From NCBI GenBank assembly GCA_018056705.1, contig JAGPFE010000010.1, forward strand, positions 1-64,000: a stretch of DNA of 64,000 nt. Reading direction: 5' to 3'. Below the pieces are notes generated by a model. That model was not told the DNA's origin and ran no database searches. It saw only the letters and a program-made list of their open reading frames with translations. The position numbers were made by a program, and so were the translations under genes. Below are positions 1 to 64,000 of this stretch, one piece after another. The first letter of the stretch is position 1, and each line of letters begins with the position of its first letter. Origin of the DNA: Candidatus Hydrogenedentota bacterium (GTDB taxonomy: Bacteria > Hydrogenedentota > Hydrogenedentia > Hydrogenedentales > CAITNO01).

Positions 1-2550
1 GACCTGGCTGAGGGTCGCGGCAATGGCTTCAGGATCTTCCGGCTCCAGGCAGGGATCGAGGTTTTCGGGCGTTTCGGCCAGGGAGTGTTCCAGGGATTCG
101 AAGGTATCCCGTCCCAGGGTCAGGCTCAAGCGTTCTTCAAGATTGTTGCAGGTATCCGTCCATGTTTCGTATTCCCGGGCTTTTCGCGCGCGGGTCTGCC
201 AGTCTTCCATGGAAACGGATCCGGCCTCCGCGAGGAGTTCGTTCAGTTGGGCGCGCAGGCGGGCTTCCTCGCGGCCGTCTTCTTCCAGTTGCAGGCGCAG
301 GGCCGTGGCTCGTTCGCGCAGGGTGTCCAGCCGGCTTTGTTCCGCGGTCATCCGGTTGAGGTACTCGTTGTATCCTCGCACGGCGCTGAGGATGTCCTCG
401 CCCTCGGCCCAAGCGTATCCGCTGTCCCGCATGATCGTGGTAATCCGGCTGTCCACCTGTGCCATGGCTTCCTGGGTTTCGGCCAGTTCCCGCTGGACCG
501 TCCGCTGGCGTTCCAGGGCATCCTGCAGGGCGTTGCGGAGTTCTGACATTTTTCTTTTCTGTTCGCGGTAGGCGTGGTAGCGGTCGATCAGCCGCGCGAC
601 GGCCCCGGCAACTTCCGCCGGTTCCGAAACGGTTTCCCCCAGACTGTCTAAACTGCGGGAAACATACTGCATGACCCTGGGCAGGCGATCATCACTGTCA
701 GCCAGGTCGGATTCGGCCTGGGCAAGCCGCTGTTCCAGTTCCTCGAGCCTGGCACGGGCTTCCCGGTAACGATCATAGCGGGCCTCCAGTTCGCGTATCG
801 TCTGGCAACCGGCGCGCTGGAGCATCTCCTCCACGGGGGATTGGGTGTCCCGTTCCGCGCGGGCCAGGGATTCCAGTTTTTCCCGGGCTTCGGCCAGTTG
901 GCTCCGCAGGGCGCGGTGATGCACCCGCGCGCGCCACATGCTGTATCCGTAATACACCTGGGCGATGGCCACGATGCCGAGGGGGTACAGCACCGGCGAC
1001 CGGAAAGTCAGCAGGTACGTGACGGTCAACCCAATCAGCACGATGCCGCACAGGGCGTTCAGCCCCCAGAGCCCGGGGAACTGTTCGGCGACTTCCTCCA
1101 TCGCTCCCTGGATATGATTGATCTGTTTTTCGGTCTCGATTTTTTCGTCCCGGTTCTTTTCGATGAAGGCCTCGTGAGTCCGCAATCGCTCGGCGAAGGA
1201 CTCGAAGTCGGCGAATAATTCGCGGTCTTCCTGGATGGCTTCCCTGGCCTTGGCCGTTTCCTCCCGGAGCCGGTCACGGTTGGCCCGGTGGGTTTCCTGT
1301 TGTCTTCGTGCGGTTTCGGCGAGTTGCTGCAATTGGCTGAGCCAGTCGATGGCCTGTCCGGACAACTTGGAAAAGTCGGGCAGTTCGGCCAGCCGTTGTT
1401 GTGCCTCAATGATCTGGTGCTGGGCCAGTTTAACCTGTTCCTGGACCTGCTCGGCCCGCTCGGTGAGACGCTGCGATTCGGCGGCCAGTTCGTGCCGTTC
1501 CCGCTCCAGGGCCTCGGGGATAGGTTTCAGGGTTTCGCGGGAACGCTCCGATCCGTTGAGTCCCGCTTCCCATTCCCGTTCGAGGAACGCGAGTTCCTGG
1601 CGTTCCCGTTCCATCTGCAGGCGAAGGGTCTCGATCCGCATCACGAGTCGTTGCGCGGTTTCGAGTCCTTCCCGGGGCGTGTCCCGGTAAGGTGCCAGTT
1701 CGAATCGGGCGCGCCGGGCTTCTTCCAACTGGTCGAGCAGGCGTCTCGCCTCGTCATACCGGCGTTTCCGGTCCAGGTACCGCGCGAGTTCCCACCGGCG
1801 AGTCAATCCCTGGATTTCCCGCTCGAGTTCATCACGGTGGCCGCGGACCACCCGTAACCGGGCCAGCAGGGCCCGGCGCTGCTCCAGGACCGACGCCACG
1901 GATTCGGCTTCTTCTTTCAGGGCGCGAAGCCGTTTCTTCAGTTGTGGGAGCGGACCGCGCCCTTCCGATTCGTTTTCCAGCAGGCGGGCCCATTGTTCCA
2001 GTTGACGCGCCGCTTTTTCGGCGGATCTTCCGCCCCCGCCGGAATCCGCGACGGCCAGCAACCGGTCGCGGATTCCTGACAACGCGCCCTGTCCGCCGAG
2101 GTCGTCCAGGCTGAAGTGGCCGATGGTGGCCGCTCCGATGAAGGCGGATCGGCTGATGCCCAGGTGAGTTTCCCCGACGGCGGGCCAGCCATAAGCCAAG
2201 CGAGGGAATTCCCCCGTGACCTCTTCTCCCGTGATTTCGTTTATGACAATGATTCGTTCGTGATAACGGTGAAAGGTACGCTCAATGGTGTAGGTTTCCC
2301 CGTTATCCAGGAGATAGGTCAGGGCCCCGCCATAGGTTTCCGGATCGCGCCAAGGCTGGCGCAACTGGTTGGTTTCGTCGTAGGCGCCGTCCTCGTGACG
2401 CTGGCCGAACAGCAGGTCGGTGATACAGCAGCGCAGCGTGGACTTGCCCCGTTCGTTGGGGCCCAGGATAATCAGCATGCCCGGGGGGAACGAGAAATCG
2501 GCCGCGCTCAGCCGTCCGTATCCATCGATGCGCGCGCGGGTGAAACGCAT
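1..2550 (-). CDS. YhaN-like SMC-type ATPase with internal membrane segment (partial)
   Basis: The C-terminus lies beyond the window start; 850 codons are visible without a stop. Residues 30-38 read GPNERGKST, the Walker A loop of SbcC/Rad50/YhaN-type ATPases. Long charged, probably coiled-coil stretches cover about 190-480 and 545-850. A hydrophobic pair of segments sits at about 495-535 in the middle of the coil. A mid-chain membrane segment is typical of YhaN rather than SbcC, so the protein may tether a nuclease complex to the inner membrane (inference). The ATG overlaps the TAA of the upstream nuclease gene (TAATG), indicating translational coupling with its SbcD/YhaO-like partner. The Walker B and signature half is expected outside the window. 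Confidence 0.88.
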   Translation of the reverse strand, partial: MRFTRARIDGYGRLSAADFSFPPGMLIILGPNERGKSTLRCCITDLLFGQRHEDGAYDETNQLRQPWRDPETYGGALTYLLDNGETYTIERTFHRYHERIIVINEITGEEVTGEFPRLAYGWPAVGETHLGISRSAFIGAATIGHFSLDDLGGQGALSGIRDRLLAVADSGGGGRSAEKAARQLEQWARLLENESEGRGPLPQLKKRLRALKEEAESVASVLEQRRALLARLRVVRGHRDELEREIQGLTRRWELARYLDRKRRYDEARRLLDQLEEARRARFELAPYRDTPREGLETAQRLVMRIETLRLQMERERQELAFLEREWEAGLNGSERSRETLKPIPEALERERHELAAESQRLTERAEQVQEQVKLAQHQIIEAQQRLAELPDFSKLSGQAIDWLSQLQQLAETARRQQETHRANRDRLREETAKAREAIQEDRELFADFESFAERLRTHEAFIEKNRDEKIETEKQINHIQGAMEEVAEQFPGLWGLNALCGIVLIGLTVTYLLTFRSPVLYPLGIVAIAQVYYGYSMWRARVHHRALRSQLAEAREKLESLARAERDTQSPVEEMLQRAGCQTIRELEARYDRYREARARLEELEQRLAQAESDLADSDDRLPRVMQYVSRSLDSLGETVSEPAEVAGAVARLIDRYHAYREQKRKMSELRNALQDALERQRTVQRELAETQEAMAQVDSRITTIMRDSGYAWAEGEDILSAVRGYNEYLNRMTAEQSRLDTLRERATALRLQLEEDGREEARLRAQLNELLAEAGSVSMEDWQTRARKAREYETWTDTCNNLEERLSLTLGRDTFESLEHSLAETPENLDPCLEPEDPEAIAATLSQV

Positions 2551-3710
2551 TACCGGTCCCCCGTTTGGATGATCCGGGACAGCCAGGGCTGACCAGACAG
2601 TGCGGCAATGCCGGCCTGCAGGGCCATGGCGATTTTCTCCCGGCTGGCGGCGTCCGGCGCGGCCTCGAGTTCCTGGTTCAGCATGCGGCAGAAATCGCCC
2701 AGCACTGTGTCTTCGACCCGGAAAGATTCGGGCGGTACGGCGCATCGCGTTTCATCGTGGATTCCGAACCAGCGGAAGGATTCCCGGTGTTCCGCGGCAG
2801 TCCGGAGTAACGCCGCCCGGGTGTCGAGGTGTCCTTCACCCTGGAGCCGGAGCAGTACCATGGTGTCCGCGGGGGACTCCACGGCGGTAAAAAGGCGCAT
2901 GAGAGTATCCGGATCCGTTTCCGCGATATCGATGGATATTTCCTGTACCCGATGGATCGTGGCGGAACGGAAACGGGTTTCGATCCGGGGATCCTGTTCG
3001 GCTTGGCCGTCGAACGTGACTTCCAGGAACCCGCGGGGTCCGGACTCGTCGAAATCCAGTGGTTCGGGCGGTCCCGGGTACCACGCCTGAAAGCGGTCTT
3101 CCCGGGCTACCGGTTCCAGACGGTGCACATGGCCCAGGGCGAGATAATGCAGGCCGGGTTGCAGAATATCCGAAAGGCTGAACGTCGCGCGGGGTTTCAC
3201 GCCTTCCTGTCCATGATTCCGTTCCGTGCCATGGCCCACGGCCACGTGGAACCGGCCGTCCCGTGGTACCCGGAGGCGGCAGAAGATTTCTCCGGCAGTA
3301 TCCTTGGTCCTGTAACCGAACCCGTGAATCGCAAGGGGCAGATCAGGATGGTGCCAGCATTGCCATTCCGGCCGGTCGAAAATCACCACGTTTTCCGGCC
3401 ATGGAACGATCGCGTAGGGAGAATCTTCGGTGAACGGGTCGTTGTTGCCCGGCGTGATCAGGATGGGGATCGGGTTGGATCGCTCACAGAGTTCCCGGAA
3501 AAAGGTTACCGTTTCGGGCGTGACGTACTTCGACGCGAAAAGGTCCCCGGCAAAGAGAACCGCCGCGGGCTGTTCTTCCCACGCCCGACGGAACACGGAC
3601 GCCACGGTTTCGCGGATGTCCAGCCGTCGGGCCTCTCCGTACTCCGGCGGCAGGGGCGGGTCGAGAAACGCGGCATCCAGGTGGATATCGGCCAGATGAA
3701 AGAGTTTCAT
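2550..3710 (-). CDS. SbcD/YhaO-like metallophosphoesterase, DNA repair exonuclease family
   Basis: This 386-residue protein belongs to the calcineurin-like phosphoesterase family of Mre11/SbcD/YhaO. The dimetal motifs are visible in order: DIH at 8-10, GD at 55-56, GNND at 88-91, then GHG and GHVH downstream. The usual third motif is GNHD, so the catalytic-type histidine is Asn here. ATG 3710 is preferred over the in-frame GTG one codon earlier because the family begins at this Met-Lys-Leu-Phe-His sequence. The stop codon overlaps the start of the YhaN-like ATPase gene, so the two probably form a nuclease-ATPase complex acting on DNA ends. Function is assigned from family; activity with the substituted motif is uncertain. 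Confidence 0.9.
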   Translation of the reverse strand: MKLFHLADIHLDAAFLDPPLPPEYGEARRLDIRETVASVFRRAWEEQPAAVLFAGDLFASKYVTPETVTFFRELCERSNPIPILITPGNNDPFTEDSPYAIVPWPENVVIFDRPEWQCWHHPDLPLAIHGFGYRTKDTAGEIFCRLRVPRDGRFHVAVGHGTERNHGQEGVKPRATFSLSDILQPGLHYLALGHVHRLEPVAREDRFQAWYPGPPEPLDFDESGPRGFLEVTFDGQAEQDPRIETRFRSATIHRVQEISIDIAETDPDTLMRLFTAVESPADTMVLLRLQGEGHLDTRAALLRTAAEHRESFRWFGIHDETRCAVPPESFRVEDTVLGDFCRMLNQELEAAPDAASREKIAMALQAGIAALSGQPWLSRIIQTGDR

Positions 3711-3832
3711 CACGGTTGACGCAACCTCAAAACAAACCGGGTAAAGTGTCGCAAATCCGGCAGGGACAAATAAAGTTTCACGCGCATACTTACGCGGGCA
3801 TGGTGGGTCTGCACAAACGGACCGCCGGGAAA

Positions 3833-3862
3833 TTGACGCGTTTATCGTCGGTCTGGTAAAAT
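3833..3862 (+). promoter_or_regulatory. Sigma70-type promoter of tRNA-Val
   Basis: TTGACG (3833-3838) and TAAAAT (3857-3862) are separated by 18 bp and end 12 bp before the mature tRNA. The tRNA-Gln/Glu unit has the same arrangement, which supports the call. Confidence 0.7.
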
Positions 3863-3874
3863 TTCTTCACCTTT

Positions 3875-3952
<78 letters not shown>

Positions 3953-3969
3953 TTCCTCCATTTTCCATT

Positions 3970-3997
3970 TTTCCGGGAATCTGCCGGAAATTGTTTT
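3970..3997 (+). terminator. Candidate terminator after tRNA-Val
   Basis: A 7-bp stem (TTTCCGG/CCGGAAA) with a 7-nt loop is followed by TTGTTTT, 18 nt downstream of the tRNA. The stem is short and the T-run interrupted. The remaining 3998-4228 holds no other gene I can support; TTGGTC-N18-TAGAGT near 4120-4150 is a weak promoter candidate for the next gene. Confidence 0.45.
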
Positions 3998-4228
3998 GGC
4001 CTGCCTATTTCAGGGGTGAGTCCAGGCGGTGCCTCGGGAATGCCTGCGTGCCGCGCGTCAGCTTGCGACAGCACATCACCTATCGGAAAATTTATCTGAA
4101 TGATTCCCCGCGGGTTTGGTCAAAACCAATCTCCTGGAGTAGAGTCTATGCTGTAGTAGCACCGATCCGGGGCCAGCGGTCAGCGGTTGCCGCGGACGGA
4201 TCGGTCAAGTCTGTGGGAGGTTCTCGTC

Positions 4229-5221
4229 ATGACACGCTGGTGTCTGGTTCTGAGCGCGTTGGTGTTGCTGACCTGTTTCACGGTCATGGCCGATGACGAC
4301 GATCGCGTCATGGGGGTGTATGAAGGCGGGTTCGACGACAGTGGCGCCAACCTGGCCTTGCGGGCCCAGGTGGTGGGTGAAGGCAAGCTCCAGTTCCGGG
4401 CCGTGTTGTTCGTGGGACAGTCCGGGCAGGCGGAAGAACGGGTGGAAATCAAGGGCAAGGGGAAAGACGGCGTGGCCTCGTTCAATGGAGATAGCCGGGT
4501 GAACGCGCTGGGCGGGCAGGTCGCCATTTCCGGGGACATTCGGGACCAGGTGTTCAAGGGAACCGTGAAGGCTGGTCGCAAAACCCTTGGGTTTACTCTC
4601 CGCCGCGTGTTTCCGGAGCCCCCCACGCGGGGGATGGCCCCACCGGAAGGCGCGATCGTGCTGTATAACGGCGGAGACCCGGTAACCAACTGGGTCCGGG
4701 TGCCCGAGGCGTGGTGCGCGGAAGAGGACGGTTCCATGGCCGTGTGCGGCAGCAGCCTGATGACCCGCCAGGCCCTGGGCAGTGGCACGTACCACGTCGA
4801 GTTCATGACGCCCTACATGCCGACAGAACGCTACCAGGGCCGGGGCAACAGCGGCGTATATATCCTGGGCCGGTATGAAATCCAGGTACTGGACAGTTTC
4901 GGCACCCCGCCGGCGTGGGATCTGTGCGGTGGAATCTATAAACAGGCGGTGCCCCTGGTGGACGCGGTGCTGCCGCCGTTGCAGTGGCAGACCTACGACA
5001 TTACCTTCACGGCGCCCCGGTTTGACGAGAAGGGTAACAAGACTGCCAACGCGCGGATCACGGTGGTTCACAACGGCAAGGTCATTCATGACAACCTGGA
5101 ACTGACAGGTCCAACCCCTGGCGGACTGGGGGATAACGAAGTGTCCGAAGCGCCCCTGATGCTGCAGGATCACGGGAATCGGGTGAAGTACCGGAACATC
5201 TGGTACGTGCCCGCGAAATAA
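4229..5221 (+). CDS. Secreted DUF1080 (3-keto-disaccharide hydrolase family) protein
   Basis: The 330-residue product begins with a clear Sec signal peptide ending near FTVMA/DDDD, so it is exported. Residues from about 150 to the end match the DUF1080 concanavalin-like fold, with the typical GNSGVYILGRYEIQVLDSF stretch, a GGIYKQ turn and a C-terminal YRNIWYV. Residues 25-140 form an additional beta-rich domain. The family includes enzymes acting on 3-keto-glycosides made by Gfo/Idh/MocA oxidoreductases, two of which are exported from this window (family knowledge plus inference). ATG 4229 was chosen because GGGAGG lies 8 nt upstream. The gene stands alone between the tRNA and the glycosyltransferase. 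Confidence 0.88.
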   Translation: MTRWCLVLSALVLLTCFTVMADDDDRVMGVYEGGFDDSGANLALRAQVVGEGKLQFRAVLFVGQSGQAEERVEIKGKGKDGVASFNGDSRVNALGGQVAISGDIRDQVFKGTVKAGRKTLGFTLRRVFPEPPTRGMAPPEGAIVLYNGGDPVTNWVRVPEAWCAEEDGSMAVCGSSLMTRQALGSGTYHVEFMTPYMPTERYQGRGNSGVYILGRYEIQVLDSFGTPPAWDLCGGIYKQAVPLVDAVLPPLQWQTYDITFTAPRFDEKGNKTANARITVVHNGKVIHDNLELTGPTPGGLGDNEVSEAPLMLQDHGNRVKYRNIWYVPAK

Positions 5222-5282
5222 CGCGTGACGGCTGGTTACAGGCTGACCACGGCGCGGTGGACCTGGCCGGGATAGGAACGCC

Positions 5283-6008
5283 ATGTACCTGTCCATGATT
5301 ATTCCCGCATACAACGAAGCGGCCCGCATTGGCCGGACGCTGGAACAGTTTACGGCGTACCTGTCCACGCGGCCGTGGTCATGGGAAATCATCGTCGTGG
5401 ATGATGGCAGCGAAGACGATACGGCGGGTGTCGTGGCGTCCTTCGCGCGGCAGCGGGACAGCAGGGTTCGGCTGGCGCGGCTGGAGCAGAACCAGGGTAA
5501 AGGGGCGGCCGTTCGACATGGCATGCTGCGGGAGGCCGGTGGTACCCTGCGATTTTTCAGTGATGCCGACGGCTCCACGCCCATAACGTGCCTGGAACGG
5601 TTCCTGCCACTGCTGGAAAACGGCGTGGACATTGTGATCGGGTCCCGGGCCCACCCGGAATCGGTTATCGAAGTCCGCCAGCAGTGCTACCGCGAATTCA
5701 TGGGGCGGACCTATAACCTCATGGCTCGAGGACTGGGGTTAACCCGCTTTCGAGATACCCAGTGCGGATTCAAGGGATTTACCCGGGAAGCGGCGGAAAT
5801 ATGTTTTTCCAGGCAGCGGCTCACGGATTTCGCCTTTGACTGCGAAGTACTTTACATCGCCGCGTTTCACGGGCTGGAAGTCCGGGAAGTACCCATCCGG
5901 TGGATCAACAGCCCTAAATCCCGGGTGCGTCCCGTTCGAGATTCCGCGCGGATGGCCGCTGGACTGCTCCGTATACGGTTGAACGGGTTGCTGGGATACT
6001 ACCGTTAG
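5283..6008 (+). CDS. Family 2 glycosyltransferase, dolichyl/polyprenyl-phosphate glucosyltransferase-like
   Basis: This 241-residue GT2 enzyme resembles ALG5/DPM1-type transferases that move a hexose from a nucleotide sugar to a polyprenyl phosphate. Visible motifs are IPAYNEAARIG near the N-terminus, VDDGSEDDT, the FSDADGST acidic loop that binds the metal-nucleotide, and VIGSRAHPES. There is no C-terminal membrane domain of the GtrB type, so it would act at the cytoplasmic face of the membrane. TAGGA precedes the ATG at good spacing. It lies 61 bp after the DUF1080 gene and converges with the Mpo1-like gene 15 bp away. The acceptor and sugar are not determined by the sequence. Confidence 0.87.
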   Translation: MYLSMIIPAYNEAARIGRTLEQFTAYLSTRPWSWEIIVVDDGSEDDTAGVVASFARQRDSRVRLARLEQNQGKGAAVRHGMLREAGGTLRFFSDADGSTPITCLERFLPLLENGVDIVIGSRAHPESVIEVRQQCYREFMGRTYNLMARGLGLTRFRDTQCGFKGFTREAAEICFSRQRLTDFAFDCEVLYIAAFHGLEVREVPIRWINSPKSRVRPVRDSARMAAGLLRIRLNGLLGYYR

Positions 6009-6023
6009 TTAGCGGAACCCGTC

Positions 6024-6578
6024 TCAGGCGGATTCTTCAGTAGTCTTGGAAAATCGCGCATCCCGGTTGGATGCGGGGGCATGTCGCAACGAGGATTCCT
6101 GGATCTGCCGATGTAGGTCGGGTCGATACCCCAGGGCGAAAAACACCTCGGCCACCAGGAACAGTGGGCCGATGATCATCTGGAACAGGTTGTCCACGAG
6201 GGCGGGACGGCGATGTTCAAACATGCCGTGACCGATCAGCTGGAAGATCCATCCACCCACAAAGAAAAGGAGAAAGATCCCGGTTCCCGCAAGGTAAGAA
6301 AGGCCAGCGGCCTGGTGCGCGATGTACAGGGTGGGAAGAATGAACACGAGCATGCCCGCGGCAAGGGGCAGGGACAGCAGGGTGTAGTACACCATCACGC
6401 CGGCCACCAGGACCATGGCCGCGGTTACGGGCCAGCCGGCAACCTCAACCCGAAGCCAACTCAGGGGTACCAGGATGGAAAATATGATGGAAGGAATCCC
6501 GATAAAATGGGTGGCCTTGTTCAGGGGGTGGCGATGATACGCCTCGTAAAAGCACATTTGATCGACGATTGATTTCAT
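6024..6578 (-). CDS. Mpo1/YGL010w-like (DUF962) membrane protein
   Basis: A 184-residue membrane protein of the DUF962/Mpo1 family. The conserved histidine motifs are present: YHRHPLNKATHFIGIP near the N-terminus, IAHQ in the middle and IGHGMFEHRRPAL towards the C-terminus. About four hydrophobic helices lie between them. The yeast member Mpo1 is an Fe(II) dioxygenase of 2-hydroxy fatty acid alpha-oxidation; a related lipid role here is inference. Start choice is uncertain. ATG 6578 is used because homology begins there and ACGGGA precedes it; ATG 6602 and TTG 6611 are in-frame alternatives. Confidence 0.82.
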   Translation of the reverse strand: MKSIVDQMCFYEAYHRHPLNKATHFIGIPSIIFSILVPLSWLRVEVAGWPVTAAMVLVAGVMVYYTLLSLPLAAGMLVFILPTLYIAHQAAGLSYLAGTGIFLLFFVGGWIFQLIGHGMFEHRRPALVDNLFQMIIGPLFLVAEVFFALGYRPDLHRQIQESSLRHAPASNRDARFSKTTEESA

Positions 6579-6723
6579 GGCTGTATCCCGTTTGTTCAAC
6601 ATTTCTAACAATTGTTCATTTAATCGATATTCCGTGGACTACCCTATTCTTTCGGGAATACTTGGTAAATGTCGCGGTGTCTGCAGCCCTTTGGCCCGCC
6701 TTGGGAAACGAAGGTCGGCGCGC

Positions 6724-6753
6724 TTGAAAATGGCGGCGGGTCAATGGTAAAAT
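6724..6753 (+). promoter_or_regulatory. Promoter of the tRNA-Gln/tRNA-Glu unit
   Basis: TTGAAA (6724-6729), an 18-bp spacer and TAAAAT (6748-6753) end 11 bp before tRNA-Gln. This matches the arrangement upstream of tRNA-Val. Confidence 0.68.
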
Positions 6754-6763
6754 ATTGCCGCGT

Positions 6764-6839
6764 TGCCGGATAGCCAAATTGGTAAGGCGCCTGACTCTGG
6801 ATCAGGAGATTCTAGGTTCGAGTCCTAGTCCGGCAGCCA
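6764..6839 (+). tRNA. tRNA-Gln (anticodon CTG)
   Basis: Acceptor TGCCGGA pairs with TCCGGCA (6829-6835). The anticodon stem CCTGA/TCAGG holds loop CTCTGGA, giving CTG. The T-arm is intact and GCCA ends the gene. It is the first gene of a two-tRNA unit. Confidence 0.95.
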
Positions 6840-6877
6840 CGTTTTGACATCATTTCCTCGTTGAGAGGTTTTCCGGC

Positions 6878-6952
6878 GGCCCGTTCATCTAGGGGTTAGG
6901 ATGCGGGATTCTCAGTCCCGTCACAGGGGTTCGAATCCCCTACGGGCTGCCA
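6878..6952 (+). tRNA. tRNA-Glu (anticodon CTC)
   Basis: Acceptor GGCCCGT pairs with ACGGGCT, with a G-U at the first position. The anticodon stem CGGGA/TCCCG encloses TTCTCAG, giving CTC. The gene ends in GCCA and is followed by a T-run (CATTTTTTATT) that may act in termination. It lies 38 nt after tRNA-Gln. The 140 nt that follow hold nothing else I recognise. Confidence 0.95.
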
Positions 6953-7092
6953 TTTTTTATTGGACCACTCGACGAATGAGGGTGACTGTTCCCTTGCCTT
7001 CGTGGGAGTACCCCAGGGGATCATGAAAGAAACGCTTCAACCGGATTGAGAGGGTACAGGTGTGCCACCAGGGCCACACGGTGTCGTTTCTC

Positions 7093-8067
7093 TTACGGGG
7101 CTGGTTGCAACGTCTCTCGCGTTGTCTTGACGTGGATAACCCCTTCCGAATCGAACCAGAGCGGATCAATCGCCAGGAATCGAGCCCAATCCACGGCATC
7201 ATTCAATTTCTGATGATAGACCATCCACAGGTTTCCGCGTGGTCCTTCGATCACGCAGTGGTGGCCCGGGCCGAAGATCCCTTCGCCACGTCTGGCGATG
7301 GGATTACCCGCGTATTTGCGGAATGGCCCCAGTGGCGATTGAGAGGTGGCGTATCCGATTGCGTAATCCGGCCCGTCTGCGCCACTGCCGGAATACATCA
7401 GGTAGTAGGTATCGCCACGTTTCAGTAGCCATGGCCCCTCGGTTATCTGTCCACGTCTTGTTTCCCACGGTTCCGTCGGACCCAGGAGCACCTTGGGGTT
7501 GCCTTTTTTGCGCAATGGATCGGTCATGGGTTGAACCCAGATCTGGTTCCCTAGGGGGGCCACGTTCACGTAATAGAGGTAGAGACTGCCATCCGAGTCC
7601 TGGAACATGTGCGCGTCAATGGCCCGCTCCATGAGCCGTCCTTTATCCTCAAAGGGCCCGAGGGGATTGTCCGCGACGGCAACACCGATTTGCTTCGCGC
7701 GGAATGGGTCAAGGTTCTTCAAGTCGGGCGCGTCTACCGTGTAGTACAGGTAGAACTTCCCGTCTCCTTGGGCATGATGGAAAACATCTGGTGCCCACGC
7801 GTTAGCCTGGGGCGCCATAAAACATTTGCCGCGATGCGTCCAATGCACCAGGTCGGGTGAGGTGAATACGTCATACCCCTTACAATCCCATGTTGGATAG
7901 AGATAATAAGTATCCTTATACCGTATGACAGTTGGATCCGCAAGCCCAATGATGTCAATGATGGGATTTTTGTAGACGGCTTCAGGTTTTCCTGGTGACG
8001 TGATTTCCGACGCGCTGGTTCCGCTCACCAGGGCAAGCAAGAGCATGAGGGAGGCAACCTGGGTCAT
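7093..8067 (-). CDS. Secreted family 43 glycoside hydrolase (arabinosidase/xylosidase type)
   Basis: This 324-residue protein has a Sec signal peptide ending around SGTSA/SE, then one GH43 five-bladed propeller. The three acidic positions are visible: the general base Asp in GLADPTVIRY near residue 43, the modulating Asp in the central IDAHMFQD stretch, and the general acid Glu in ITEGPWLL. GPGHH near residue 270 supplies the metal-coordinating His of this family. Members hydrolyse alpha-L-arabinosides or beta-xylosides in the periplasm or outside the cell; the exact substrate cannot be read from sequence. AAAAGGA precedes the ATG. No transporter or regulator is adjacent. Ribulokinase and an arabinose/fucose isomerase homologue elsewhere in the window would fit arabinose use. 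Confidence 0.88.
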   Translation of the reverse strand: MTQVASLMLLLALVSGTSASEITSPGKPEAVYKNPIIDIIGLADPTVIRYKDTYYLYPTWDCKGYDVFTSPDLVHWTHRGKCFMAPQANAWAPDVFHHAQGDGKFYLYYTVDAPDLKNLDPFRAKQIGVAVADNPLGPFEDKGRLMERAIDAHMFQDSDGSLYLYYVNVAPLGNQIWVQPMTDPLRKKGNPKVLLGPTEPWETRRGQITEGPWLLKRGDTYYLMYSGSGADGPDYAIGYATSQSPLGPFRKYAGNPIARRGEGIFGPGHHCVIEGPRGNLWMVYHQKLNDAVDWARFLAIDPLWFDSEGVIHVKTTRETLQPAP

Positions 8068-8306
8068 CGTGATTCCTTTTCCTGTGCGTGACCACAATCT
8101 TGTATCGGGATAGCCCTTGATGCCGGCTTACATCATCTACCTGCCTAAGCCCGATCACGCGCCCCCGTACTGGAGAAATTGTGGTAAATACGTGGAACTT
8201 CCCGGCAGTGAAACGCAGATAAAGTGAAGGGACTGCCCTCTTGTTCTTATCACGAGGAAACGTCCAGTTTCCACCACCATGTTGTCGTCAGATCCTGATG
8301 ATGTGT

Positions 8307-10733
8307 TCATTCTTCATAATGAATGGGAGGCCTGGGCGGTCCCTGGTAAGGGGCTGCACCGTCCGTATTGATTACCGGCAAGGGCTCGCTGGCGGCCGTC
8401 GCGCCGGAGTCGGGGGACTGGATCATGCCGTAGTACCGGGCCATCCAGTAATCGTGCAGCCAGCCAGTGGGTTCCACCATGACATTGCCACTTCCTCCCC
8501 GCAAGGGCAGGGCAGAGCGACTTCCCCGCTTGGCACTGCTTTCCCGGGAGGATATGGATTTGACGCCCCCGCCCACGTTGGGATATCCCGGTTCGGGGTA
8601 CAGATCATCACGGTGGCTATTGTCGTGGGCATGTTCGCGCAGGTCAATGGGCCACGCGCGAAGGTCTTCCATCGCGTCATCAAGATCGCAGTCATTTCCG
8701 GTCATGGCACCGTACAGGATATTGAACCAGGCCGTTTTTTCCATGCGCTTAATGGCCCAGCTGCGTTCAAGGCTTCGCGCGTAGATGCTCCGGAGCACGG
8801 GGTCCTTCGTGTGCCACATCAGGGGAAAATAGCAGAAGAACGCGAGTTCATCATCCCATGGCGTAATGTCGTCGGGCGGGAAAGTCAGTTTCTGCCGGAC
8901 GGTGTAGCGGTGATATCCCCAGTCGAGCAGTTGCCGCAATCCATCCAGGAAGAAAGGATCACCGGTCATGGCGTAGGCGGTAATGGTGTAGGCCTGGGCT
9001 TCCATGCCGTTGAGGCCCCGGGCGTACATCCCGTAGGGTCGTTGCAGGTATTCAGGATCCCAGCGGGCCCATCGGGTGGTGCGACCGTCGGCGTCGATGA
9101 CTTTCCATCCGTGGGTGATAATGTGGCGACTGATACGTTCCAGGTGGGCGGCCGCGCGCTGCTTTTCCGGTCCCCGGGCGGCAAGGTGATGGAACACGGT
9201 AACGGCATAGAAATGGGCCGAAACCTCGTCGCTGGACACGTCTCCTTTCCATTCCCAGGGTTCTTGTCGTGCCTTGTACCATCGGGCTGGTTGCCCCCCC
9301 GATCCCTGTTCGGCCTTGGTATCTTCGTCCGCGGGTGACCAGATGGCGCGGGCGATCAGTCCCGGCACGCCGGTGACTTCCTCGAGCCAGGCCATGGCCT
9401 CGAAACTGTTTACGGCTTCGCGGCGGGCGGTCTCGTCGCCCGTGGCGGCGTACTTGAAACTCATGGCAGCGAGGTAATGAGCGGTCCACCCCCCATCGTT
9501 ATCGCTGATTTCCCTGATCCAGGGTCCATCGGGCGATCTCCGATACAGGGAGTGGACGAATCCCATGCGCTTGAAACCGAGCTCATCCATGCGCTTTTCG
9601 TAATAAGCGGCTTTTTCGGCCAGGGTAGTCGGCGTGAACCGGATGACGGCTAGCCCGCCATTCGTCGCGACGGCAACCGTGTGATGGTCCACCGCGACAC
9701 TGTGCACGTGGTTGTCCGGCAGCCAATGGGTCGCGCCGTAGTAATGGCACCGGTTTTCGTCAATGAAATAGCGGATCAGGCCGCGTTCCGATCCGATCCA
9801 CAGGTCCCGCGCGAACCCAGGCGCCAGGCAGGTGAGTGATTCCACGGGTAGCCCATCCGGGCCCTTGTACGTCTCGATCAGCATACCCCGCAGGATGGCT
9901 AAACCCCGGGAGGTCGCGAAAAATAACCGGTTTCCGATGGCCGTCATGTCCCTGAAGCGCGCGCCCGGCGGCCACTGTCCCCAGTCATACACGGCGGATA
10001 CAATGGCTTCACCGTCGAAGAGTTCCGGGCCGTCGGTTTTCAAGCCATAAATGGTTTCACTGTAGGAGGCCAGGGCAAGGTGCGGGCCGAATTTCAGGGG
10101 TTCAGGCAGGATCTGCGTGCCGTCCTCGAGGGTATAGGTGATATCCTGGTGGCGGTATCCCTGTTCCGGCATGATGTCCCGGAAACCGGATCCGGTCCAC
10201 TGGTACACGGCGTCACCAATGGACGCGTGGATCACCCCCCGGTGGAGGGTCATGGCGGAGGCAGGCTGATCGGCGACCTTGCCCCATGAACCGTCGGGCT
10301 GTAAATGGAACAGCGCGTCATCCGTGGAAACCCAGAGAGAACCGTCGGGCGCGAAGAGCCGCTGGACCCTCTCCGGCGCGCCTACGACTTCAAGCAGTTG
10401 TTTCCCGCTGCTGGAGTCTAGTTGGAACAATTTTTCTCCGGAGATTACGAACAGGCCAGATTCCGTTACAGCGACCGAGGTGACGGGGTCGGTGGTCGGA
10501 ACCTGGATTACCCAATCCTGGAGAAAGGGCTGGTCGGGCTGGGGACGCCACAGCCGGGAATTTTCCGGCCGAAGGAAAGGATCCGCGTCGGGCTTGACTG
10601 CCACGGGGTCGTGGGACAACTCGAAACGGAGGGGTACCTCCACGGAAGCAACCGCGGGAAACACGGTTAACACCCAAAGCCCTGCAAACAGCACGCGAAC
10701 CGTGCGATGACCCGTGGCATGACGTTTTCTCAT
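8307..10733 (-). CDS. Large secreted beta-propeller protein with C-terminal helical domain, function unknown
   Basis: An 808-residue protein with an N-terminal signal segment (basic residues, then a hydrophobic stretch ending in AVASV). Residues about 60-360 show repeats like those of two-component regulator propellers, such as DLWIGSERGLIRYF and VAVATNGGLAVIRF. Residues about 380-720 are helix-rich and contain repeated tryptophan/tyrosine-rich blocks, suggesting an alpha/alpha barrel like those of carbohydrate-active enzymes (inference). No catalytic motif can be assigned. The C-terminus is proline-rich. GGAG lies 9 nt before ATG 10733. The gene starts 42 bp after pyrC on the same strand, so it may be cotranscribed despite no obvious pathway link. 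Confidence 0.8.
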   Translation of the reverse strand: MRKRHATGHRTVRVLFAGLWVLTVFPAVASVEVPLRFELSHDPVAVKPDADPFLRPENSRLWRPQPDQPFLQDWVIQVPTTDPVTSVAVTESGLFVISGEKLFQLDSSSGKQLLEVVGAPERVQRLFAPDGSLWVSTDDALFHLQPDGSWGKVADQPASAMTLHRGVIHASIGDAVYQWTGSGFRDIMPEQGYRHQDITYTLEDGTQILPEPLKFGPHLALASYSETIYGLKTDGPELFDGEAIVSAVYDWGQWPPGARFRDMTAIGNRLFFATSRGLAILRGMLIETYKGPDGLPVESLTCLAPGFARDLWIGSERGLIRYFIDENRCHYYGATHWLPDNHVHSVAVDHHTVAVATNGGLAVIRFTPTTLAEKAAYYEKRMDELGFKRMGFVHSLYRRSPDGPWIREISDNDGGWTAHYLAAMSFKYAATGDETARREAVNSFEAMAWLEEVTGVPGLIARAIWSPADEDTKAEQGSGGQPARWYKARQEPWEWKGDVSSDEVSAHFYAVTVFHHLAARGPEKQRAAAHLERISRHIITHGWKVIDADGRTTRWARWDPEYLQRPYGMYARGLNGMEAQAYTITAYAMTGDPFFLDGLRQLLDWGYHRYTVRQKLTFPPDDITPWDDELAFFCYFPLMWHTKDPVLRSIYARSLERSWAIKRMEKTAWFNILYGAMTGNDCDLDDAMEDLRAWPIDLREHAHDNSHRDDLYPEPGYPNVGGGVKSISSRESSAKRGSRSALPLRGGSGNVMVEPTGWLHDYWMARYYGMIQSPDSGATAASEPLPVINTDGAAPYQGPPRPPIHYEE

Positions 10734-10775
10734 GATTTTCACTCCCGGTAGTTGTTCTGTCGGCACCATGCGGTA

Positions 10776-12047
10776 TCAGGGGCACTGATAAACCAGGTTG
10801 CCGCCGCAGAAGGTATAGCGCACGCGTCCCTGGAGGGTTTTTCCGAGGTAGGGGGTGTTATGGCTTTTCGACGCCAGGTCATTCCGGGTAACCGTCCAGG
10901 TGGCGTTCGGATCGAACACGCACAGGTCCGCGGGGGTTTCGGGCGCGATGGTTCCAGCCGGGAGTCCGCAGACGCGCGCGGGTCCCGTGGTCATGAGTTC
11001 AATCGCTTTTTCCAGGGTAACGTGTCCGGGTTTGACCAGGTAGGTCATGGTGACGGCCAGCATGGTTTCAAGGCCGATGATGCCGAACGGGGCATACTGG
11101 AATTCCACGTTTTTCTCGGTGGCCGTGTGGGGAGCATGGTCGGTGGCGATGTTATCGATCGTACCGTCCTGGATGCCAGCGATGATGGTCTCGATGTCCT
11201 CGGGTCCCCTGAGAGGCGGGTACATTTTGGCGTTGGTGTTGAACTGGTCCGCTGCCTCGTCGGTCAGGCTGAAGTAATGCGGGGCGGTTTCGGCGGTGAC
11301 CCGCGCGCCGCGTTTTTTTGCCTGGCGCACGATCTCGATCGCGCCGGCGGTAGAGATGTGCTGGATGTGGATGTGGGCGCCGGCGAGCATGGCAAGGCGG
11401 ATGTTTCGATCAACCCGGATGTCTTCGGCCTCCCGGGGAATGCCGGGGATGCCCAGCCGGGTGGCGGTATACCCTTCGTTCATCGCGCCCCCCTCGCTAA
11501 GGGCTTCGTCCTGGCAGTGCGCAAAGTATGGGAGCCCGACCATGGCGGCGTATTCCAGCACCCTGCGCAGGACCGCGCTACTGGCAATATCATTGCCATC
11601 GTCCGTGACGGCGACCGCGCCGGCGGCCTTCAGGTCGGCCATTTCGGTGATTTCTTCTCCTTTCCGGCCCTTGGTGGCGCACGCGGTGGAATACACCCGG
11701 ACGCAGGCGGTGGCGGCGATACGGCGGGTAACCAGTTCGAGGATTCCGGAGTTGTCGATGGGTGGGTTGGTGTTGGGCATCATCACTACCGAGGTGACCC
11801 CTCCCGCCGCGGCGGCCCGGCTGCCGGATGCGATGGTTTCCTTGGACTCGAACCCCGGTTCCCGGAAATGTACCTGGATATCCACGAGACCCGGGCAGAT
11901 GACCAAACCTTCCAGGTCCAGGGTTTCATCCGCGCGGAGTCCCCGGCCAATTTCCCGGATTTTTCCATCCGCGATGACAAGGTCCATGGGTTCCGAGATA
12001 CCGGACGCGGGATCGATCAGGTGACCGTTAATCAGCGCGAGCGCCAT
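10776..12047 (-). CDS. pyrC: Dihydroorotase
   Basis: This 423-residue protein catalyses carbamoyl-aspartate/dihydroorotate interconversion, the third step of pyrimidine synthesis. Family motifs present are VHFREPG (residues 59-65), GGVTSVVMMPNTNPP, FAHCQDE, HIQHISTAG and the catalytic ATDHAPH. The first metal motif, normally HxH, reads Q58-V-H60, so one conserved ligand His is Gln. The other ligand motifs look intact. ATG 12047 is used because GAGGA sits 8 nt upstream; an in-frame GTG at 12062 overlaps the pyrB stop region. The order pyrR-pyrB-pyrC is a common bacterial operon. Reduced activity, or a structural role in a PyrB-PyrC complex as described for some bacteria, is possible. Confidence 0.92.
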   Translation of the reverse strand: MALALINGHLIDPASGISEPMDLVIADGKIREIGRGLRADETLDLEGLVICPGLVDIQVHFREPGFESKETIASGSRAAAAGGVTSVVMMPNTNPPIDNSGILELVTRRIAATACVRVYSTACATKGRKGEEITEMADLKAAGAVAVTDDGNDIASSAVLRRVLEYAAMVGLPYFAHCQDEALSEGGAMNEGYTATRLGIPGIPREAEDIRVDRNIRLAMLAGAHIHIQHISTAGAIEIVRQAKKRGARVTAETAPHYFSLTDEAADQFNTNAKMYPPLRGPEDIETIIAGIQDGTIDNIATDHAPHTATEKNVEFQYAPFGIIGLETMLAVTMTYLVKPGHVTLEKAIELMTTGPARVCGLPAGTIAPETPADLCVFDPNATWTVTRNDLASKSHNTPYLGKTLQGRVRYTFCGGNLVYQCP

Positions 12048-12058
12048 GGTGTCATTCC

Positions 12059-13054
12059 TCACGAAGGCGTGTGTCCGGACGCGGCCGGACTGTTGGCCAG
12101 CAGGTGCATGACGGCCATCCGCGTGGCTACGCCGTTGGTGACCTGCCGGAGGATCAGGCTACGGGGACTGTCCGCCACGCTGGTAGACAGTTCAACATCC
12201 CGATTAATAGGCCCCGGATGCATGACCACCGCGTGGTCGGGAGCCCATTTCAGGGATTCTTCGTCGATCCGGAACAGTCGGACGTATTCCCGGATGGATG
12301 GGAACAGTCCGCTGCTCTGCCGCTCGAGTTGCAGGCGCAGGGCGTAAATGGCGTCCACGTCCTCGAGGGCCTGGCGCAGGCAGGTAGTCACGCGCGCGCC
12401 CATGCGTTCAATATGGGCAGGCAACAGGGTAGATGGACCACACACGGTGATTTCCGCGCCAAGTTTCCGGAACGCGTGGATATTGCTGCGGGCGACCCTG
12501 CTGTGAGCGATATCACCGATGATGGCAATCCGCACGCCATCCAGTCCGGCCTGGGGATTGCCCAGGCGTTTCCGTGTGGCTTCGCGCAGGGTGAAACAGT
12601 CGAGCAGTGCCTGGGTGGGATGCTCATGGCGACCATCGCCCGCGTTGATGATGTGGGAAGCATGACTGGCGGCCAGCAGATGTGCCGCGCCGGCGCAACT
12701 GTGGCGGATCACGATGATGTCGGCGGTCATGGCCTCGATGTTCGCCAGGGTATCGTGGAGCGTCTCTCCCTTGACCGAACTGGAGGAGGAAGCGGCGATG
12801 GCGAGGGTGTCGGCGCTGAGACGCTTGGCGGCCAACTCGAAGGAGGACCGTGTGCGCGTGCTGGGTTCGTGGAACCACAGGACGACCAGGCGCCCTTGCA
12901 GAAGAGGGACCTTTTTGATACCGCTGGCCCGCCGGGATACCGCCACGAACTGGGGCGTGGTATCGAGGATCAGTTCAATTTCCTCCCGTGAAAGATCCGC
13001 GATGGCCACCAGGTCCTTTCGGTTCCATTGCGTTCCTGTCATACCGACTGTCAT
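12059..13054 (-). CDS. pyrB: Aspartate carbamoyltransferase catalytic subunit
   Basis: A 331-residue enzyme that joins carbamoyl phosphate and aspartate, the committed step of pyrimidine synthesis. The carbamoyl-phosphate loop HEPSTRTRSSFE is visible, as is the active-site Lys in SVKGETLHDT. Also present are IRHSCAGAAH, HEHPTQALLD, the GDIAHSRVARS aspartate-domain motif and HPGPINRDVE near the C-terminus. All expected catalytic residues appear present. Its ATG overlaps the pyrR stop (ATGA), and pyrC follows after 11 bp, so the three genes are almost certainly one operon. A second in-frame Met at 13042 is possible but has no better ribosome site. No pyrI regulatory subunit is adjacent. Confidence 0.96.
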   Translation of the reverse strand: MTVGMTGTQWNRKDLVAIADLSREEIELILDTTPQFVAVSRRASGIKKVPLLQGRLVVLWFHEPSTRTRSSFELAAKRLSADTLAIAASSSSSVKGETLHDTLANIEAMTADIIVIRHSCAGAAHLLAASHASHIINAGDGRHEHPTQALLDCFTLREATRKRLGNPQAGLDGVRIAIIGDIAHSRVARSNIHAFRKLGAEITVCGPSTLLPAHIERMGARVTTCLRQALEDVDAIYALRLQLERQSSGLFPSIREYVRLFRIDEESLKWAPDHAVVMHPGPINRDVELSTSVADSPRSLILRQVTNGVATRMAVMHLLANSPAASGHTPS

Positions 13055-13668
13055 ACCCGGAAATCTCCCTGGGAACCGGATTCCTTCTCCCGGTCAGTAT
13101 TGTTTTCCGGCAGGCGCTGCACGAGGACCACGTCTTCACCATCCACTTCCTCGAGCCGCACGAACACCCATTCGCCCCGGCTGGTGGAAATGGGATACCC
13201 GAGGTAATCTGCCTGTATGGGCAATTCCCGTCCGCCCCGATCTATCAGGCAGGCCAACTGGATCCGGCGGGGTCGCCCATAATCCATCACTTCATCCATG
13301 GCGGCGCGAATGGTGCGGCCCGCGGCCAGCACATCATCCACCAGGACGATGGTGCGGTCTTCCACGGAGAAGTCGAAGTGAGTTTCCCCCTTGAATTCGG
13401 GCATGGCGCCACTGCGCACGTCGTCCCGGTAAAGCGTGGTCGCGAGACTACCGACCGGTGGTTCCATGCCCGTGAAATGGGCGATCAGGCGGGCGAGGCG
13501 ATCGGCCAGGGGACGCCCCCTGCGGAGAATACCCAGCAGGGCCAGTTCCCCCAGTCGATCCGCGTTGTCCGAGGCGATGGCGATGGCAAGGCTCCGCAAA
13601 GTGGCGGCCATGGCGGACCGGTCCATTACCACCAGGGATTCTACGTCCGGTCGCCATTCAGGCGTCAT
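13051..13668 (-). CDS. pyrR: PyrR, pyrimidine operon regulator / uracil phosphoribosyltransferase homologue
   Basis: A 205-residue PRTase-fold protein. The PRPP-binding motif VLVDDVLAAGRTIRAAMD is diagnostic and matches PyrR closely. In Gram-positive bacteria PyrR binds pyr mRNA and promotes attenuation when UMP is high, and many members also have uracil phosphoribosyltransferase activity. ATG 13668 is chosen because AGGA lies about 8 nt upstream and the usual PyrR N-terminus aligns there. The longer open frame upstream would include the promoter region. It is the first gene of pyrRBC. I could not identify a convincing PyrR-binding loop in the leader, so the mode of control is unknown. Confidence 0.92.
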   Translation of the reverse strand: MTPEWRPDVESLVVMDRSAMAATLRSLAIAIASDNADRLGELALLGILRRGRPLADRLARLIAHFTGMEPPVGSLATTLYRDDVRSGAMPEFKGETHFDFSVEDRTIVLVDDVLAAGRTIRAAMDEVMDYGRPRRIQLACLIDRGGRELPIQADYLGYPISTSRGEWVFVRLEEVDGEDVVLVQRLPENNTDREKESGSQGDFRV

Positions 13669-13777
13669 GAGACCATCCTTTCGCGCGCATGGCTGCCTCC
13701 CTTGTCCGTGGGTAAAAACTGTGTAAACGCCCTCTGGCTTCGCTTTCGCGAACGGTTCCGCGCCTCCGGGTGCGTGT

Positions 13778-13807
13778 ACTATACGATAATCGACCGGGAA
13801 GCGTCGA
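13778..13807 (-). promoter_or_regulatory. Candidate pyrRBC promoter
   Basis: On the minus strand TCGACG (13802-13807) and TATAGT (13778-13783) are 18 bp apart. The predicted transcript start is near 13771, leaving a leader of about 100 nt before pyrR. The leader contains a small hairpin, a 5-bp stem with GAAA loop at 13739-13752, and later a run of six T. Confidence 0.45.
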
Positions 13808-13955
13808 GTAAAGAGCAAAGGCGGGTCTGGTAGAGGGTACAGGAGGTCGCGCTTTTCGCGTGAATATGGGCCCCTGTCGTTTTGACCAGCGCGGCAGGAA
13901 GAATCATAAATGACACGCAAATGCCGTCGGTTTATACATTACAGATAAGGGAATA

Positions 13956-13985
13956 AAGATTTCTCGCTTCGCTCGAAATGACAAT
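13956..13985. repeat. Palindrome-derived dispersed repeat, half copy
   Basis: The stretch AAGATTTCTCGCTTCGCTCG followed by AAATGACA is nearly identical to the right half of the larger inverted-repeat element at 47897-47979. It sits between pyrR and lpxA, and I see no partner half nearby. Confidence 0.6.
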
Positions 13986-14252
13986 ACCTTGAAAAAAAGG
14001 AGAGAACTTCAATGGAGAGGGAAACGTTCCGATCGAACGCGTGAACCCGTCAACCGAGGAAAAATGCCTGCCCCCCTTTAAGTTTTCCGCGAGGTCCAGC
14101 CCAAAGGTCTGCGCAACCGAAGTACAATTCCCAGGATCGTGGGATTGATTCCACCACTCCGAATCGGTTTCAATATTGCGAGAGGGGCGAAAGGGGGCAC
14201 GGCATGGGAAACGCGGAGGTCTCCCACCGCTTCAGGCGACAGAGAAAGGCCT

Positions 14253-15041
14253 ATGAAAATTCATCCTTACGCGATTGTGCATCCCAACGCGCGGCTGGCC
14301 GATGACGTGGAGGTTATGGCCTTTTCCATCATTGAAGAAGACGTGGAGATTGGCCCAGGCTGCGTGATCGGTCCCCACTGCGTGATTGGCGCGGGGACGG
14401 TCATGGGGTCGGGGAACCGGACCTACAGCGGGGCCCAGATCGGCGTGCCGCCGCAGGACCTGAAACATCTGCCGGGCGTTCATGGCCGGACGGTGATCGG
14501 TGATCACAACATCTTCCGGGAGTCGGTGACGGTCAGTTCCAGCACGGTGTACCGGTTAGACGATCCCCCCCGGGAAACGCGCATCGGTAGTAACTGCCTG
14601 TTCATGGCCTGTTCCCATGTGGCACATGATTGCACCGTGGGTGACAGGGTGGTTATGGCGAACTGCGCGGGGCTAGCCGGTCATGTGACCGTGGAAGATG
14701 GCGCGATCCTGGGTGGGCTCGCGGGAGTGCACCAGTTCTGCACCGTGGGCAGAATGGCCTTTATCGGTGGCATGTCCCGGATCAACATGGATGTGCTGCC
14801 CTTCATGATCATGGAAGGGCATCCCGCCCGGTGTTATGGTCCGAACCAGGTGGGACTCACCCGTAACGGGTATACTAAAGAGCAGGTCGCGCGGATCCGT
14901 AAAATCTTCCGTATTATTTACCGGTCTAACCTGAACATGAGCCAGGCGGTAGAGGAAATCAGGCGGTCGGTGGAAGACTGCGAGGAAAAAAAGATTATCC
15001 TGGCCTTCATTGAAAATTCCCGCCGAGGCATATCCCGATAA
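14253..15041 (+). CDS. lpxA: Acyl-ACP--UDP-N-acetylglucosamine O-acyltransferase
   Basis: A 262-residue left-handed beta-helix acyltransferase that performs the first step of lipid A synthesis in the cytoplasm. Hexapeptide repeats run through the first 190 residues, for example IGPHCVIGAGTVMGSGN. The family signature GVPPQDLKH follows, and the catalytic His lies in SHVAHDCTVGD. The C-terminal helical domain is complete. ATG 14253 fits the family N-terminus (MKIHPYAIVHP), with AGAAAGG just upstream. It heads a tight cluster with a GnnA-like oxidoreductase and lpxB. That arrangement suggests the acceptor could be the 3-amino analogue UDP-GlcNAc3N rather than UDP-GlcNAc (inference). Confidence 0.95.
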   Translation: MKIHPYAIVHPNARLADDVEVMAFSIIEEDVEIGPGCVIGPHCVIGAGTVMGSGNRTYSGAQIGVPPQDLKHLPGVHGRTVIGDHNIFRESVTVSSSTVYRLDDPPRETRIGSNCLFMACSHVAHDCTVGDRVVMANCAGLAGHVTVEDGAILGGLAGVHQFCTVGRMAFIGGMSRINMDVLPFMIMEGHPARCYGPNQVGLTRNGYTKEQVARIRKIFRIIYRSNLNMSQAVEEIRRSVEDCEEKKIILAFIENSRRGISR

Positions 15042-15088
15042 CAGGTCCAGGGCGATTGGCATCGCGCGGGAGAAAGCGGAAACAGGAC

Positions 15089-16042
15089 ATGAACAATCTT
15101 CGCCTGGGGGTCATTGGCGTGGGGCACCTTGGGTATCATCACGCCCGCCTGTATGCCGCCATGGATGGGGTGGAACTGGTGGGGGTGGCAGACCTGGATG
15201 ACGCCCGTAGGGAAAAAGCAGTCGCGAACTTTGGTGTCCGGGCATTTGCCGACTGGCGGGAACTGCTCAATGCCGGGGTAGACGCGGTTTCCGTGGCCAC
15301 TCCCACGACCACCCACGCGGAGATCGCGGACGCCTGCCTGCGCGCGGGTGCCCATGTGCTGGTTGAAAAGCCGATTACCGATTCGCTCGCGTCCGCCCGG
15401 ATGTTGATCGAAACGGCCGCCCGCGCGGGACGGTTGCTGCAGGTTGGCCACGTGGAACGCTTTAACGGCGCGGTTATGGCCCTGTCAGGCGTGATAAGCG
15501 ATCCGAAGTTTATCGAGTGCCACCGGTTGAGTCCTTACCCGGGACGGGGGTGCGACGTGAGCGTGGCCCATGACCTGATGATTCACGACCTGGACATCGT
15601 GCTGAAACTGGTAAACAGCGATCCGGTCAGCGTGGACGCGGTGGGCATTCCCATCTTTTCCGACACGGAGGACATTGTGAACGCGCGAATCCACTTCGCG
15701 TCGGGTTGCGTGGCGAACCTGACGGCCAGCCGGGTGTCCATGGAACGGATGCGCAAGATACGGATTTTCGATGTCAACGCGTATGTTTCCACGGATTACA
15801 GCGCGCAGCAGGTACTGGTATATCGACGCAAACCGGGTGACGTGCCCGAGGGCGTGAATCCCATGACGTGGATCACGGTGGAGTCGCTACCCGTGCGTCA
15901 GGAGGAACCGCTCCGGATGGAACTGGAATCTTTCGTGGCAGCCATCCGGGGGGAGACGCCCGTGCAGGTGACGGGGGAAGACGCCTATCGCGCCCTCGCG
16001 CTCGCGGAGACGATCGTGGAGCAGTGCGGGAGTCATCGGTGA
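15089..16042 (+). CDS. Gfo/Idh/MocA oxidoreductase between lpxA and lpxB (GnnA-like)
   Basis: A 317-residue cytoplasmic NAD(P)-dependent oxidoreductase. The Rossmann motif GVIGVGHLGYHH is at residues 7-18, the family EKP motif (VLVEKPITDS) at about 92-95, and a catalytic-region HDLMIHDLDIVL block near 175. In Acidithiobacillus ferrooxidans, gnnA (UDP-GlcNAc 3-dehydrogenase) and gnnB lie between lpxA and lpxB. GnnA belongs to this family, so the position supports a role in making UDP-GlcNAc3N for amide-linked lipid A. No aminotransferase (GnnB) is adjacent here, so the assignment stays tentative. ATG 15089 has GGA 8 nt upstream. The stop overlaps the lpxB GTG start (GTGA). Confidence 0.88.
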   Translation: MNNLRLGVIGVGHLGYHHARLYAAMDGVELVGVADLDDARREKAVANFGVRAFADWRELLNAGVDAVSVATPTTTHAEIADACLRAGAHVLVEKPITDSLASARMLIETAARAGRLLQVGHVERFNGAVMALSGVISDPKFIECHRLSPYPGRGCDVSVAHDLMIHDLDIVLKLVNSDPVSVDAVGIPIFSDTEDIVNARIHFASGCVANLTASRVSMERMRKIRIFDVNAYVSTDYSAQQVLVYRRKPGDVPEGVNPMTWITVESLPVRQEEPLRMELESFVAAIRGETPVQVTGEDAYRALALAETIVEQCGSHR

Positions 16043-17181
16043 AACGACTTTTCTTTATTGCCGGGGAGCCTTCGGGGGACATGCATGCTGCCCGGCTGAT
16101 TGCCGCTATTCGGGATCGTCGTCCCGGCTGGCATGTTTCCGGTTACGGCGGGGAGCGCATGCGGGACGCGGGCATGGAACTCCGGTTTGACCTGGCCTCC
16201 ATGGCCGTGATGGGGATCGTTGAAGTGGTGCGACACCTGGGCACGATCCGTCACCTGTTCAACGATCTGCGGGACACGCTGGATCGGGAACGGCCTGACG
16301 CCCTCGTGCTGGTGGATTATCCGGGATTCAACCTCCGGGCGGCCGCGATGGCCCGGGACCGGAACATTCCCGTGATTTACTACATCAGTCCGCAGGTATG
16401 GGCCTGGAAAAAAAGGCGGATTCATACCATCGCGCGCGTCGTGGACCGGATGCTGGTGATTCTACCCTTTGAGCGGGAGCTTTACCAGAAAGTCGGCGTG
16501 CCCTGTGATTACGTGGGGCATCCGCTGCTGGACGATCCCTTTCTGGCCGATCCGCCCTCCCTGGAGGGACGGCCGCCCGTCCTGGCCGTGCTGCCGGGTA
16601 GCCGTGAACAGGAAATCCGTCGAATCGGGCCGGCCATGATGGAGACGGCCCGGCGATACCTGGAACGACATCCTGAAACGCGCCTGGTAAGCGCGGCCGT
16701 GGACGACGCGCGGGCGCGGCAGATCCGCGACATGGCCCCGGACCTGCCGCTGGAGGTCATGGTGAACGGCATGCGCGAAGTACTTGCCCAGGCCCGAGGC
16801 GCACTGGTCGCCTCGGGTACCGCCACCCTCCAGACTGCCCTTGCCGGCGTACCGATGCTTGTGGTATACCGGATGCATCCGGTGACGTTTCTGCTGGCGG
16901 CGTGCGTGGTGCGGGTACCCCATATTTCGCTGGTGAACCTGCTGGCCGGGCGGGAGATCGTGCCGGAAGTTCTCCAGGGCCGGGCCCGTCCGGACGTGTT
17001 GTTGCCTGCCTTGGAGTCCATCATGGCAACGGGGGATCGACGGGATCGCATGGCGCGCGACCTGCGGGAACTTCGGGAGCGACTCGGGGGACCGGGTGCC
17101 TCCGAACGCGCAGCTGAGATATTGATTCGCGCGGTGGAAGCCTACCCGCTGGAAACGGCGCGCGCGGGGACAACGGCATGA
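16039..17181 (+). CDS. lpxB: Lipid-A-disaccharide synthase
   Basis: A 380-residue GT19 enzyme that condenses UDP-2,3-diacylglucosamine with lipid X to form the lipid A disaccharide at the inner membrane. The N-terminal FIAGEPSGDMHAARL signature is clear. YYISPQVWAWKKRRI, LPFERELYQ and the GHPLLD motif follow, with GTATLQTAL and VYRMHPVTF in the C-terminal domain. The start is GTG 16039, overlapping the preceding stop, with GGGAG 7 nt upstream. The stop overlaps the polA ATG (ATGA). The tight lpxA-oxidoreductase-lpxB-polA arrangement implies cotranscription. Confidence 0.95.
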   Translation: MKRLFFIAGEPSGDMHAARLIAAIRDRRPGWHVSGYGGERMRDAGMELRFDLASMAVMGIVEVVRHLGTIRHLFNDLRDTLDRERPDALVLVDYPGFNLRAAAMARDRNIPVIYYISPQVWAWKKRRIHTIARVVDRMLVILPFERELYQKVGVPCDYVGHPLLDDPFLADPPSLEGRPPVLAVLPGSREQEIRRIGPAMMETARRYLERHPETRLVSAAVDDARARQIRDMAPDLPLEVMVNGMREVLAQARGALVASGTATLQTALAGVPMLVVYRMHPVTFLLAACVVRVPHISLVNLLAGREIVPEVLQGRARPDVLLPALESIMATGDRRDRMARDLRELRERLGGPGASERAAEILIRAVEAYPLETARAGTTA

Positions 17182-19970
17182 GTGAAACCCTGTACATTGT
17201 TGACGCGATGGCGTTCGCGTTCCGGGCGTTTTATGCCATCGGACGGCTCAGTGATGTTCGGGGGCGTCCCACGCATGCCATTTATGGACTGGCGCGGGTG
17301 CTGATGAAACTGGTGCGGGAACATCGTCCGGATTACCTTGCCGTGGTATTCGACGCGCCTGGTCCGACGTTCCGGGAAGAACGCTACGCGGCCTACAAGG
17401 CCAACCGGGACGCGACACCGGAAGACCTGCTGGAGCAGTTTCCCAGAATGCATGAACTGGTCCGGGCGATGGGGCTACCCCTTTTCTGCGTGGAGGGCGT
17501 GGAAGCGGATGACGTGATCGGCACCCTTGCTGAACAGGCCAGGATGGATGGGATTGAGGTGGTGATCGTCAGTGGTGACAAGGACCTGATGCAACTGGTC
17601 GGGGACAGGGTGCGCATGTTCGATCCGGGCAGGGACGACCAGGAAAAGTGGTATGGTCCCGCCGAGGTGCTGGAACGGTTCGGGACACTGCCTGAACGGG
17701 TTCCCGATGCCCTCGGCCTGATCGGAGACGCCTCCGACAACATCCCCGGGGTCAAGGGCATCGGTGAAAAAACCGCCAGGGAACTGATGCAGGCTTACGG
17801 TTCGCTCGAAAATCTCTACGCGCACCTGGAAGAAATAAAAGGCAAGAAGCGCGAATACCTGGACCGGGACCGCGAAAACGCTTTTTTGAGCCGTGAACTG
17901 GCAACCATCCGTCGGGATGTCCCTCTTCCCATGGGGCCGCGGGATTGCCGTCCTACCCCTCCCGATCCGGACGTCCTGCGCGCCCTGTTCGCGGAACTGG
18001 GATTCCGGTCCCTGCTGCCAGCCGCGGAACTGGAACCCTGCCCCATGGCCCCTGAGGCGCAACGGGAAACGCCCGGCGCCGATGCCGAGGCGTCGGCGGT
18101 TCAGGGCATGTTGTTTCCCGAAACGGACCGGTCTGAGCTCGACCGAGACTACCGACTGGTGACGACCGAAGCGGAACTTCGGGAAATGATCGACGAGTTG
18201 CGCTCGGCGGCATGTATCGCGGTGGATACCGAGACGACTTCAACCGATCCCATGTCCGCTGATCTTGTTGGTATTTCTTTTTCCCGTGAACCGTATAGGG
18301 GGTGGTATGTCCCGGTGGGACATCGACCTGAAGCATTGTGGGTTCATCGGAACAACGGACAGGAAGCGGTTTCCCAGTTGCCCGCGCGACAGGTTCTGGA
18401 AGCCCTGAAGCCCCTGCTGGAAGCGGATTACCCTGAAAAATGCGGTCATAATATCAAGTACGACATGATCGTGCTCGCCAACGCGGGCATTTCGCTGGGC
18501 GGGGTCACGTTTGACTCGATGATCGCGTCCTACTTGACAGATGGCGCCGAGGTCAGGCACAATTTGGATGAAGTCAGTCGACGTCACCTCGGCGTCACGC
18601 CGATTCCGATATCTTCCCTGATTGGAAAAGGAGCGTCGGCGGTTACCTTTGATCACGTTCCGGTAGACCGGGCCTGCGAATACGCCACGGAAGACGCGGA
18701 CCTCGCGTTGCGATTGCGGCACAGGCTGATGGACCTGGTCCGGCAGGGGGGAATGGAGTCCCTGTTCCGGGACGTGGAAATGCCCCTGGTGGGCATTCTG
18801 GCCCGAATGGAGATGGCGGGGGTGGCGTTGGACCTCGACCTGTTCAGCGTGTTGCGCAAGGAACTGGAAACCCAGCTCAACGGGTGCGTGCAGCGGATTT
18901 ACGCGCTGGCGGGCGGGGCGTTCAATATTAATTCACCCAAGCAGTTGCAGGAAATCCTGTTTGTCAGGCTGGGACTGACTCCCCGCCGGAAAACCAAGAC
19001 CGGCCTGTCCACGGACATGGATGTACTGGAGGAACTGGCGGCAGAACATGAACTGCCGGCACTGATACTAGAGTATCGTGGGCTGGAGAAACTGCGGAAT
19101 ACTTACGTGGACGCGCTGCCCCGGATGATCAACCCGAAAACCGGGCGGGTGCACACGTCCTTCAACCAGACGGTCACGGCGACCGGGCGGTTGTCGAGCA
19201 GCGACCCCAACCTGCAGAACATCCCGGTACGCACGGAACTCGGCCGCCGTATCCGGGAAGGGTTTGTGGCGGGGCGCCCGGACGGGGTGCTGGTTTCCGC
19301 CGATTATTCGCAGATCGAGTTGCGGCTGATGGCGCATTTTTCGGAGGATGAATCGTTGATCGCGGCGTTCAAGGCCGGAAAAGATATTCACCAGGCGACG
19401 GCGGCGCAAGTGTTCGGCGTGCCCCTGGACGCGGTAACGCCGGAAATGCGGCGACGGGCCAAAGCGGTTAACTTCGGCGTCATCTATGGCATCAGTGACT
19501 ACGGGCTGGCACAGAACCTGAGGGTGTCGCGTAAGGAAGCCGGTGAGTTTATCGAAAAGTATTTCGTTCTGTATCCCGGCGTAAAGCGATGGATGGAACA
19601 TGCCGTGGAAGTCGCCCGGACGCGGGGGTACGTGGAAACGTTGTTGGGCCGGCGCCGTTACATTCCGGATATCAACAGCCGGAACATGACCGTGCGGCGA
19701 GCAGCAGAGAGGATGGCCATCAACACGCCCGTGCAGGGATCGGCAGCGGATATCATCAAGCTGGCGATGGTCAAAGTGGACCCCATACTGAGAAAACTCG
19801 GCGCGAGCATGCTATTGCAGGTGCATGACGAACTGGTGGTGGAGGTTCCGCGGGAACAGGCTCAGGCCGTGGTGGACACCTTGACTGAAGTGATGTCCGG
19901 CGTGGTCCAGTTGCGGGTGCCCCTGCCCGTGGACGTGGGAGTTGGCGCGAACTGGGCGGCAGCGCACTGA
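17178..19970 (+). CDS. polA: DNA polymerase I
   Basis: A 930-residue enzyme of standard three-domain layout. Residues 1-290 form the 5' nuclease domain used to remove RNA primers and flaps. Residues about 320-510 form the 3'-5' proofreading domain with its acidic residues intact: DTET near 349, the HNIKYD motif near 423 and YATEDAD near 501. The polymerase domain follows, with motif A SADYSQIELR near 706, the O-helix region VNFGVIYGIS near 763 and motif C VHDELVVEV near 881. Many lineages have lost proofreading residues in Pol I; this one appears to keep them. It is translationally coupled to lpxB, an unusual neighbour. Confidence 0.97.
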   Translation: MSETLYIVDAMAFAFRAFYAIGRLSDVRGRPTHAIYGLARVLMKLVREHRPDYLAVVFDAPGPTFREERYAAYKANRDATPEDLLEQFPRMHELVRAMGLPLFCVEGVEADDVIGTLAEQARMDGIEVVIVSGDKDLMQLVGDRVRMFDPGRDDQEKWYGPAEVLERFGTLPERVPDALGLIGDASDNIPGVKGIGEKTARELMQAYGSLENLYAHLEEIKGKKREYLDRDRENAFLSRELATIRRDVPLPMGPRDCRPTPPDPDVLRALFAELGFRSLLPAAELEPCPMAPEAQRETPGADAEASAVQGMLFPETDRSELDRDYRLVTTEAELREMIDELRSAACIAVDTETTSTDPMSADLVGISFSREPYRGWYVPVGHRPEALWVHRNNGQEAVSQLPARQVLEALKPLLEADYPEKCGHNIKYDMIVLANAGISLGGVTFDSMIASYLTDGAEVRHNLDEVSRRHLGVTPIPISSLIGKGASAVTFDHVPVDRACEYATEDADLALRLRHRLMDLVRQGGMESLFRDVEMPLVGILARMEMAGVALDLDLFSVLRKELETQLNGCVQRIYALAGGAFNINSPKQLQEILFVRLGLTPRRKTKTGLSTDMDVLEELAAEHELPALILEYRGLEKLRNTYVDALPRMINPKTGRVHTSFNQTVTATGRLSSSDPNLQNIPVRTELGRRIREGFVAGRPDGVLVSADYSQIELRLMAHFSEDESLIAAFKAGKDIHQATAAQVFGVPLDAVTPEMRRRAKAVNFGVIYGISDYGLAQNLRVSRKEAGEFIEKYFVLYPGVKRWMEHAVEVARTRGYVETLLGRRRYIPDINSRNMTVRRAAERMAINTPVQGSAADIIKLAMVKVDPILRKLGASMLLQVHDELVVEVPREQAQAVVDTLTEVMSGVVQLRVPLPVDVGVGANWAAAH

Positions 19971-20129
19971 AGGAAAAAAGGTAACAGAACGCGGAACGGA
20001 TTGCATTGGAACGGAACGGTCAAGCATAATGACGCGCGCATTCCCTCCACGCAGGTCCATTCGGGCGGTCGTAAGAGTTAATTCAACACGGCGATTTTAC
20101 GCGAAACATTTTTCCGGGAAAGGAAAACC

Positions 20130-21587
20130 ATGACTGAAAACGGACACGCCGAACGCGGCAACAATTCCGGGTACAACAACAAGAACCAGGGACAGAAGAG
20201 GCGGTTTAACATGCAGCGCAACCAGCAGAATCGTTCTCAGCAGAAAGGACGAAGACCAGCGTCACCCGCCAGGAAGGCGCCGGTCCTGGATGTGGCCAAT
20301 GAACCCATGCCGGAAATCAATCCTGACGCTCCGGTGATTTCCATTACGGAACTGAAGCGCGCGCCGATGACCGTGCTCAATGAAATGGCGGAGCGGTTTG
20401 ATATTCCCGATTACTCCGGCATGAAGCGGCAGGACCTGATTTTCCACATCCTCCAGACCGCGCTGAATCAGAATAACGCGGCTTTCGGCGAGGGGACTAT
20501 CGAAATTCTGCCGGATGGATTTGGCTTCCTGCGTTCTCCCGACGCTTCGTATCTGCCGGGGCCGGACGATATTTACGTGTCCCCATCGCAGATCCGGAAA
20601 TTTGGCCTGCGTACCGGGGATACCGTGACGGGATATGTTCGTCCTCCCAAGGAAGGGGAGCGGTATTTCGCCTTGCTCAAGGTGGAGTCGGTGAATGGGG
20701 AAGATCCCGAAACGGCACACCACCGAATCAATTTCGACAACCTGACGCCCCTGCATCCCAACAACCGATTCCGCCTGGAAACGACCCAGGACGAAATCGC
20801 CATGCGCATCATGGACCTGATTTCTCCCATCGGCAAGGGACAGCGTGGCCTGATTGTCGCGGCTCCCTTCACGGGCAAGACGGTCCTGCTGCAGAAAATC
20901 GCCAACAGCATCACGAAGAATCATCCCGAATGCGTCGTGATTATCCTGCTTATCGACGAACGCCCCGAAGAAGTGACGGATATGCGTCGCTCTGTCAAGG
21001 CGGAAGTCATCGCGTCCACCTTCGATGAACCCCAGGAGCGGCACGTGCAGGTGTCGGAGATGGTGCTCAACAAGGCCAAGCGGCTGGTCGAGCACAAGAA
21101 GGATGTGGTTATCCTGCTGGATTCGATCACCCGCCTCGCCCGTGCCTACAATGCCATCGTGCCTTCCAGCGGCAAGGTTCTTTCCGGCGGCGTGGAAGCC
21201 AGTGCCCTGCAGCGCCCCAAGCGGTTCTTTGGAGCGGCCCGTAACGTGGAAGAGGGTGGGAGCCTTACTATCCTTGCCACGGCGCTCATCGAAACCGGCA
21301 GTCGCATGGATGACGTGATTTTCGAAGAATTCAAGGGCACGGGAAACATGGAATTGCATCTGGATCGCCGGTTGATGGAAAAGCGTATCTTCCCGGCCAT
21401 CGACGTGGTGAAATCCCGTACCCGCAAGGAAGAATTGCTGTTGACGCCGGAGGAACAGGAACGGATCTGGGTCCTGCTGCGCGTACTCAGTTCCATGGAA
21501 ACCGCCGAGGCCACCGAGGCCCTCATCAACAAGCTCAGAAAAACGAAGAATAACGAAGAATTTCTGGCCATGATGCAGAAAATGTGA
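20130..21587 (+). CDS. rho: Transcription termination factor Rho
   Basis: A 485-residue RNA-dependent ATPase that terminates transcription. The first 55 residues are rich in Asn, Gln, Arg and Lys and are probably disordered. The Rho N-domain then begins near [10 protein letters not shown], and the cold-shock-like RNA-binding domain contains [12 protein letters not shown]. The ATPase core has the P-loop VAAPFTGKT near 245, where most Rho proteins read PPKAGKT-like sequences. It also has [15 protein letters not shown], the [13 protein letters not shown] Walker B/Q-loop region and the [21 protein letters not shown]-loop region. AAAGGA precedes the ATG. The 159-bp leader holds no recognised element, though Rho genes are often autoregulated. 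Confidence 0.96.
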
Positions 21588-21679
21588 CGCGCGCGGTAAA
21601 AATCAGTAAGATAAGCGTGCGGTCTTTGGTAAAACCGGAAGTCTCGTGAAAGATCCATTAACTTTCCGGAGAATTGACC

Positions 21680-21826
21680 ATGCAGAGTAAGGGCGTGCTG
21701 ACGGCGGCTAGCATTCTGATCGATGGCGTGGGGCGGTTGCTGCTCTTGCCCATCGAAATGATCCTGCGGCTCATTGTGCTTCCGTTCTACGTGATCAGCG
21801 CGATGTTCGATCCCACCACACCCTGA
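21680..21826 (+). CDS. Small hydrophobic 48-residue protein, function unknown
   Basis: An open frame of 49 codons, including the stop, lies in the gap between rho and tlyA. A GGAGA ribosome site sits 8 nt before the ATG. The product starts [20 protein letters not shown] and has a hydrophobic Leu/Ile/Val-rich stretch from about residue 18 to 40, then ends in DPTTP. It could be a single-pass or amphipathic membrane microprotein. No homologue is recognised. Strong initiation signals and a coding-like composition support it, but a 48-codon frame can arise by chance. Confidence 0.55.
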
Positions 21827-21851
21827 CCAGGGGCGAGATTCCATCGGGCGA

Positions 21852-22610
21852 ATGGGCGCGGAACGACTGGATATCCTGGTCCAGAAACGGTTCGGGTTGA
21901 CCCGCGCCCGGGCGCAGGCCCTGGTTCGCGAGGGCAGGGTCATGGATGATTCCGGCCAGGTGCTGGATAAGCCCGGCGCGCGCGTGTCTGAGGGGATTTC
22001 TCTAAGGTTACGCGAAGGGCCTCGCTATGTCAGCCGGGGGGGCGAGAAACTCGAGGCAGCGTTCACGGCGTTTTCCCTGGACGTGACGGGAAAGGTGTGC
22101 CTGGATGTGGGCGCTTCCACGGGGGGATTTACCGATTGCCTGCTGGCCCATGGCGCGCGGCTGGTGCATGCCGTGGACGTTGGATATGGCCAATTGGACT
22201 GGAAACTGCGTCAGGATTCCAGGGTGATCGTGCTGGAGCGCCGGAATATCCGGTTTCTCGAATCCAGCGATCTGCGGGAGCCCCCCGAATTTTTCACGGT
22301 GGACTGTTCCTTCATTTCTCTGCGCCTGGTGTTGCCCGCCGTTCGGAAGCTCGTGACGCCAGCCGCTCAGGGCGTGGTCCTTATAAAGCCGCAGTTTGAA
22401 GCAGGTCGTGAGAAGGTCGGACGGGGTGGCGTGGTCCGCGATCCGGCAGTGCACGAAACCGTCATCGACGCGGTCCGCCAGTGCGCGCGGAACCACGGTT
22501 ATGCTGGCTTCGACGTGATTCCATCTCCTCTCCTTGGGCCTGCGGGCAACCGCGAATTCCTGGCGTGGCTATACCCATTGCTGGATAACCCGGCACGCGA
22601 TCATCAATAA
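21852..22610 (+). CDS. tlyA: TlyA-family rRNA methyltransferase (hemolysin A family)
   Basis: A 252-residue protein with an N-terminal S4 RNA-binding domain (about 4-60) and an FtsJ-like SAM methyltransferase domain. In mycobacteria TlyA makes 2'-O-methylcytidines in 16S and 23S rRNA. Visible motifs are [20 protein letters not shown] in the S4 domain, [11 protein letters not shown] at the junction, the SAM loop [16 protein letters not shown] and VDCSFISL. The Lys-containing [11 protein letters not shown] comes near residue 180. It precedes recN by 31 bp, and tlyA-recN proximity recurs in many bacteria. The methylated nucleotide is not predictable here. Confidence 0.93.
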
Positions 22611-22641
22611 TATGTAACGGCCTCCGGCCTGAGGTGGTGCC

Positions 22642-24312
22642 ATGCTCGAAGTGTTGCGCGTGCGGAATCTCGCCCTCATCGACAACCTTGAAGTAGTATT
22701 CCGGCCCGGTTTCAATGTCATCACGGGAGAAACCGGGGCAGGCAAATCCATCGTGGTGCACGCGCTTGGATTGGTGCTTGGCGCTCGGGCTTCGGCGGAA
22801 GTTATCCGTTCCGGTGAGGATAGCGCGCGGGTGGAAGCCGTATTCAGGGTGGAACGGGTGTCGCCCGGGCTGCGGGATATCCTTGTGGACCAGGAACTGG
22901 AGCTGGACGAAGACGCCCTGTACCTCACGCGGGTGATCAACGCGGATGGACGGAGCCGCGCGCGGGTAGGTGACCGAATGGTTCCGGTGTCCGTGCTGGC
23001 GGCCATCGGGGAGGAACTGGTGGACTTGCATGGACAGCACGAACACCAGTCCCTGTTGAAGCCGGATTGCCAGAGGCAGTTGCTGGACCGTTTCGCGGGC
23101 ACGGAAGACCTTGCCACGGGGGTCCGCGAGCGGGTGAGCGAACTTGGCCGCCTGAATGAGGAACTGGCTGACCTGCTCCGGGAAGACCAGGATCGCCAGA
23201 GACGTGTGGATCTATTGCGGCACGAGTATGAAGAAATACGACGCGCCGAACTGGATCCCGCCGAGGAAGACACCCTGAAAACTGCCCTAAACCGGGCGGT
23301 GCACGCCGAACGACTCTTCAGTCTCGCGGGCCGGACCTATACGGCCCTGTACGGGGCGGAGGACGGCACTTCCGCACTGGACCGGGTGGACGAAGCCCTG
23401 CGACTTCTAGAGGAACTCGCGACGATCGACGCCGGATTCGGTGAATTCATTCGCCAGTTGGAAGACGCCCGGGCAATCATTGATACCGTGTCGGAGGCAT
23501 TGCGCCGTCACGCGGACCGCGATACCTTCGATCCCGCCGAGCTGGACGCCATGCAGCGGCGGATGGCCCTGATCAATGATCTGAAACGCAAGTACGGCGC
23601 CACCGTGCGGGATGTTCTGGAATACGGCGAAAAGGCCGCCGCGGAGATCGCGCGGTTCGAAACCCGCAAAACCCAGGTGGCCGCGCTGGAAAAACAGATT
23701 GAGCAGGTCCGGTCGGCAGTCACGCGACTTGCTGAAGAATTGAGCGGAAAACGCGGCCAGGTGGCCTCGGAACTGGCCCGACGGGTGATGACTGAACTTC
23801 ATATGCTGGGCATGAAAGGCGCGCGGTTTGAGGTTGGGTTTGAAACCATTCCGCTTTGTGCCCACGGTGTCGACGCCATTACGTTTCTTCTCGCCGCCAA
23901 CGCCGGGGAGCCGCTCAAATCGCTTCGGCAGGTGGCTTCCGGCGGGGAAATCTCCCGGATCATGCTGGCCCTCAAGACCGTTTTTGCCGCGGTGGACGAT
24001 GTGGAGACGCTGATCTTCGACGAAATCGACGCGGGGGTCGGGGGGGCGACGGCTCGGGCCGTCGGCGATAAAATGGCCGACCTTGGATCGCGCCGGCAGG
24101 TACTGTGCGTGACGCATCTGCCCCAGATTGCCAGCCGGGCGTCCGCGCACTTTGTCGTCCGCAAGGAACAGGACGGTGAACGCGTCGTGACCCGCCTGCG
24201 AGAGGTGACCGGCCGGGAACGGGAAGAAGAACTCGCGCGCATGCTCTCCGGCGTCGTGGATGACACATCCCTGGTTCACGCCCGGGCCCTGCTGTCTCCG
24301 AGGACGGGATGA
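22642..24312 (+). CDS. recN: DNA repair protein RecN
   Basis: A 556-residue SMC-like ATPase of double-strand break repair. The N-terminal Walker A GETGAGKSIVV is at about residues 30-40. A Q-loop-type VDLHGQHEHQSLL follows, then a coiled-coil region at about 150-365. The C-terminal half has the ABC signature VASGGEISRIMLALK and Walker B LIFDEIDAGVGG. The D/H-loop part contains CVTHLPQIASRA. Length and order fit the family. GAGG lies about 7 nt before the ATG. It is in a same-strand group with tlyA and the LOG-like gene. In many genomes recN sits with xseA, xseB, ispA and tlyA; most of those genes are within 9 kb here but rearranged. Confidence 0.96.
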   Translation: MLEVLRVRNLALIDNLEVVFRPGFNVITGETGAGKSIVVHALGLVLGARASAEVIRSGEDSARVEAVFRVERVSPGLRDILVDQELELDEDALYLTRVINADGRSRARVGDRMVPVSVLAAIGEELVDLHGQHEHQSLLKPDCQRQLLDRFAGTEDLATGVRERVSELGRLNEELADLLREDQDRQRRVDLLRHEYEEIRRAELDPAEEDTLKTALNRAVHAERLFSLAGRTYTALYGAEDGTSALDRVDEALRLLEELATIDAGFGEFIRQLEDARAIIDTVSEALRRHADRDTFDPAELDAMQRRMALINDLKRKYGATVRDVLEYGEKAAAEIARFETRKTQVAALEKQIEQVRSAVTRLAEELSGKRGQVASELARRVMTELHMLGMKGARFEVGFETIPLCAHGVDAITFLLAANAGEPLKSLRQVASGGEISRIMLALKTVFAAVDDVETLIFDEIDAGVGGATARAVGDKMADLGSRRQVLCVTHLPQIASRASAHFVVRKEQDGERVVTRLREVTGREREEELARMLSGVVDDTSLVHARALLSPRTG

Positions 24313-24345
24313 TTCAGGGGTAGCCTAGACTGAAAGGAGCGCGGT

Positions 24346-24924
24346 ATGCATTGCGGACTGATCAAGATCGGTGTCATGGGTTCCGCCGGCGGCGTCATGG
24401 ATCCTGACCTGATGGAAAAGTGCCGGGAACTGGGCAGGGCCATTGCCGACGAAGGATGCGCCATCCTCACCGGAGGTTGTCCGGGATTACCGCACCAGGC
24501 GGTAATCGGGTGCAAGGAACGGGGAGGCATTACGATTGGCGTTTCTCCCGCGTTGAGTCTGCAGGAGCATGTGGCGGTATACCAGAGCCCGACCGACCAT
24601 ATCGACGTGATGATTTATACCGGTTCCGGCCTGATGGGACGCGAGGTGATTGGTGTTCGCAGTTGTGACATCATCATTATTGTGGGCGGTCGGTCTGGAA
24701 CCCTCGGCGAATTCGCCATCGCGTACGACGAAGGGCGCATCATCGGGGTTCTGCAGGGATCCGGGGGTGTCGCGGACGCGTTGCGACTCATGTTGCCCTA
24801 TATCCAGAAGTCGACCGGTTCCAGGGTGCTGTGGGACGAGTCTCCCCGGGAACTCGTCCGCCGATGCGTGGCGGAGTTCAAGGCGAATCCTCCAGTTATT
24901 CTGCCCCGGGAATCGGCTGGCTGA
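24346..24924 (+). CDS. LOG/SLOG-family Rossmann nucleotide-binding protein (TIGR00725-like)
   Basis: A 192-residue protein of the lysine-decarboxylase-like LOG superfamily. The Rossmann start IGVMGSAGG is near residue 8. LTGGCPGLPHQAVIG follows, and the glycine-rich phosphate-binding block VGGRSGTLGEF replaces the PGGxGT motif of true LOG enzymes. Family members bind or cleave nucleotide phosphates, but this subgroup has no firmly known substrate. A strong AAAGGAG site lies before the ATG. The gene is 33 bp after recN and about 90 bp before pyrF on the same strand, so a nucleotide-related role is plausible but unproven. Confidence 0.83.
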   Translation: MHCGLIKIGVMGSAGGVMDPDLMEKCRELGRAIADEGCAILTGGCPGLPHQAVIGCKERGGITIGVSPALSLQEHVAVYQSPTDHIDVMIYTGSGLMGREVIGVRSCDIIIIVGGRSGTLGEFAIAYDEGRIIGVLQGSGGVADALRLMLPYIQKSTGSRVLWDESPRELVRRCVAEFKANPPVILPRESAG

Positions 24925-25016
24925 TCCCGCGTGCTTTTTGGCCGGTGTCCGCGCGCGCTGATATGATTACATCATGAGCGGAACGGGGGCTTTTGTTCAG
25001 CAAGCGGGTGTCTGTC

Positions 25017-25706
25017 ATGGCCGATCTTATTGTGGTACTGGATGTGGATTCCACGAGTGAAGCCCTTCGCATTGTCGAACAATGCGAAGGGTGCGCGTGG
25101 TTCAAGGTGGGGGCCCAGTTGTTCACCCGGGAAGGGCCGGACATGGTGCGGCGACTGGTGGAAATGGGCCGGCGGGTGATGCTGGACCTCAAGTTTCACG
25201 ATATCCCGAATACGGTATCGGCTGCCGCGCGGGCAGCCGCGGATCTTGGGGCGTCCCTGGCCACCCTGCACGCCACGGGGGGGAAGCGCATGATCGCGGC
25301 CGCCCGCGAGGCCGTGGAGGGCACCTCCCTTCGGTTGCTGGCCGTGACCGTCCTGACCAGCCTGACCGCCGAGGAACTTCACGATGAAGTGGGCGTGCGG
25401 GAGACCCCGGCGGAGGCGGTGAGCCGGCTGGCCCGGCAGTCCGTGGAAGCGGGGGCTCATGGTATTGTGTGTTCACCCAGGGAGGCGGCAATGGTTCGGC
25501 AGGTTGTCGGCCCGGATGCCCTCGTGGTGACGCCGGGCGTGCGGCCGACCTGGGCGGAGACTGGTGACCAGCGGCGGGTAATGACACCGCGGGAAGCGGT
25601 CGAAGCAGGCGCTTCCATGATCGTGGTGGGACGTCCGATTCTGGATCATCCCAACCCTGCCGAAGCGGTCCGGATGATCCTGCGGGAGATGAACGGTGCT
25701 TCCTGA
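25017..25706 (+). CDS. pyrF: Orotidine 5'-phosphate decarboxylase
   Basis: A 229-residue enzyme that converts OMP to UMP, the last step of de novo UMP synthesis. The N-terminal VVLDVDST carries the substrate-contacting Asp. WFKVGAQLFTREG follows, and the catalytic DLKFHDIPNTV tetrad motif is intact near residue 60. VTPGVRPTW and the phosphate-binding IVVGRPIL lie near the C-terminus. ATG 25017 matches the family start although its ribosome site is weak. The last codons overlap the pyrE GTG start by 11 bp. It lies 11 kb from pyrRBC, so the pathway is divided between two clusters. Confidence 0.95.
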   Translation: MADLIVVLDVDSTSEALRIVEQCEGCAWFKVGAQLFTREGPDMVRRLVEMGRRVMLDLKFHDIPNTVSAAARAAADLGASLATLHATGGKRMIAAAREAVEGTSLRLLAVTVLTSLTAEELHDEVGVRETPAEAVSRLARQSVEAGAHGIVCSPREAAMVRQVVGPDALVVTPGVRPTWAETGDQRRVMTPREAVEAGASMIVVGRPILDHPNPAEAVRMILREMNGAS

Positions 25707-26271
25707 AGCGGTATTGAGCATGTTTCGCGAGACGGGTGCCCTGCTGGAAGGGCATTTCATTTATACCAGTGGTCGACATGGCCGGCAGTTTATCCAGGCC
25801 GCCCGGGTGATGCAGTACCCCGAAAAGGCCGAGGCCCTCGGGAAAGCCCTCGCCGAACGGTTTCGCGAGGAACGGCCAGATCTGGTGGTGGGACCGGCCA
25901 CGGGCGGGATCGTGCTCGCCCACGTGACCGCCCGGTATTTCGGATGCCGCGCGGTATACTCGGAAAAAGACGGCCAGGGGGGCATGGCCGTGAAACGGGG
26001 CTTTTCCGTGCCCGAAGGCATTCGCTCGTTGGTCGTTGAAGACGTGACAACCACGGGTGGCTCGGTACGGAAAACCATTGAACATCTGCGGGCCCGTGGG
26101 GCGAACGTTATTGGCGTTGGCGTGCTGATCGATCGCAGTGGCGGGGCCATCACGTTTGACTGCCCCTTCCGGGCCCTGGTAACCCTGAAAATGGAAAGTT
26201 ATCCGCCGGACGCGTTGCCGGAAGACCTGAAACGGATTCCAGCCGTTGAACCCGACGACATCATACTCTGA
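25696..26271 (+). CDS. pyrE: Orotate phosphoribosyltransferase
   Basis: A 191-residue PRTase that adds ribose-5-phosphate from PRPP to orotate. The N-terminal half includes FIYTSGRHGRQFIQ, a variant of the SG-hS substrate loop, and GPATGGIVLAH. The PRPP motif is VVEDVTTTGGSV near residue 115, and a lysine-bearing flexible loop (EKDGQGGMAVKRG) precedes it. The start is GTG 25696 inside the end of pyrF, with GGGAG about 6 nt upstream, so pyrFE are translationally coupled. The helicase gene follows after 21 bp. Confidence 0.95.
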   Translation: MLPEAVLSMFRETGALLEGHFIYTSGRHGRQFIQAARVMQYPEKAEALGKALAERFREERPDLVVGPATGGIVLAHVTARYFGCRAVYSEKDGQGGMAVKRGFSVPEGIRSLVVEDVTTTGGSVRKTIEHLRARGANVIGVGVLIDRSGGAITFDCPFRALVTLKMESYPPDALPEDLKRIPAVEPDDIIL

Positions 26272-26292
26272 TTCCCCGGGAAAGGACGCGCG

Positions 26293-28566
26293 GTGACGGT
26301 GCGACTCAACGACGCGCAGCAGCAGGTTGTGCGGGCTCCGGATGGCCCAGTACTGGTGCTGGCCGGGGCGGGAAGCGGCAAAACCCGCGTCATTGTCGAA
26401 CGCATGGTATGGCTGGTGGAGGAAAAGGGGGTATTTCCGCGGCGACTGGTAGCGTTGACGTTCACCAATAAGGCCGCGGGTGAAATGGCCCGGCGCTTTG
26501 CCGCCCGGCTTCGATGCGCGAAGACGGACGCGTTCATTGGTACCTTTCATTCATTCTGTCTTTTCCTGCTGAGGTGTGATGGGGAACGGGTGGGGCTGCC
26601 CCAGAATTTCGTGGTCTTCGATGATGGAGACCAGTTGTCCCTGATGAAGCGCTTGGTCAAGGCAACTGGCGAGATGGTGGCAGTGACGCCCCGGCAGGCT
26701 CTTGCCTGGATCAGCCATTTAAAGCAGGCGGCTGAAACGCCGGGACCGGTTCCCGAAAAAGCGCCTGCCCGGGAAAAAGTTCTGGCCGCGCTGTGGAAAC
26801 GGTATCACGAGGAACTTCGCAATTCCGCCGCCGTGGATTTCGATGACCTTCTTGTTGAAGGCTTGCGTCTCTTGCGGGAATGTCCCGACGTGGCTGAAAA
26901 ATGGCGCCGGAAGTTTCATTACGTCCTCGTGGACGAATATCAGGACACCAACCGCGTGCAATACCTGCTGTTACGGGAACTCACGGCGGGGCGGGGTAAC
27001 ATTATGGCGGTCGGGGACGAGGACCAGGCCATTTATTCGTGGCGCGGCGCGAACATCAGCAATATCCTGGATTTTGAAAAGGATTTTCCCGGCGCGGCCG
27101 TGTTCCGGCTGGAGCAGAATTATCGCAGTACCCCGTCCATCCTGGATGCCGCCAACCGGCTGGTCAGTCACAACACGATGCGACTGGGCAAGCAGTTGTG
27201 GACCGAGCGTCCAGATACCGGCCCGGTTCGTTTCGTGATTGCCCCCACGGCCGAGGCCGAGGCGGATTTCATCGCGTCCGAGTTGGAACAGGGAGGTATG
27301 TCGCCCCGTAGTGTCGCGATCCTGTATCGCACCCATGCCCAGTCCCGGCAGATCGAAGAAGCCCTGCGCCGTCACAACATTGCTTATACCATCCTGGGAG
27401 GCGTGAAGTTTTACAGCCGCAAGGAGGTCAAGGACATCGTCGCGTACTTGCGCCTGGCAGCTAACGGCCGGGACAACGAAGCCCTCCGCCGGATTCTGAA
27501 CGTGCCTTCCCGGGGCATTGGGGCGGTGACCCGGCAACGCCTGGAGGATTACGCGGCGCAACGGGGAATCCCCCTGCTGGACGTGCTCCGGGAAGCGGAC
27601 CTGGACGCCACGCTTTCCAGCCGGGCCCGGGACGGACTTACCGCCCTGGTCGCCCTGATCGATGACCTGGCTTCCCACGCCAGGGACGCCGGCGTGTTGC
27701 GGCTTGCCGAGATGATCGTCGATCGCGTCCGTTACCGGGAATGGGTGGAACAGTCTGGAGACAAGACGGATCCCGTATCGGTACGGGATCGCCTTGCCGT
27801 GGTGGATGAATTTCTGGAAGCCTGCCGGGAATTTGACGACCGGGAAGGTCCCGGGAAATTGTCGGAGTTTCTGGCCCAGTTGTCCCTGTCGTCCGACGTG
27901 GATTTCTGGGAGGATCAGGCCCCCGCTGCCACCCTGATGACCTGTCACAGCGCCAAGGGGCTCGAATTCGACCGGGTGTATATCTGCGGCATGGAAGAGG
28001 GGCTCTTTCCCATTTTCTACGGGGATGACGAGGACGATGCCGACATCGAGGAGGAACGCCGCCTGTGTTACGTGGCCATGACGCGGGCCATAAACCACCT
28101 GACCCTTACCATGGCCCTGCGGCGTTCTCTCTACGGTAACGTGGATGATTACAGGGAACAGTCCCGGTTCATCGCTGAAATCGGACTGGACAGTCTCCAG
28201 GTGGTGCCGCTGGTTTCCTCTGAAGACATGGAGGATGAAGAAGAGGAAGATGAAGATAAAACAGGCATGAGGGGTGGGCATCAGCGTGGACGTCGCGGAG
28301 GCATCACCCTTGCCATCGATATGCCGGGACAGTCCTCTCGGTCTCCGGGACAACCCGCGGAAAAAGTATCCGCGGACGCGGCGTTCGACGGGTCATATAA
28401 AATGGGTATGCGGGTCAGGCATCCCCGATGGGGCAACGGAACGATCCTGTACGTGCAGGGGTCTGGCAGTCGCTCGCGCGTCCGGGTTCGTTTCGATACC
28501 GGTATCATGAAGACGCTGGTGGTCTCGGTCGCGCCGCTGGAAATTCTCCGGGAACAGAAAAGGTGA
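26293..28566 (+). CDS. pcrA: UvrD/PcrA-type ATP-dependent DNA helicase
   Basis: A 757-residue superfamily 1A helicase that unwinds DNA 3'-5' in excision repair and displaces stalled complexes. Motifs occur in order: the Q motif LNDAQQQVV at the N-terminus, Walker A GAGSGKTRV near 24, TFTNKAAGEM and GTFHSF, DEYQDTN near 218, GDEDQAIYSWRGA, RLEQNYRS, TCHSAKGLEF and CYVAMTRA. The C-terminal 50 residues form a small beta domain (MRVRHPRWGNGTI) like the RNA polymerase-binding Tudor-like tail of PcrA, after a very acidic linker. The GTG start at 26293 has AAAGGA upstream. pheA follows after 4 bp. Confidence 0.94.
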   Translation: MTVRLNDAQQQVVRAPDGPVLVLAGAGSGKTRVIVERMVWLVEEKGVFPRRLVALTFTNKAAGEMARRFAARLRCAKTDAFIGTFHSFCLFLLRCDGERVGLPQNFVVFDDGDQLSLMKRLVKATGEMVAVTPRQALAWISHLKQAAETPGPVPEKAPAREKVLAALWKRYHEELRNSAAVDFDDLLVEGLRLLRECPDVAEKWRRKFHYVLVDEYQDTNRVQYLLLRELTAGRGNIMAVGDEDQAIYSWRGANISNILDFEKDFPGAAVFRLEQNYRSTPSILDAANRLVSHNTMRLGKQLWTERPDTGPVRFVIAPTAEAEADFIASELEQGGMSPRSVAILYRTHAQSRQIEEALRRHNIAYTILGGVKFYSRKEVKDIVAYLRLAANGRDNEALRRILNVPSRGIGAVTRQRLEDYAAQRGIPLLDVLREADLDATLSSRARDGLTALVALIDDLASHARDAGVLRLAEMIVDRVRYREWVEQSGDKTDPVSVRDRLAVVDEFLEACREFDDREGPGKLSEFLAQLSLSSDVDFWEDQAPAATLMTCHSAKGLEFDRVYICGMEEGLFPIFYGDDEDDADIEEERRLCYVAMTRAINHLTLTMALRRSLYGNVDDYREQSRFIAEIGLDSLQVVPLVSSEDMEDEEEEDEDKTGMRGGHQRGRRGGITLAIDMPGQSSRSPGQPAEKVSADAAFDGSYKMGMRVRHPRWGNGTILYVQGSGSRSRVRVRFDTGIMKTLVVSVAPLEILREQKR

Positions 28567-28570
28567 TCCC

Positions 28571-29644
28571 ATGAGCGAACTCGACGCGTTGAGAAAACAG
28601 ATCGATGAACTGGACGCGCGCATCCTGGAATGCCTGAACGCCCGGGCGAGGATCGCCCTGGAAATCGGCAAACTGAAACAGCAGGCAAATGCGCCGATCT
28701 ACGTGCCCGAGCGCGAAAAGAAAGTGTTTTCTCGCCTTGCCGAGCTGAATCAGGGACCACTGGACAACCGATCGATCATCGGCGTGTACCGGGAGATTAT
28801 CAGCGCGATCCGCGCGCTCGAACGCCCCACGACGGTGGCATTCCTTGGGCCCAGTGATACCTTCAGCCACATGGCGGCCACGAGGGTGTTCGGCGCGCAG
28901 GCTGAATATCATCCCATGCCGTCCTTCCTGGACGTATTCACGGAAGTCGAGCGGGGGCGGGTGGACTATGGCGTGGTGCCGGTGGAAAGTTCCATGGGTG
29001 GTTCGGTCAGCGACACGCTGGACCGGTTCATCACGTCCGACCTGAAAATCGTTAACGAAGTGCTCATGCACATTACCCAGAACCTGCTGGCCAACTGTCC
29101 GCTGCACGAAATCAGGCGGGTGTATTCCAAGGACAACGCGCTGCTCCAGTGCCGGAACTGGCTGCGGGCCAACCTGCCCGGCGTGGAACTGATCGAAACA
29201 TCCAGCACCGCCGAGGCCGCGCGCCGGGCTGCCGCCGAACCCGGAACCGCCGCCATTGCCAGCCGCATGGCGGCTTCCACGTATAACCTGGAGATCATCG
29301 CAGAACGCATCGAGGACGCGCCCCACAATTACACCCGGTTCGTGGTGATCGGCAGGCAACTGGTGCACAGGACGGGGGACGACAAAACGGCCATTCTCGT
29401 GTGGGTGAAGGATCGTCCCGGTGCCCTCTACAACCTGCTGCTGCCCTTTGCCCGCCGAAACATCAACCTTACGCGCATTGAATCGCGTCCCAGCCGGGAA
29501 AAGCCCTGGGAATACGTCTTTTTCATCGATTTTCTGGGGCACGTCGAGGATGCCATAGTGCGGGAGGTACTCGACGAGGCGTCCGAACAGGCCCGTAACC
29601 TGAAGGTCCTGGGATCTTTCCCCCGGGCGGAGTTGCAGGAGTGA
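28571..29644 (+). CDS. pheA: Bifunctional chorismate mutase/prephenate dehydratase
   Basis: A 357-residue P-protein for phenylalanine synthesis. Residues 1-85 are an AroQ-type chorismate mutase, with LRKQIDELDARIL and an RAR...K...YVPERE pattern. Residues about 90-265 form the prephenate dehydratase, starting VAFLGPSDTFSH, with VPVESSMGGSV and the catalytic-loop NYTRFVVIG. The C-terminal ACT domain contains RPGALYN and IESRPSREKPWEYVFF, the phenylalanine-binding ESRP signature, so feedback inhibition is expected. The start lies 4 bp after pcrA, and its stop overlaps the xseA start (GTGA). Confidence 0.96.
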   Translation: MSELDALRKQIDELDARILECLNARARIALEIGKLKQQANAPIYVPEREKKVFSRLAELNQGPLDNRSIIGVYREIISAIRALERPTTVAFLGPSDTFSHMAATRVFGAQAEYHPMPSFLDVFTEVERGRVDYGVVPVESSMGGSVSDTLDRFITSDLKIVNEVLMHITQNLLANCPLHEIRRVYSKDNALLQCRNWLRANLPGVELIETSSTAEAARRAAAEPGTAAIASRMAASTYNLEIIAERIEDAPHNYTRFVVIGRQLVHRTGDDKTAILVWVKDRPGALYNLLLPFARRNINLTRIESRPSREKPWEYVFFIDFLGHVEDAIVREVLDEASEQARNLKVLGSFPRAELQE

Positions 29645-31068
29645 TCGGGAACTTGGAACACGTGCCGGCGGAAAGTGGGGTTATCCCGGAAGAACGCGCG
29701 ACGCCCCTGACGGTGTCTCAACTCACGCGCCGCGTCAGGTTTCTGCTGGAACGGGAAATCGGAAACGTCATGGTACAGGGGGAGGTTTCCAACTGGCGGG
29801 TATACCAGTCGGGACACGCCTATTTCTCCCTCAAAGATGATGCCAGCGTGTTACCCTGCGTCATGTTCGCCCACCAGGCGCGCAGGTTGCGCTTCACGCC
29901 GGAAAACGGGTTGGCGGTGGTGGCCCAGGGACGGGTATCCGTGTACGAGCGGGATGGGCGTTACCAGTTGTATGTTGAATCCATGCAGCCAGCCGGATGG
30001 GGCGCGTTGCAACTGGCCTATGAACAACTGCGGAAAAAACTCGAGGCCGAGGGCCTGTTCGATCCCGCCCGCAAAAAAAACATTCCCCGGTTACCCGAGC
30101 GCATAGGCGTGGTGACTTCTCCCCGGGGCGCGGCCATCCGGGACATCCTGAACGTGTTGCGCCGGCGCTTTTCTTCCGCGAGGGTGCTGATCAGTCCTAC
30201 CAGGGTTCAGGGCGAAGGCGCCGCCATGGAAATTGCCGAGGCCATCCGCCTGCTGGACGGCCGGGGTGTGGATGTGATCATCGTCGCCCGCGGGGGAGGC
30301 TCCATGGAAGACCTTTGGGCCTTCAACGAGGAACCGGTGGTGCGGGCGGTCGCGGCCTGCGTCACGCCCGTGGTCACCGGCGTGGGGCACGAAACGGACA
30401 CCACGCTGGTGGATTTCGCGGCGGATCTCCGGGCCCCGACACCATCCGCCGCCGCGGAGATGGTGGTGCGCGAAAAGGAGGCCTTGCGGAACATGGTCTG
30501 CGAACTGTTCGATCGGGCGCGCCGGGTGACGACCCTCCGTTGTGAACGCTGTGCCGATCGACTGGAACAGGTTTCCAGGTCCCTGTGGACCTATATCCCA
30601 GACCGACTGTTCAAGATGCCCCGCGTGGAACTGGATCGCTGCTGGGACCAGTTGGAACGGACCGCGCGTGATCGGCTGGCGCGGACCGCGCGCCACCTGG
30701 ATGCCCTACTGGCCCAGCTTAACGCCCGGTCTCCCGTCACGCGCCTCCGGGTAACCCGGGAACGGCTTCGGGGCGCGGGCCTGCATCTGAAAGCCGTGTC
30801 CGATTTTCCGCGGCGCCTGTACGCCCGGCAACTGACCGCGCTGGGCGGTAAACTGCACGCGCTCAGCCCGCTCGCGGTGCTGGGACGGGGATATGCCTTG
30901 GCCTGGCGGCTGCCTGATCGGGCCCTTATCCGGTCGGCCTCTATCCTGGAGCCTGGGGACATGGTGGAAGTGCGGTTCGGCCAGGGTTCCGTAACGGCTG
31001 CTGTTCGGGAAATTCACGAATCCCGGCCTGCCGGGGATAACGCTGGAGGACATTTCGGTGAAGCCTGA
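29641..31068 (+). CDS. xseA: Exodeoxyribonuclease VII large subunit
   Basis: A 475-residue catalytic subunit of the single-strand-specific nuclease ExoVII. The N-terminal OB domain (about 20-125) begins LTVSQLTRRVRFLLE and includes VQGEVSNWRVYQSGHAYFSL. The catalytic core has RIGVVTSPRGAAIRDI, ARGGGSMEDLWAFNEE and GHETDTTLVDFAAD. A helical C-terminus follows and ends in a GRGYAL segment near 415, typical of the family. The start is GTG 29641, overlapping the pheA stop. xseB begins before its end (11-bp overlap), so the two subunits are coupled. Confidence 0.95.
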   Translation: MIGNLEHVPAESGVIPEERATPLTVSQLTRRVRFLLEREIGNVMVQGEVSNWRVYQSGHAYFSLKDDASVLPCVMFAHQARRLRFTPENGLAVVAQGRVSVYERDGRYQLYVESMQPAGWGALQLAYEQLRKKLEAEGLFDPARKKNIPRLPERIGVVTSPRGAAIRDILNVLRRRFSSARVLISPTRVQGEGAAMEIAEAIRLLDGRGVDVIIVARGGGSMEDLWAFNEEPVVRAVAACVTPVVTGVGHETDTTLVDFAADLRAPTPSAAAEMVVREKEALRNMVCELFDRARRVTTLRCERCADRLEQVSRSLWTYIPDRLFKMPRVELDRCWDQLERTARDRLARTARHLDALLAQLNARSPVTRLRVTRERLRGAGLHLKAVSDFPRRLYARQLTALGGKLHALSPLAVLGRGYALAWRLPDRALIRSASILEPGDMVEVRFGQGSVTAAVREIHESRPAGDNAGGHFGEA

Positions 31069-31507
31069 AAAGAACGGCGAGAAAGAAAAATCTTTCGAGG
31101 AAAACCTGGAACGCCTGGAAACCATCGTTAGGGAACTGGAGTTGGGCACCCTTTCGCTGGAAGACGCGCTCAGGCGGTTCGAGGAAGGCGTGCGTTTATA
31201 TCGACTGTGTGAAGAACGTCTCAAGGATGCCGAACAACGTGTCGAAATCCTGCTCAAACAGGCGGATGGCACGGTTATGGAGGCCCCCTTCGAGGCGGAA
31301 AGGGAAGAAGTTACGGGCGAGGAAGACGAAGTCGCGGAAATGGATGCCCCGTCCGGCACCGGGTCAGGAGAGGGAACCGCCCCTGGTATACCTGGTGTCC
31401 AGGAATCCCGGACATCCTCGGGAAAAGGACGGAGTGGACGCCGGGCCCAGTCCACGACACCTGGCCTGATTCCCGATGACGACCCTGCTGGAGAATTACC
31501 GTTTTGA
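31058..31507 (+). CDS. xseB: Exodeoxyribonuclease VII small subunit with long C-terminal tail
   Basis: The first 75 residues match XseB closely: FEENLERLETIVRELELG, LEDALRRFEEGV and a leucine-rich helix, the small subunit that regulates XseA. The protein continues to 149 residues, roughly double the usual length. The tail has an acidic segment (about 85-115) and then a Ser/Gly/Arg-rich, probably disordered segment ending DDDPAGELPF. GGAGG lies 8 nt before GTG 31058. The stop overlaps the ispA TTG start. I found no domain in the tail. Confidence 0.92.
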   Translation: MKPEKNGEKEKSFEENLERLETIVRELELGTLSLEDALRRFEEGVRLYRLCEERLKDAEQRVEILLKQADGTVMEAPFEAEREEVTGEEDEVAEMDAPSGTGSGEGTAPGIPGVQESRTSSGKGRSGRRAQSTTPGLIPDDDPAGELPF

Positions 31508-32382
31508 CTGCCGCGGGTGAAGCCCTGCTGCGCCGCGCGTCCGCGCTGGTGGATGAGGCCATGCGTGCCCGGCTGGACGATCGTCGGTGGCCGGACGCGC
31601 CTCCCCGTCTCATGGAAGCCATGCGCTATAGCCTGTTCGCGGGAGGGAAACGGTTCCGGCCGGCCCTGGTGATCGGGGCCTGCGAGGCAGCCGGTGGATC
31701 CCACGAGGCCGCCCTGCCTGCCGCCTGCGCCGTGGAGATGATCCATACCTATTCCCTGATCCACGACGACCTCCCCGCCATGGACAACGACGACCTGCGA
31801 AGGGGACGGCCAACGCTCCACCGGGCCTTCGACGAGGCTACCGCTATCCTGGCCGGGGATACCCTGCTGACCATCGCTTTTGACGCCGTGTCGGACTGCG
31901 GCAATCTCGAGATGGTGCGGGAACTGGCCCGTGCCGCCGGGCCGACGGGCATGGCCGGCGGCCAGGTACTCGACATGGAAGCAGAGAAAAATCCCCCCGA
32001 CCTGTCCGGACTGGTCCGCCTCCACCGGATGAAAACCGGGGCCCTGATCCGTGTTTCCGTCCGCATGGGAGCCATGGCCGGGGGAGCTGATGAGAACACC
32101 TTGGACGTCCTGACCCGTTATGGTGAAGCCGTCGGCCTGGCCTTCCAGATCGCGGATGACATCCTGGACGTTACCGGCGATACCGAAAAGATGGGTAAGG
32201 CGGCGGGACGGGATGCCGCGCGACAGAAAACCACCTATCCCAGCCTGCTGGGCCTGGAGGAAAGCCAAAAACGGGCGGAACGGTCCGCTCGCGAAGCCGT
32301 CGACGCCCTCGCGGGGCTCTCAGGTGAACCTGTTGACGCGCTCCGGTCGCTCGCGTGGTACGTGGTGCGGCGGGACGCCTGA
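31504..32382 (+). CDS. ispA: Short-chain polyprenyl diphosphate synthase (farnesyl/geranylgeranyl type)
   Basis: A 292-residue IspA-like trans-prenyltransferase that condenses IPP with allylic diphosphates. GGKRFRP is the IPP-binding motif. The first aspartate-rich motif is IHDDLPAMDNDDLRRG near 85-100, and the second is QIADDILDVTGD near 215. The two Asp pairs, with extra residues in the first motif, are the bacterial short-chain pattern. The start is TTG 31504, overlapping the xseB stop. The cluster xseA-xseB-ispA is widespread, often followed by dxs, but dxs is absent here. It converges with the anti-sigma gene 13 bp away. Confidence 0.93.
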   Translation: MTAAGEALLRRASALVDEAMRARLDDRRWPDAPPRLMEAMRYSLFAGGKRFRPALVIGACEAAGGSHEAALPAACAVEMIHTYSLIHDDLPAMDNDDLRRGRPTLHRAFDEATAILAGDTLLTIAFDAVSDCGNLEMVRELARAAGPTGMAGGQVLDMEAEKNPPDLSGLVRLHRMKTGALIRVSVRMGAMAGGADENTLDVLTRYGEAVGLAFQIADDILDVTGDTEKMGKAAGRDAARQKTTYPSLLGLEESQKRAERSAREAVDALAGLSGEPVDALRSLAWYVVRRDA

Positions 32383-32395
32383 CGCGTCGCGCGGG

Positions 32396-32872
32396 CTACA
32401 GATCCCGGTCGGGAGGGAGCGTCCCGGTTTGCGTGCCGTTGTCGCCGGGCAAGGTGTCCGCTTGAGAAGAACTCCGTTCCATTTCCGGGTGGGAAACCGG
32501 TTTGGGCCCTGCCGTTACGGGTTCTCCAACCGGCGCGAACAGGTAAAGGAGCGCGAACAGCACCAGCAGCGCGGCGGCGGCCAGAGACGCCACCGTCCAG
32601 GTATGCCGGGAGGTCCAGGCGGGTTTCCCTGGCGAGATCACGGGATGCTGGGATCGCTGTCGCCAGGCCCGGACAAAGGCCTCTTCGCCAGGTGGGCCTG
32701 GGAACGTCTCGCCCGCGCAGGCCTGCTGAAGCAGCGCGCGCAACCGCTGGTGTTCCGCGATATATGCCGCTTCCTCGGGCGTGAGAGCATCCGGTTGGAG
32801 CACGCCATCGGCCAGCCGGGTTAACCGGCGTGCTCTGAAATAGTCGCTGATACGGGTTCGGATAAGATTCAT
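32396..32872 (-). CDS. Putative anti-sigma factor, single-pass membrane protein
   Basis: A 158-residue protein encoded directly after an ECF sigma factor, separated by 4 bp and with AGGA at good spacing. Residues 1-90 are cytoplasmic, with ADGVLQPDALTPEEAAYI and RLRALLQQA helices resembling anti-sigma domains. One membrane segment lies at about 95-115 (VASLAAAALLVLFALLYLFA). A short Pro/Ser/Thr-rich periplasmic tail follows. The zinc-finger HxxxCxxC motif of many anti-sigma factors is absent. The function is inferred from gene order, size and topology; sequence similarity alone would not establish it. Confidence 0.7.
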   Translation of the reverse strand: MNLIRTRISDYFRARRLTRLADGVLQPDALTPEEAAYIAEHQRLRALLQQACAGETFPGPPGEEAFVRAWRQRSQHPVISPGKPAWTSRHTWTVASLAAAALLVLFALLYLFAPVGEPVTAGPKPVSHPEMERSSSQADTLPGDNGTQTGTLPPDRDL

Positions 32873-32876
32873 AGGG

Positions 32877-33458
32877 TTATTCCTGCTCGGTTGACGGCGG
32901 AATCCACGCGTCCGATTCACGCAGCCATTGCCGCATCAGTTGGCGTGCCTTGAACAGCCGGCTCATGACTGTTCCCACCGGCACGCCCGTTGCCTCGGCG
33001 ATTTCGGCGTAACTGAGCCCATCGATTTCCCGGAGCATCAGGGTCAATCGATGTTCCGGGGACAGGCGTTCCATGCACTTCCGGATGGTCGCGTTCAGTT
33101 CGTTCAGCGTGGCCCGTCGTTCAGGATGCTCTCCCACGGGGGGCACATCGACGTTGTGGTTGTCTTCCAGGGATACCTCCGCGCGTCTTTTTTTTCGGCG
33201 CAGCAGGTCCAGGGCCTTGTTCGCCGCGATCCGGAGCAGCCACGCGCGGAACCCCTGGGAATGCCCGGAGTCCCGGAATTGCCCGATGGCCCGGTGTGCC
33301 GTTACGAATGCTTCCTGGGCCACGTCCAGGGCATCCTCACGGTTTCGGGTATAGCGCCATGTCGCGTTTAATACCGCCTGGTAATGCCGGCGAATCAGTG
33401 TTTCAAACGCCTCATTGCGGCCAGTCGCTGCCATCCGGGCCAGTTCGGCGTCTTCCAT
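32877..33458 (-). CDS. ECF-family RNA polymerase sigma factor
   Basis: A roughly 193-residue sigma70-like factor. Region 2 contains RHYQAVLNATWRYTRNREDA and DVAQEAFVTAHRAI, the polymerase-binding and -10 region. A linker rich in Arg and Asp follows. Region 4 has LSPEHRLTLMLREIDGLSYA and a helix-turn-helix EIAEATGVPVGTVMSRLFKA for the -35 element. ATG 33458 is used because region 2 begins soon after and codon third positions become more GC-rich there. GTG 33494 and ATG 33572 are in-frame alternatives. It is coupled to the anti-sigma gene, so release by an envelope signal is expected. The stimulus and regulon are unknown. Confidence 0.9.
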   Translation of the reverse strand: MEDAELARMAATGRNEAFETLIRRHYQAVLNATWRYTRNREDALDVAQEAFVTAHRAIGQFRDSGHSQGFRAWLLRIAANKALDLLRRKKRRAEVSLEDNHNVDVPPVGEHPERRATLNELNATIRKCMERLSPEHRLTLMLREIDGLSYAEIAEATGVPVGTVMSRLFKARQLMRQWLRESDAWIPPSTEQE

Positions 33459-33647
33459 GGTTTCCAGCGTGTTGTGATTCCGGTCAACCGTCACGGCGGC
33501 CTTGTTTTCCTTGGTGAATCCCGCAAATGTGACTACCGCGGTAAGAACGCCATTTACCTGGATCTGGATCATCTCGACGCCCGCTCCGGCTAGCGAACAA
33601 TGTGTCCAGAAATAAGACGAACACGAGCTTGGGTTTATTCACGGTTA

Positions 33648-34634
33648 TCAGCGATCGCGTTCCATGACGATTTCGCACACGATGCGCATGGATCGCAGCC
33701 AGGGGGACTCCCGGAAGACTTCCAGGGCAGCCAGGGCTTCCTCGATGTACCGTTCGGCCGTGCCGCGCGCGTGGTCCATGACACCGAGATCCCACGCCCG
33801 GTCCAGGATCCACTGTCGTTCCCCGGCGTCAATGGTCCGACCGAACAGGTTCCGGAAAATGGCCCGATCCGTCTCGTTCAGGCGGTCGCGCAGCAGCACG
33901 AGTGGATAAGTCAGTTTGCCTTCTTCGACGTCCCGGCAGGCGGGCTTGCCCATGTGTTCAGGATCCCCGCACAGGTCGAGCAGGTCGTCGGTCAACTGGA
34001 ACGCCATGCCAAGGGCCATGCCGTAGGTTTCCAGCGCCTCCTGGCAGGTTGCTTCGCCCATCGATCGGGCAGGCGCGCCGCAGGCCGCGGCGAACAGCGA
34101 AGCCGTTTTGCCCCGCGCGAGGCTCAACGGCTGGTCCAGCGTCGCTTTTTCCATGGGAAGTCCGAAAAAGGCCAGTTCCGCTTCGGCCATCCGTCGCACG
34201 GTGGACACGGCCTGTGAGACGATGCCGCAGTCACCGTAGGTTGCCAGGGTTTCAATGGCCCGGGCCACGAGGTAATCTCCCCCGAGTACCGCCGCGTGAT
34301 TGTCCCACAGCGCGTTGAGGGATACCGATCCCCGCCGGGTCATGGCGCGGTCGATGACGTCGTCATGGGCCAGTGATGCCAGGTGCAGGGCTTCGAAAGC
34401 CGCGGCCATCGGCGCGAAATCCGCCAGGTCCCGGGCACCACACGCCCCGGCAGCCATCAGGCAGAGAGCGGGACGCAACCCCTTTCCCGAAGGGGGGCTT
34501 GGGGAAACGGATTGGGACCGAATCGGCGTCAGGGCCAGGGCGTCCCGCCAGAATCCCGCCACGATGGCCCGGGCGTTTTCCAGCGGCTCTGCTACCGGCT
34601 GATAACATAAGTCGAGTCGGGCCTTGAGATCCAT
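33648..34634 (-). CDS. Long-chain-type polyprenyl diphosphate synthase
   Basis: A 328-residue trans-prenyltransferase, second of its kind in the window. The first aspartate motif is LAHDDVIDRAMTRRG (about 85-97) and the second is QLTDDLLDLCGD (about 220). The DDxxD motif without the two-residue insertion is the pattern of long-chain enzymes that make the side chains of menaquinone or ubiquinone, or carrier precursors. The normal GGKRxRP motif is degenerate (GKGLRPAL), but it is in the right place. GGAG is 5 nt before the ATG. It is on the same strand as the sigma pair upstream and may share regulation, though a 75-bp gap separates them. Confidence 0.9.
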   Translation of the reverse strand: MDLKARLDLCYQPVAEPLENARAIVAGFWRDALALTPIRSQSVSPSPPSGKGLRPALCLMAAGACGARDLADFAPMAAAFEALHLASLAHDDVIDRAMTRRGSVSLNALWDNHAAVLGGDYLVARAIETLATYGDCGIVSQAVSTVRRMAEAELAFFGLPMEKATLDQPLSLARGKTASLFAAACGAPARSMGEATCQEALETYGMALGMAFQLTDDLLDLCGDPEHMGKPACRDVEEGKLTYPLVLLRDRLNETDRAIFRNLFGRTIDAGERQWILDRAWDLGVMDHARGTAERYIEEALAALEVFRESPWLRSMRIVCEIVMERDR

Positions 34635-34683
34635 GGCTCTCCGCCTGTTTGTTCCGGGGGCAATTTTTATGGGGCGGAACGGA

Positions 34684-36357
34684 TCAGCCCCGGCGGACCG
34701 CGTCCCGGATATCCAGCAGATCCTTCATCACGCTGTATAGTTCAACCTGGCTGCCCCGGATACCGAAGGCGTCATGCAGTCGCCGATACAGACCGAACAG
34801 CCTGTCGTAAACCGCGACCGCACGCGGATTGGGCTGATAGACCTTCGGGTCCATGCGTACCATGGTCCTGGCTGCCGACGCGAAATCGGCATGGGCTCCG
34901 CCGGCCACCGCGCCCGCCATCGCGGCCCCCATCGCGCAGGTCTGGCTGGAAGCCGTCACTTCCAGCGGACGGTTCAGCACGTCCGCGTAGATCTGCATCA
35001 GCAGGCTGTTTTTCCCGGAAATACCACCGCAGTTCACCACCCGGTCCACCCGCACGTCGTACTCCAGGAAGCGTTCCATGATGACGCGCGCGCCAAAAGC
35101 CGTTGCCTCGATCAGGGCACGGTAGACTTCTTCCGGCCGGGTATGCAGCGTGGTGCCAACCACCAGGCCCGTCAACCGCTGATCCACCAGGACCGTCCGG
35201 TTTCCGTTGTTCCAGTCCAGACCCAGCAGGCCCGATTCGCCCGGTCGCAGCGCGGCCGCCTTTTCCGTCAGGGTTTCATGGGTTTCTCCGGCGGGTTTCA
35301 TGACCGATACGAACCAGTTGAAGATGTCTCCCACCGCCGATTGGCCCGCTTCCAGGCCGTGACAGCCGGGTAGGATAGATTCCGGCACGATGCCGCACAG
35401 GCCGGGGATGTCGGGAAGCGGCTGGCTCAGCGGTGCCACCATCATGTCGCAACAGGACGTCCCGATGATCTTGACCAGCGTGCCCGGCTGAATCCCGGAT
35501 CCCACTGCCCCAAGGTGGGCGTCAAACGCGCCCATGGCTACCGGAATGCCGGCGGGCAACCCGAATTTTTCCGCCCACCCGGTCGTCAGGTTACCGGCTT
35601 TTTCGGCGATTGAGCAGGCCGTGTCGGGGAGCGTCCTTCGGATGCGGACCAGTTCAGGATCCAGGCTCGAAAGGAATTCCTCGTCAGGGTAGCCTCCCCA
35701 GGACGGATGGAACATCGCCTTGTGGCCCGCCGCGCACACGCATCGCTTGAGTCGTGACGGGTGATCTGTACCCGTAAGCAGCCCCGTGATCCAGTCCACG
35801 TGTTCCACCCACGTGTGCATGGCATTGAACACGTCCGGCGCGACCCGGCGGCAATGCAGCAACTTGGACCAGAACCATTCCGACGAATACACCCCTCCGC
35901 ACTTGGCCAGGTACCGGGGACGCGTTTCCGCCGCCCGGGCGGTAATCTCCGCCGCTTCACGGTGGGACGTGTGGTCCTTCCAGAGCCACGCCATCGCGTT
36001 CAGATCGCGCGCGAAATCAGGCTGCAAGGCCAGCGGTTGTCCCGTCGCGTCTACCGGCAGGGGGGTGGATCCCGTGGTGTCCACGCCAATACCCACCACG
36101 GCCTCCGGCGTGAACCCGGGGGTTTCTTTGGCCCGGTTTACCGCTTCCCGGACCACGGATTCCATGCCCGCGAGATAATCCGCGGGATGCTGTCGCGCGA
36201 GGTCTGGATCCCGGTCGTCGACCAGGATTCCCTGCTGGCCACTGGGATAGTTGAACACGGCCGTGGCCACTTCTTCACCCGTCGCGACGTCGGCAACCAC
36301 GGCCCGCACAGAATTGGTGCCAAAATCGATACCGATGGCAAATTTTTTCCCGGTCAT
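34684..36357 (-). CDS. araB: Ribulokinase
   Basis: A 557-residue FGGY-family kinase that phosphorylates L-ribulose in arabinose catabolism. Diagnostic stretches are GIDFGTNSVRAVVADV at the N-terminus (phosphate-1 loop), GVDTTGSTPLPVD, FDAHLGAVGSGI and the C-terminal NCGGISGKNSLLMQIYADVL. Length and the FGTNSVR sequence fit AraB rather than xylulokinase. Strong AAGGAGCGGAG precedes the ATG. No araA or araD is adjacent, but an isomerase homologue lies at 59.9 kb. The divergent upstream neighbour is a hybrid histidine kinase. Confidence 0.93.
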   Translation of the reverse strand: MTGKKFAIGIDFGTNSVRAVVADVATGEEVATAVFNYPSGQQGILVDDRDPDLARQHPADYLAGMESVVREAVNRAKETPGFTPEAVVGIGVDTTGSTPLPVDATGQPLALQPDFARDLNAMAWLWKDHTSHREAAEITARAAETRPRYLAKCGGVYSSEWFWSKLLHCRRVAPDVFNAMHTWVEHVDWITGLLTGTDHPSRLKRCVCAAGHKAMFHPSWGGYPDEEFLSSLDPELVRIRRTLPDTACSIAEKAGNLTTGWAEKFGLPAGIPVAMGAFDAHLGAVGSGIQPGTLVKIIGTSCCDMMVAPLSQPLPDIPGLCGIVPESILPGCHGLEAGQSAVGDIFNWFVSVMKPAGETHETLTEKAAALRPGESGLLGLDWNNGNRTVLVDQRLTGLVVGTTLHTRPEEVYRALIEATAFGARVIMERFLEYDVRVDRVVNCGGISGKNSLLMQIYADVLNRPLEVTASSQTCAMGAAMAGAVAGGAHADFASAARTMVRMDPKVYQPNPRAVAVYDRLFGLYRRLHDAFGIRGSQVELYSVMKDLLDIRDAVRRG

Positions 36358-36532
36358 GTCGCTCCGCTCCTTCCGGTGGTTCCCTGTGTCAATGGAGTGC
36401 TGGGTGGATTATAATAACCGCGCGCGGACAGGGAAAAACTTGAGGCGCTACAAGAAAAGAATTATTATTGATACTGGTTCCGATTTATTTAAGGTGACTG
36501 ACAAGTGCACGCGAAAGGGGATGGAGGCTGGC

Positions 36533-38578
36533 ATGTGCGAAGAGCAGACAGGTAAACCACCGATTACCCGGGTCTCGGGATGCGGGCGGGTGCCTTGGGA
36601 AGAATGTGAATTTTCCAAACTTCTTCTGGATACGGTGCGATCCCTGATCATCATTCTTGATCGAGAGGCTCGCATCCTCGCCTTCAACCGGGCCTGTGAA
36701 GAGGTTACCGGCTATACCGCCGGCGAAGCCATCGGCAGGCAAATTTTTGATTTTCTCATTCCTGAAGAACAGAGGGAAGGTGTCCGGCGGGTATTTGAAT
36801 CGTTATCCATGGGGATGTTTCCCAATCGTTACCAGAACGACTGGATACGCAAGGATGGTCAGCGTTGCTGGATAGAGTGGAGCAATACCGCGATTCCTGA
36901 CGAGACCGGCCTGGTGGCGTACATCATCGGGACCGGGGTTGATGTCACCGATCGACTGGTCGCCGAGGCCCAGGCCCAGGCCAACATGGAGTCCCTGCGG
37001 ACCAGCGAGGAACGGTTACGCGTGATTTTTGAAGAGGCTCCCGTGGGACTGGCCATGGCCGACCGGACAGGCGCGTGGATATCCGCGAATGATCGGTTTC
37101 GTCGCATGCTGGGGCTTCCGCTGGACGCGTTGTCCCCAGGCGGGGGAATCTGGGATCTCGTTCCGGGGTTGGCGGGGGGTGGCGAGTCGTCCCTGCTGGC
37201 CATGCCCCTGACGGAGCCGATTACCCTGGATCGGGAATGGAAAACCGACGGAGGCGACCGCTGGTTTTCCGTGCACGTCGCCCCCGTTCTCCGCGACGGC
37301 CGCCCGGAAAAAGAAAACCATCACGCCGCGGAAGGCTATATTGCCGTGGTCGAGGACATCACGGACAAGATTATTGCCGCGCGGCAGAAACAGGCCATGG
37401 AACGGCGGATTCGCCACAGCATGAAGTTTGAAAGCCTGGGCGTGCTCGCGGGCGGGATCGCCCACGAGTTCAACAATATCCTGATGACCGTCCTGGGGAA
37501 TGCCGATCTTATTCTCCAGGAACAGGAAAACACCACGGCAGTGCGTTCCTACGCGGAACAGATTCAACTTTCGGTGCGTCGCGCGGCGGAACTCGCCCGG
37601 CAGTTACTGGTGTATGCCGGTAAGGAACGCATGATCCGAGAGCCCGTCAGCCTGTCCGTGATTATCGAGCAGATGATACCGTTGTACCAGGCCACCCTGC
37701 CCAAATCCGTGGTGGTGCGGTATATCCCCCGCAAGGGCGTGCCCCCGATTACCGGTGACGCTTCGCAGTTGCGCCAGTGCCTGACCAATCTGGTGCTCAA
37801 CGCCATGGAAGCCCTGCCGGATAAGCAGGGAACCATTACCCTTACCGTTGGTACCCAGCACTGCGACGCCGCTTACCTCGCCGATACGGTGGGCAGCATG
37901 GATCTCCGGGAAGGTCTGTACGCCTGGCTGGAGGTTCTGGACACGGGATCCGGGATGGACCGGGAGATAATACCTCGCATTTTTGATCCGTTTTTTACCA
38001 CCAGGTTCCCTGGCAGGGGGCTGGGTCTGGCGGCCGTGCGAGGCGTGGTGGCCGCCCATGGCGGAGCCATCAAGGTATACAGCGAACCCGGCCGGGGCAC
38101 CTCGGTGAAACTGCTTTTCCCGGTGGAGGAGGTCAACCAGGGAGATCAGGGAAAACCCGCGAACGGAACCATCCCCGCCATGTTGCCGGGACGTCGTCCC
38201 CGCGTGCTGCTGGCTGACGATGAGCAGGCGGTTCGTAACGTGGCCTGCCGCATGCTGGAACGCCTGGGGTTCGAACCGACAGGGGTAACCAATGGCCGCG
38301 AAGTGCTGGACACGCTGGGTCGGGATCCCGCCGCTTTCGACCTCGTGGTGGTGGACATGACCATGCCCGAACTGGATGGCGTGGCCCTGTTCGATGAAAT
38401 CCGTAAGGTGCGGGCCGATATTCCTGTTTTCGTTTGCAGCGGCTTTACGGAAGATGAAATGGCGGATAAATTTGCCGGGCGGGACGTGGCCGGATTTATC
38501 GCGAAACCGTTCAGCCTCAGGTCCCTGTCCGCGGCGTTGGGTGATTACCTGCCGTCCGGCAGTGACTCATCTACCTGA
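36533..38578 (+). CDS. Cytoplasmic hybrid histidine kinase (PAS-PAS-HisKA-HATPase-REC)
   Basis: A 681-residue sensor with no membrane segment. Two PAS domains lie at about 25-145 and 165-285, the first with ILAFNRACEEVTGYTAGEAIG. The HisKA domain has the phosphoacceptor His in GGIAHEFNNILM near 310. The ATPase N-box is LTNLVLNAMEALP, with DTGSGMD and a GRGLGLAAV G2 box. The C-terminal receiver (about 555-675) begins VLLADDE and has the acceptor Asp in VVVDMTMPELDG. GGAGG lies 5 nt before ATG 36533. A perfect -10 TATAAT at 36410-36415 lies upstream without a good -35. No response regulator with an output domain is next to it; araB is divergent. Confidence 0.92.
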   Translation: MCEEQTGKPPITRVSGCGRVPWEECEFSKLLLDTVRSLIIILDREARILAFNRACEEVTGYTAGEAIGRQIFDFLIPEEQREGVRRVFESLSMGMFPNRYQNDWIRKDGQRCWIEWSNTAIPDETGLVAYIIGTGVDVTDRLVAEAQAQANMESLRTSEERLRVIFEEAPVGLAMADRTGAWISANDRFRRMLGLPLDALSPGGGIWDLVPGLAGGGESSLLAMPLTEPITLDREWKTDGGDRWFSVHVAPVLRDGRPEKENHHAAEGYIAVVEDITDKIIAARQKQAMERRIRHSMKFESLGVLAGGIAHEFNNILMTVLGNADLILQEQENTTAVRSYAEQIQLSVRRAAELARQLLVYAGKERMIREPVSLSVIIEQMIPLYQATLPKSVVVRYIPRKGVPPITGDASQLRQCLTNLVLNAMEALPDKQGTITLTVGTQHCDAAYLADTVGSMDLREGLYAWLEVLDTGSGMDREIIPRIFDPFFTTRFPGRGLGLAAVRGVVAAHGGAIKVYSEPGRGTSVKLLFPVEEVNQGDQGKPANGTIPAMLPGRRPRVLLADDEQAVRNVACRMLERLGFEPTGVTNGREVLDTLGRDPAAFDLVVVDMTMPELDGVALFDEIRKVRADIPVFVCSGFTEDEMADKFAGRDVAGFIAKPFSLRSLSAALGDYLPSGSDSST

Positions 38579-38617
38579 GGCCGGCCCGGAGGCCGGGTTC
38601 TCCCGAAAGGAGCCAGC

Positions 38618-39181
38618 ATGGGCGCGAAAACCGTTCGTTTCCGATGTCACCACACCAATCATTGCTGCCGGGATGTGGTGTGCCTGCCCACGCCCTACGA
38701 TGTACTGCGTATCGCGATGCAAACCGGAGAAAACCCGTACGATTTTCTCGAATTCCTGCGGCCAGGCGAAATCACGGGGGTGGCAAAAAATGATCCAACG
38801 TGGTTAAAGGCCGATGGTCAGAAGTTCATCATGGCCTTGAAACGGGATGAAAAGCAGGGTTGCTATTTTCTGGACCGGCGAAGCCGCTATTGTTCCATCT
38901 ATGAACATCGTCCCAATCTCTGCCGCCTGTATCCGTTCAAGTTTCAGGAAACCAGGGAGGGACAGTTCAAAGGCTTTATCCTGCACAAAAATGTCGGGTG
39001 CCCCCGTCACCGCGATGGTACGTGCGACGTTAAACCGCTACATGACCTGTACGTGAATGAACAGATGCACCAGGAAGATTACGCCCGGATGGTGGCGGAC
39101 TTTAACGCCCGGGACTATCCCGGCAGATCCCCCGAATCCTTCCTCGAATTGTTTATAGAAATTGTTTACGATAACGATTGA
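38618..39181 (+). CDS. YkgJ-family cysteine cluster protein
   Basis: A 187-residue member of the zinc/iron-chelating cysteine cluster family. Metal-binding cysteines are visible in RCHHTNHCCRDVVC at residues 9-22 and in CSIYEHRPNLCRLYPF near 91-106, followed by GCPRHRDGTC near 126. The family is thought to bind Fe-S clusters or zinc but has no settled function. It starts 39 bp after the histidine kinase on the same strand, with a GAAAGGAG ribosome site, so cotranscription is likely. The 3' end contains copies of an ATTGTTTA sequence also found before the next gene. Confidence 0.88.
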   Translation: MGAKTVRFRCHHTNHCCRDVVCLPTPYDVLRIAMQTGENPYDFLEFLRPGEITGVAKNDPTWLKADGQKFIMALKRDEKQGCYFLDRRSRYCSIYEHRPNLCRLYPFKFQETREGQFKGFILHKNVGCPRHRDGTCDVKPLHDLYVNEQMHQEDYARMVADFNARDYPGRSPESFLELFIEIVYDND

Positions 39182-39239
39182 ATTCCGCTTTTACCGGAAA
39201 TTATCATTGTTTACGTAGTTATTGGAGAGGAGTGTTACC

Positions 39240-40202
39240 ATGCCTAGACTGTCCGTTCCCTTTCGTTCGCGACGGGGTTTGTTCGGGGGAATCCTGTTTC
39301 TGGGAACATTGCTGACTCTCGCGGCGCCGGTCTATGCCCAGTGGCTTCCGTACCGCGTGGATAAGGGCATCGTGTACCACAAGGCAAAGGGCATTGATCT
39401 CGTCGTGGACGTGTTCGTGCCGACCTTTGAAAACCTGAACCCAATGTTCGGATCTCCGGAGGAGGGTAAAGGGAAAGGGATCATCGACGTGGTAAGTGGC
39501 GGGTTCAAGGATTCTGATGACCGCCTGCGCGAACACGAAATGGCTGGATTGTTCATGGTCATGTGCAACCGCGGGTATACCGTGTTTGCCGTCCGACCGG
39601 GCAGCGTGCCCCAGTTTACCGATCTCGAGATGACGGCAAACCTCCAGCGGGGAATCCGGTGGGTAAAAGAAAACGCCCCGAAATATGGCGTCGATCCGGA
39701 AAAACTGGCCTTGGCTGGAGCCTCCGCCGGCGGGCATCTCGCGCTGATGTCCATGGTGAATGAGGAACAGGGGGATCCCAGCGCGCAGGATCCCCTGATG
39801 AGACATGGCACCCGGGTAAAAGCCGTGGTGGCCTTTTTTCCGCCCGCGGATTTTTTGCGGTGGGAGAACGACCAGCCCGTGGACTATTCCCGGGAACCCA
39901 AACTGATGTTCAGCGACGGACTGGAAGGTCATTCCCGGGAAGAACAGGACGCGATGGCCGCGCGGCTTTCTCCGGCCCGTCATGTCAAGCCGGGATTGCC
40001 GCCGCTGCTGCTGATCCACGGGGACAGCGATCCCATTGTGCCGCTCAACCAGAGCCTCTACATGGAACAGGCCATGCGCGAAGCGGGCAACGAAGTAAAA
40101 TTGATCATCAAGCCCGGGGGCGGACACTTCTGGTTAACTATTATCGAGGAAATCATGGTGGCCGCGGACTGGGTGACCCAGAAACTGGCGGATGGAAAAT
40201 AG
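39240..40202 (+). CDS. Secreted alpha/beta hydrolase, esterase-like (paralogue 1)
   Basis: A 320-residue protein with a Sec signal peptide ending near APVYA/QW. The catalytic triad is visible as Ser in AGASAGGHLAL (near 165), Asp in IHGDSDPIVP and His in GGGHFW. The HGGG-like loop appears as VVSGGF. It resembles BD-FAE/xylan-esterase-type lipolytic enzymes. ATG 39240 has GAGAGGAG upstream; the open frame begins a few codons earlier. It is directly followed by a paralogous gene. Substrates could be acetylated polysaccharides, but this is inference. Confidence 0.88.
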   Translation: MPRLSVPFRSRRGLFGGILFLGTLLTLAAPVYAQWLPYRVDKGIVYHKAKGIDLVVDVFVPTFENLNPMFGSPEEGKGKGIIDVVSGGFKDSDDRLREHEMAGLFMVMCNRGYTVFAVRPGSVPQFTDLEMTANLQRGIRWVKENAPKYGVDPEKLALAGASAGGHLALMSMVNEEQGDPSAQDPLMRHGTRVKAVVAFFPPADFLRWENDQPVDYSREPKLMFSDGLEGHSREEQDAMAARLSPARHVKPGLPPLLLIHGDSDPIVPLNQSLYMEQAMREAGNEVKLIIKPGGGHFWLTIIEEIMVAADWVTQKLADGK

Positions 40203-40269
40203 CATCGTGGCCAGCCGCGACAAACGGGATCCTGGCGCGGATCATTTGCTGGGACGGGGGGGATATCCA

Positions 40270-41166
40270 GTGGAATTGCTGCACCGGCCGGGGGCGGTGT
40301 TACGGGTACGTCCAAGGGACCGGGGGCGGTATCACCGCCACATGAACGTGGTTTACGCCGAGGCCCTGGGCACGGGACTCATCATGGATGTATTCGAACC
40401 CCTTGAAGCCCGTAACGGGGCAGGGGTGATCGACGTCATCAGCAGCGGCTGGCGATGCGACCGCGTGGTCATGCAGGAACATGTCGGCCTGGGGCTGATC
40501 GATGCCCTGTGCGCGGCGGGGTTCACGGTGTTCGCGGCGCAACCCGGAGATCTGTCCCTCTTCAGCGTGGAGGCCATGGCGTTGCATGTCCGGGCGGCGA
40601 TTCGCCACGTCAAGACCCATGCCGCCCGCTGGGGGGTCAATGCCCGGCAACTGGTCCTCGCGGGCGCGTCCGCCGGAGGTCACCTTGGCCTGCTGTCCCT
40701 TGCCGATCCGGACCCGGGACGATCAGATCATCCCGATCCCTGGCGACGGTTCGATACCAGCGTCGCGGCTGCGGTATGGTTGTTTCCCCCTGTGGATCTG
40801 CTCGACTTTATAAATGGGAAATCGATTCTAGAGGCTTTTCCGGAAGGCGTGGAGACCAGTCTGCTGACGAAGCACCTGAAACGCAGGGAAACGCCGGAGA
40901 TCCGAGGGTATCTCGAGCGGATTTCTCCTTGGCGATATTTTCAGTCGGTAAACCAGACTTTTCCATTCCCCCCGATGCTGTTTATTCACGGTACGGCCGA
41001 CCCGCTGGTGCCATGGACTCACAGCCGGCGGATGGTAGACCTACTGCGCAGCCGTGGCGTGAAGGCCCGGCTGATTTCCCGGGAAGGGGGCGGACATCCT
41101 TGGCCCGATTTGACGCCTGAACTGGATCAGGCGGTCGAATGGATCAAGGGGTGCCTTTTCACCTGA
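40270..41166 (+). CDS. Alpha/beta hydrolase, probably cytoplasmic (paralogue 2)
   Basis: This protein of about 298 residues aligns over its length with the preceding secreted hydrolase (for example VIDVISSGW against IIDVVSGGF). It has the same triad: Ser in AGASAGGHLGL, Asp in IHGTADPLVP and His in GGGHPWPD. No signal peptide is seen. The start is uncertain. GTG 40270 has a GGGGGG-rich ribosome site 7 nt upstream; ATG 40192 is in frame and overlaps the previous gene; Met 40342 lacks a ribosome site. The pair looks like a tandem duplication in which one copy is exported. It converges with the methyltransferase gene 5 bp away. Confidence 0.83.
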   Translation: MELLHRPGAVLRVRPRDRGRYHRHMNVVYAEALGTGLIMDVFEPLEARNGAGVIDVISSGWRCDRVVMQEHVGLGLIDALCAAGFTVFAAQPGDLSLFSVEAMALHVRAAIRHVKTHAARWGVNARQLVLAGASAGGHLGLLSLADPDPGRSDHPDPWRRFDTSVAAAVWLFPPVDLLDFINGKSILEAFPEGVETSLLTKHLKRRETPEIRGYLERISPWRYFQSVNQTFPFPPMLFIHGTADPLVPWTHSRRMVDLLRSRGVKARLISREGGGHPWPDLTPELDQAVEWIKGCLFT

Positions 41167-41171
41167 CCGGT

Positions 41172-42065
41172 TCAACGGCGCAGCGTGTCAACAGTTTGGC
41201 GGATGTGGCGAATATGGTCCGGCCCGGTACCGCAGCATCCGCCGATGATGCTCGCGCCCGCTTCGATCAGGCGAGGTACGAAAACGGCGAACGCATCCGG
41301 GCCGAGCGGGTAGGTAATCCCCCCGTTCGTGTCCATTTCCGGCTGGCCCGCGTTGGGATGAACCAGCAGGGGCGTGTCGGGCGCGGCTGCCCGCAACTCG
41401 GCGATAATGTCGACCATTTCCGCCGGACCCACGCTGCAATTGGCCCCAAGAATGTGCGCGCCTGCTTCAAGCATGGCTTCAGCCACCTGCCGGGTGGTCA
41501 CGCCCATGTGGGTTCGCCACCCCTCGGGTGTCTGGACCGCGAAAGTGAAAGACGCCACGACTTCCAGGCTCGTGTTCTCCAGAACGGCACGCACGGCCAG
41601 GGTTGCCTCCTGGATATCGCCCATGGTTTCCACGGAACACGCGTCCGCGCCACCCCGCTCCAGGGCGATCGCCTGTTCCCGGAACGCGTCGTATACTTCC
41701 GCTTCGGTGACATCCCCCAGCATCAGAAATTTCCCGCACGGCCCCATGGAAGCCATGACATGTTTATCGGGTCCGGCGGCTTCCCGGGAAAGCCTCGCGG
41801 CGGCCTCATTGATTTCCGCGGCACGGCGACCAAGACCGTATTGATCCAGCTTGATCCGCGTGCCCCCGAAACTGTTGGTCATGACAATGTCCGCCCCGGC
41901 TTGCAGGTAGCGTTCCGCGATTTCCCGGACGATATCGGGTTGTTCCAGGCACCACAATTCGGGGCACTCGCCTTCCTTCAGGCCACGGCTGATAAGGAAA
42001 GATCCCCATCCGCCATCTGATACCAGGATGGCGCCTTGTCGCGCGCTCTCGGCCATCCGTTCCAT
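41172..42065 (-). CDS. Homocysteine S-methyltransferase family protein
   Basis: A 297-residue zinc-dependent methyltransferase of the Pfam homocysteine S-methyltransferase family (BHMT, MmuM and MetH N-domain). The barrel begins LVSDGGWGSFL. TNSFGGTRIKLDQYGL carries substrate-loop residues. The zinc cysteines are in GANCSVGP (near residue 205) and GGCCGTGP (near 270). Methyl donor specificity (betaine, S-methylmethionine or a corrinoid) is not decided by the visible sequence. GGAGG lies 7 nt before the ATG. It is on the same strand as the nucleotide-sugar dehydrogenase and deoC with short gaps, although no shared pathway is obvious. Confidence 0.9.
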   Translation of the reverse strand: MERMAESARQGAILVSDGGWGSFLISRGLKEGECPELWCLEQPDIVREIAERYLQAGADIVMTNSFGGTRIKLDQYGLGRRAAEINEAAARLSREAAGPDKHVMASMGPCGKFLMLGDVTEAEVYDAFREQAIALERGGADACSVETMGDIQEATLAVRAVLENTSLEVVASFTFAVQTPEGWRTHMGVTTRQVAEAMLEAGAHILGANCSVGPAEMVDIIAELRAAAPDTPLLVHPNAGQPEMDTNGGITYPLGPDAFAVFVPRLIEAGASIIGGCCGTGPDHIRHIRQTVDTLRR

Positions 42066-42098
42066 GGCAGGTCCTCCGGGTTGGATGGATGTGTTGGT

Positions 42099-43412
42099 TT
42101 ATGCCAGAACAATTTTATCCGGATATCGCCCGGCCACGTTCCGGGTGAAGTTGCGGGTGTCCACGACAAGCGGCGCGTGGCGGGCTACCAGTTCCGGATC
42201 GAAACAACTATGGGCGGTGGTGACCAGCACGCAGTCCACCGACGCCAGGACAGCCGGTGTCAGGGAGACGCTTTCCATTGGAACGGGAACCACGTCATGG
42301 TCGAGTAAGGGAATATATGGATCATGGTAGGCTACCGCCGCGCCCCGCTCGCAGAGTATCCGGATCAGTTTCAGCGCGGGGGATTCCCGCGTGTCGTTGA
42401 CATTAGGCTTGTACGCCACCCCCAGCAGAAGTACCCGGGCTCCACGCGTGGGAATGCCCCGGTCATTCAGGGCCCGGCTCACCTTGTCCGCCACGTAATA
42501 GGGCATGGCCGTGTTGATTTCCCCGGAGAGTTCGATGAACCGCGTGGCGAAGTCATATTCCCGGGCTTTCCAGGTCAGGTAGAAGGGATCGATGGGAATA
42601 CAGTGCCCTCCAAGGCCCGGTCCGGGATAAAAAGGCATGTATCCAAAGGGCTTCGTTGCCGCCGCTTCGATTACCTCCCACACGTTCATGCCCATGCGAT
42701 CACACAGCAGTTTCAGTTCATTCACCAGGGCGATGTTTACGCTGCGGAAGATGTTTTCCAGCAGTTTGGCCATTTCCGCCACGGCGGGATCGGAGACGGG
42801 CACCACCTTTCGGAAAACGCGGCTATAGAGAGCAACCGCCGCGTCACGGCAGGCCGGGGTGATGCCCCCCACGAGTTTCGGAATGTCCGCAAGGTCATGG
42901 GTGGTGTTGCCCGGATCCACCCGTTCCGGCGAATAGGCCAGGAAAAAGTCCCGGCCGGGCTCCCGCGTGGCGCCGCCAGGTCCCCGGGAAAGGATGGGAA
43001 GCACGACCTCCCGCGTGGTGCCTGGCCACGAGGTGCTTTCCAGGATAACCACCGTTCCCGCGCGCAGGTGCTCCGTCGTGGTCTCGGCGGCCCGCCGCAC
43101 GCAGGCGAGATCCGGTTCACGGTGCGCGGTTAACGGGGTAGGCACGCAGAGGATTACCGCGTTTACCTTGCGGATAACGCCTGGGTCTGTCGTGGGGGCC
43201 CATATCCCGGAATCGAGGGCAGGCCGCATCCAGGCTTCTGGTAAGTGGTTCAGCGGTGAACGTCCCGCGCGTAGTTCCCGTACCCGGCCGGGATCCGTAT
43301 CGTAACCGTGGGTTTTCAGGCCGGACCGGACGAACAGCGCGGCCAAAGGCAGTCCCACGTAACCCAGCCCCACGATGCAAACCTCAGGTGTCCGTTCTCG
43401 CGTGTCGCTCAT
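42099..43412 (-). CDS. UDP-GlcNAc/ManNAc-type nucleotide-sugar 6-dehydrogenase
   Basis: A 437-residue enzyme that oxidises the C6 alcohol of a nucleotide sugar to an acid in two NAD-dependent steps. The N-terminal Rossmann motif is VCIVGLGYVGLPLA. The catalytic cysteine is in GLGGHCIPIDPFYLTW, the pattern of WbpA/WecC-like UDP-HexNAc dehydrogenases, whereas UDP-glucose dehydrogenases usually read GGSCFPKD. The C-terminal domain has LLLGVAYKPNVNDTRESP. It would supply uronic acid sugars for surface polysaccharide. GGAGG is close to the ATG. No epimerase or polysaccharide genes are adjacent. Confidence 0.91.
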   Translation of the reverse strand: MSDTRERTPEVCIVGLGYVGLPLAALFVRSGLKTHGYDTDPGRVRELRAGRSPLNHLPEAWMRPALDSGIWAPTTDPGVIRKVNAVILCVPTPLTAHREPDLACVRRAAETTTEHLRAGTVVILESTSWPGTTREVVLPILSRGPGGATREPGRDFFLAYSPERVDPGNTTHDLADIPKLVGGITPACRDAAVALYSRVFRKVVPVSDPAVAEMAKLLENIFRSVNIALVNELKLLCDRMGMNVWEVIEAAATKPFGYMPFYPGPGLGGHCIPIDPFYLTWKAREYDFATRFIELSGEINTAMPYYVADKVSRALNDRGIPTRGARVLLLGVAYKPNVNDTRESPALKLIRILCERGAAVAYHDPYIPLLDHDVVPVPMESVSLTPAVLASVDCVLVTTAHSCFDPELVARHAPLVVDTRNFTRNVAGRYPDKIVLA

Positions 43413-43460
43413 AGGCCTCCGCCGCGCCGTGTCGCGCTGGCAACATTATACGCGCGCCGG

Positions 43461-44138
43461 CTACTGGGAATCGGCCGCTTCCGCCAGGATAGCCGCGGCC
43501 GAACTGGTACCGATGACCGCCGCCCCGGCTTCCAGCATGGACAGGGCGTCCGCGAGGGTGCGAATACCGCCCGCCGCCTTGATCAGGATGCGGTTTCCCA
43601 GGTTCCCGCGCAGGTCCGCGATGGTGGCGGGGTCTGGAACGCTCCTGCCAAACCCCGTGGCGACCTGGAACTGTATCGCGCCCGCCTGGGCGCACAACCC
43701 CGCGAGTCGCGCGGCCTGATCGGTTGTCAGCAGGGAGGTTTCAGCAATCGCCTTGACCGGTATGCCGTTGACCGCCCGAACCACCGCCGCGATTTCTTTC
43801 TCCACGTAGTCGAAATATCCAGACAGAAAAGCCCCCATGTTGACCGTGATACTGACTTCCGTCGCCCCGCTTGTGACGGCTTCCCGCGCCTCTTCCATTT
43901 TCATGCGGGCGGTTGCGGCCCCCAGGGGATAGGCGATGTAGACATCCAGTCCGGTTCGGGTACCCTCCAGCAGGCGCGCGCAGAATGCCGCCCATACCGG
44001 GTTCACGCTTATTACCCGCACGCCCAGCCTGACTGCTTCATGGCACAAGGCCCGCAGGTCATTCTCGGTGGCATCCGGCCGGATCAGGGTATAATCAACC
44101 CTCCGGGCCAGAGGTATGGCTGACAACCTGGTGGTCAT
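43461..44138 (-). CDS. deoC: Deoxyribose-phosphate aldolase
   Basis: A 225-residue class I aldolase that splits 2-deoxyribose-5-phosphate into glyceraldehyde-3-phosphate and acetaldehyde during nucleoside salvage. The barrel starts with DYTLIRPDAT. VSITVNMGAFLSG follows, KAIAETSLLT holds an active-site Lys, and ILIKAAGGIRTL carries the Schiff-base Lys region. ATG 44138 is used because family similarity begins there; the open frame extends 33 codons further upstream without a good ribosome site. The nearest gene, apbE, is divergent. Confidence 0.9.
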   Translation of the reverse strand: MTTRLSAIPLARRVDYTLIRPDATENDLRALCHEAVRLGVRVISVNPVWAAFCARLLEGTRTGLDVYIAYPLGAATARMKMEEAREAVTSGATEVSITVNMGAFLSGYFDYVEKEIAAVVRAVNGIPVKAIAETSLLTTDQAARLAGLCAQAGAIQFQVATGFGRSVPDPATIADLRGNLGNRILIKAAGGIRTLADALSMLEAGAAVIGTSSAAAILAEAADSQ

Positions 44139-44227
44139 AACGGGCGTTTTTCTTGTAAGCCTTCTGAAACGGGTGCGCGCGCGTGAATGTGTTTCATGGC
44201 CGATATGATAAATCAAGGCGGGAGCCA

Positions 44228-45331
44228 TTGACAACAACCTATTGTGGGTTGGTCGTAAAAAAAATCAATATATTGTTGCGATATGCCCTGGTTCTGGTGC
44301 TGGGGCCCGGATTTTCCCTCCTTGCGCGCGCGGCGCCGGTTCCTTCTGAAACTGGAACGCCCGCCGTCTTTCGATCCCACCAGGCCATGGGCACCATGTT
44401 CGAGTTGCTGCTTTTTGGCGAGACCGGTGCGGTGGAGGAGAACGACCTGGAACTGGCCGCGGACGACGCGTTTGATCTGCTCGACCGTATCGAAAGACAA
44501 CTAAGTAACTGGATTAATGACAGCCCCGTGGCTGTGATGAACCGGAACGCCTGGCCAGATGCTGTCCCGGTCGATCCGGTGGTATGGGACGCGCTGAAAC
44601 AGTCCCGTGCCTACTGGGAAATGACGGGAGGGGCTTTTGACGTGACGGTAGGGCCCCTGCTCGATCTGTGGGGATTTTACCGGGAAAAAGTAGGCATTCC
44701 ATCTGAGGCCGAGGTGAAGGGCGCCCTGGAACGCATTGGCATGAACAACGTGGAGATGGATCCATCCGCGCGTACCGTCCGTTATCTCAGGCCGGGGATC
44801 CGGATCGATTTTGGTGGTATCGGCAAGGGTATTGCCCTGGATCGCATGGCCGCCCTGCTGAAGGAACGGCGGGTCCGCGCCGCGAAACTGGTAGGGGGCA
44901 CCAGCAGTATCCTTGTATTCGGAAATCCGCCAAAGCAGAAAAACTGGAAAGTGGATATTTTCTCCCCCTATAATAGGACGGCAGGCGAGACGCTGGCCAC
45001 GGTGTACCTGCGGAATGAATCCCTTTCCACCTCCACGGCGTCTGAACGGTACGTGGAATGGAACGGGCGGAAATACGGTCACATCTTTGACCCCCGGACC
45101 GGTTATCCCGCGGAAACCGACCTGGTCAGCGTGTCCGTGATCGTCCCGGATGCCACGTGGAGTGACGCGTTGAGCACGGCTTTTTTTGTCATGGGATCGG
45201 AGGAAGTGCGGCGTTTTTGCGCGCAACACCCGGAGACGCGGTGCGTGCTGATGTCAGATCGGAATCGGACCGGAAAACCGGTAGTGGAGTACGTCAACAT
45301 CACACCAGAAAAGGATGCGGATCATGAGTAA
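44228..45331 (+). CDS. apbE: ApbE family FAD:protein FMN transferase, exported
   Basis: A roughly 367-residue periplasmic enzyme that attaches FMN covalently to Thr/Ser of target proteins. A lysine-containing signal segment (KKINILLRYALVLVLG) precedes the mature domain. Family motifs are AMGTMFELLLFG, FDVTVGPLLDLWGF, IDFGGIGKGIALDRMA, HIFDPRTGYP and the metal-binding DALSTAFFVMG. The start is unsure: TTG 44228 follows GGGAG closely, GTG 44183 lacks a ribosome site, and TTG 44249 is also possible. The gene overlaps a TAT-exported Gfo/Idh gene by 8 bp. No typical ApbE target motif or Nqr/Rnf gene is visible nearby. Confidence 0.9.
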   Translation: MTTTYCGLVVKKINILLRYALVLVLGPGFSLLARAAPVPSETGTPAVFRSHQAMGTMFELLLFGETGAVEENDLELAADDAFDLLDRIERQLSNWINDSPVAVMNRNAWPDAVPVDPVVWDALKQSRAYWEMTGGAFDVTVGPLLDLWGFYREKVGIPSEAEVKGALERIGMNNVEMDPSARTVRYLRPGIRIDFGGIGKGIALDRMAALLKERRVRAAKLVGGTSSILVFGNPPKQKNWKVDIFSPYNRTAGETLATVYLRNESLSTSTASERYVEWNGRKYGHIFDPRTGYPAETDLVSVSVIVPDATWSDALSTAFFVMGSEEVRRFCAQHPETRCVLMSDRNRTGKPVVEYVNITPEKDADHE

Positions 45332-46907
45332 AGGGTTGAATCGTCGGGATTTCATGAAAACGGCCGGCGTGGCAGCGTCCGCCTTCACCATCGCGTCGGG
45401 CTTTTCCCCATTTACCTACGCGCAGAACAGCAAGGTGCAGGTTGGGTGCATCGGCGTGGGCGGACAGGGAACCTTCCACATGCGGGAAGGACTGACGAAG
45501 AATGACGACATCGTGATCGTCGGCATCTCGGATGTTTACTATCCCAACCAGAAAGCCGCCAAGCCAATGGCGATGCTGGCCAACGCCAAGATCTACCTGC
45601 CGGAAAACGGCAAGTTGTCCGACGAAGAAAAAGAACGGGCCAAGGCCGCCTACGAACCCAAGGTAACCTATGATTACCGGGAATTGCTTTCCTGGCCGGA
45701 AGTGGACGCGGTGGTGATCGCCACGCCCCTGCATACCCACGCGCAGATTGCCATGGATGCCCTGGATGCCGGCAAGTACGTGTTCTGTGAAAAAACGCTG
45801 GTGAAAACGGTGGAAGATGGCCGGGCATTGATCCAGAAATGCCATGAAACAGGGAAATGGGTGCAGGTCGGCCACCAGCGGCGCTACAACCCCAAGTACA
45901 ACCTTGGCATGTGGATGACCTATGACGCCAACCTTGTGGGACGGATCACGCATATTTCCGCCCAGTGGCATCGGAATGTGCAGTGGCGACGCCCCGTTCC
46001 CAAGGATTACGTGCTCAACGACGAGGAAAAGAAGTATATCGACGACCTGGAAAAACACCTCAACTGGCGGCTGTACGACGAAATCTCCGGTGGGTTGTTC
46101 ACGGAACTCATGACCCACCAGACGGACATCGCCAACTGGTTTTTGCGGGCGGTTCCTTCCCGCGTGTATGCCACGGCTGGCTTGGATTACTGGCGGGATG
46201 GACGCACGGCAGACGATAATATCCTCGTGGTTTTCGAGTACGACATCCGGCGGTCCATGCCCGGATTCAAGACGGTCAAGCCCCGGACCACGCTTATGGA
46301 TGAGTCCACGGCCAATCGCAATTACACGGTTCGTTTTGTCTACACCAGCATGCTGGCCAACGCGAAAAAAGGTTGTTCGGAACTGATCCAGGGAGACCGG
46401 GGCACCCTTGAACTGAGCGAGGGCGTGTGCAAGTTCTATCCCGAGCCCTGGGTGCTCGAGGAAGCCTACGCTCAGCAGAAACCGGCCGAGCAGATGACCG
46501 CTGAAGAACAGGCCCAGCGCACCGCCAGCGGCGGCAGCATGCGGGCTTTCGGTGCCGCGGCCGTGACCGAAGGCGAGGAACTGCTGAAGGATCGGACGGA
46601 TCTCAAGATCCCCGATGCGTACCAGTTCGCGGCGTTCATCGAGGCCATCCGGGGAGGTAAACCGCCAAGGAATAACCAGATGGTGGGCTTCACCACGGCC
46701 CTGACGGCTATCGCGGCGATGAAGTCCCGGCACGAGGGTAAGCCCGTCGAAATCGATCCGGCATGGTATACCTTCGACTTCGAGGTGCCTTCATTCTACG
46801 AGTACGATCCTTCCTGGGGGCAGACGGGGCACAAGGATGAGGCCGGTGCCGCGCCTGCCGCGGCGCCCGCCGCGGAACCAGCCGCCCAAGGTAACGCTCC
46901 AGCGTGA
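45324..46907 (+). CDS. TAT-exported Gfo/Idh/MocA oxidoreductase A
   Basis: A 527-residue NAD(P)-dependent sugar oxidoreductase with a twin-arginine signal (NRRDFMK, hydrophobic stretch, TYAQ), so it is folded with cofactor and exported. The Rossmann motif is VGCIGVGGQG near 38. The family EKP motif reads CEKTLVKT, with Thr in place of Pro. The C-terminal domain has TELMTHQTDIANW, including the usual catalytic His region. The last 20 residues are Ala/Pro-rich. ATG 45324 has AAAGGA 8 nt upstream and overlaps the apbE end. Zymomonas glucose-fructose oxidoreductase is the known precedent for TAT export of this family. The substrate is unknown. Confidence 0.9.
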   Translation: MSKGLNRRDFMKTAGVAASAFTIASGFSPFTYAQNSKVQVGCIGVGGQGTFHMREGLTKNDDIVIVGISDVYYPNQKAAKPMAMLANAKIYLPENGKLSDEEKERAKAAYEPKVTYDYRELLSWPEVDAVVIATPLHTHAQIAMDALDAGKYVFCEKTLVKTVEDGRALIQKCHETGKWVQVGHQRRYNPKYNLGMWMTYDANLVGRITHISAQWHRNVQWRRPVPKDYVLNDEEKKYIDDLEKHLNWRLYDEISGGLFTELMTHQTDIANWFLRAVPSRVYATAGLDYWRDGRTADDNILVVFEYDIRRSMPGFKTVKPRTTLMDESTANRNYTVRFVYTSMLANAKKGCSELIQGDRGTLELSEGVCKFYPEPWVLEEAYAQQKPAEQMTAEEQAQRTASGGSMRAFGAAAVTEGEELLKDRTDLKIPDAYQFAAFIEAIRGGKPPRNNQMVGFTTALTAIAAMKSRHEGKPVEIDPAWYTFDFEVPSFYEYDPSWGQTGHKDEAGAAPAAAPAAEPAAQGNAPA

Positions 46908-46928
46908 TGAACGGAAAAGGATGATCCA

Positions 46929-47699
46929 ATGAAGAAAGTAGTTTCCTACGTGTTGGTACTTGCTTTGGGCTTCGCGGGAGGCCTGGTTTTCGGGTTCACG
47001 TACGGGAAGAAAAGTGCCGAGGCGGACCTGCAACTGCGGACGGTGCAGCATGCCCGGACGGTTGACCTGAACAGGCTACCGGAGGCGCCGGCGCAGTCGG
47101 CGACGTCGTCCACGAAGGATAACGCGGAAAACGCTTCCGTTACCCCCACACCCCAGGGTACTGCTGCTGCCCCCGCTCCGGCCACCGCGGGAGAGGCAAC
47201 GGTATACGAAATTTCCGCCGATGATTCCGCCCTGGATTTCACCGGTTACAAGTCGGTGGCGGGGCAGAAAGTGGGGATGAACGGCTTTTTCGGCGCATTC
47301 AGCGGAACCGCGTCCCTGTCGGGGGATGACTTGTCTTCCTTGAAGTTCAAGGTGGAGGTCGACCTGGCCTCGGTGAACACGGAGAATGCCATCCTCACCG
47401 GTGTACTCAAGGGGGAAGCGTTCTTTAACATCGCGCAGTATCCCAAGGCCACGGTGGAATCGGTCCAGGTTCGGGCGGAGGGGGATCAGTACCTCGCCGA
47501 TGTGGCCTGGACCATGAAGGGCAAGACCGTGGGCTACCAGATCCCGCTGAAAGTGCAACTTAAAGGCAACGAGTTGCGCGCCACCGGCGAGGTGCTGGTT
47601 GACCGCAACCAGTGGAATATTGGCTACGCCGAATATGAAGGCGTGAGTATCCTTCCCGATGTCCGCGTAACACTGGACATAGTCGCGAAAAAGAAGTAA
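46929..47699 (+). CDS. YceI-family lipid-binding protein, N-terminally anchored
   Basis: A 256-residue protein. Residues 1-27 form a membrane anchor or signal (MKKVVSYVLVLALGFAGGL). Residues 30-95 are an Ala/Pro/Thr-rich linker, and residues about 97-256 are a YceI lipocalin-like barrel. The barrel includes DSALDFTGYKSVAGQKVGMN, VEVDLASVNTENAILTG, FFNIAQYPKATVES and DRNQWNIGYAEYEGVSI. Family members bind polyisoprenoid lipids in the periplasm. It is 21 bp after the exported oxidoreductase, with AAAGGA before the ATG, and is followed by a strong terminator. The apbE-oxidoreductase-yceI unit is therefore probably one transcript of envelope proteins. Confidence 0.9.
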   Translation: MKKVVSYVLVLALGFAGGLVFGFTYGKKSAEADLQLRTVQHARTVDLNRLPEAPAQSATSSTKDNAENASVTPTPQGTAAAPAPATAGEATVYEISADDSALDFTGYKSVAGQKVGMNGFFGAFSGTASLSGDDLSSLKFKVEVDLASVNTENAILTGVLKGEAFFNIAQYPKATVESVQVRAEGDQYLADVAWTMKGKTVGYQIPLKVQLKGNELRATGEVLVDRNQWNIGYAEYEGVSILPDVRVTLDIVAKKK

Positions 47700-47724
47700 C
47701 CCCCCTATCAAGGTAAGAATTTTT

Positions 47725-47776
47725 CGACCGGGGCATATACCCGATTAGCGCGGGTTGCCCCGGTCGATGTTTTTTT
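47725..47776 (+). terminator. Strong intrinsic terminator after the YceI gene
   Basis: CGACCGGGGC pairs perfectly with GCCCCGGTCG (10 bp). A nested ACCCG/CGGGT pair lies in the loop, and the hairpin is followed by ATG and then seven T. It closes the apbE-oxidoreductase-yceI unit. Confidence 0.85.
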
Positions 47777-47896
47777 CCGTGAAGGTCATTTCCCTGACTC
47801 CCGCATGCGTTGCCCTGAATGACAACTTTCCGGTCAGAATGAGACGGCTTCACTGGCAATGGGGGAAACTGAAACACCGAATGACCCGACAATGCC

Positions 47897-47979
47897 CTGT
47901 CATTTCGACGAACGAAGTGAGGAGAAATCTTGTTGGCGTATAGTGGCGAGAAGATTTCTCGCTCCGCTAGAAATGACAG
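47897..47979. repeat. 83-bp palindromic (MITE-like) element
   Basis: Perfect 10-bp terminal inverted repeats, CTGTCATTTC and GAAATGACAG, bound an inner inverted pair GAAATCTT / AAGATTTC around a short spacer. The whole transcript could fold into one long hairpin. The right arm is nearly identical to the 30-bp repeat at 13956-13985. It encodes no protein and sits in the 345-bp gap between the YceI terminator and the convergent aldo/keto reductase. The rest of that gap shows nothing recognisable. A REP/MITE-type element moved in trans is the likely explanation (inference). Confidence 0.7.
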
Positions 47980-48044
47980 TGCTTCGAGTGTGGAACCTGA
48001 CAAGACAGCATTACGTAACGGAAACCGCATTGACAAGGAAGTGT

Positions 48045-49112
48045 TTAGCCGACAGCCTGTTGGTTAAGCCGTTCCATTTCCTCCTGCACATCCCGGTGCC
48101 AGGCAGTCTTGTAGGTTTCATGTTTGCCGTCTTGGGCGTAAGGCTGGGTGCGGGCGAGCAAGGCCTCGCGTTCTTCCAGGGACATAGGCGTGAATTTCCG
48201 GGCAACCTCCAGGTTGTGTTCCAGCCACTCCGGGCGATTCATCCCGGAACAAACGGACGATACCGGTAAAGACATGGCATATCGCAGGCACTCGGCCGGC
48301 GTCAGGGCGCCGGTTTTCGGTAACGCGGCGGGAGTCCCCCCCATGGTTTTCATGGCGATCACGCCAATACCGCGTTTCAGGGCTTCAGGCAGGGTCTCCC
48401 GTTCGAAACTTCGGTAATGGTAATCAAACGCGTTGAGCGGAATCTGGATCGTTTCGAACGGGAACCCCCGTTCCAGCATCTGGTTGAGAAAGAGGGGGTA
48501 ATTGTGTCCCGTTACGCCAATGTGCCGGATTTTTCCTTCTTCTTTTGCCTTGATGAAGACGTCCAGAACGCCGTTTTCATACACGTTTGTCACGTCGGAA
48601 GGACGTACCACCTCGTGTACCTGCAGCAAATCAATTACGTCTACGTCCAGTCGACGCAGGCAGTCTTCCAGTTGACGTTGCGCGGTTTCCCGGTCACGGC
48701 CTACAACCTTGGTCATGAGGAAAACTTTATCCCGGTACCCATCTTTCAGGGCCCGGCCCATGCGCTCCTCGCTGCGTCCGTCATGGTATTTCCAGGCATT
48801 GTCGAAAAAATTGACGCCCTCGTCAATGGCCCGCCGCATCATGGAAATGGCCTCGTCATCGGTAAGGCTGGGATTACCGATGTGGTATCCCCCAAGGCAG
48901 AGAATGGATACCAGCGCGCCCGTTTTTCCGAGGGGTCTTCGGGGAATCGGATAAGACCGGTTTTCCAGTATGGGCGATGGTGTTCCCTTTTCGGTTGCTG
49001 TTTCACCAATGGTTTCAGCGGCGAACGATGTCTTTGTGGCCACGACTCCTCCGACCGCGGCCCAAACGGCACTTGAAATAAAATCCCGACGGTTCAACGA
49101 GCGAAGCTTCAT
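48045..49112 (-). CDS. TAT-exported aldo/keto reductase
   Basis: A 355-residue protein with a twin-arginine signal (LNRRDFISSA, then a hydrophobic stretch ending near SFAAE). The aldo/keto reductase barrel follows, with the catalytic tetrad visible: Asp in VNFFDNAWKYHDG, Tyr in the same stretch, Lys in VFLMTKVVG and His in LLQVHEV. The barrel closes with KFTPMS and a short helical tail. Substrates are probably sugars or other carbonyl compounds outside the cytoplasm (inference). AAAAGGA lies before the ATG. It is divergent from the GH99 gene across a 138-bp region with an inverted repeat. Confidence 0.9.
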   Translation of the reverse strand: MKLRSLNRRDFISSAVWAAVGGVVATKTSFAAETIGETATEKGTPSPILENRSYPIPRRPLGKTGALVSILCLGGYHIGNPSLTDDEAISMMRRAIDEGVNFFDNAWKYHDGRSEERMGRALKDGYRDKVFLMTKVVGRDRETAQRQLEDCLRRLDVDVIDLLQVHEVVRPSDVTNVYENGVLDVFIKAKEEGKIRHIGVTGHNYPLFLNQMLERGFPFETIQIPLNAFDYHYRSFERETLPEALKRGIGVIAMKTMGGTPAALPKTGALTPAECLRYAMSLPVSSVCSGMNRPEWLEHNLEVARKFTPMSLEEREALLARTQPYAQDGKHETYKTAWHRDVQEEMERLNQQAVG

Positions 49113-49250
49113 GTCTCAATATCCTTTTAATGTGAAAAACCCGGTTTCAATTTCATTCATTCCGGGTTGACGCGTAACTTGGATTATTTTCCCGAATCCT
49201 CCGTTCTATGCTTTAATAAAGGCCAATAGTTTGAGACCCGGGGAAGTACC

Positions 49251-50354
49251 GTGATCATGCTGACCCGCGTATTGCCGGCCTTGGCTGTGTTGTTTCTGGC
49301 GGCCTTACCGTGTGGCCGCTGTGCCCGTCTGCCCGAGTCGACCGCTTCTCCCCAGGAAAGGCTGCACGCGTTTTACTATTGCTGGTATGGGACGCCGGAT
49401 GTCGATGGTCGATGGATGAACTGGAACCATGCCGTGACGACGGCGGATGGGCGTGTCGAGTCCACGTGTGTGCCCCCCGAGGATATTGGCGCAAATTTCT
49501 ATCCCGCTTCGGGACCATACAGTTCCAGCGACCTGGAAACGGCAAAACGCCACTGCGCGGAAATCCAGCGGGCGGGTGTGGGCGTCATGGTCGTGTCATG
49601 GTGGGGGAAAGACACCCCCACGGATCGATCGTTATCCACCCTCTTCGAGGCGGCCCGGGAAGCCGGGTTAAAAATCTGTTTTCACCTGGAACCCTGGCCA
49701 GGCCGGGATGCCGAAAGCGTTCGGGATTTCCTGCGGTATCTGCTGGATCAATGGGGAAACAGTCCCGTGCTTTTCCGATGGCAGGGAAAACCGCTGGTGT
49801 ACGTGTACGACTCGTACCTGGTTCCGGACGGGGAATGGGCTTCTCTGCTTCGACCGGCGGGCGAACGTTCGATCCGTGGAACTCCGCTGGATAGCCTTTT
49901 TATTGGATTATGGGTGAAGGAATCGCATGGAAGATCTCTTGCCGAAGCGGGATTCGACGGTTTTTACACGTATTTCGCCACGGAATGCTTTACCTGGGGA
50001 AGCACGCCCGAGCACTGGCCTGAAATGGCGCGTTTCGCGCGGGATAGGAACAAGTTATTTATTCCCTGCGTGGGACCTGGATACAACGATCTGCGCATAC
50101 GTCCATGGAATGAAAAAAATTATCGGGGTCGGGAAGGGGGAGCCTATTTTGATCGGTTGTTTGAGCGGGCCGTGGCGGTAAATCCTGGTGTGATTGCGAT
50201 AACGTCTTACAATGAGTGGCATGAAGGCACGCAGATCGAGCCGGCGGTGCCTTACCGCGCGGTGGGACGGGTATACGAGGATTATGGGGACCTTCCAGGT
50301 ACCTGGTATCTCGACCGCGCGCGATACTGGCGGGATAAGTGGCTCAGTCCATAA
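49251..50354 (+). CDS. Secreted GH99-like (endo-alpha-mannosidase family) protein
   Basis: A 367-residue protein with an N-terminal signal peptide (VLPALAVLFLAALPCGRCA). The GH99 pattern is clear: YYCWYGTPD near the start, VGVMVVSWWG, ICFHLEPWPGR, FYTYFATECFTWG, and a C-terminal SYNEWHEGTQIEPA. In Bacteroides GH99 the two catalytic acids are Glu residues three apart, matching NEWHEG here. Family members cut alpha-mannosides at internal positions. The GTG start at 49251 has GGGAAG 5 nt upstream; Met two codons later is an alternative. It is followed by two unknown envelope proteins. The substrate is unproven. Confidence 0.87.
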   Translation: MIMLTRVLPALAVLFLAALPCGRCARLPESTASPQERLHAFYYCWYGTPDVDGRWMNWNHAVTTADGRVESTCVPPEDIGANFYPASGPYSSSDLETAKRHCAEIQRAGVGVMVVSWWGKDTPTDRSLSTLFEAAREAGLKICFHLEPWPGRDAESVRDFLRYLLDQWGNSPVLFRWQGKPLVYVYDSYLVPDGEWASLLRPAGERSIRGTPLDSLFIGLWVKESHGRSLAEAGFDGFYTYFATECFTWGSTPEHWPEMARFARDRNKLFIPCVGPGYNDLRIRPWNEKNYRGREGGAYFDRLFERAVAVNPGVIAITSYNEWHEGTQIEPAVPYRAVGRVYEDYGDLPGTWYLDRARYWRDKWLSP

Positions 50355-50379
50355 GAAGCATTTCGGGACGGTCATTGCC

Positions 50380-51231
50380 ATGAAACAATGGATAACGACA
50401 CGCGGTAATTGGGCTGGAATTTGGGGTGCCTGGATGTCCCTGGTGATTTCGGGACTTGTCGTGGGAACCGCTTTTGCCCAGGGGGACAGCGGGCAGGCGA
50501 CGGCCGCACCGAAAGATTGCGACGCCCTGGCAAGACGCGTCATGCGGGGCGAGGTGATTGCCAGGGACGCCGGCGTGTTCGCGTGGTATGACCTGCGGGA
50601 CGCGCAGTCTGGGGATGCCCTCTTTCTGCGGCAGGCCGTGGTGGGTACCGGTCGAAAGGATCGCGCGGAGGGCGTGTGGCTGGAAACCGAGGTGGTTCCC
50701 CGGATCGGTTTCCCGGTCCTGTACAAGGTACTGATCGACGTCTCGGGAGAAAAGGCTGGGCGAATTCTTGAGGGCCAGATGCGGGAAGGCTACGATCCGC
50801 CCCAGCCGCTCGACGTGAAAAACATGGACGCCCTGCCGACAGGCGATCTTTCGGGTGGGCAACTGGAGGTGGTGGGTACCGAGTCAGTGGAAACCCCTTC
50901 AGGGAACATCGATGCCTGCCACGTTAAAGTGACCCGGCAGGATGGCAAGACGATCGAACTGTGGCTGGCCCCGGACGTCACGCCTACCGGCATCGTGCAC
51001 ATGCGTACCGATGATGGAGAAATGAAGTTAAGGTTTTTCGGGCGGGGTGGCGCGGATGGATCCAGCGCGATGGATCGCCCGCCGCCCTTTGAAAGCAATG
51101 TGACCACGAAAGTGACCACCCAGTCGGGAACGGCGGTTGAAGTGGCGCCTCCAGGGTCCTCCCCGACTCCCGCGCCCCCGGAATCGCCAGACAAGGCCCG
51201 TAAAAACTTCAACGTCAGGCGTAATCCATGA
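50380..51231 (+). CDS. Secreted protein of unknown function
   Basis: A 283-residue protein with a long signal region (Trp-rich start, hydrophobic helix, cleavage near TAFA/QGD). The mature part contains an early CDALARRVMRGEV helix. A central beta-rich domain follows, with SGGQLEVVGTESVETPSGNI and CHVKVTRQDGKTIELWLAPD, resembling periplasmic proteins that report on a processed substrate. A Pro/Ser-rich tail ends the chain. No enzyme motif is seen and I do not recognise the family. It starts 25 bp after GH99, and its stop overlaps the following lipoprotein gene, suggesting one operon. Confidence 0.75.
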   Translation: MKQWITTRGNWAGIWGAWMSLVISGLVVGTAFAQGDSGQATAAPKDCDALARRVMRGEVIARDAGVFAWYDLRDAQSGDALFLRQAVVGTGRKDRAEGVWLETEVVPRIGFPVLYKVLIDVSGEKAGRILEGQMREGYDPPQPLDVKNMDALPTGDLSGGQLEVVGTESVETPSGNIDACHVKVTRQDGKTIELWLAPDVTPTGIVHMRTDDGEMKLRFFGRGGADGSSAMDRPPPFESNVTTKVTTQSGTAVEVAPPGSSPTPAPPESPDKARKNFNVRRNP

Positions 51232-51962
51232 TCAGAATGCCTGGTCTTTACAAACCACGTCGCGTGGTTATGGTTCTGGTGATGGGGGCACTGGTGTTTT
51301 CTGGATGTGGCACCCTGCGCGCGCGACCATCGACGGGGGACGAGACGGTGATTTCGCCGGGCACGCGGGTTCCCTTTTCGCCGGTTCAGGCCGGAGCCCC
51401 GCTTCAATGGGAGTCTGGCCCCTATCCCGCGTTGTTTTCCCCGGAGAGTTGGGTCGCGTGGGCCGGTCCGGAATCCGACGCGCCTTCTCCGGAATGGGCC
51501 GCGGCGCTGACGTTGCCCGGGGACCGGTTTGCCGTGCTCGAATGTCGACTGAAATCCGGTTTTGCCGACCAGAGTATCGCGTACGACGCGGTGGGACTGC
51601 GTGGGGTGGATGTCTGGCTGGAAACACCGGACGGCCGCCAGGTGTTCCCTGTTCAGGTTATCCGGGATGGCCGGCTGGACGAACAGTTTGATGGCGCGTT
51701 GCGGGTGTTCACCCGGCGGTGCCTGCTGGTATTTCCCCGGGAGGAGTTGTATTTCGTCGTGGACCGGGAAACCGCGGCTGTCCAGGAGATGCGCCTGTGT
51801 CTACGGGTAGCCCAGACCGTTTTCTCTTGCCGCTGGCCCGCGCGAACACCCCTGGTTAATACTCCCCTTCCCATTCATGAACATCCGGCTACCCAGGCGG
51901 TTCGCGAAGAATTGCGGCACGTCTGGGACAAAAGCAAGGAAGTGTCACATCAGTTTGACTGA
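51228..51962 (+). CDS. Putative lipoprotein of unknown function
   Basis: A 244-residue protein with a basic N-terminus, a hydrophobic helix and a lipobox (VFSGC) at about residues 23-27, so it is likely lipid-anchored. The mature region is beta-rich, with VDVWLETPDGRQVFPVQ and REELYFVVDRETAAVQEM. It has no recognised catalytic motif. The start overlaps the preceding secreted-protein gene by 4 bp (ATGA), so the two products may form a pair at the envelope. A promoter for the downstream acyl-CoA ligase overlaps its end. Confidence 0.78.
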   Translation: MIRMPGLYKPRRVVMVLVMGALVFSGCGTLRARPSTGDETVISPGTRVPFSPVQAGAPLQWESGPYPALFSPESWVAWAGPESDAPSPEWAAALTLPGDRFAVLECRLKSGFADQSIAYDAVGLRGVDVWLETPDGRQVFPVQVIRDGRLDEQFDGALRVFTRRCLLVFPREELYFVVDRETAAVQEMRLCLRVAQTVFSCRWPARTPLVNTPLPIHEHPATQAVREELRHVWDKSKEVSHQFD

Positions 51963-51985
51963 CTTCCTGTTTTTTCAATTATTAT
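51955..51985 (+). promoter_or_regulatory. Candidate promoter of the acyl-CoA ligase gene
   Basis: TTGACT (51955-51960) and TATTAT (51980-51985) are 19 bp apart (18 for TTATTA). The -35 overlaps the last codons of the lipoprotein gene. The predicted start is about 55 bp before the ligase ATG. Confidence 0.4.
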
Positions 51986-52045
51986 CAGGTCGCGGCGACG
52001 TTCAACGCGGCGGATGGTCGGGAATGTGCCACGAAAGGGTACGGT

Positions 52046-53569
52046 ATGCTGAATCTGGCTCATTTTCTCCAGGAGAACGCGGAGAAATATCCTTCCACGG
52101 CGGCCGTTATGCTGGATCAGTATCGGCTGACGTATGAGCAGTTGGCCCTGTACGCGCGAAAGGTCGCTGGGGCGTTAAAGGCCCGGGGGATTCAGCAGGG
52201 TGATCGCGTGGCGATGATGATTCCTAACACGCCACATTTTCCCATCATTTATTACGGGATCCTGCAGGCCGGGGCCGTGGTGGTGCCCGTGAACGTGCTG
52301 TTCCAGCATGAGGAAATCCGGCATTACCTGCAGGATTCCGGCGCGAAGGCCTTCTTCGCTTTCAAAATGTTTGAGGAACAGGCCCGCAAGGCCGTGGAAG
52401 CGGCCCCGGAATGTGCCCATTTCATTGTCGTATCCACGCCGGACGACCTGAACGCGCCCGAAAAAGGGGAGAATTTTAACCTGTTTCTTGCCGGGGGAGA
52501 GGAGGCAGATATAGCCATTACTTCTCCAGAGGACACGGCAGTCATTCTGTATACCTCGGGTACGACGGGGGCCCCGAAAGGCGCGGAACTTTCCCATTTC
52601 AACATGTTTTTCAACGCGTACTTCAGTGCCCGGGACATCGTGCAGTCAAGGCCGGGGGATGTGGTGCTGGTTACCCTGCCGCTGTTTCATTCTTTCGGGC
52701 AGACCTGCCTGATGAACGCCGGTCTCGTTTCCGGGGCCACCCTGACCATGCTGCCCCGGTTTGAAACGGAAAAGGCCATGCGGATCATTGACCGGGACCG
52801 CGTTACCATCGTGGCCATGGTGCCCACCATGTATTTCTTCATCCTGAATTTTCCCGAGTGGCAGAAGTATGACTTTTCAAGTATCCGCATGGCAGTTTCC
52901 GGCGGGGCCGCTTTACCGGAAGAGGTGCATCGCCGTTTCAAGGAACGTTACGGGATCACCATCCTTGAAGGATACGGCCTGTCGGAGACCAGTCCCGTGG
53001 CATCGTTCACGTTACCTGGCGAGGAAGTTCGAGTAGGGTCAATCGGTAAGCCCATCTGGGGGGTGCAGATGCGGATTCGTCGGGACGATGGTTCTTTCGC
53101 GCCGCCGGGAGAGGTGGGGGAAATCGTCATTCGTGGACATAACGTGATGAAGGGGTATCACAACAACAGCCGGGCAACGGCCGCGGCGATCGTGGATGGG
53201 TGGTTTCTGACCGGTGACATCGGGAAGATGGATGAAGACGGTTACTTTTACATTCTGGACCGCAAGAAAGACATCATCATCCGGGGTGGCATGAACATTT
53301 ATCCTCGGGAGATCGAGGAGGTGCTGTACCGGCATCCCAAGGTGCGCGAGGCCTCCGTGGTGGGCGTTCCGGATGAGGCTAGAGGTGAAGAAGTGAAGGC
53401 CTACGTGTCACCCGCGGCGGGGGAAACGCTGACGCCGGAAGAGGTGATGGAATACCTCAAGGAACACATCGCCCGCTACAAGTGGCCGAAAGAGGTGGTG
53501 GTGCTGGAAGACCTGCCGAAGGGACCCACGGGCAAGATTCTCAAGCGTGAACTGAAGATGCGCCACTGA
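52046..53569 (+). CDS. Long-chain fatty acid--CoA ligase (AMP-dependent synthetase)
   Basis: A 507-residue adenylate-forming enzyme that activates carboxylic acids to acyl-CoA via acyl-AMP. Motifs in order are the A3 phosphate loop YTSGTTGAPKGAELSH near 170, A5 GYGLSETSP near 311, A7 TGDIGKMDEDGYFY, A8 RKKDIIIRGGMNIYPREIE, and the A10 catalytic Lys in PTGKILKRELK near the C-terminus. The length and RGGMNIYP sequence suit long- or medium-chain fatty acid ligases. The start follows a weak AAAGG region. No other beta-oxidation genes are adjacent. Confidence 0.92.
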   Translation: MLNLAHFLQENAEKYPSTAAVMLDQYRLTYEQLALYARKVAGALKARGIQQGDRVAMMIPNTPHFPIIYYGILQAGAVVVPVNVLFQHEEIRHYLQDSGAKAFFAFKMFEEQARKAVEAAPECAHFIVVSTPDDLNAPEKGENFNLFLAGGEEADIAITSPEDTAVILYTSGTTGAPKGAELSHFNMFFNAYFSARDIVQSRPGDVVLVTLPLFHSFGQTCLMNAGLVSGATLTMLPRFETEKAMRIIDRDRVTIVAMVPTMYFFILNFPEWQKYDFSSIRMAVSGGAALPEEVHRRFKERYGITILEGYGLSETSPVASFTLPGEEVRVGSIGKPIWGVQMRIRRDDGSFAPPGEVGEIVIRGHNVMKGYHNNSRATAAAIVDGWFLTGDIGKMDEDGYFYILDRKKDIIIRGGMNIYPREIEEVLYRHPKVREASVVGVPDEARGEEVKAYVSPAAGETLTPEEVMEYLKEHIARYKWPKEVVVLEDLPKGPTGKILKRELKMRH

Positions 53570-53629
53570 CGGAGAGACTTCTATAATGGTCCCGGTGGCT
53601 GGAACCGTTTCACGGGAGGAGAGATAGCC

Positions 53630-54568
53630 ATGCGGGTCATTTGGTTATCCGTGGCAGGAGCGCTGGTGTGCGCGGGTTGCGCCACGCCGGGTGGAGTTCC
53701 CCGGGGCGTGAAGGGGGGAGAGATCGACGTGATCGCCCATCGGGGCGATTCCGCCCACGCGCCGGAAAATACCCTGGCCTCCTTTCGGGGGGCCGTTACC
53801 AGCCGGGCTGACTGGTTTGAACTGGATTGCCATCTGACCGCGGATGGCCAGCTCGTGGTTTGCCATGATAGCACCCTGAAGCGAACGGGTGGTCTCGACG
53901 TGGCCCTTGCGGATCTAACCCTCGAGGAAATCCGGAGGTTGGACGTGGGCAGCTGGTTTGGTCCCGCTTTCGCGGGCGAACGGGTTCCCACGCTGGGTGA
54001 AGCCCTGGACCTGGCCAGGGCGAACGCCATAGGCGTATACGTGGAAATCAAGGGATCAGAAGTGCCCCCGCCATTGCTGGAACAACTCGAGACACTGGCG
54101 GCGCGGGACCTGACCCAGTCCGAACGGTTGCGCCGCATGGTGGAGATCCTGGACCAGGCAGGTTTCCGGGACGTAACCCTGACCCGGAAGGTGCTTCGCG
54201 AGGTTCGCGACCGGAAGATGTGGAAGCGGGTGGTGATCCAGTCGTTTTCTCCGGCGATCTGCGCGGTAGCCCGGGCGGAAGCCCATGAAGCGCGGGTGGA
54301 ATTTCTCGGCGGATATGATCCGGATCACCCCGAAAACTGGGAACGGTACCTGCGTTTTGGCCGGGCCATCGGCGTGGCCGGGTTCAACGTGAGCAAGGAT
54401 TATCTCACGCCCGAACGGCTGGCCCAACTCCGGGAACGCGGCGAAACCTGCGCGGTATGGACGGTGGACGATCCGGAATCGATCTGCAAACTGGCCCGCA
54501 TGGGCGTGGATGCCATCATTACCAACGATCCTGCCCGCACACGGGAGATCCTGCACTCTTTACGTTGA
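53630..54568 (+). CDS. Glycerophosphodiester phosphodiesterase lipoprotein
   Basis: A 312-residue GDPD-family enzyme that releases sn-glycerol-3-phosphate from phosphodiesters. A lipobox (LVCAGC) lies at residues 12-17, so it is membrane-anchored outside the cytoplasm. The catalytic HRG motif (IAHRGDSAHAPENTLASF), the metal-binding Glu/Asp in ELDCHL and the second His in VVCHDSTLKR are present, as is VEIKGSE. GGGAGGAGAG precedes the ATG. A perfect -10 TATAAT at 53582-53587 suggests its own promoter, though the -35 is poor. It converges with the exported hydrolase gene 10 bp away. Confidence 0.92.
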   Translation: MRVIWLSVAGALVCAGCATPGGVPRGVKGGEIDVIAHRGDSAHAPENTLASFRGAVTSRADWFELDCHLTADGQLVVCHDSTLKRTGGLDVALADLTLEEIRRLDVGSWFGPAFAGERVPTLGEALDLARANAIGVYVEIKGSEVPPPLLEQLETLAARDLTQSERLRRMVEILDQAGFRDVTLTRKVLREVRDRKMWKRVVIQSFSPAICAVARAEAHEARVEFLGGYDPDHPENWERYLRFGRAIGVAGFNVSKDYLTPERLAQLRERGETCAVWTVDDPESICKLARMGVDAIITNDPARTREILHSLR

Positions 54569-54578
54569 CCGGGCGCGC

Positions 54579-55592
54579 TCAGACGTCACCGATCTCGAAA
54601 GAGGGCAGTTCCTTGACTTTCTGTTCTTCCGTCCGGAAGGAATCGTCGTATTCCAGCAGCCAGGTCAGTCCGTCTTTGAGCACCTGCTTGGTATTGGAGA
54701 AATTGGTGTCCCGGTCTGACCCGATGTGATCCGAATCGTACCAGGTAACCTTGGTGGGTGTGCCGATGGCGTCGATAAGGGCCTGGCTGGCTTTCGGCCA
54801 GACCAGCTGGTCGCGCTTACCCGCCTGCACGTAAACGGGCGTGGGCGCGATACCGGCGGCGTAGTGTTTCGGGTCCGCCACCCCCAGGCAGAACCAGGCG
54901 ATCGGTTTCGCGAGGGTTACCAGCCATCCCCCTTCACGGCGGATCATCGGGGCGTCCAGCATGGTGGGAATATTCGCGCCGCCGTAAATCAGGATGCCCG
55001 CGCGGATCCGCTTGTCGAAGGCGAGCACCGTGCTGCCCGTGATGGCACCGTAACTTGCTCCCACCAGGTAAATACGGCGGCTGTCAATCTGGGGGTGACC
55101 ACTCAGGTAGTCGATCAGTCGCCGGGTCTCGTTAATGGTGCGACTCGGACGTTTCCGGAAAGCCTGGTATTGTTGCAGCGCGCTGGCCTCCGGAGGCAGT
55201 TTCCGCTCGCCCTGCATTAACTGGTCGAAGCAGGCCATCGCGAAACCGGTTTCCACGAAGGGCATCGTGATTTCCTTGAGGAAGTCTTTTTTCTGGCCGA
55301 TACCATGAAGGAAGATGACCACCGGGTACTTTTCCCATCCCTTGTTCGGAATGGTCATCAGGGTGGGGACCATTTCCCCGTTTACCCCCGCGAAGTAGAA
55401 ATGAATCAACTGGTACTCTTTGTTCGGGTCACCCTGGTTGACGACGGTGACTTCCTTCACATTGACATTGAACGGGGCCTTGGGATCGTATTCGCTGAAG
55501 TACGTGGCATCTGCCCAGATTTTTACGCCGATCGCGGCCAGAATGATTACCGCCAAGGTGATGCCGATACCTGCCAGGATTTTCTTGATCAT
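54579..55592 (-). CDS. Membrane-anchored alpha/beta hydrolase
   Basis: A 337-residue protein with an uncleaved-looking N-terminal membrane segment (MIKKILAGIGITLAVIILAA). The hydrolase fold follows, with the oxyanion-loop sequence FLHGIGQKKDF, nucleophile Ser in LVGASYGAITGS (near 180), acid Asp in AGKRDQLVWP and His in YDSDHIGSD. Residues 45-110 form an extra beta-rich cap. It resembles dienelactone hydrolase/acetyl esterase-like proteins. ATG 55592 has GGAG 8 nt upstream. The substrate is unknown. Confidence 0.85.
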   Translation of the reverse strand: MIKKILAGIGITLAVIILAAIGVKIWADATYFSEYDPKAPFNVNVKEVTVVNQGDPNKEYQLIHFYFAGVNGEMVPTLMTIPNKGWEKYPVVIFLHGIGQKKDFLKEITMPFVETGFAMACFDQLMQGERKLPPEASALQQYQAFRKRPSRTINETRRLIDYLSGHPQIDSRRIYLVGASYGAITGSTVLAFDKRIRAGILIYGGANIPTMLDAPMIRREGGWLVTLAKPIAWFCLGVADPKHYAAGIAPTPVYVQAGKRDQLVWPKASQALIDAIGTPTKVTWYDSDHIGSDRDTNFSNTKQVLKDGLTWLLEYDDSFRTEEQKVKELPSFEIGDV

Positions 55593-55832
55593 GCCATCCA
55601 CTCCGAAGGACCGGGCGGATAGGGTCACGCCGCCCGGGAGCCGGTTCAGATAACTGTTGACCTAGTCGATTCCCTTCCCATTTTCGGGACATTATAGAAA
55701 ACAGGACTTTCCGGAGCCAATATTGGTTTCATGGCCGCGAGGACGTTTGCAAACGAGGGCCAATTTATAGTAGTTTCTGATACAGTACCCGGTCAGGATA
55801 AACGCCCTTCCGTGGGCTGGGAGAATTCACGA

Positions 55833-56429
55833 ATGCCCGTGCGCATTCTTTACCTGATACGACATGCCCTGCACGACGTGGAGAATCCGTCAGGTTCCGA
55901 ACTGGGAGGAGGACTGATTCCCAAGGGGGTAAAGCAGGCGGAACTGACGGCCAAGGCCCTTTCCCGGCGCCCGGTGAACGCCATCCACAGCAGTTCGCTG
56001 AACCGGGCCGAACAGACTGCCCAGATCATTGCCCGGGAATTCAGCGGCATTCCGGTGCAGACTACAGATCTGTTGTGGGAGTGTATTCCCACCATGACGC
56101 CGAAACTCCAGGTTGAAATGCCGTCGTACAGCAGTCAGCAGGTAGCCCAGGACAAGCAGCGGGCGGAAATCGCGTTTCGGAAGTACTTCCGTCCTGCCAA
56201 GCGCAATGATCGGCATGAAATCATCGTGTGCCATGGCAACCTGATCCGGTATTTTGTCGTGCTGGCCCTGCGGGCGGATCCCAATTCCTGGCTGCACATG
56301 GACATGTGTAACTGTGGCATTACCCAGATCATGGTGCAGGAGGAAAATGATTTCGTCCTGCTGTGCCACAACGACTGGTCTCATCTTCCGCCGGATCTTC
56401 GGACCTCAACCCTGCGTCCCGCCACGTAA
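55833..56429 (+). CDS. Histidine phosphatase superfamily protein, PGAM5-like
   Basis: A 198-residue phosphatase. The phosphohistidine motif reads LIRHALHD (RHA instead of RHG) near residue 10. HSSSLNRAEQTAQII holds the usual Ser/Arg region. The second His is in VCHGNLIRYFV near 137, followed by WLHMDMCNCGITQI. The CHGNLIRYF and CGIT parts resemble PGAM5, a Ser/Thr protein phosphatase, more than glycolytic mutases. ATG 55833 has GGGAG about 9 nt upstream. The neighbour ruvB is convergent, 16 bp away. Substrate assignment is inference. Confidence 0.85.
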   Translation: MPVRILYLIRHALHDVENPSGSELGGGLIPKGVKQAELTAKALSRRPVNAIHSSSLNRAEQTAQIIAREFSGIPVQTTDLLWECIPTMTPKLQVEMPSYSSQQVAQDKQRAEIAFRKYFRPAKRNDRHEIIVCHGNLIRYFVVLALRADPNSWLHMDMCNCGITQIMVQEENDFVLLCHNDWSHLPPDLRTSTLRPAT

Positions 56430-56445
56430 TCATCCGGAAGGGATT

Positions 56446-57477
56446 TCAGAACAGCCTCCCCTGATCGGCGTCCACGGGGGGCGGTGTCAGCCCGAAATGG
56501 CGGTAAGCGAGGGGCGTGGCCACGCGGCCCGCGGGGGTGCGCTTCAGCAGGCCGGACTGGATCAGGAAAGGTTCATGCACCTCTTCCAGGGTCTGTTTCT
56601 CTTCGCCCACCGCCACGGCCAGCGAGGCGAGTCCCACGGGGCCTCCACTGAATTTTTCCATGACGGTGCGCAGGATCATCCGGTCCATGTCATCCAGGCC
56701 CAGCGGATCGATCCGCAGCAGGTCCAGGGCAGCCCGGGCGATCTCGGCGGAAACAACGCCATCCCCCTTGACCTGGGCGAAGTCCCGCACCCTGCGTAAC
56801 AACCGGTTGGCGACCCGGGCGGTTCCACGCGCCCGGCGGGCAATTTCCATGGCGCCTTCGGGGGTGATGGGGGTGTCCAGGATCCGGGCGGACCGGGTGA
56901 CGATGGCCACCAATTCTTCCTGGGAATATGGTTCCAGTCGGCAGATGTCCCCGAACCGGGCCCGCAACGGCGGGGTCAGCAATCCCGCGCGGGTGGTGGC
57001 TCCCACGAGGGTGAATGGTTGCAGGCCGATCTTGAGGGACCGGGCGGTCGGCCCCCGTCCCAGCATGATGTCGATCTCGAAATCCTCCATCGCGGAATAC
57101 AGGGTTTCTTCCACGGCGTGGTTCAACCGGTGGATTTCGTCGATAAACAGCACGTCGTGGGCTTCCAGGCTGGTCAGGATGGCCGAAAGGTCCGCCTGCC
57201 GTTCTACTACCGGCCCACTGGTCTGCCTGATTTCCACGCCCATTTCGTGGGCGATGATCCGGGCCAGCGTGGTTTTTCCAAGGCCCGGTGGACCGATGAG
57301 CAGGATATGATCCAGCGGCTCGCCCCGTTTGCGGGCTGCCGCGATGGCAATACGCAGTTTCTCTTTGACCAGTTCCTGGCCGGGGAATTCGTCAAACCGC
57401 CGGGGGCGGATGCGCTCATCGTACTGGGAATCGTCGTCAAGCGGCGTGGCAGCGTCCAGCATCCTGTCGCGGGCCAT
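56446..57477 (-). CDS. ruvB: Holliday junction DNA helicase subunit RuvB
   Basis: A 343-residue AAA+ ATPase that drives branch migration with RuvA. Visible motifs are the N-terminal [12 protein letters not shown], Walker [10 protein letters not shown] near 66, Walker [11 protein letters not shown] near 115, sensor 1 [19 protein letters not shown], and the C-terminal winged-helix [16 protein letters not shown]. It lies 5 bp after ruvA on the minus strand, the standard ruvAB order, but ruvC is not in the window. Confidence 0.97.
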
Positions 57478-57482
57478 GGCGG

Positions 57483-58094
57483 TTATCTCCGTGCCAGCCG
57501 GGCCAACGCCCGTTTAATGATCGTTTCTACCGGCGCGTCGGCGGGACATTCCCGGCGCGCGGCCGCCACGTTTTCCCTGGCCTCGGCCACCGTGCATCCC
57601 AGGGAGACCAGGGCCTCCACCGCGTCGTCTGCCTGTTCCCGTGCCGCGGCGCGTTCCGTGTCCGAACCGCCCAGCAGCACCCGCAGATCGGTATCCTGGC
57701 CAAGGCGTGTTTTCACTTCCAGCAGCACCCGTTGGGCCAGTTTCTTGCCTACCCCGGGCACTCGGGTCAGCGGGCCGATATCGTGGTGTTCGATCGCGGC
57801 CAGGAACGCGGCGGGGTCCAGCACGGACAGGATGGACAGCGCGACTTTCGGACCGATGCCGTTAATTCCCAGCAGCAGACGAAACAGGGCCCGGTCCTCT
57901 TCCGTGGGGAACCCGAAAACCTGGAAATCATCCTCGCGGATGTGGCAGTAGGTCAGCAACCGGATTTCCTGGCCGATGGCCAGGCCGTTCAGGACGCGGT
58001 CGGGGAGGCCGACCTGGTATCCAACCCCATGGATGTCCAGCGCGATCCAGCCCGCGCCGATCATCGCGACTTTTCCCTGCAGAAAGGCGAACAT
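57483..58094 (-). CDS. ruvA: Holliday junction DNA helicase subunit RuvA
   Basis: A 203-residue protein that recognises Holliday junctions and loads RuvB. The N-terminal OB domain ([20 protein letters not shown]) is followed by the [16 protein letters not shown] helix-hairpin-helix and a second one, [18 protein letters not shown]-terminal UBA-like domain (about 150-203, [17 protein letters not shown]) binds RuvB. ATG 58094 fits the family start, with GGGGGA upstream; the longer open frame would run into the divergent cyclase promoter. Confidence 0.95.
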
Positions 58095-58172
58095 GTTAAC
58101 TCTGTCCCCCGGGTTCTTCCGATCTTTCGGGATAATGATAAGGGAAAACGGCGGAATTCCGCACTCTTGGAC

Positions 58173-58201
58173 TTGCCTTGGGCGACGCCGTGGATTATGA
58201 T
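58173..58201 (+). promoter_or_regulatory. Candidate promoter of the FHA-GAF-cyclase gene
   Basis: TTGCCT (58173-58178), a 17-bp spacer and TATGAT (58196-58201) point to a transcript start near 58208, 26 bp before the ATG. A perfect 12-bp palindrome (GCGGAATTCCGC, 58151-58162) lies just upstream and could be an operator. Confidence 0.5.
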
Positions 58202-58233
58202 TTAGGGGGAGCACGCCACGGAATGATGCAGCC

Positions 58234-59937
58234 ATGCCCCAGTTGATTATCGAACAGCCGGGAATGCCCACGTTTTCCGTTCCCGTCCTTACCGGTGAGA
58301 TTTCCCTGGGCCGGGCCGAAGAAAACGACGTGGTACTGGTGGCCGAGGAAGTGTCGCGACACCATGCCAAAATCATCCGGCGGGGCGGTCAGGCTATCAT
58401 CCGCGATCTGAACAGCCTGAACGGTACGTTCGTGAACGGTCAGCGGGTGGTCGAGCGCGCCCTGAAGCACCTGGACGAGATCCTGCTGGGCGCCAAGTGC
58501 AAAATGGTCTACCGGGACGACACCCGTTTCGGAGCCGACGCGTCCCGTCCCGCGACCGTCCGGCACGAGAGCCGCCTGGATCAGAGTGTCCGGTCTATCC
58601 GCGAAGAAATGGACCGGGTCGGTTCCGCGATGACCCTGATCGGCCGCCGGGGAACTCCTCCGCCCGAAAAAGAAACTCCCGTACCGTCCCAGGAAGAACT
58701 GGTACGCATCGGGCGAGCCTATCGCCGGCTGGAGGCGCTACACCGGGCCAATCAGGCCATGCTGGCCAATACCGGTATACAGAACCGGCTGTCCCACCTG
58801 CTGGACGTGGTGCTCGAGACCCTGGAGGGGGACCGCGGGTTTATCCTGTTGCGGGAGGAAAAACAGCGCACTTTACGGGTGATGGTCGCGCGGGCGATGG
58901 GCCGTGACCTGGAGGCGTCTTCGCCTAGCATGGGCATAGCCGGGCGCGCCGCCATTGACGGGGAATCCGTCCTGATGACCGATGTGAGCCAGGATGATCG
59001 GTTCTCCGGCCGGGAAAGCGTGATTCTCTCCCGGATTGCCAGCGCGGTATGCGTGCCTTTGCGGGTGGAGGACCGTATTGTCGGCTCCATATACATCGAC
59101 ACGCGTAAGCCAGACATGAAATTCTCCGAAGAGGACGTGGAACTGCTGGAGTCCATGGCAGGCCAGGCCGCCCTTGCCATCGACAACCTCCGGTTGCAGG
59201 AAAAAATTCTGGAAGAAGAGAAACGGCGAGAAAATCTCTCCCGGTTCCTACCCAAACCCCTGGTGGACAAGGTGCTCAGTGAACCCGGCGGATTGCAACT
59301 GGGCGGCCAGAAAATGGTGGTGGCCACGCTGTTCTGCGACATCAGGGGATCATCTCAACTGGCCGAAGCCCTCGCGCCCCATGACCTCGTGATGACCCTT
59401 AACGAGCATTTCACCGCCATGACCGAGATCGTTTTCCGCCACGAGGGTACCCTGGACAAGTATATCGGCGATGAAATCATGGCGGTGTTCGGCGCGCCCT
59501 TCAAGATTGGCAACGAAGCCTATCGCGCCGTGGCCACCGCGCTGGAAATGCAGCAGAAGACGGCCGAACTGAACGTGGTTCGCGCCCACGAGGGGCGTCC
59601 CGTGATCCAGATCGGCATCGGAATCGACCTGGGCGAAGCCATCGCGGGATATATTGGATCGCCACGTCGCATGGATTTCACCGTGGTGGGCGATCGCGTG
59701 AACACGGCAAAGCGGTTCTGCGACCTAGCGGGGCCAGGGAAAATTGTCGTGGGGGATGGGATCTGGCAGGCCCTTCAGGGATATATCGTGGGCAGACCAT
59801 TGGGTACGCAGCAGTTGAAAGGTAAACAGCAGGCGGTACGGGTTTACGAAATCCAGGGACTCCGGCCCAGTCCGGTTCGTGGCGTGCAAGCAGGCCAGCA
59901 GTCCCAGCCGGGATCACAAGGAAAGGATACGCGGTGA
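58234..59937 (+). CDS. FHA-GAF-class III adenylate cyclase
   Basis: A 567-residue soluble signalling protein. The FHA domain (about 20-95) contains ISLGRAEENDVV, SRHHAK and LNSLNGTFVNG, the phosphothreonine-binding core. The GAF domain (about 180-320) includes VCVPLRVEDRIVGSIYIDT. A short coiled coil leads to the class III cyclase domain (about 360-550). There the metal-binding aspartates are in LFCDIRGSS and KYIGDEIMAVFG, the adenine-selecting Lys/Asp pair appears as DKYIGD and MDFTVVGD, and the transition-state Asn/Arg as RVNTAKR. All are consistent with an active adenylate cyclase. The stop overlaps the isomerase gene start. Confidence 0.93.
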   Translation: MPQLIIEQPGMPTFSVPVLTGEISLGRAEENDVVLVAEEVSRHHAKIIRRGGQAIIRDLNSLNGTFVNGQRVVERALKHLDEILLGAKCKMVYRDDTRFGADASRPATVRHESRLDQSVRSIREEMDRVGSAMTLIGRRGTPPPEKETPVPSQEELVRIGRAYRRLEALHRANQAMLANTGIQNRLSHLLDVVLETLEGDRGFILLREEKQRTLRVMVARAMGRDLEASSPSMGIAGRAAIDGESVLMTDVSQDDRFSGRESVILSRIASAVCVPLRVEDRIVGSIYIDTRKPDMKFSEEDVELLESMAGQAALAIDNLRLQEKILEEEKRRENLSRFLPKPLVDKVLSEPGGLQLGGQKMVVATLFCDIRGSSQLAEALAPHDLVMTLNEHFTAMTEIVFRHEGTLDKYIGDEIMAVFGAPFKIGNEAYRAVATALEMQQKTAELNVVRAHEGRPVIQIGIGIDLGEAIAGYIGSPRRMDFTVVGDRVNTAKRFCDLAGPGKIVVGDGIWQALQGYIVGRPLGTQQLKGKQQAVRVYEIQGLRPSPVRGVQAGQQSQPGSQGKDTR

Positions 59938-61364
59938 ATGGAATGCGTTCAGTCAGGGTGGGACTGTTCGGGATCGGGCTGGATACCTACTGGCCCCAGT
60001 TTGTCGGTTTGCGGGATCGGTTGACCGGTTATCTGGGCCAGGTGGAAGACCGGTTGCGGGCGCTTGGCGCGGAAGTCATCTGCGAGGGACTGGTGGACAG
60101 CGTGGAAAAAAGCCGCGCCGTCGGCAGTCGTTTCCGTCGCGAGGAAGTGGACATCATTTTTCTGTACATCACGACGTACGCGTTGAGTTCCACGGTTTTA
60201 CCCGTGGTGCAACGGGCTGGTGTTCCCGTGGTGGTGCTTAACCTGCAGCCAGTGTCGCGCCTGGACTACCGGGCATTCAACGCGATGGGCGACCGGGGCC
60301 GAATGACCGGTGAATGGCTGGCCCATTGCCAGAGTTGTACGGCGCCGGAACTGGCCTGCGCGTTCAACCGCGCGCGTATTCCTTTTCACCTGGTTTCCGG
60401 CACGCTGGAAGGAGAGGACGCCTGGCGCGAAATCGGGGAATGGATTCAGGCTGCCCGGGTTGTCCGGGGCATGCGCGAAAACCGGGTAGGCGTGCTGGGA
60501 CACTACTACTGCGGGATGCTGGACGTTTACAGCGACATGACCCAGCAGGCGGCCGTTTTCGGTTGTCACTTCGAACTGCTCGAGATGTGCGAACTCCACG
60601 CCTTGCGGGAAAGTGCCACGGAAGCCGAAGTGGACGGGATGGTTCGGCGATTTCAAGAGGAATTCGACGTGTCACCCGAGTGCGAGGAAGCGGAAATTAC
60701 CCGCGCGGCACGGACATCGGTGGCCCTGCACAAACTGGTAGAACGTCACCAACTGGGGTCCCTGGCCTATTACTACGAAAGTCAGCCGGGGTATCCCTAT
60801 GAAAACATTGTGACCTCGGTTATTGCCGGTAATTCCCTGCTTACGGCCCATGGCGTGCCCGTGGCGGGAGAATGCGAAATCAAGAACGTTCAGGCCATGA
60901 AAATGCTCGACCTGCTTGGCGCGGGGGGATCTTTCGCGGAACCGTACCTGATGGATTACGAGGACGATGTGATCCTGCTCGGTCACGATGGTCCGGGGCA
61001 CATGGCCATAGCGGAGGGCAAGGTGAAACTGGTGCCCCTGCCCGTGTACCACGGTAAACCGGGGAAGGGGCTTTCCATTCAGATGTCCGTCCGACACGGG
61101 CCGGCGACCGTGTTATCGGTAGTGCAGGACGGCGAGGGGAAACTGAAGTTGCTGGTAGCGGAAGGGGAATCGGTACCCGGACCGGTGCTTGAAATCGGTA
61201 ATACCAACAGCCGCTACCGTTTTGCCACCGGCGCGCGGGCATTTTTTGACGCGTGGTGCCAGGCTGGGCCGGCCCACCACATGGCGATCGGCACTGGACA
61301 CGTGGCCGGGATTATCGATAAGACAGCCCGTCTTCTGGGGATTTCCTGCTTGCGGGTATGCTGA
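59934..61364 (+). CDS. L-arabinose/L-fucose isomerase family protein
   Basis: A 476-residue sugar ketol-isomerase of the AraA/FucI fold. The N-terminal Rossmann-like domain includes IIFLYITTYALSS. The C-terminal catalytic domain has AGECEIKNVQAM (Glu ligand), an acidic YLMDYEDDVILLGHDGPGHM block (acid plus His) and AHHMAIGTGH near the end. These match the Glu/Glu-or-Asp/His/His metal site of arabinose isomerase. It would convert an aldopentose or deoxyhexose to the ketose, and with the ribulokinase at 34.7-36.4 kb could serve arabinose use (inference). The start is GTG 59934, overlapping the cyclase stop; Met 59943 is an alternative. Confidence 0.87.
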   Translation: MNGMRSVRVGLFGIGLDTYWPQFVGLRDRLTGYLGQVEDRLRALGAEVICEGLVDSVEKSRAVGSRFRREEVDIIFLYITTYALSSTVLPVVQRAGVPVVVLNLQPVSRLDYRAFNAMGDRGRMTGEWLAHCQSCTAPELACAFNRARIPFHLVSGTLEGEDAWREIGEWIQAARVVRGMRENRVGVLGHYYCGMLDVYSDMTQQAAVFGCHFELLEMCELHALRESATEAEVDGMVRRFQEEFDVSPECEEAEITRAARTSVALHKLVERHQLGSLAYYYESQPGYPYENIVTSVIAGNSLLTAHGVPVAGECEIKNVQAMKMLDLLGAGGSFAEPYLMDYEDDVILLGHDGPGHMAIAEGKVKLVPLPVYHGKPGKGLSIQMSVRHGPATVLSVVQDGEGKLKLLVAEGESVPGPVLEIGNTNSRYRFATGARAFFDAWCQAGPAHHMAIGTGHVAGIIDKTARLLGISCLRVC

Positions 61365-61381
61365 GCATAGGTCCAGTGAAA

Positions 61382-61410
61382 TTGACTTGACCAGTGGTTT
61401 GGTGTACAGT
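61382..61410 (+). promoter_or_regulatory. Candidate promoter of oxidoreductase B
   Basis: TTGACT (61382-61387), a 17-bp spacer and TACAGT (61405-61410) lie about 57 bp before the ATG of the TAT-exported oxidoreductase gene. Confidence 0.5.
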
Positions 61411-61466
61411 ATCGGTCATATGGGGTGGTAAGCAGAACACGCCACCGGAAACAAGGAGCAAAAAAC

Positions 61467-62888
61467 ATGGCGGATACAAAACTGACGAGGCGGGCCTTTC
61501 TGGCCTCCGCGACCCTGGCAGCCGGGGCTGCCAGCCTGAAATGGAGTTGGGCGCAAACGGTGAACACTGCCCGGGTGGTGCCACGCAAAGTTTCACCCAA
61601 CGAAAAACTGAACGTGGCCGGCATCGGCGTGGGCGGCATGGGCAGCGGTGATATCCGAAGTGTTGGACAGTTCAAGGACCTCGTGAACATCGTGGCCCTG
61701 TGCGACGTGGATACCTCTGAAAAACAGATCGGCGAAGCCAGGGCGGCGTTTCCGGACGCGAAATTCTACACGGATTACCGGAAAATGCTCGAAGAAATGG
61801 ACAAGGAAATAGACGCGGTAACGGTTTCCACGCCGGACCACACCCACGCGCTCGCCGGTTACATGGCGATGAAGATGGGCAAGCACTGCCGGATTCAGAA
61901 ACCGCTGACCCATACCATCGCCGAAGCCCGCCTGTTGGCGAAAACGTATAAAGAGAATCCAGACGTGGTAGCCGTCATGGGCAACCAGGGCCACTCGAAG
62001 AACGGCGTGCGGGAACTGTGTGAACTGGTGTGGTCTGGCGCGCTGGGTGAAATCCGCGAGGCCCATAGTTGGACCAACCGGCCGATCTGGCCGCAGGGCC
62101 TTAAGAGTCCGTTAAAGGAACAGCCGGTTCCCGAGACCATGCAGTGGGATCTCTGGCTGGGTGCCGCTCCTTTCCGCCCCTACAACAAGGGTTACGCTCC
62201 TTTCAAATGGCGTGGCTGGTGGGATTTCGGTTGTGGTGCCATTGGAGACATGGCCTGCCATATCATGGATCCCGTGTTCTGGGTCCTCCAGTTGGATAAG
62301 GCCCCTCGTTTTACCGTGGAAGTGGTGCGACAGGATGGACAGACCGATCAGTGCTTCCCGAAGAAAAGCGTGATCAAGTTCGAGTTTCCCGAGCGGGAAA
62401 CGCCTTACGGAAAGATGCCGCCCCTCACGGTGTACTGGTATGACGGAGGCGAGTTGCCACCCCGGCCGGAAGGCATCCCTGCGGATGAGCAATTGGGTGA
62501 CGGCGATAACGGTTCGCTATTCATTGGATCCAAGGCTGTGGCATCCTGTTGCACCTATGGCGAGAATCCCAGGTTGCACCCCGAACCTTTGAACAAGGAT
62601 CTCAAGAAGCCGGATCCCATGTTGCCGCGGGTTCCCGATGAAAATCCCTACCTCGAGTGGATCAAGGTATGCCGGGACAAGTCGGTGGCCATTCCGAACG
62701 GAATTTCCTATCTCGACTACGCGGGACCGTTGACCGAAGTGGCGAACATGGGCAATGTCGCCCTTGCGGTGGGTGTTGGCGTGAAACTGGAGTTCGACGT
62801 GGCTTCCATGTCTTTCACGAACAACAAGGATGCCAACAAGTACCTCAGCAAGGAATATCGCAAGCCCTTCGATTTCCTGCCGCTGTAA
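61467..62888 (+). CDS. TAT-exported Gfo/Idh/MocA oxidoreductase B
   Basis: A 473-residue protein with a twin-arginine signal (LTRRAFLASATLAAG). The Rossmann motif is AGIGVGGMGSGD near 52. The lysine motif reads CRIQKPLTHTI, the QKP variant common in exported members of this family. Later blocks are GNQGHSKNG, a Trp-rich PFRPYNKGYAPFKWRGWWDF and GDMACHIMDP with the catalytic-region His. It is only distantly similar to oxidoreductase A. AAGGAG lies 8 nt before ATG 61467. A promoter and a strong terminator frame it, so it is monocistronic. The substrate is unknown; sugars or inositols are typical. Confidence 0.92.
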   Translation: MADTKLTRRAFLASATLAAGAASLKWSWAQTVNTARVVPRKVSPNEKLNVAGIGVGGMGSGDIRSVGQFKDLVNIVALCDVDTSEKQIGEARAAFPDAKFYTDYRKMLEEMDKEIDAVTVSTPDHTHALAGYMAMKMGKHCRIQKPLTHTIAEARLLAKTYKENPDVVAVMGNQGHSKNGVRELCELVWSGALGEIREAHSWTNRPIWPQGLKSPLKEQPVPETMQWDLWLGAAPFRPYNKGYAPFKWRGWWDFGCGAIGDMACHIMDPVFWVLQLDKAPRFTVEVVRQDGQTDQCFPKKSVIKFEFPERETPYGKMPPLTVYWYDGGELPPRPEGIPADEQLGDGDNGSLFIGSKAVASCCTYGENPRLHPEPLNKDLKKPDPMLPRVPDENPYLEWIKVCRDKSVAIPNGISYLDYAGPLTEVANMGNVALAVGVGVKLEFDVASMSFTNNKDANKYLSKEYRKPFDFLPL

Positions 62889-62912
62889 GCGGTTGACGCG
62901 TTGAAACCATGG

Positions 62913-62948
62913 TTCGCGGCCCGGGAATTCCTGGGTCGCGAATTTTTT
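62913..62948 (+). terminator. Intrinsic terminator after oxidoreductase B
   Basis: A 13-bp stem (TTCGCG plus a GC-rich part, with two G-U pairs) closes on an AATT loop and is followed by six T at 62943-62948. Confidence 0.88.
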
Positions 62949-62949
62949 G

Positions 62950-62978
62950 TTGTTAAATCTGGCCGTCTTTGTAATAAT
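62950..62978 (+). promoter_or_regulatory. Candidate promoter of the TPR protein gene
   Basis: TTGTTA (62950-62955), a 17-bp spacer and AATAAT (62973-62978) lie directly after the preceding terminator, in an AT-rich patch unlike its surroundings, about 50 bp before the ATG. Confidence 0.4.
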
Positions 62979-63029
62979 ATAAAAGTTGACACGAGTCGTG
63001 ACTGTCGCAGTTTGCGGCGGAGCAACGCT

Positions 63030-64000
63030 ATGATCACCAATGAAGAAGCCAAGCGCCTGTACGAGGAGGCCCGGGGTCTGATCGAAGCCGGAGATTTCGA
63101 ACAGGCCCTCGAGAAACTGAATGTCCTCGACCGGGAAAGGCCCAACAGCCGACGGGTTACCTATTACCGGGCGCTGTGCCTTGCCAGGTCAGGCAAGCCG
63201 GACATGGCCAAGGCCATCATGACCAGCCTGACTGACCGGATTGAACCGGAGGCACTGGAAAAACTCAGGCAGATCATTGCCCGGGTGGAAGCCGACAGCA
63301 AGATCTCCTCCACCGGACATGAACTTCCCCCGGAACTCGAAAAAGATAATCATGAACCCCTGACGGTGCTCGAACCGAATTTATTACAAATACAGTCGGT
63401 TATTTCCACTTCTGTTGACACGTGCACGGTGATGGCGGTCATTCGAAGCGGGCTCTTTCGCTTGGGGGACAGCCTGAAATTGCCCGGAACAGGGGGGCAG
63501 GAGGAACTGGCGGAAATCTTGCGGATCGGTACGGCGAACGCCCCGTTGCGTTTCGCCCGGGAAGGCATGGTGGTGCCCATGCTGGTCAAGGCCCAGTCCA
63601 CGCGCCTGGTGCCAGGCATGAACGCGGGATGCCGGCAGAAAAAACGGGACACGAAAGTTTCAACGTCCCGCGTGGTGCCGGAAGAGCGGGGGCCAGTGAT
63701 TTGCTGGGATGAAACGCTGGAGAACGCGGAACGGCTGTCGCGGAAAAAGGAGTACGCCGCCGCGGCGCAACAGGTTGAATCCTATCTCGAAACTCATCCG
63801 GAAAGCGTGCTCGCCCATCGCCTGATGGCAGAGATCCTGCGGGATGCGCCTCCTCCGCTAGGGAATGTAGAACAGGCCTTGGCGCATGCCACGCGCGCCT
63901 ACGAAGATGGTGGGTTTACCGACCCCCCCACGGTGTACTTATACGCGGAACTGCTGGCTAGCAATGGTGACACGGAAAAAGGTCTTTGCGCCCTGGAGGA
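63030..64000 (+). CDS. TPR-repeat protein (partial, runs off the window end)
   Basis: The visible 323 codons have no stop. Residues 5-70 form TPR-like helices (EEARGLIEAGDFEQALEKLN and YYRALCLARSGKPDMA). Residues about 120-190 form a different, beta-rich block with LRIGTANAPLRFAREGMVVP. TPR-like helices resume at about 230-323 (LSRKKEYAAAAQQVESYL, RLMAEILRD). No signal peptide is present, so it starts as a cytoplasmic protein. GGAG precedes ATG 63030. TPR proteins scaffold complexes; the partners are unknown and the C-terminus may carry a further domain. Confidence 0.82.
   Translation, partial: MITNEEAKRLYEEARGLIEAGDFEQALEKLNVLDRERPNSRRVTYYRALCLARSGKPDMAKAIMTSLTDRIEPEALEKLRQIIARVEADSKISSTGHELPPELEKDNHEPLTVLEPNLLQIQSVISTSVDTCTVMAVIRSGLFRLGDSLKLPGTGGQEELAEILRIGTANAPLRFAREGMVVPMLVKAQSTRLVPGMNAGCRQKKRDTKVSTSRVVPEERGPVICWDETLENAERLSRKKEYAAAAQQVESYLETHPESVLAHRLMAEILRDAPPPLGNVEQALAHATRAYEDGGFTDPPTVYLYAELLASNGDTEKGLCALE

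Follow-up and report, generated by a model that had tools for sequence, protein, structure and literature searches.

The palindromic repeat at positions 47897–47979 of the window (the whole 64,000-nucleotide stretch that was analysed) is one copy of a high-copy dispersed heterodimer, composed of a left end, L, and a right end, s, in a fixed relative orientation. Both ends are conserved as hairpins of one DNA strand, in which blocks of G.A mismatches stay constant, the loop is mostly a GNA triloop and the stems covary. From this structure we infer, with moderate confidence, a non-autonomous, REPIN-like, two-ended element that would be moved in trans by an enzyme acting on single-stranded DNA, and not by a RAYT of this genome.

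The preliminary description had reported two nested pairs of inverted repeats at this site, and both were recovered without mismatch: an outer 10-bp pair, CTGTCATTTC and GAAATGACAG, at 47897–47906 and 47970–47979, and an inner pair, GAGAAATCTT and AAGATTTCTC, at 47922–47931 and 47951–47960. An inverted-repeat listing of the segment gave one repeat of 13 nt at 92% when extended, and another of 10 nt at 100%. The 83-bp hairpin unit that had also been described is an inverted pair, as stated, but not one palindrome: it consists of two non-identical units in inverted orientation, separated by a 21-bp spacer (47931–47951, no strand assigned), whose sequence varies among copies. For the window copy, the inverted pair does form one long hairpin; as single-stranded DNA, positions 47894–47982 gave −20.1 kcal/mol, versus −8.9 +/− 2.0 in 200 shuffles (z −5.47).

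All units share one anatomy. An unpaired TGTC tag precedes a stem of 5+2 or 5+1+2 bp, into which tandem GA/GA mismatch blocks are interposed, one or two per unit; a loop of 3 nt, mostly GNA, caps the stem, and CT forms the tail. The left unit of the window, L, is a perfect family copy of 33 nt on the forward strand (47898–47930), defined by its sequence and by the covariation among 19 distinct L sequences. Its 5' half reads TGTC (47898–47901), ATTTC (47902–47906), GA (47907–47908), C (47909), GA (47910–47911) and AC (47912–47913), followed by the loop GAA (47914–47916). The 3' half reads GT (47917–47918), GA (47919–47920), G (47921), GA (47922–47923) and GAAAT (47924–47928), and ends with the tail CT (47929–47930). 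The right unit, s, is 27 nt long and lies on the reverse strand (47952–47978); it is likewise defined by sequence and by covariation, here among 91 distinct s sequences. The family order of s is TGTC-ATTTC-GA-GC-GNA-GC-GA-GAAAT-CT. In the window copy, the 5' half runs from TGTC (47978–47975) through ATTTC, then TA (47969–47968) and GC, to the loop GGA (47965–47963), and the 3' half continues with GC, GA (47960–47959), GAAAT and the tail CT (47953–47952). This s is thus slightly decayed, by the one base that makes TA of the family GA in one mismatch block.

A near-identical piece had been noted at 13956–13985. It is a second copy indeed (13957–13983, reverse strand), but of one half only: a solitary right unit s, which is a perfect family copy. 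One pattern, written from the two window s copies with two positions degenerate, fits both with no mismatch, and gave no match in 100 shuffles at up to three mismatches. The solitary unit lies in a divergent intergenic gap, between genes for a phosphoribosyltransferase-domain protein and a UDP-GlcNAc O-acyltransferase-type protein. The L/s pair is flanked by convergent genes, one for a YceI-domain protein on its upstream side and one for an aldo/keto reductase downstream. Between the YceI gene and the pair there is a separate inverted repeat (47724–47767) followed by a T-run, which by its shape is probably the terminator of the YceI gene. The two window copies do not point to a restriction to terminator positions: one is in a divergent gap, and the other follows a terminator-shaped hairpin that is distinct from it. 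A terminator role of the window units themselves was rejected, the sole terminator-like site listed in 47600–48200 being at 48043–48069, outside the units. The window also holds three tRNA genes (3875–3949, 6764–6836 and 6878–6949).

The window belongs to a genome (hereafter G000) of 3.316 Mb in 120 contigs, 94% complete. A dispersed REP-like family had been expected, and the genome-wide search bore this out: at up to three mismatches, 113 short-unit and 95 long-unit matches were found, versus none in the backward control. A strict outer pattern had 180 matches, and BLAST with the L/s pair gave 110 at a loose E value of 10, the weakest of which are at chance level. A relaxed scan of 273.5 kb around the matches detected 219 sites. 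After 16 unclassifiable sites were left out, 203 units remained in these fetched parts, 110 s and 93 L, arranged in 81 groups. Single units made up 28 of the groups, whereas 26 contained at least three units, with a maximum of 12, so that clusters are common. Crude ORF calls of at least 120 aa, which possibly are not all genes, enclosed 21 of the 81 groups; the other 60 lay outside. By the same kind of crude calls, the gaps that carry units were divergent in 17 cases, convergent in 7 and tandem in 28. The excess of divergent over convergent gaps is unlike the published REP pattern.

The orientation of neighbouring units in G000 (up to 300 bp apart) followed a strict rule. Neighbouring L and s were opposite in all 87 cases, 51 with the tags outward and 36 with the tags inward, whereas s-s neighbours (22/22) and L-L neighbours (9/9) always had the same orientation. 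Each group therefore has a single polarity. The largest neighbour class was tags-out (51 of 118 pairs, the remainder being 36 tags-in and 31 same-orientation pairs). Spacers of the tags-out pairs measured 20–28 bp in 27 of 51 and fell outside this range in 24; 38 were no longer than 38 bp. They comprised several unrelated sequence types. At other loci, tags-out was the arrangement of 43 of the 59 pairs of neighbours no more than 80 bp apart, 22 pairs that had been fetched as dimers being left out of this count. With the same exclusion, the outer stem differed between the partners in 26 of the 43 tags-out pairs, which makes the hairpin of the single unit a more general feature than the long hairpin of the pair. 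At about 40.4 kb of contig C70 of G000 (locus L168, about 1900–1990), several tandem copies of the left edge of s stand just upstream of an s unit: TGTCATTTC has filler resembling CATCCCCAC after it, which looks like repeated copying of the tag and the first half stem only.

The tag and the GA blocks are close to invariant. TGTC was found in 189 of the 203 units and CGTC in two, by a detecting pattern that held TGTC and allowed substitutions. Among 144 distinct strict sites, the T, G, T and C of the tag were kept in 141, 141, 142 and 144, respectively, and after the hairpin C, T and T stood in 144, 140 and 135; bases beyond the unit edges were mixed. In G000, 106 of the 110 s units had undamaged GA blocks, as did 85 of the 93 L units, the pattern again holding part of the blocks with substitutions allowed. 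Among units with Watson-Crick stems, GA/GA was present in 138 of 141 viral ones, 77 of 78 from relatives and named genomes, and 85 of 88 from G000. A search that left the GA positions free is cleaner, because many of the other loci were fetched with GA-fixed patterns. It counted 113 matches in five of 68 genomes; of the 82 matches listed, 80 were GA/GA, and the two exceptions were one TA/GA and one AA/GA.

Conversely, when the stems were left free in phage contigs, with the pattern fixed at the tag, at AT and GA and at the loop's G and A, all five free positions were pairable, G-T allowed, in 77 of 93 distinct sites (47 sequence types). Covariation was then measured against 500 shuffles. For the 91 s sequences, 93.9% of cells were paired, and double-change cells numbered 143, versus 49.8 +/− 6.6 in shuffles, none of which was as high; the values were far lower when the pairing partners were slid. 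For the 19 L sequences, 97.4% were paired and the score was 0.596, versus 0.282 in shuffles, with none of 500 as high. Two of the five measures were not clearly apart from shuffles for either unit: the number of pairs with a double change (395/500 shuffles as high for s, 46/500 for L) and the number of pair types (70/500 and 500/500). As the stem pairs covary and the GA blocks stay almost constant, what is conserved is a hairpin of one particular strand; judged from the sequence, C-T mismatches would replace the G.A blocks on the opposite strand.

The triloops of the 110 s units of G000 were GAA in 64, GCA in 39, GTA in three and GGA in one, the middle base varying and the G and A mostly persisting. 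The loop was other than GNA in three of 110 s and seven of 93 L units. At viral loci, where the pattern fixed the G and the A, the triloops were GAA (38), GCA (29), GGA (17) and GTA (9). An AAC triloop was seen in four of the 93 L-type units of G000 (contigs C61 and C113) and in three of nine L-type units with other stems in phage contigs (viral loci L299 and L317); it may be a second permitted loop. AT/AT at the start of the stem was constant in both the s and the L alignments, the search patterns having required it. Sheared tandem G.A pairs in DNA follow the rule Py-GA-Pu. In the s alignment, 84 of the 85 sequences that pair just 5' of the first GA have a pyrimidine at that position, which fits this rule. 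The commonest s apex was GC-GNA-GC.

By nearest-neighbour energies, the single units were no more than modestly stable. A single s gave −1.9 kcal/mol as DNA (z +0.37) and −4.1 as RNA, the latter also with no z-score signal, and the lowest-energy fold of L was a different helix, TCATTTCG/CGAAGTGA. This alternative helix was rejected, as it showed no covariation (score 0.163, 160/500 shuffles as high). The energy models may not credit the G.A/GNA motif fully.

Searches at the level of the order and of the phylum returned an identical set of 68 genomes. The strict pattern, with its TTC stem, occurred in ten of them and the general short formula in 17. G000 had the most strict-pattern copies and another genome, G045, the most general-formula units (108). 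In three genomes (G003, G019 and G042; loci L098, L103 and L109), longer partner units of the type GA-GG-GA-GC-ATAA-GC-GA-CC-GA and similar sit 15 bp from s, as other ends for the same right unit. A genome of the same genus, G016, had no unit by either pattern. At two sites, orthologous gaps of G016 lacked units, with lengths of 146 versus 525 nt and 328 versus 774 nt; the intergenic sequences could not be aligned, being too diverged to define an exact empty site. The G016 ortholog of the window site ends at a contig end. These unit-free gaps are compatible with copies having been gained or lost one site at a time, but they show no clean junction.

Twenty-two stretches, belonging to four metagenome-assembled genomes (MAGs) of three other lineages, carried the same L+s dimer, identical but for the spacer and the middle base of the loop. 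Nineteen were contigs of one Desulfatirhabdium MAG and one a contig of a second; the remaining two were contigs of 492 kb (Rhodothermales) and 117 kb (Chloroflexi). The hosts were named from record titles, with lineages checked for the first two, and are subject to possible errors of MAG binning. In IMG/VR contigs, the short formula also had at least 120 matching stretches, and the TTC form four. General-formula units are frequent in tailed-phage contigs (loci L277–L393), amid structural genes, and capsid, portal and protease genes were among the 110 ORFs covered, of 246 that neighbour units in viral contigs. A special link to phage head genes was nevertheless rejected, because portal, head and terminase families were about as frequent in 110 control ORFs taken from the same contigs at a distance of 1.2 kb or more (top 25 families). 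A search with the window dimer, taken as 88 bp, against 72,556 plasmids and 50,697 named phages gave no match (E 0.01).

The preliminary description had proposed mobilisation by a RAYT-type transposase, and the search for such an enzyme did not support this for G000. If a Y1 enzyme moved the units as it moves GTAG REPs, its gene would here have been lost or would lie in an assembly gap, and this we regard as unlikely. Several observations speak for it: the units have the anatomy of REPs and REPINs; Y1 genes (PF01797) are common in the order, being present in 54 of the 68 genomes; they occur in 13 of the 17 unit-bearing genomes, including G045, with its 108 units and three Y1 matches; and G000, 94% complete in 120 contigs, has several unit groups near contig ends. 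However, PF01797 had no match in G000, the genome with the most strict-pattern copies, nor in the unit-bearing G003, G044, G055 and Rhodothermales MAG, not all of which are complete; G016 had none either. Among the other dimer-bearing MAGs, one Desulfatirhabdium gave a single marginal hit, the other two weak hits, and the Chloroflexi six. Unit presence and Y1 were unrelated over the 68 genomes (13/17 unit-bearing versus 41/51 other genomes, Fisher p 0.74). Moreover, no unit of the general formula was found at any of 39 Y1 loci, scanned over about 1.5 kb on each side and less at contig ends. Sixteen of these loci were in unit-bearing genomes, seven of 30 from the 68-genome set and nine of nine from the dimer-bearing named MAGs. 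Three matches in a first scan of the 30 loci were of chance type, obtained with a looser formula tied to one stem. Finally, the tag is TGTC and not GTAG.

Other candidates fared no better. The Y2/IS91 family (PF04986) was present in three of the 68 genomes, G000 not being one of them, and 14 control genomes gave no match. Neighbouring ORFs were covered for G000 (143), the named MAGs (42) and the viral contigs (110 of 246). Neither a transposase nor another dedicated gene adjoining the units was seen among the best 25 of the 214, 114 and 53 Pfam families, respectively, that they matched. Phage integrase accounted for two of the 110 viral ORFs (best 25 of 53 families), and DUF1559/N-methylation proteins for three of the 143 ORFs of G000. 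Together with the single order that represents the phylum among the genomes searched, these proteins hint, as a guess, at a host of planctomycete-like or Hydrogenedentota-like affinity. No parent transposon of the L/s element was found.

GNA and tandem GA motifs occur in RNA too, and the units could instead act as RNA, to stabilise mRNA, as attenuators or as sites of processing, each kept by selection where it lies rather than being mobile DNA. We hold this to be improbable. It would accord with the 60 of 81 groups outside the ORF calls, with RNA energies somewhat stronger than those of DNA, and with a loop-closing T-G in ten of the 91 s sequences. On the other hand, unit gaps were divergent more often than convergent (17 versus 7, with 28 tandem), one divergent case being in the window. 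Stem departures, summed over three sets, were G-T in 23 cases, A-C in 17 and others in 27; as G-T was not clearly preferred over A-C, they lend no support to an RNA role. No terminator-type site overlapped the window units, which also had no Rfam match at the gathering score, and the same L/s pairs recur across phyla with different spacers. Passive spread alone, by homologous recombination, slippage or gene conversion among copies, fits the constant-polarity arrays and repeated spacers, as tandem duplication would produce them, but it is very improbable, since it leaves unexplained the single dimers at unrelated places, the sharp unit edges, the several unrelated spacer types and the same L/s pair in other phyla.

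The favoured reading, of an element moved in trans, is best set against the known REP families. The CGTC-tagged REPs, as the text of Di Nocera et al. 2013 (PMC3733652) describes them, have an unpaired tag that may be TGTC, form dimers that are mostly tags-outward and often heterodimers, occur in five phyla, and apparently have no dedicated transposase, none adjoining them. Their stems begin with A-T pairs; in the L/s alignments these pairs were constant, under search patterns that required them. The L/s units are like the CGTC-tagged REPs in being short palindromes with an unpaired TGTC tag, in forming tags-outward dimers that are often heterodimers, and in having no transposase found nearby. 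They differ from that description in the stem (5+2 or 5+1+2 bp with GA blocks and a loop of 3, versus 8–9 bp and loops of 4–5 nt), in the tail (CT(T) and not CCA) and in clusters, which are common here and rare there. These distinctions refer to the textual description, and Figure 2 of PMC3733652 may draw some such units. We file the L/s element as a variant related to the CGTC-tagged REP superfamily that works like a REP or REPIN. In the open literature searched, neither a G.A/GNA rule for such repeats nor, judged by title, a paper related to the unit sequences was found.

RAYT-moved REPINs, or BIMEs, of GTAG REPs resemble the L/s element in their two inverted units, conserved stem mismatches (AA-GC in E. 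coli), strand-specific recognition of single-stranded DNA and CT at the hairpin foot. In contrast, the L/s units have no GTAG (or GTGG) foot and carry a G.A/G.A block instead of AA-GC; no RAYT gene was found in G000, and none of the 39 Y1 loci has a unit beside it. MITEs are likewise short, non-coding and dispersed, with inverted ends, but the ends of the L/s element are one-strand hairpins and no parent transposon came to light. The d(GCGNAGC) mini-hairpin, known as an in vitro structure, follows the GNA rule. The commonest s apex is alike, except that it is here the conserved apex of a repeat family. Extra-stable hairpins with CGCGAAGCG are described in PMC10527192. According to Table 1 of PMC2817692, some enterobacterial REPs have a GC-GNA-GC apex, among them GTAG REPs of Cronobacter (Enterobacter sakazakii) and Citrobacter. 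This suggests that the mini-hairpin is common to both REP superfamilies.

The mechanism that we propose would start when the tagged strand is single, in replication, in phage or plasmid passage or in DNA uptake, which would allow the hairpins to form. A trans-acting single-strand nuclease/strand-transferase would recognise the tag together with the G.A blocks and the triloop, join the L end with the s end and cut near the CT at the hairpin foot, and copies would re-insert after cutting. Arrays would grow by tandem duplication, their polarity thereby being kept. The closest experimental parallel is TnpA-REP. According to PMC8266576, the E. coli enzyme needs a conserved AA-GC bulge, its activity being eliminated when a regular stem is restored, and the S. 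maltophilia and Marinomonas enzymes cut at CT, which is named as the common cleavage site. The G.A block may take the role of the bulge that the E. coli enzyme requires.

A broader and more tentative reading, possible but less than likely, is that the G.A blocks, GNA triloop and TGTC tag are the recognition code of a class of non-RAYT single-strand DNA-processing enzymes, which would move L/s elements in four or more lineages of bacteria and whose elements would also be carried by tailed phages. Di Nocera et al. (PMC3733652) left open what moves the CGTC-tagged REPs, and they dropped repeats with more than one mismatch unless dimeric. Repeat surveys that discard mismatched stems can miss families such as this one. 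The candidate recognised features are now precise, with tag, tandem G.A blocks and GNA loop near-constant and stem pairs covarying. The L/s family also offers two ends that can be told apart and keep a fixed polarity, a genome that is rich in copies and gave no Y1 match, and counterparts of the pair in other phyla. All this puts the hunt for the enzyme, and a cleavage test on oligonucleotides, on a concrete footing.
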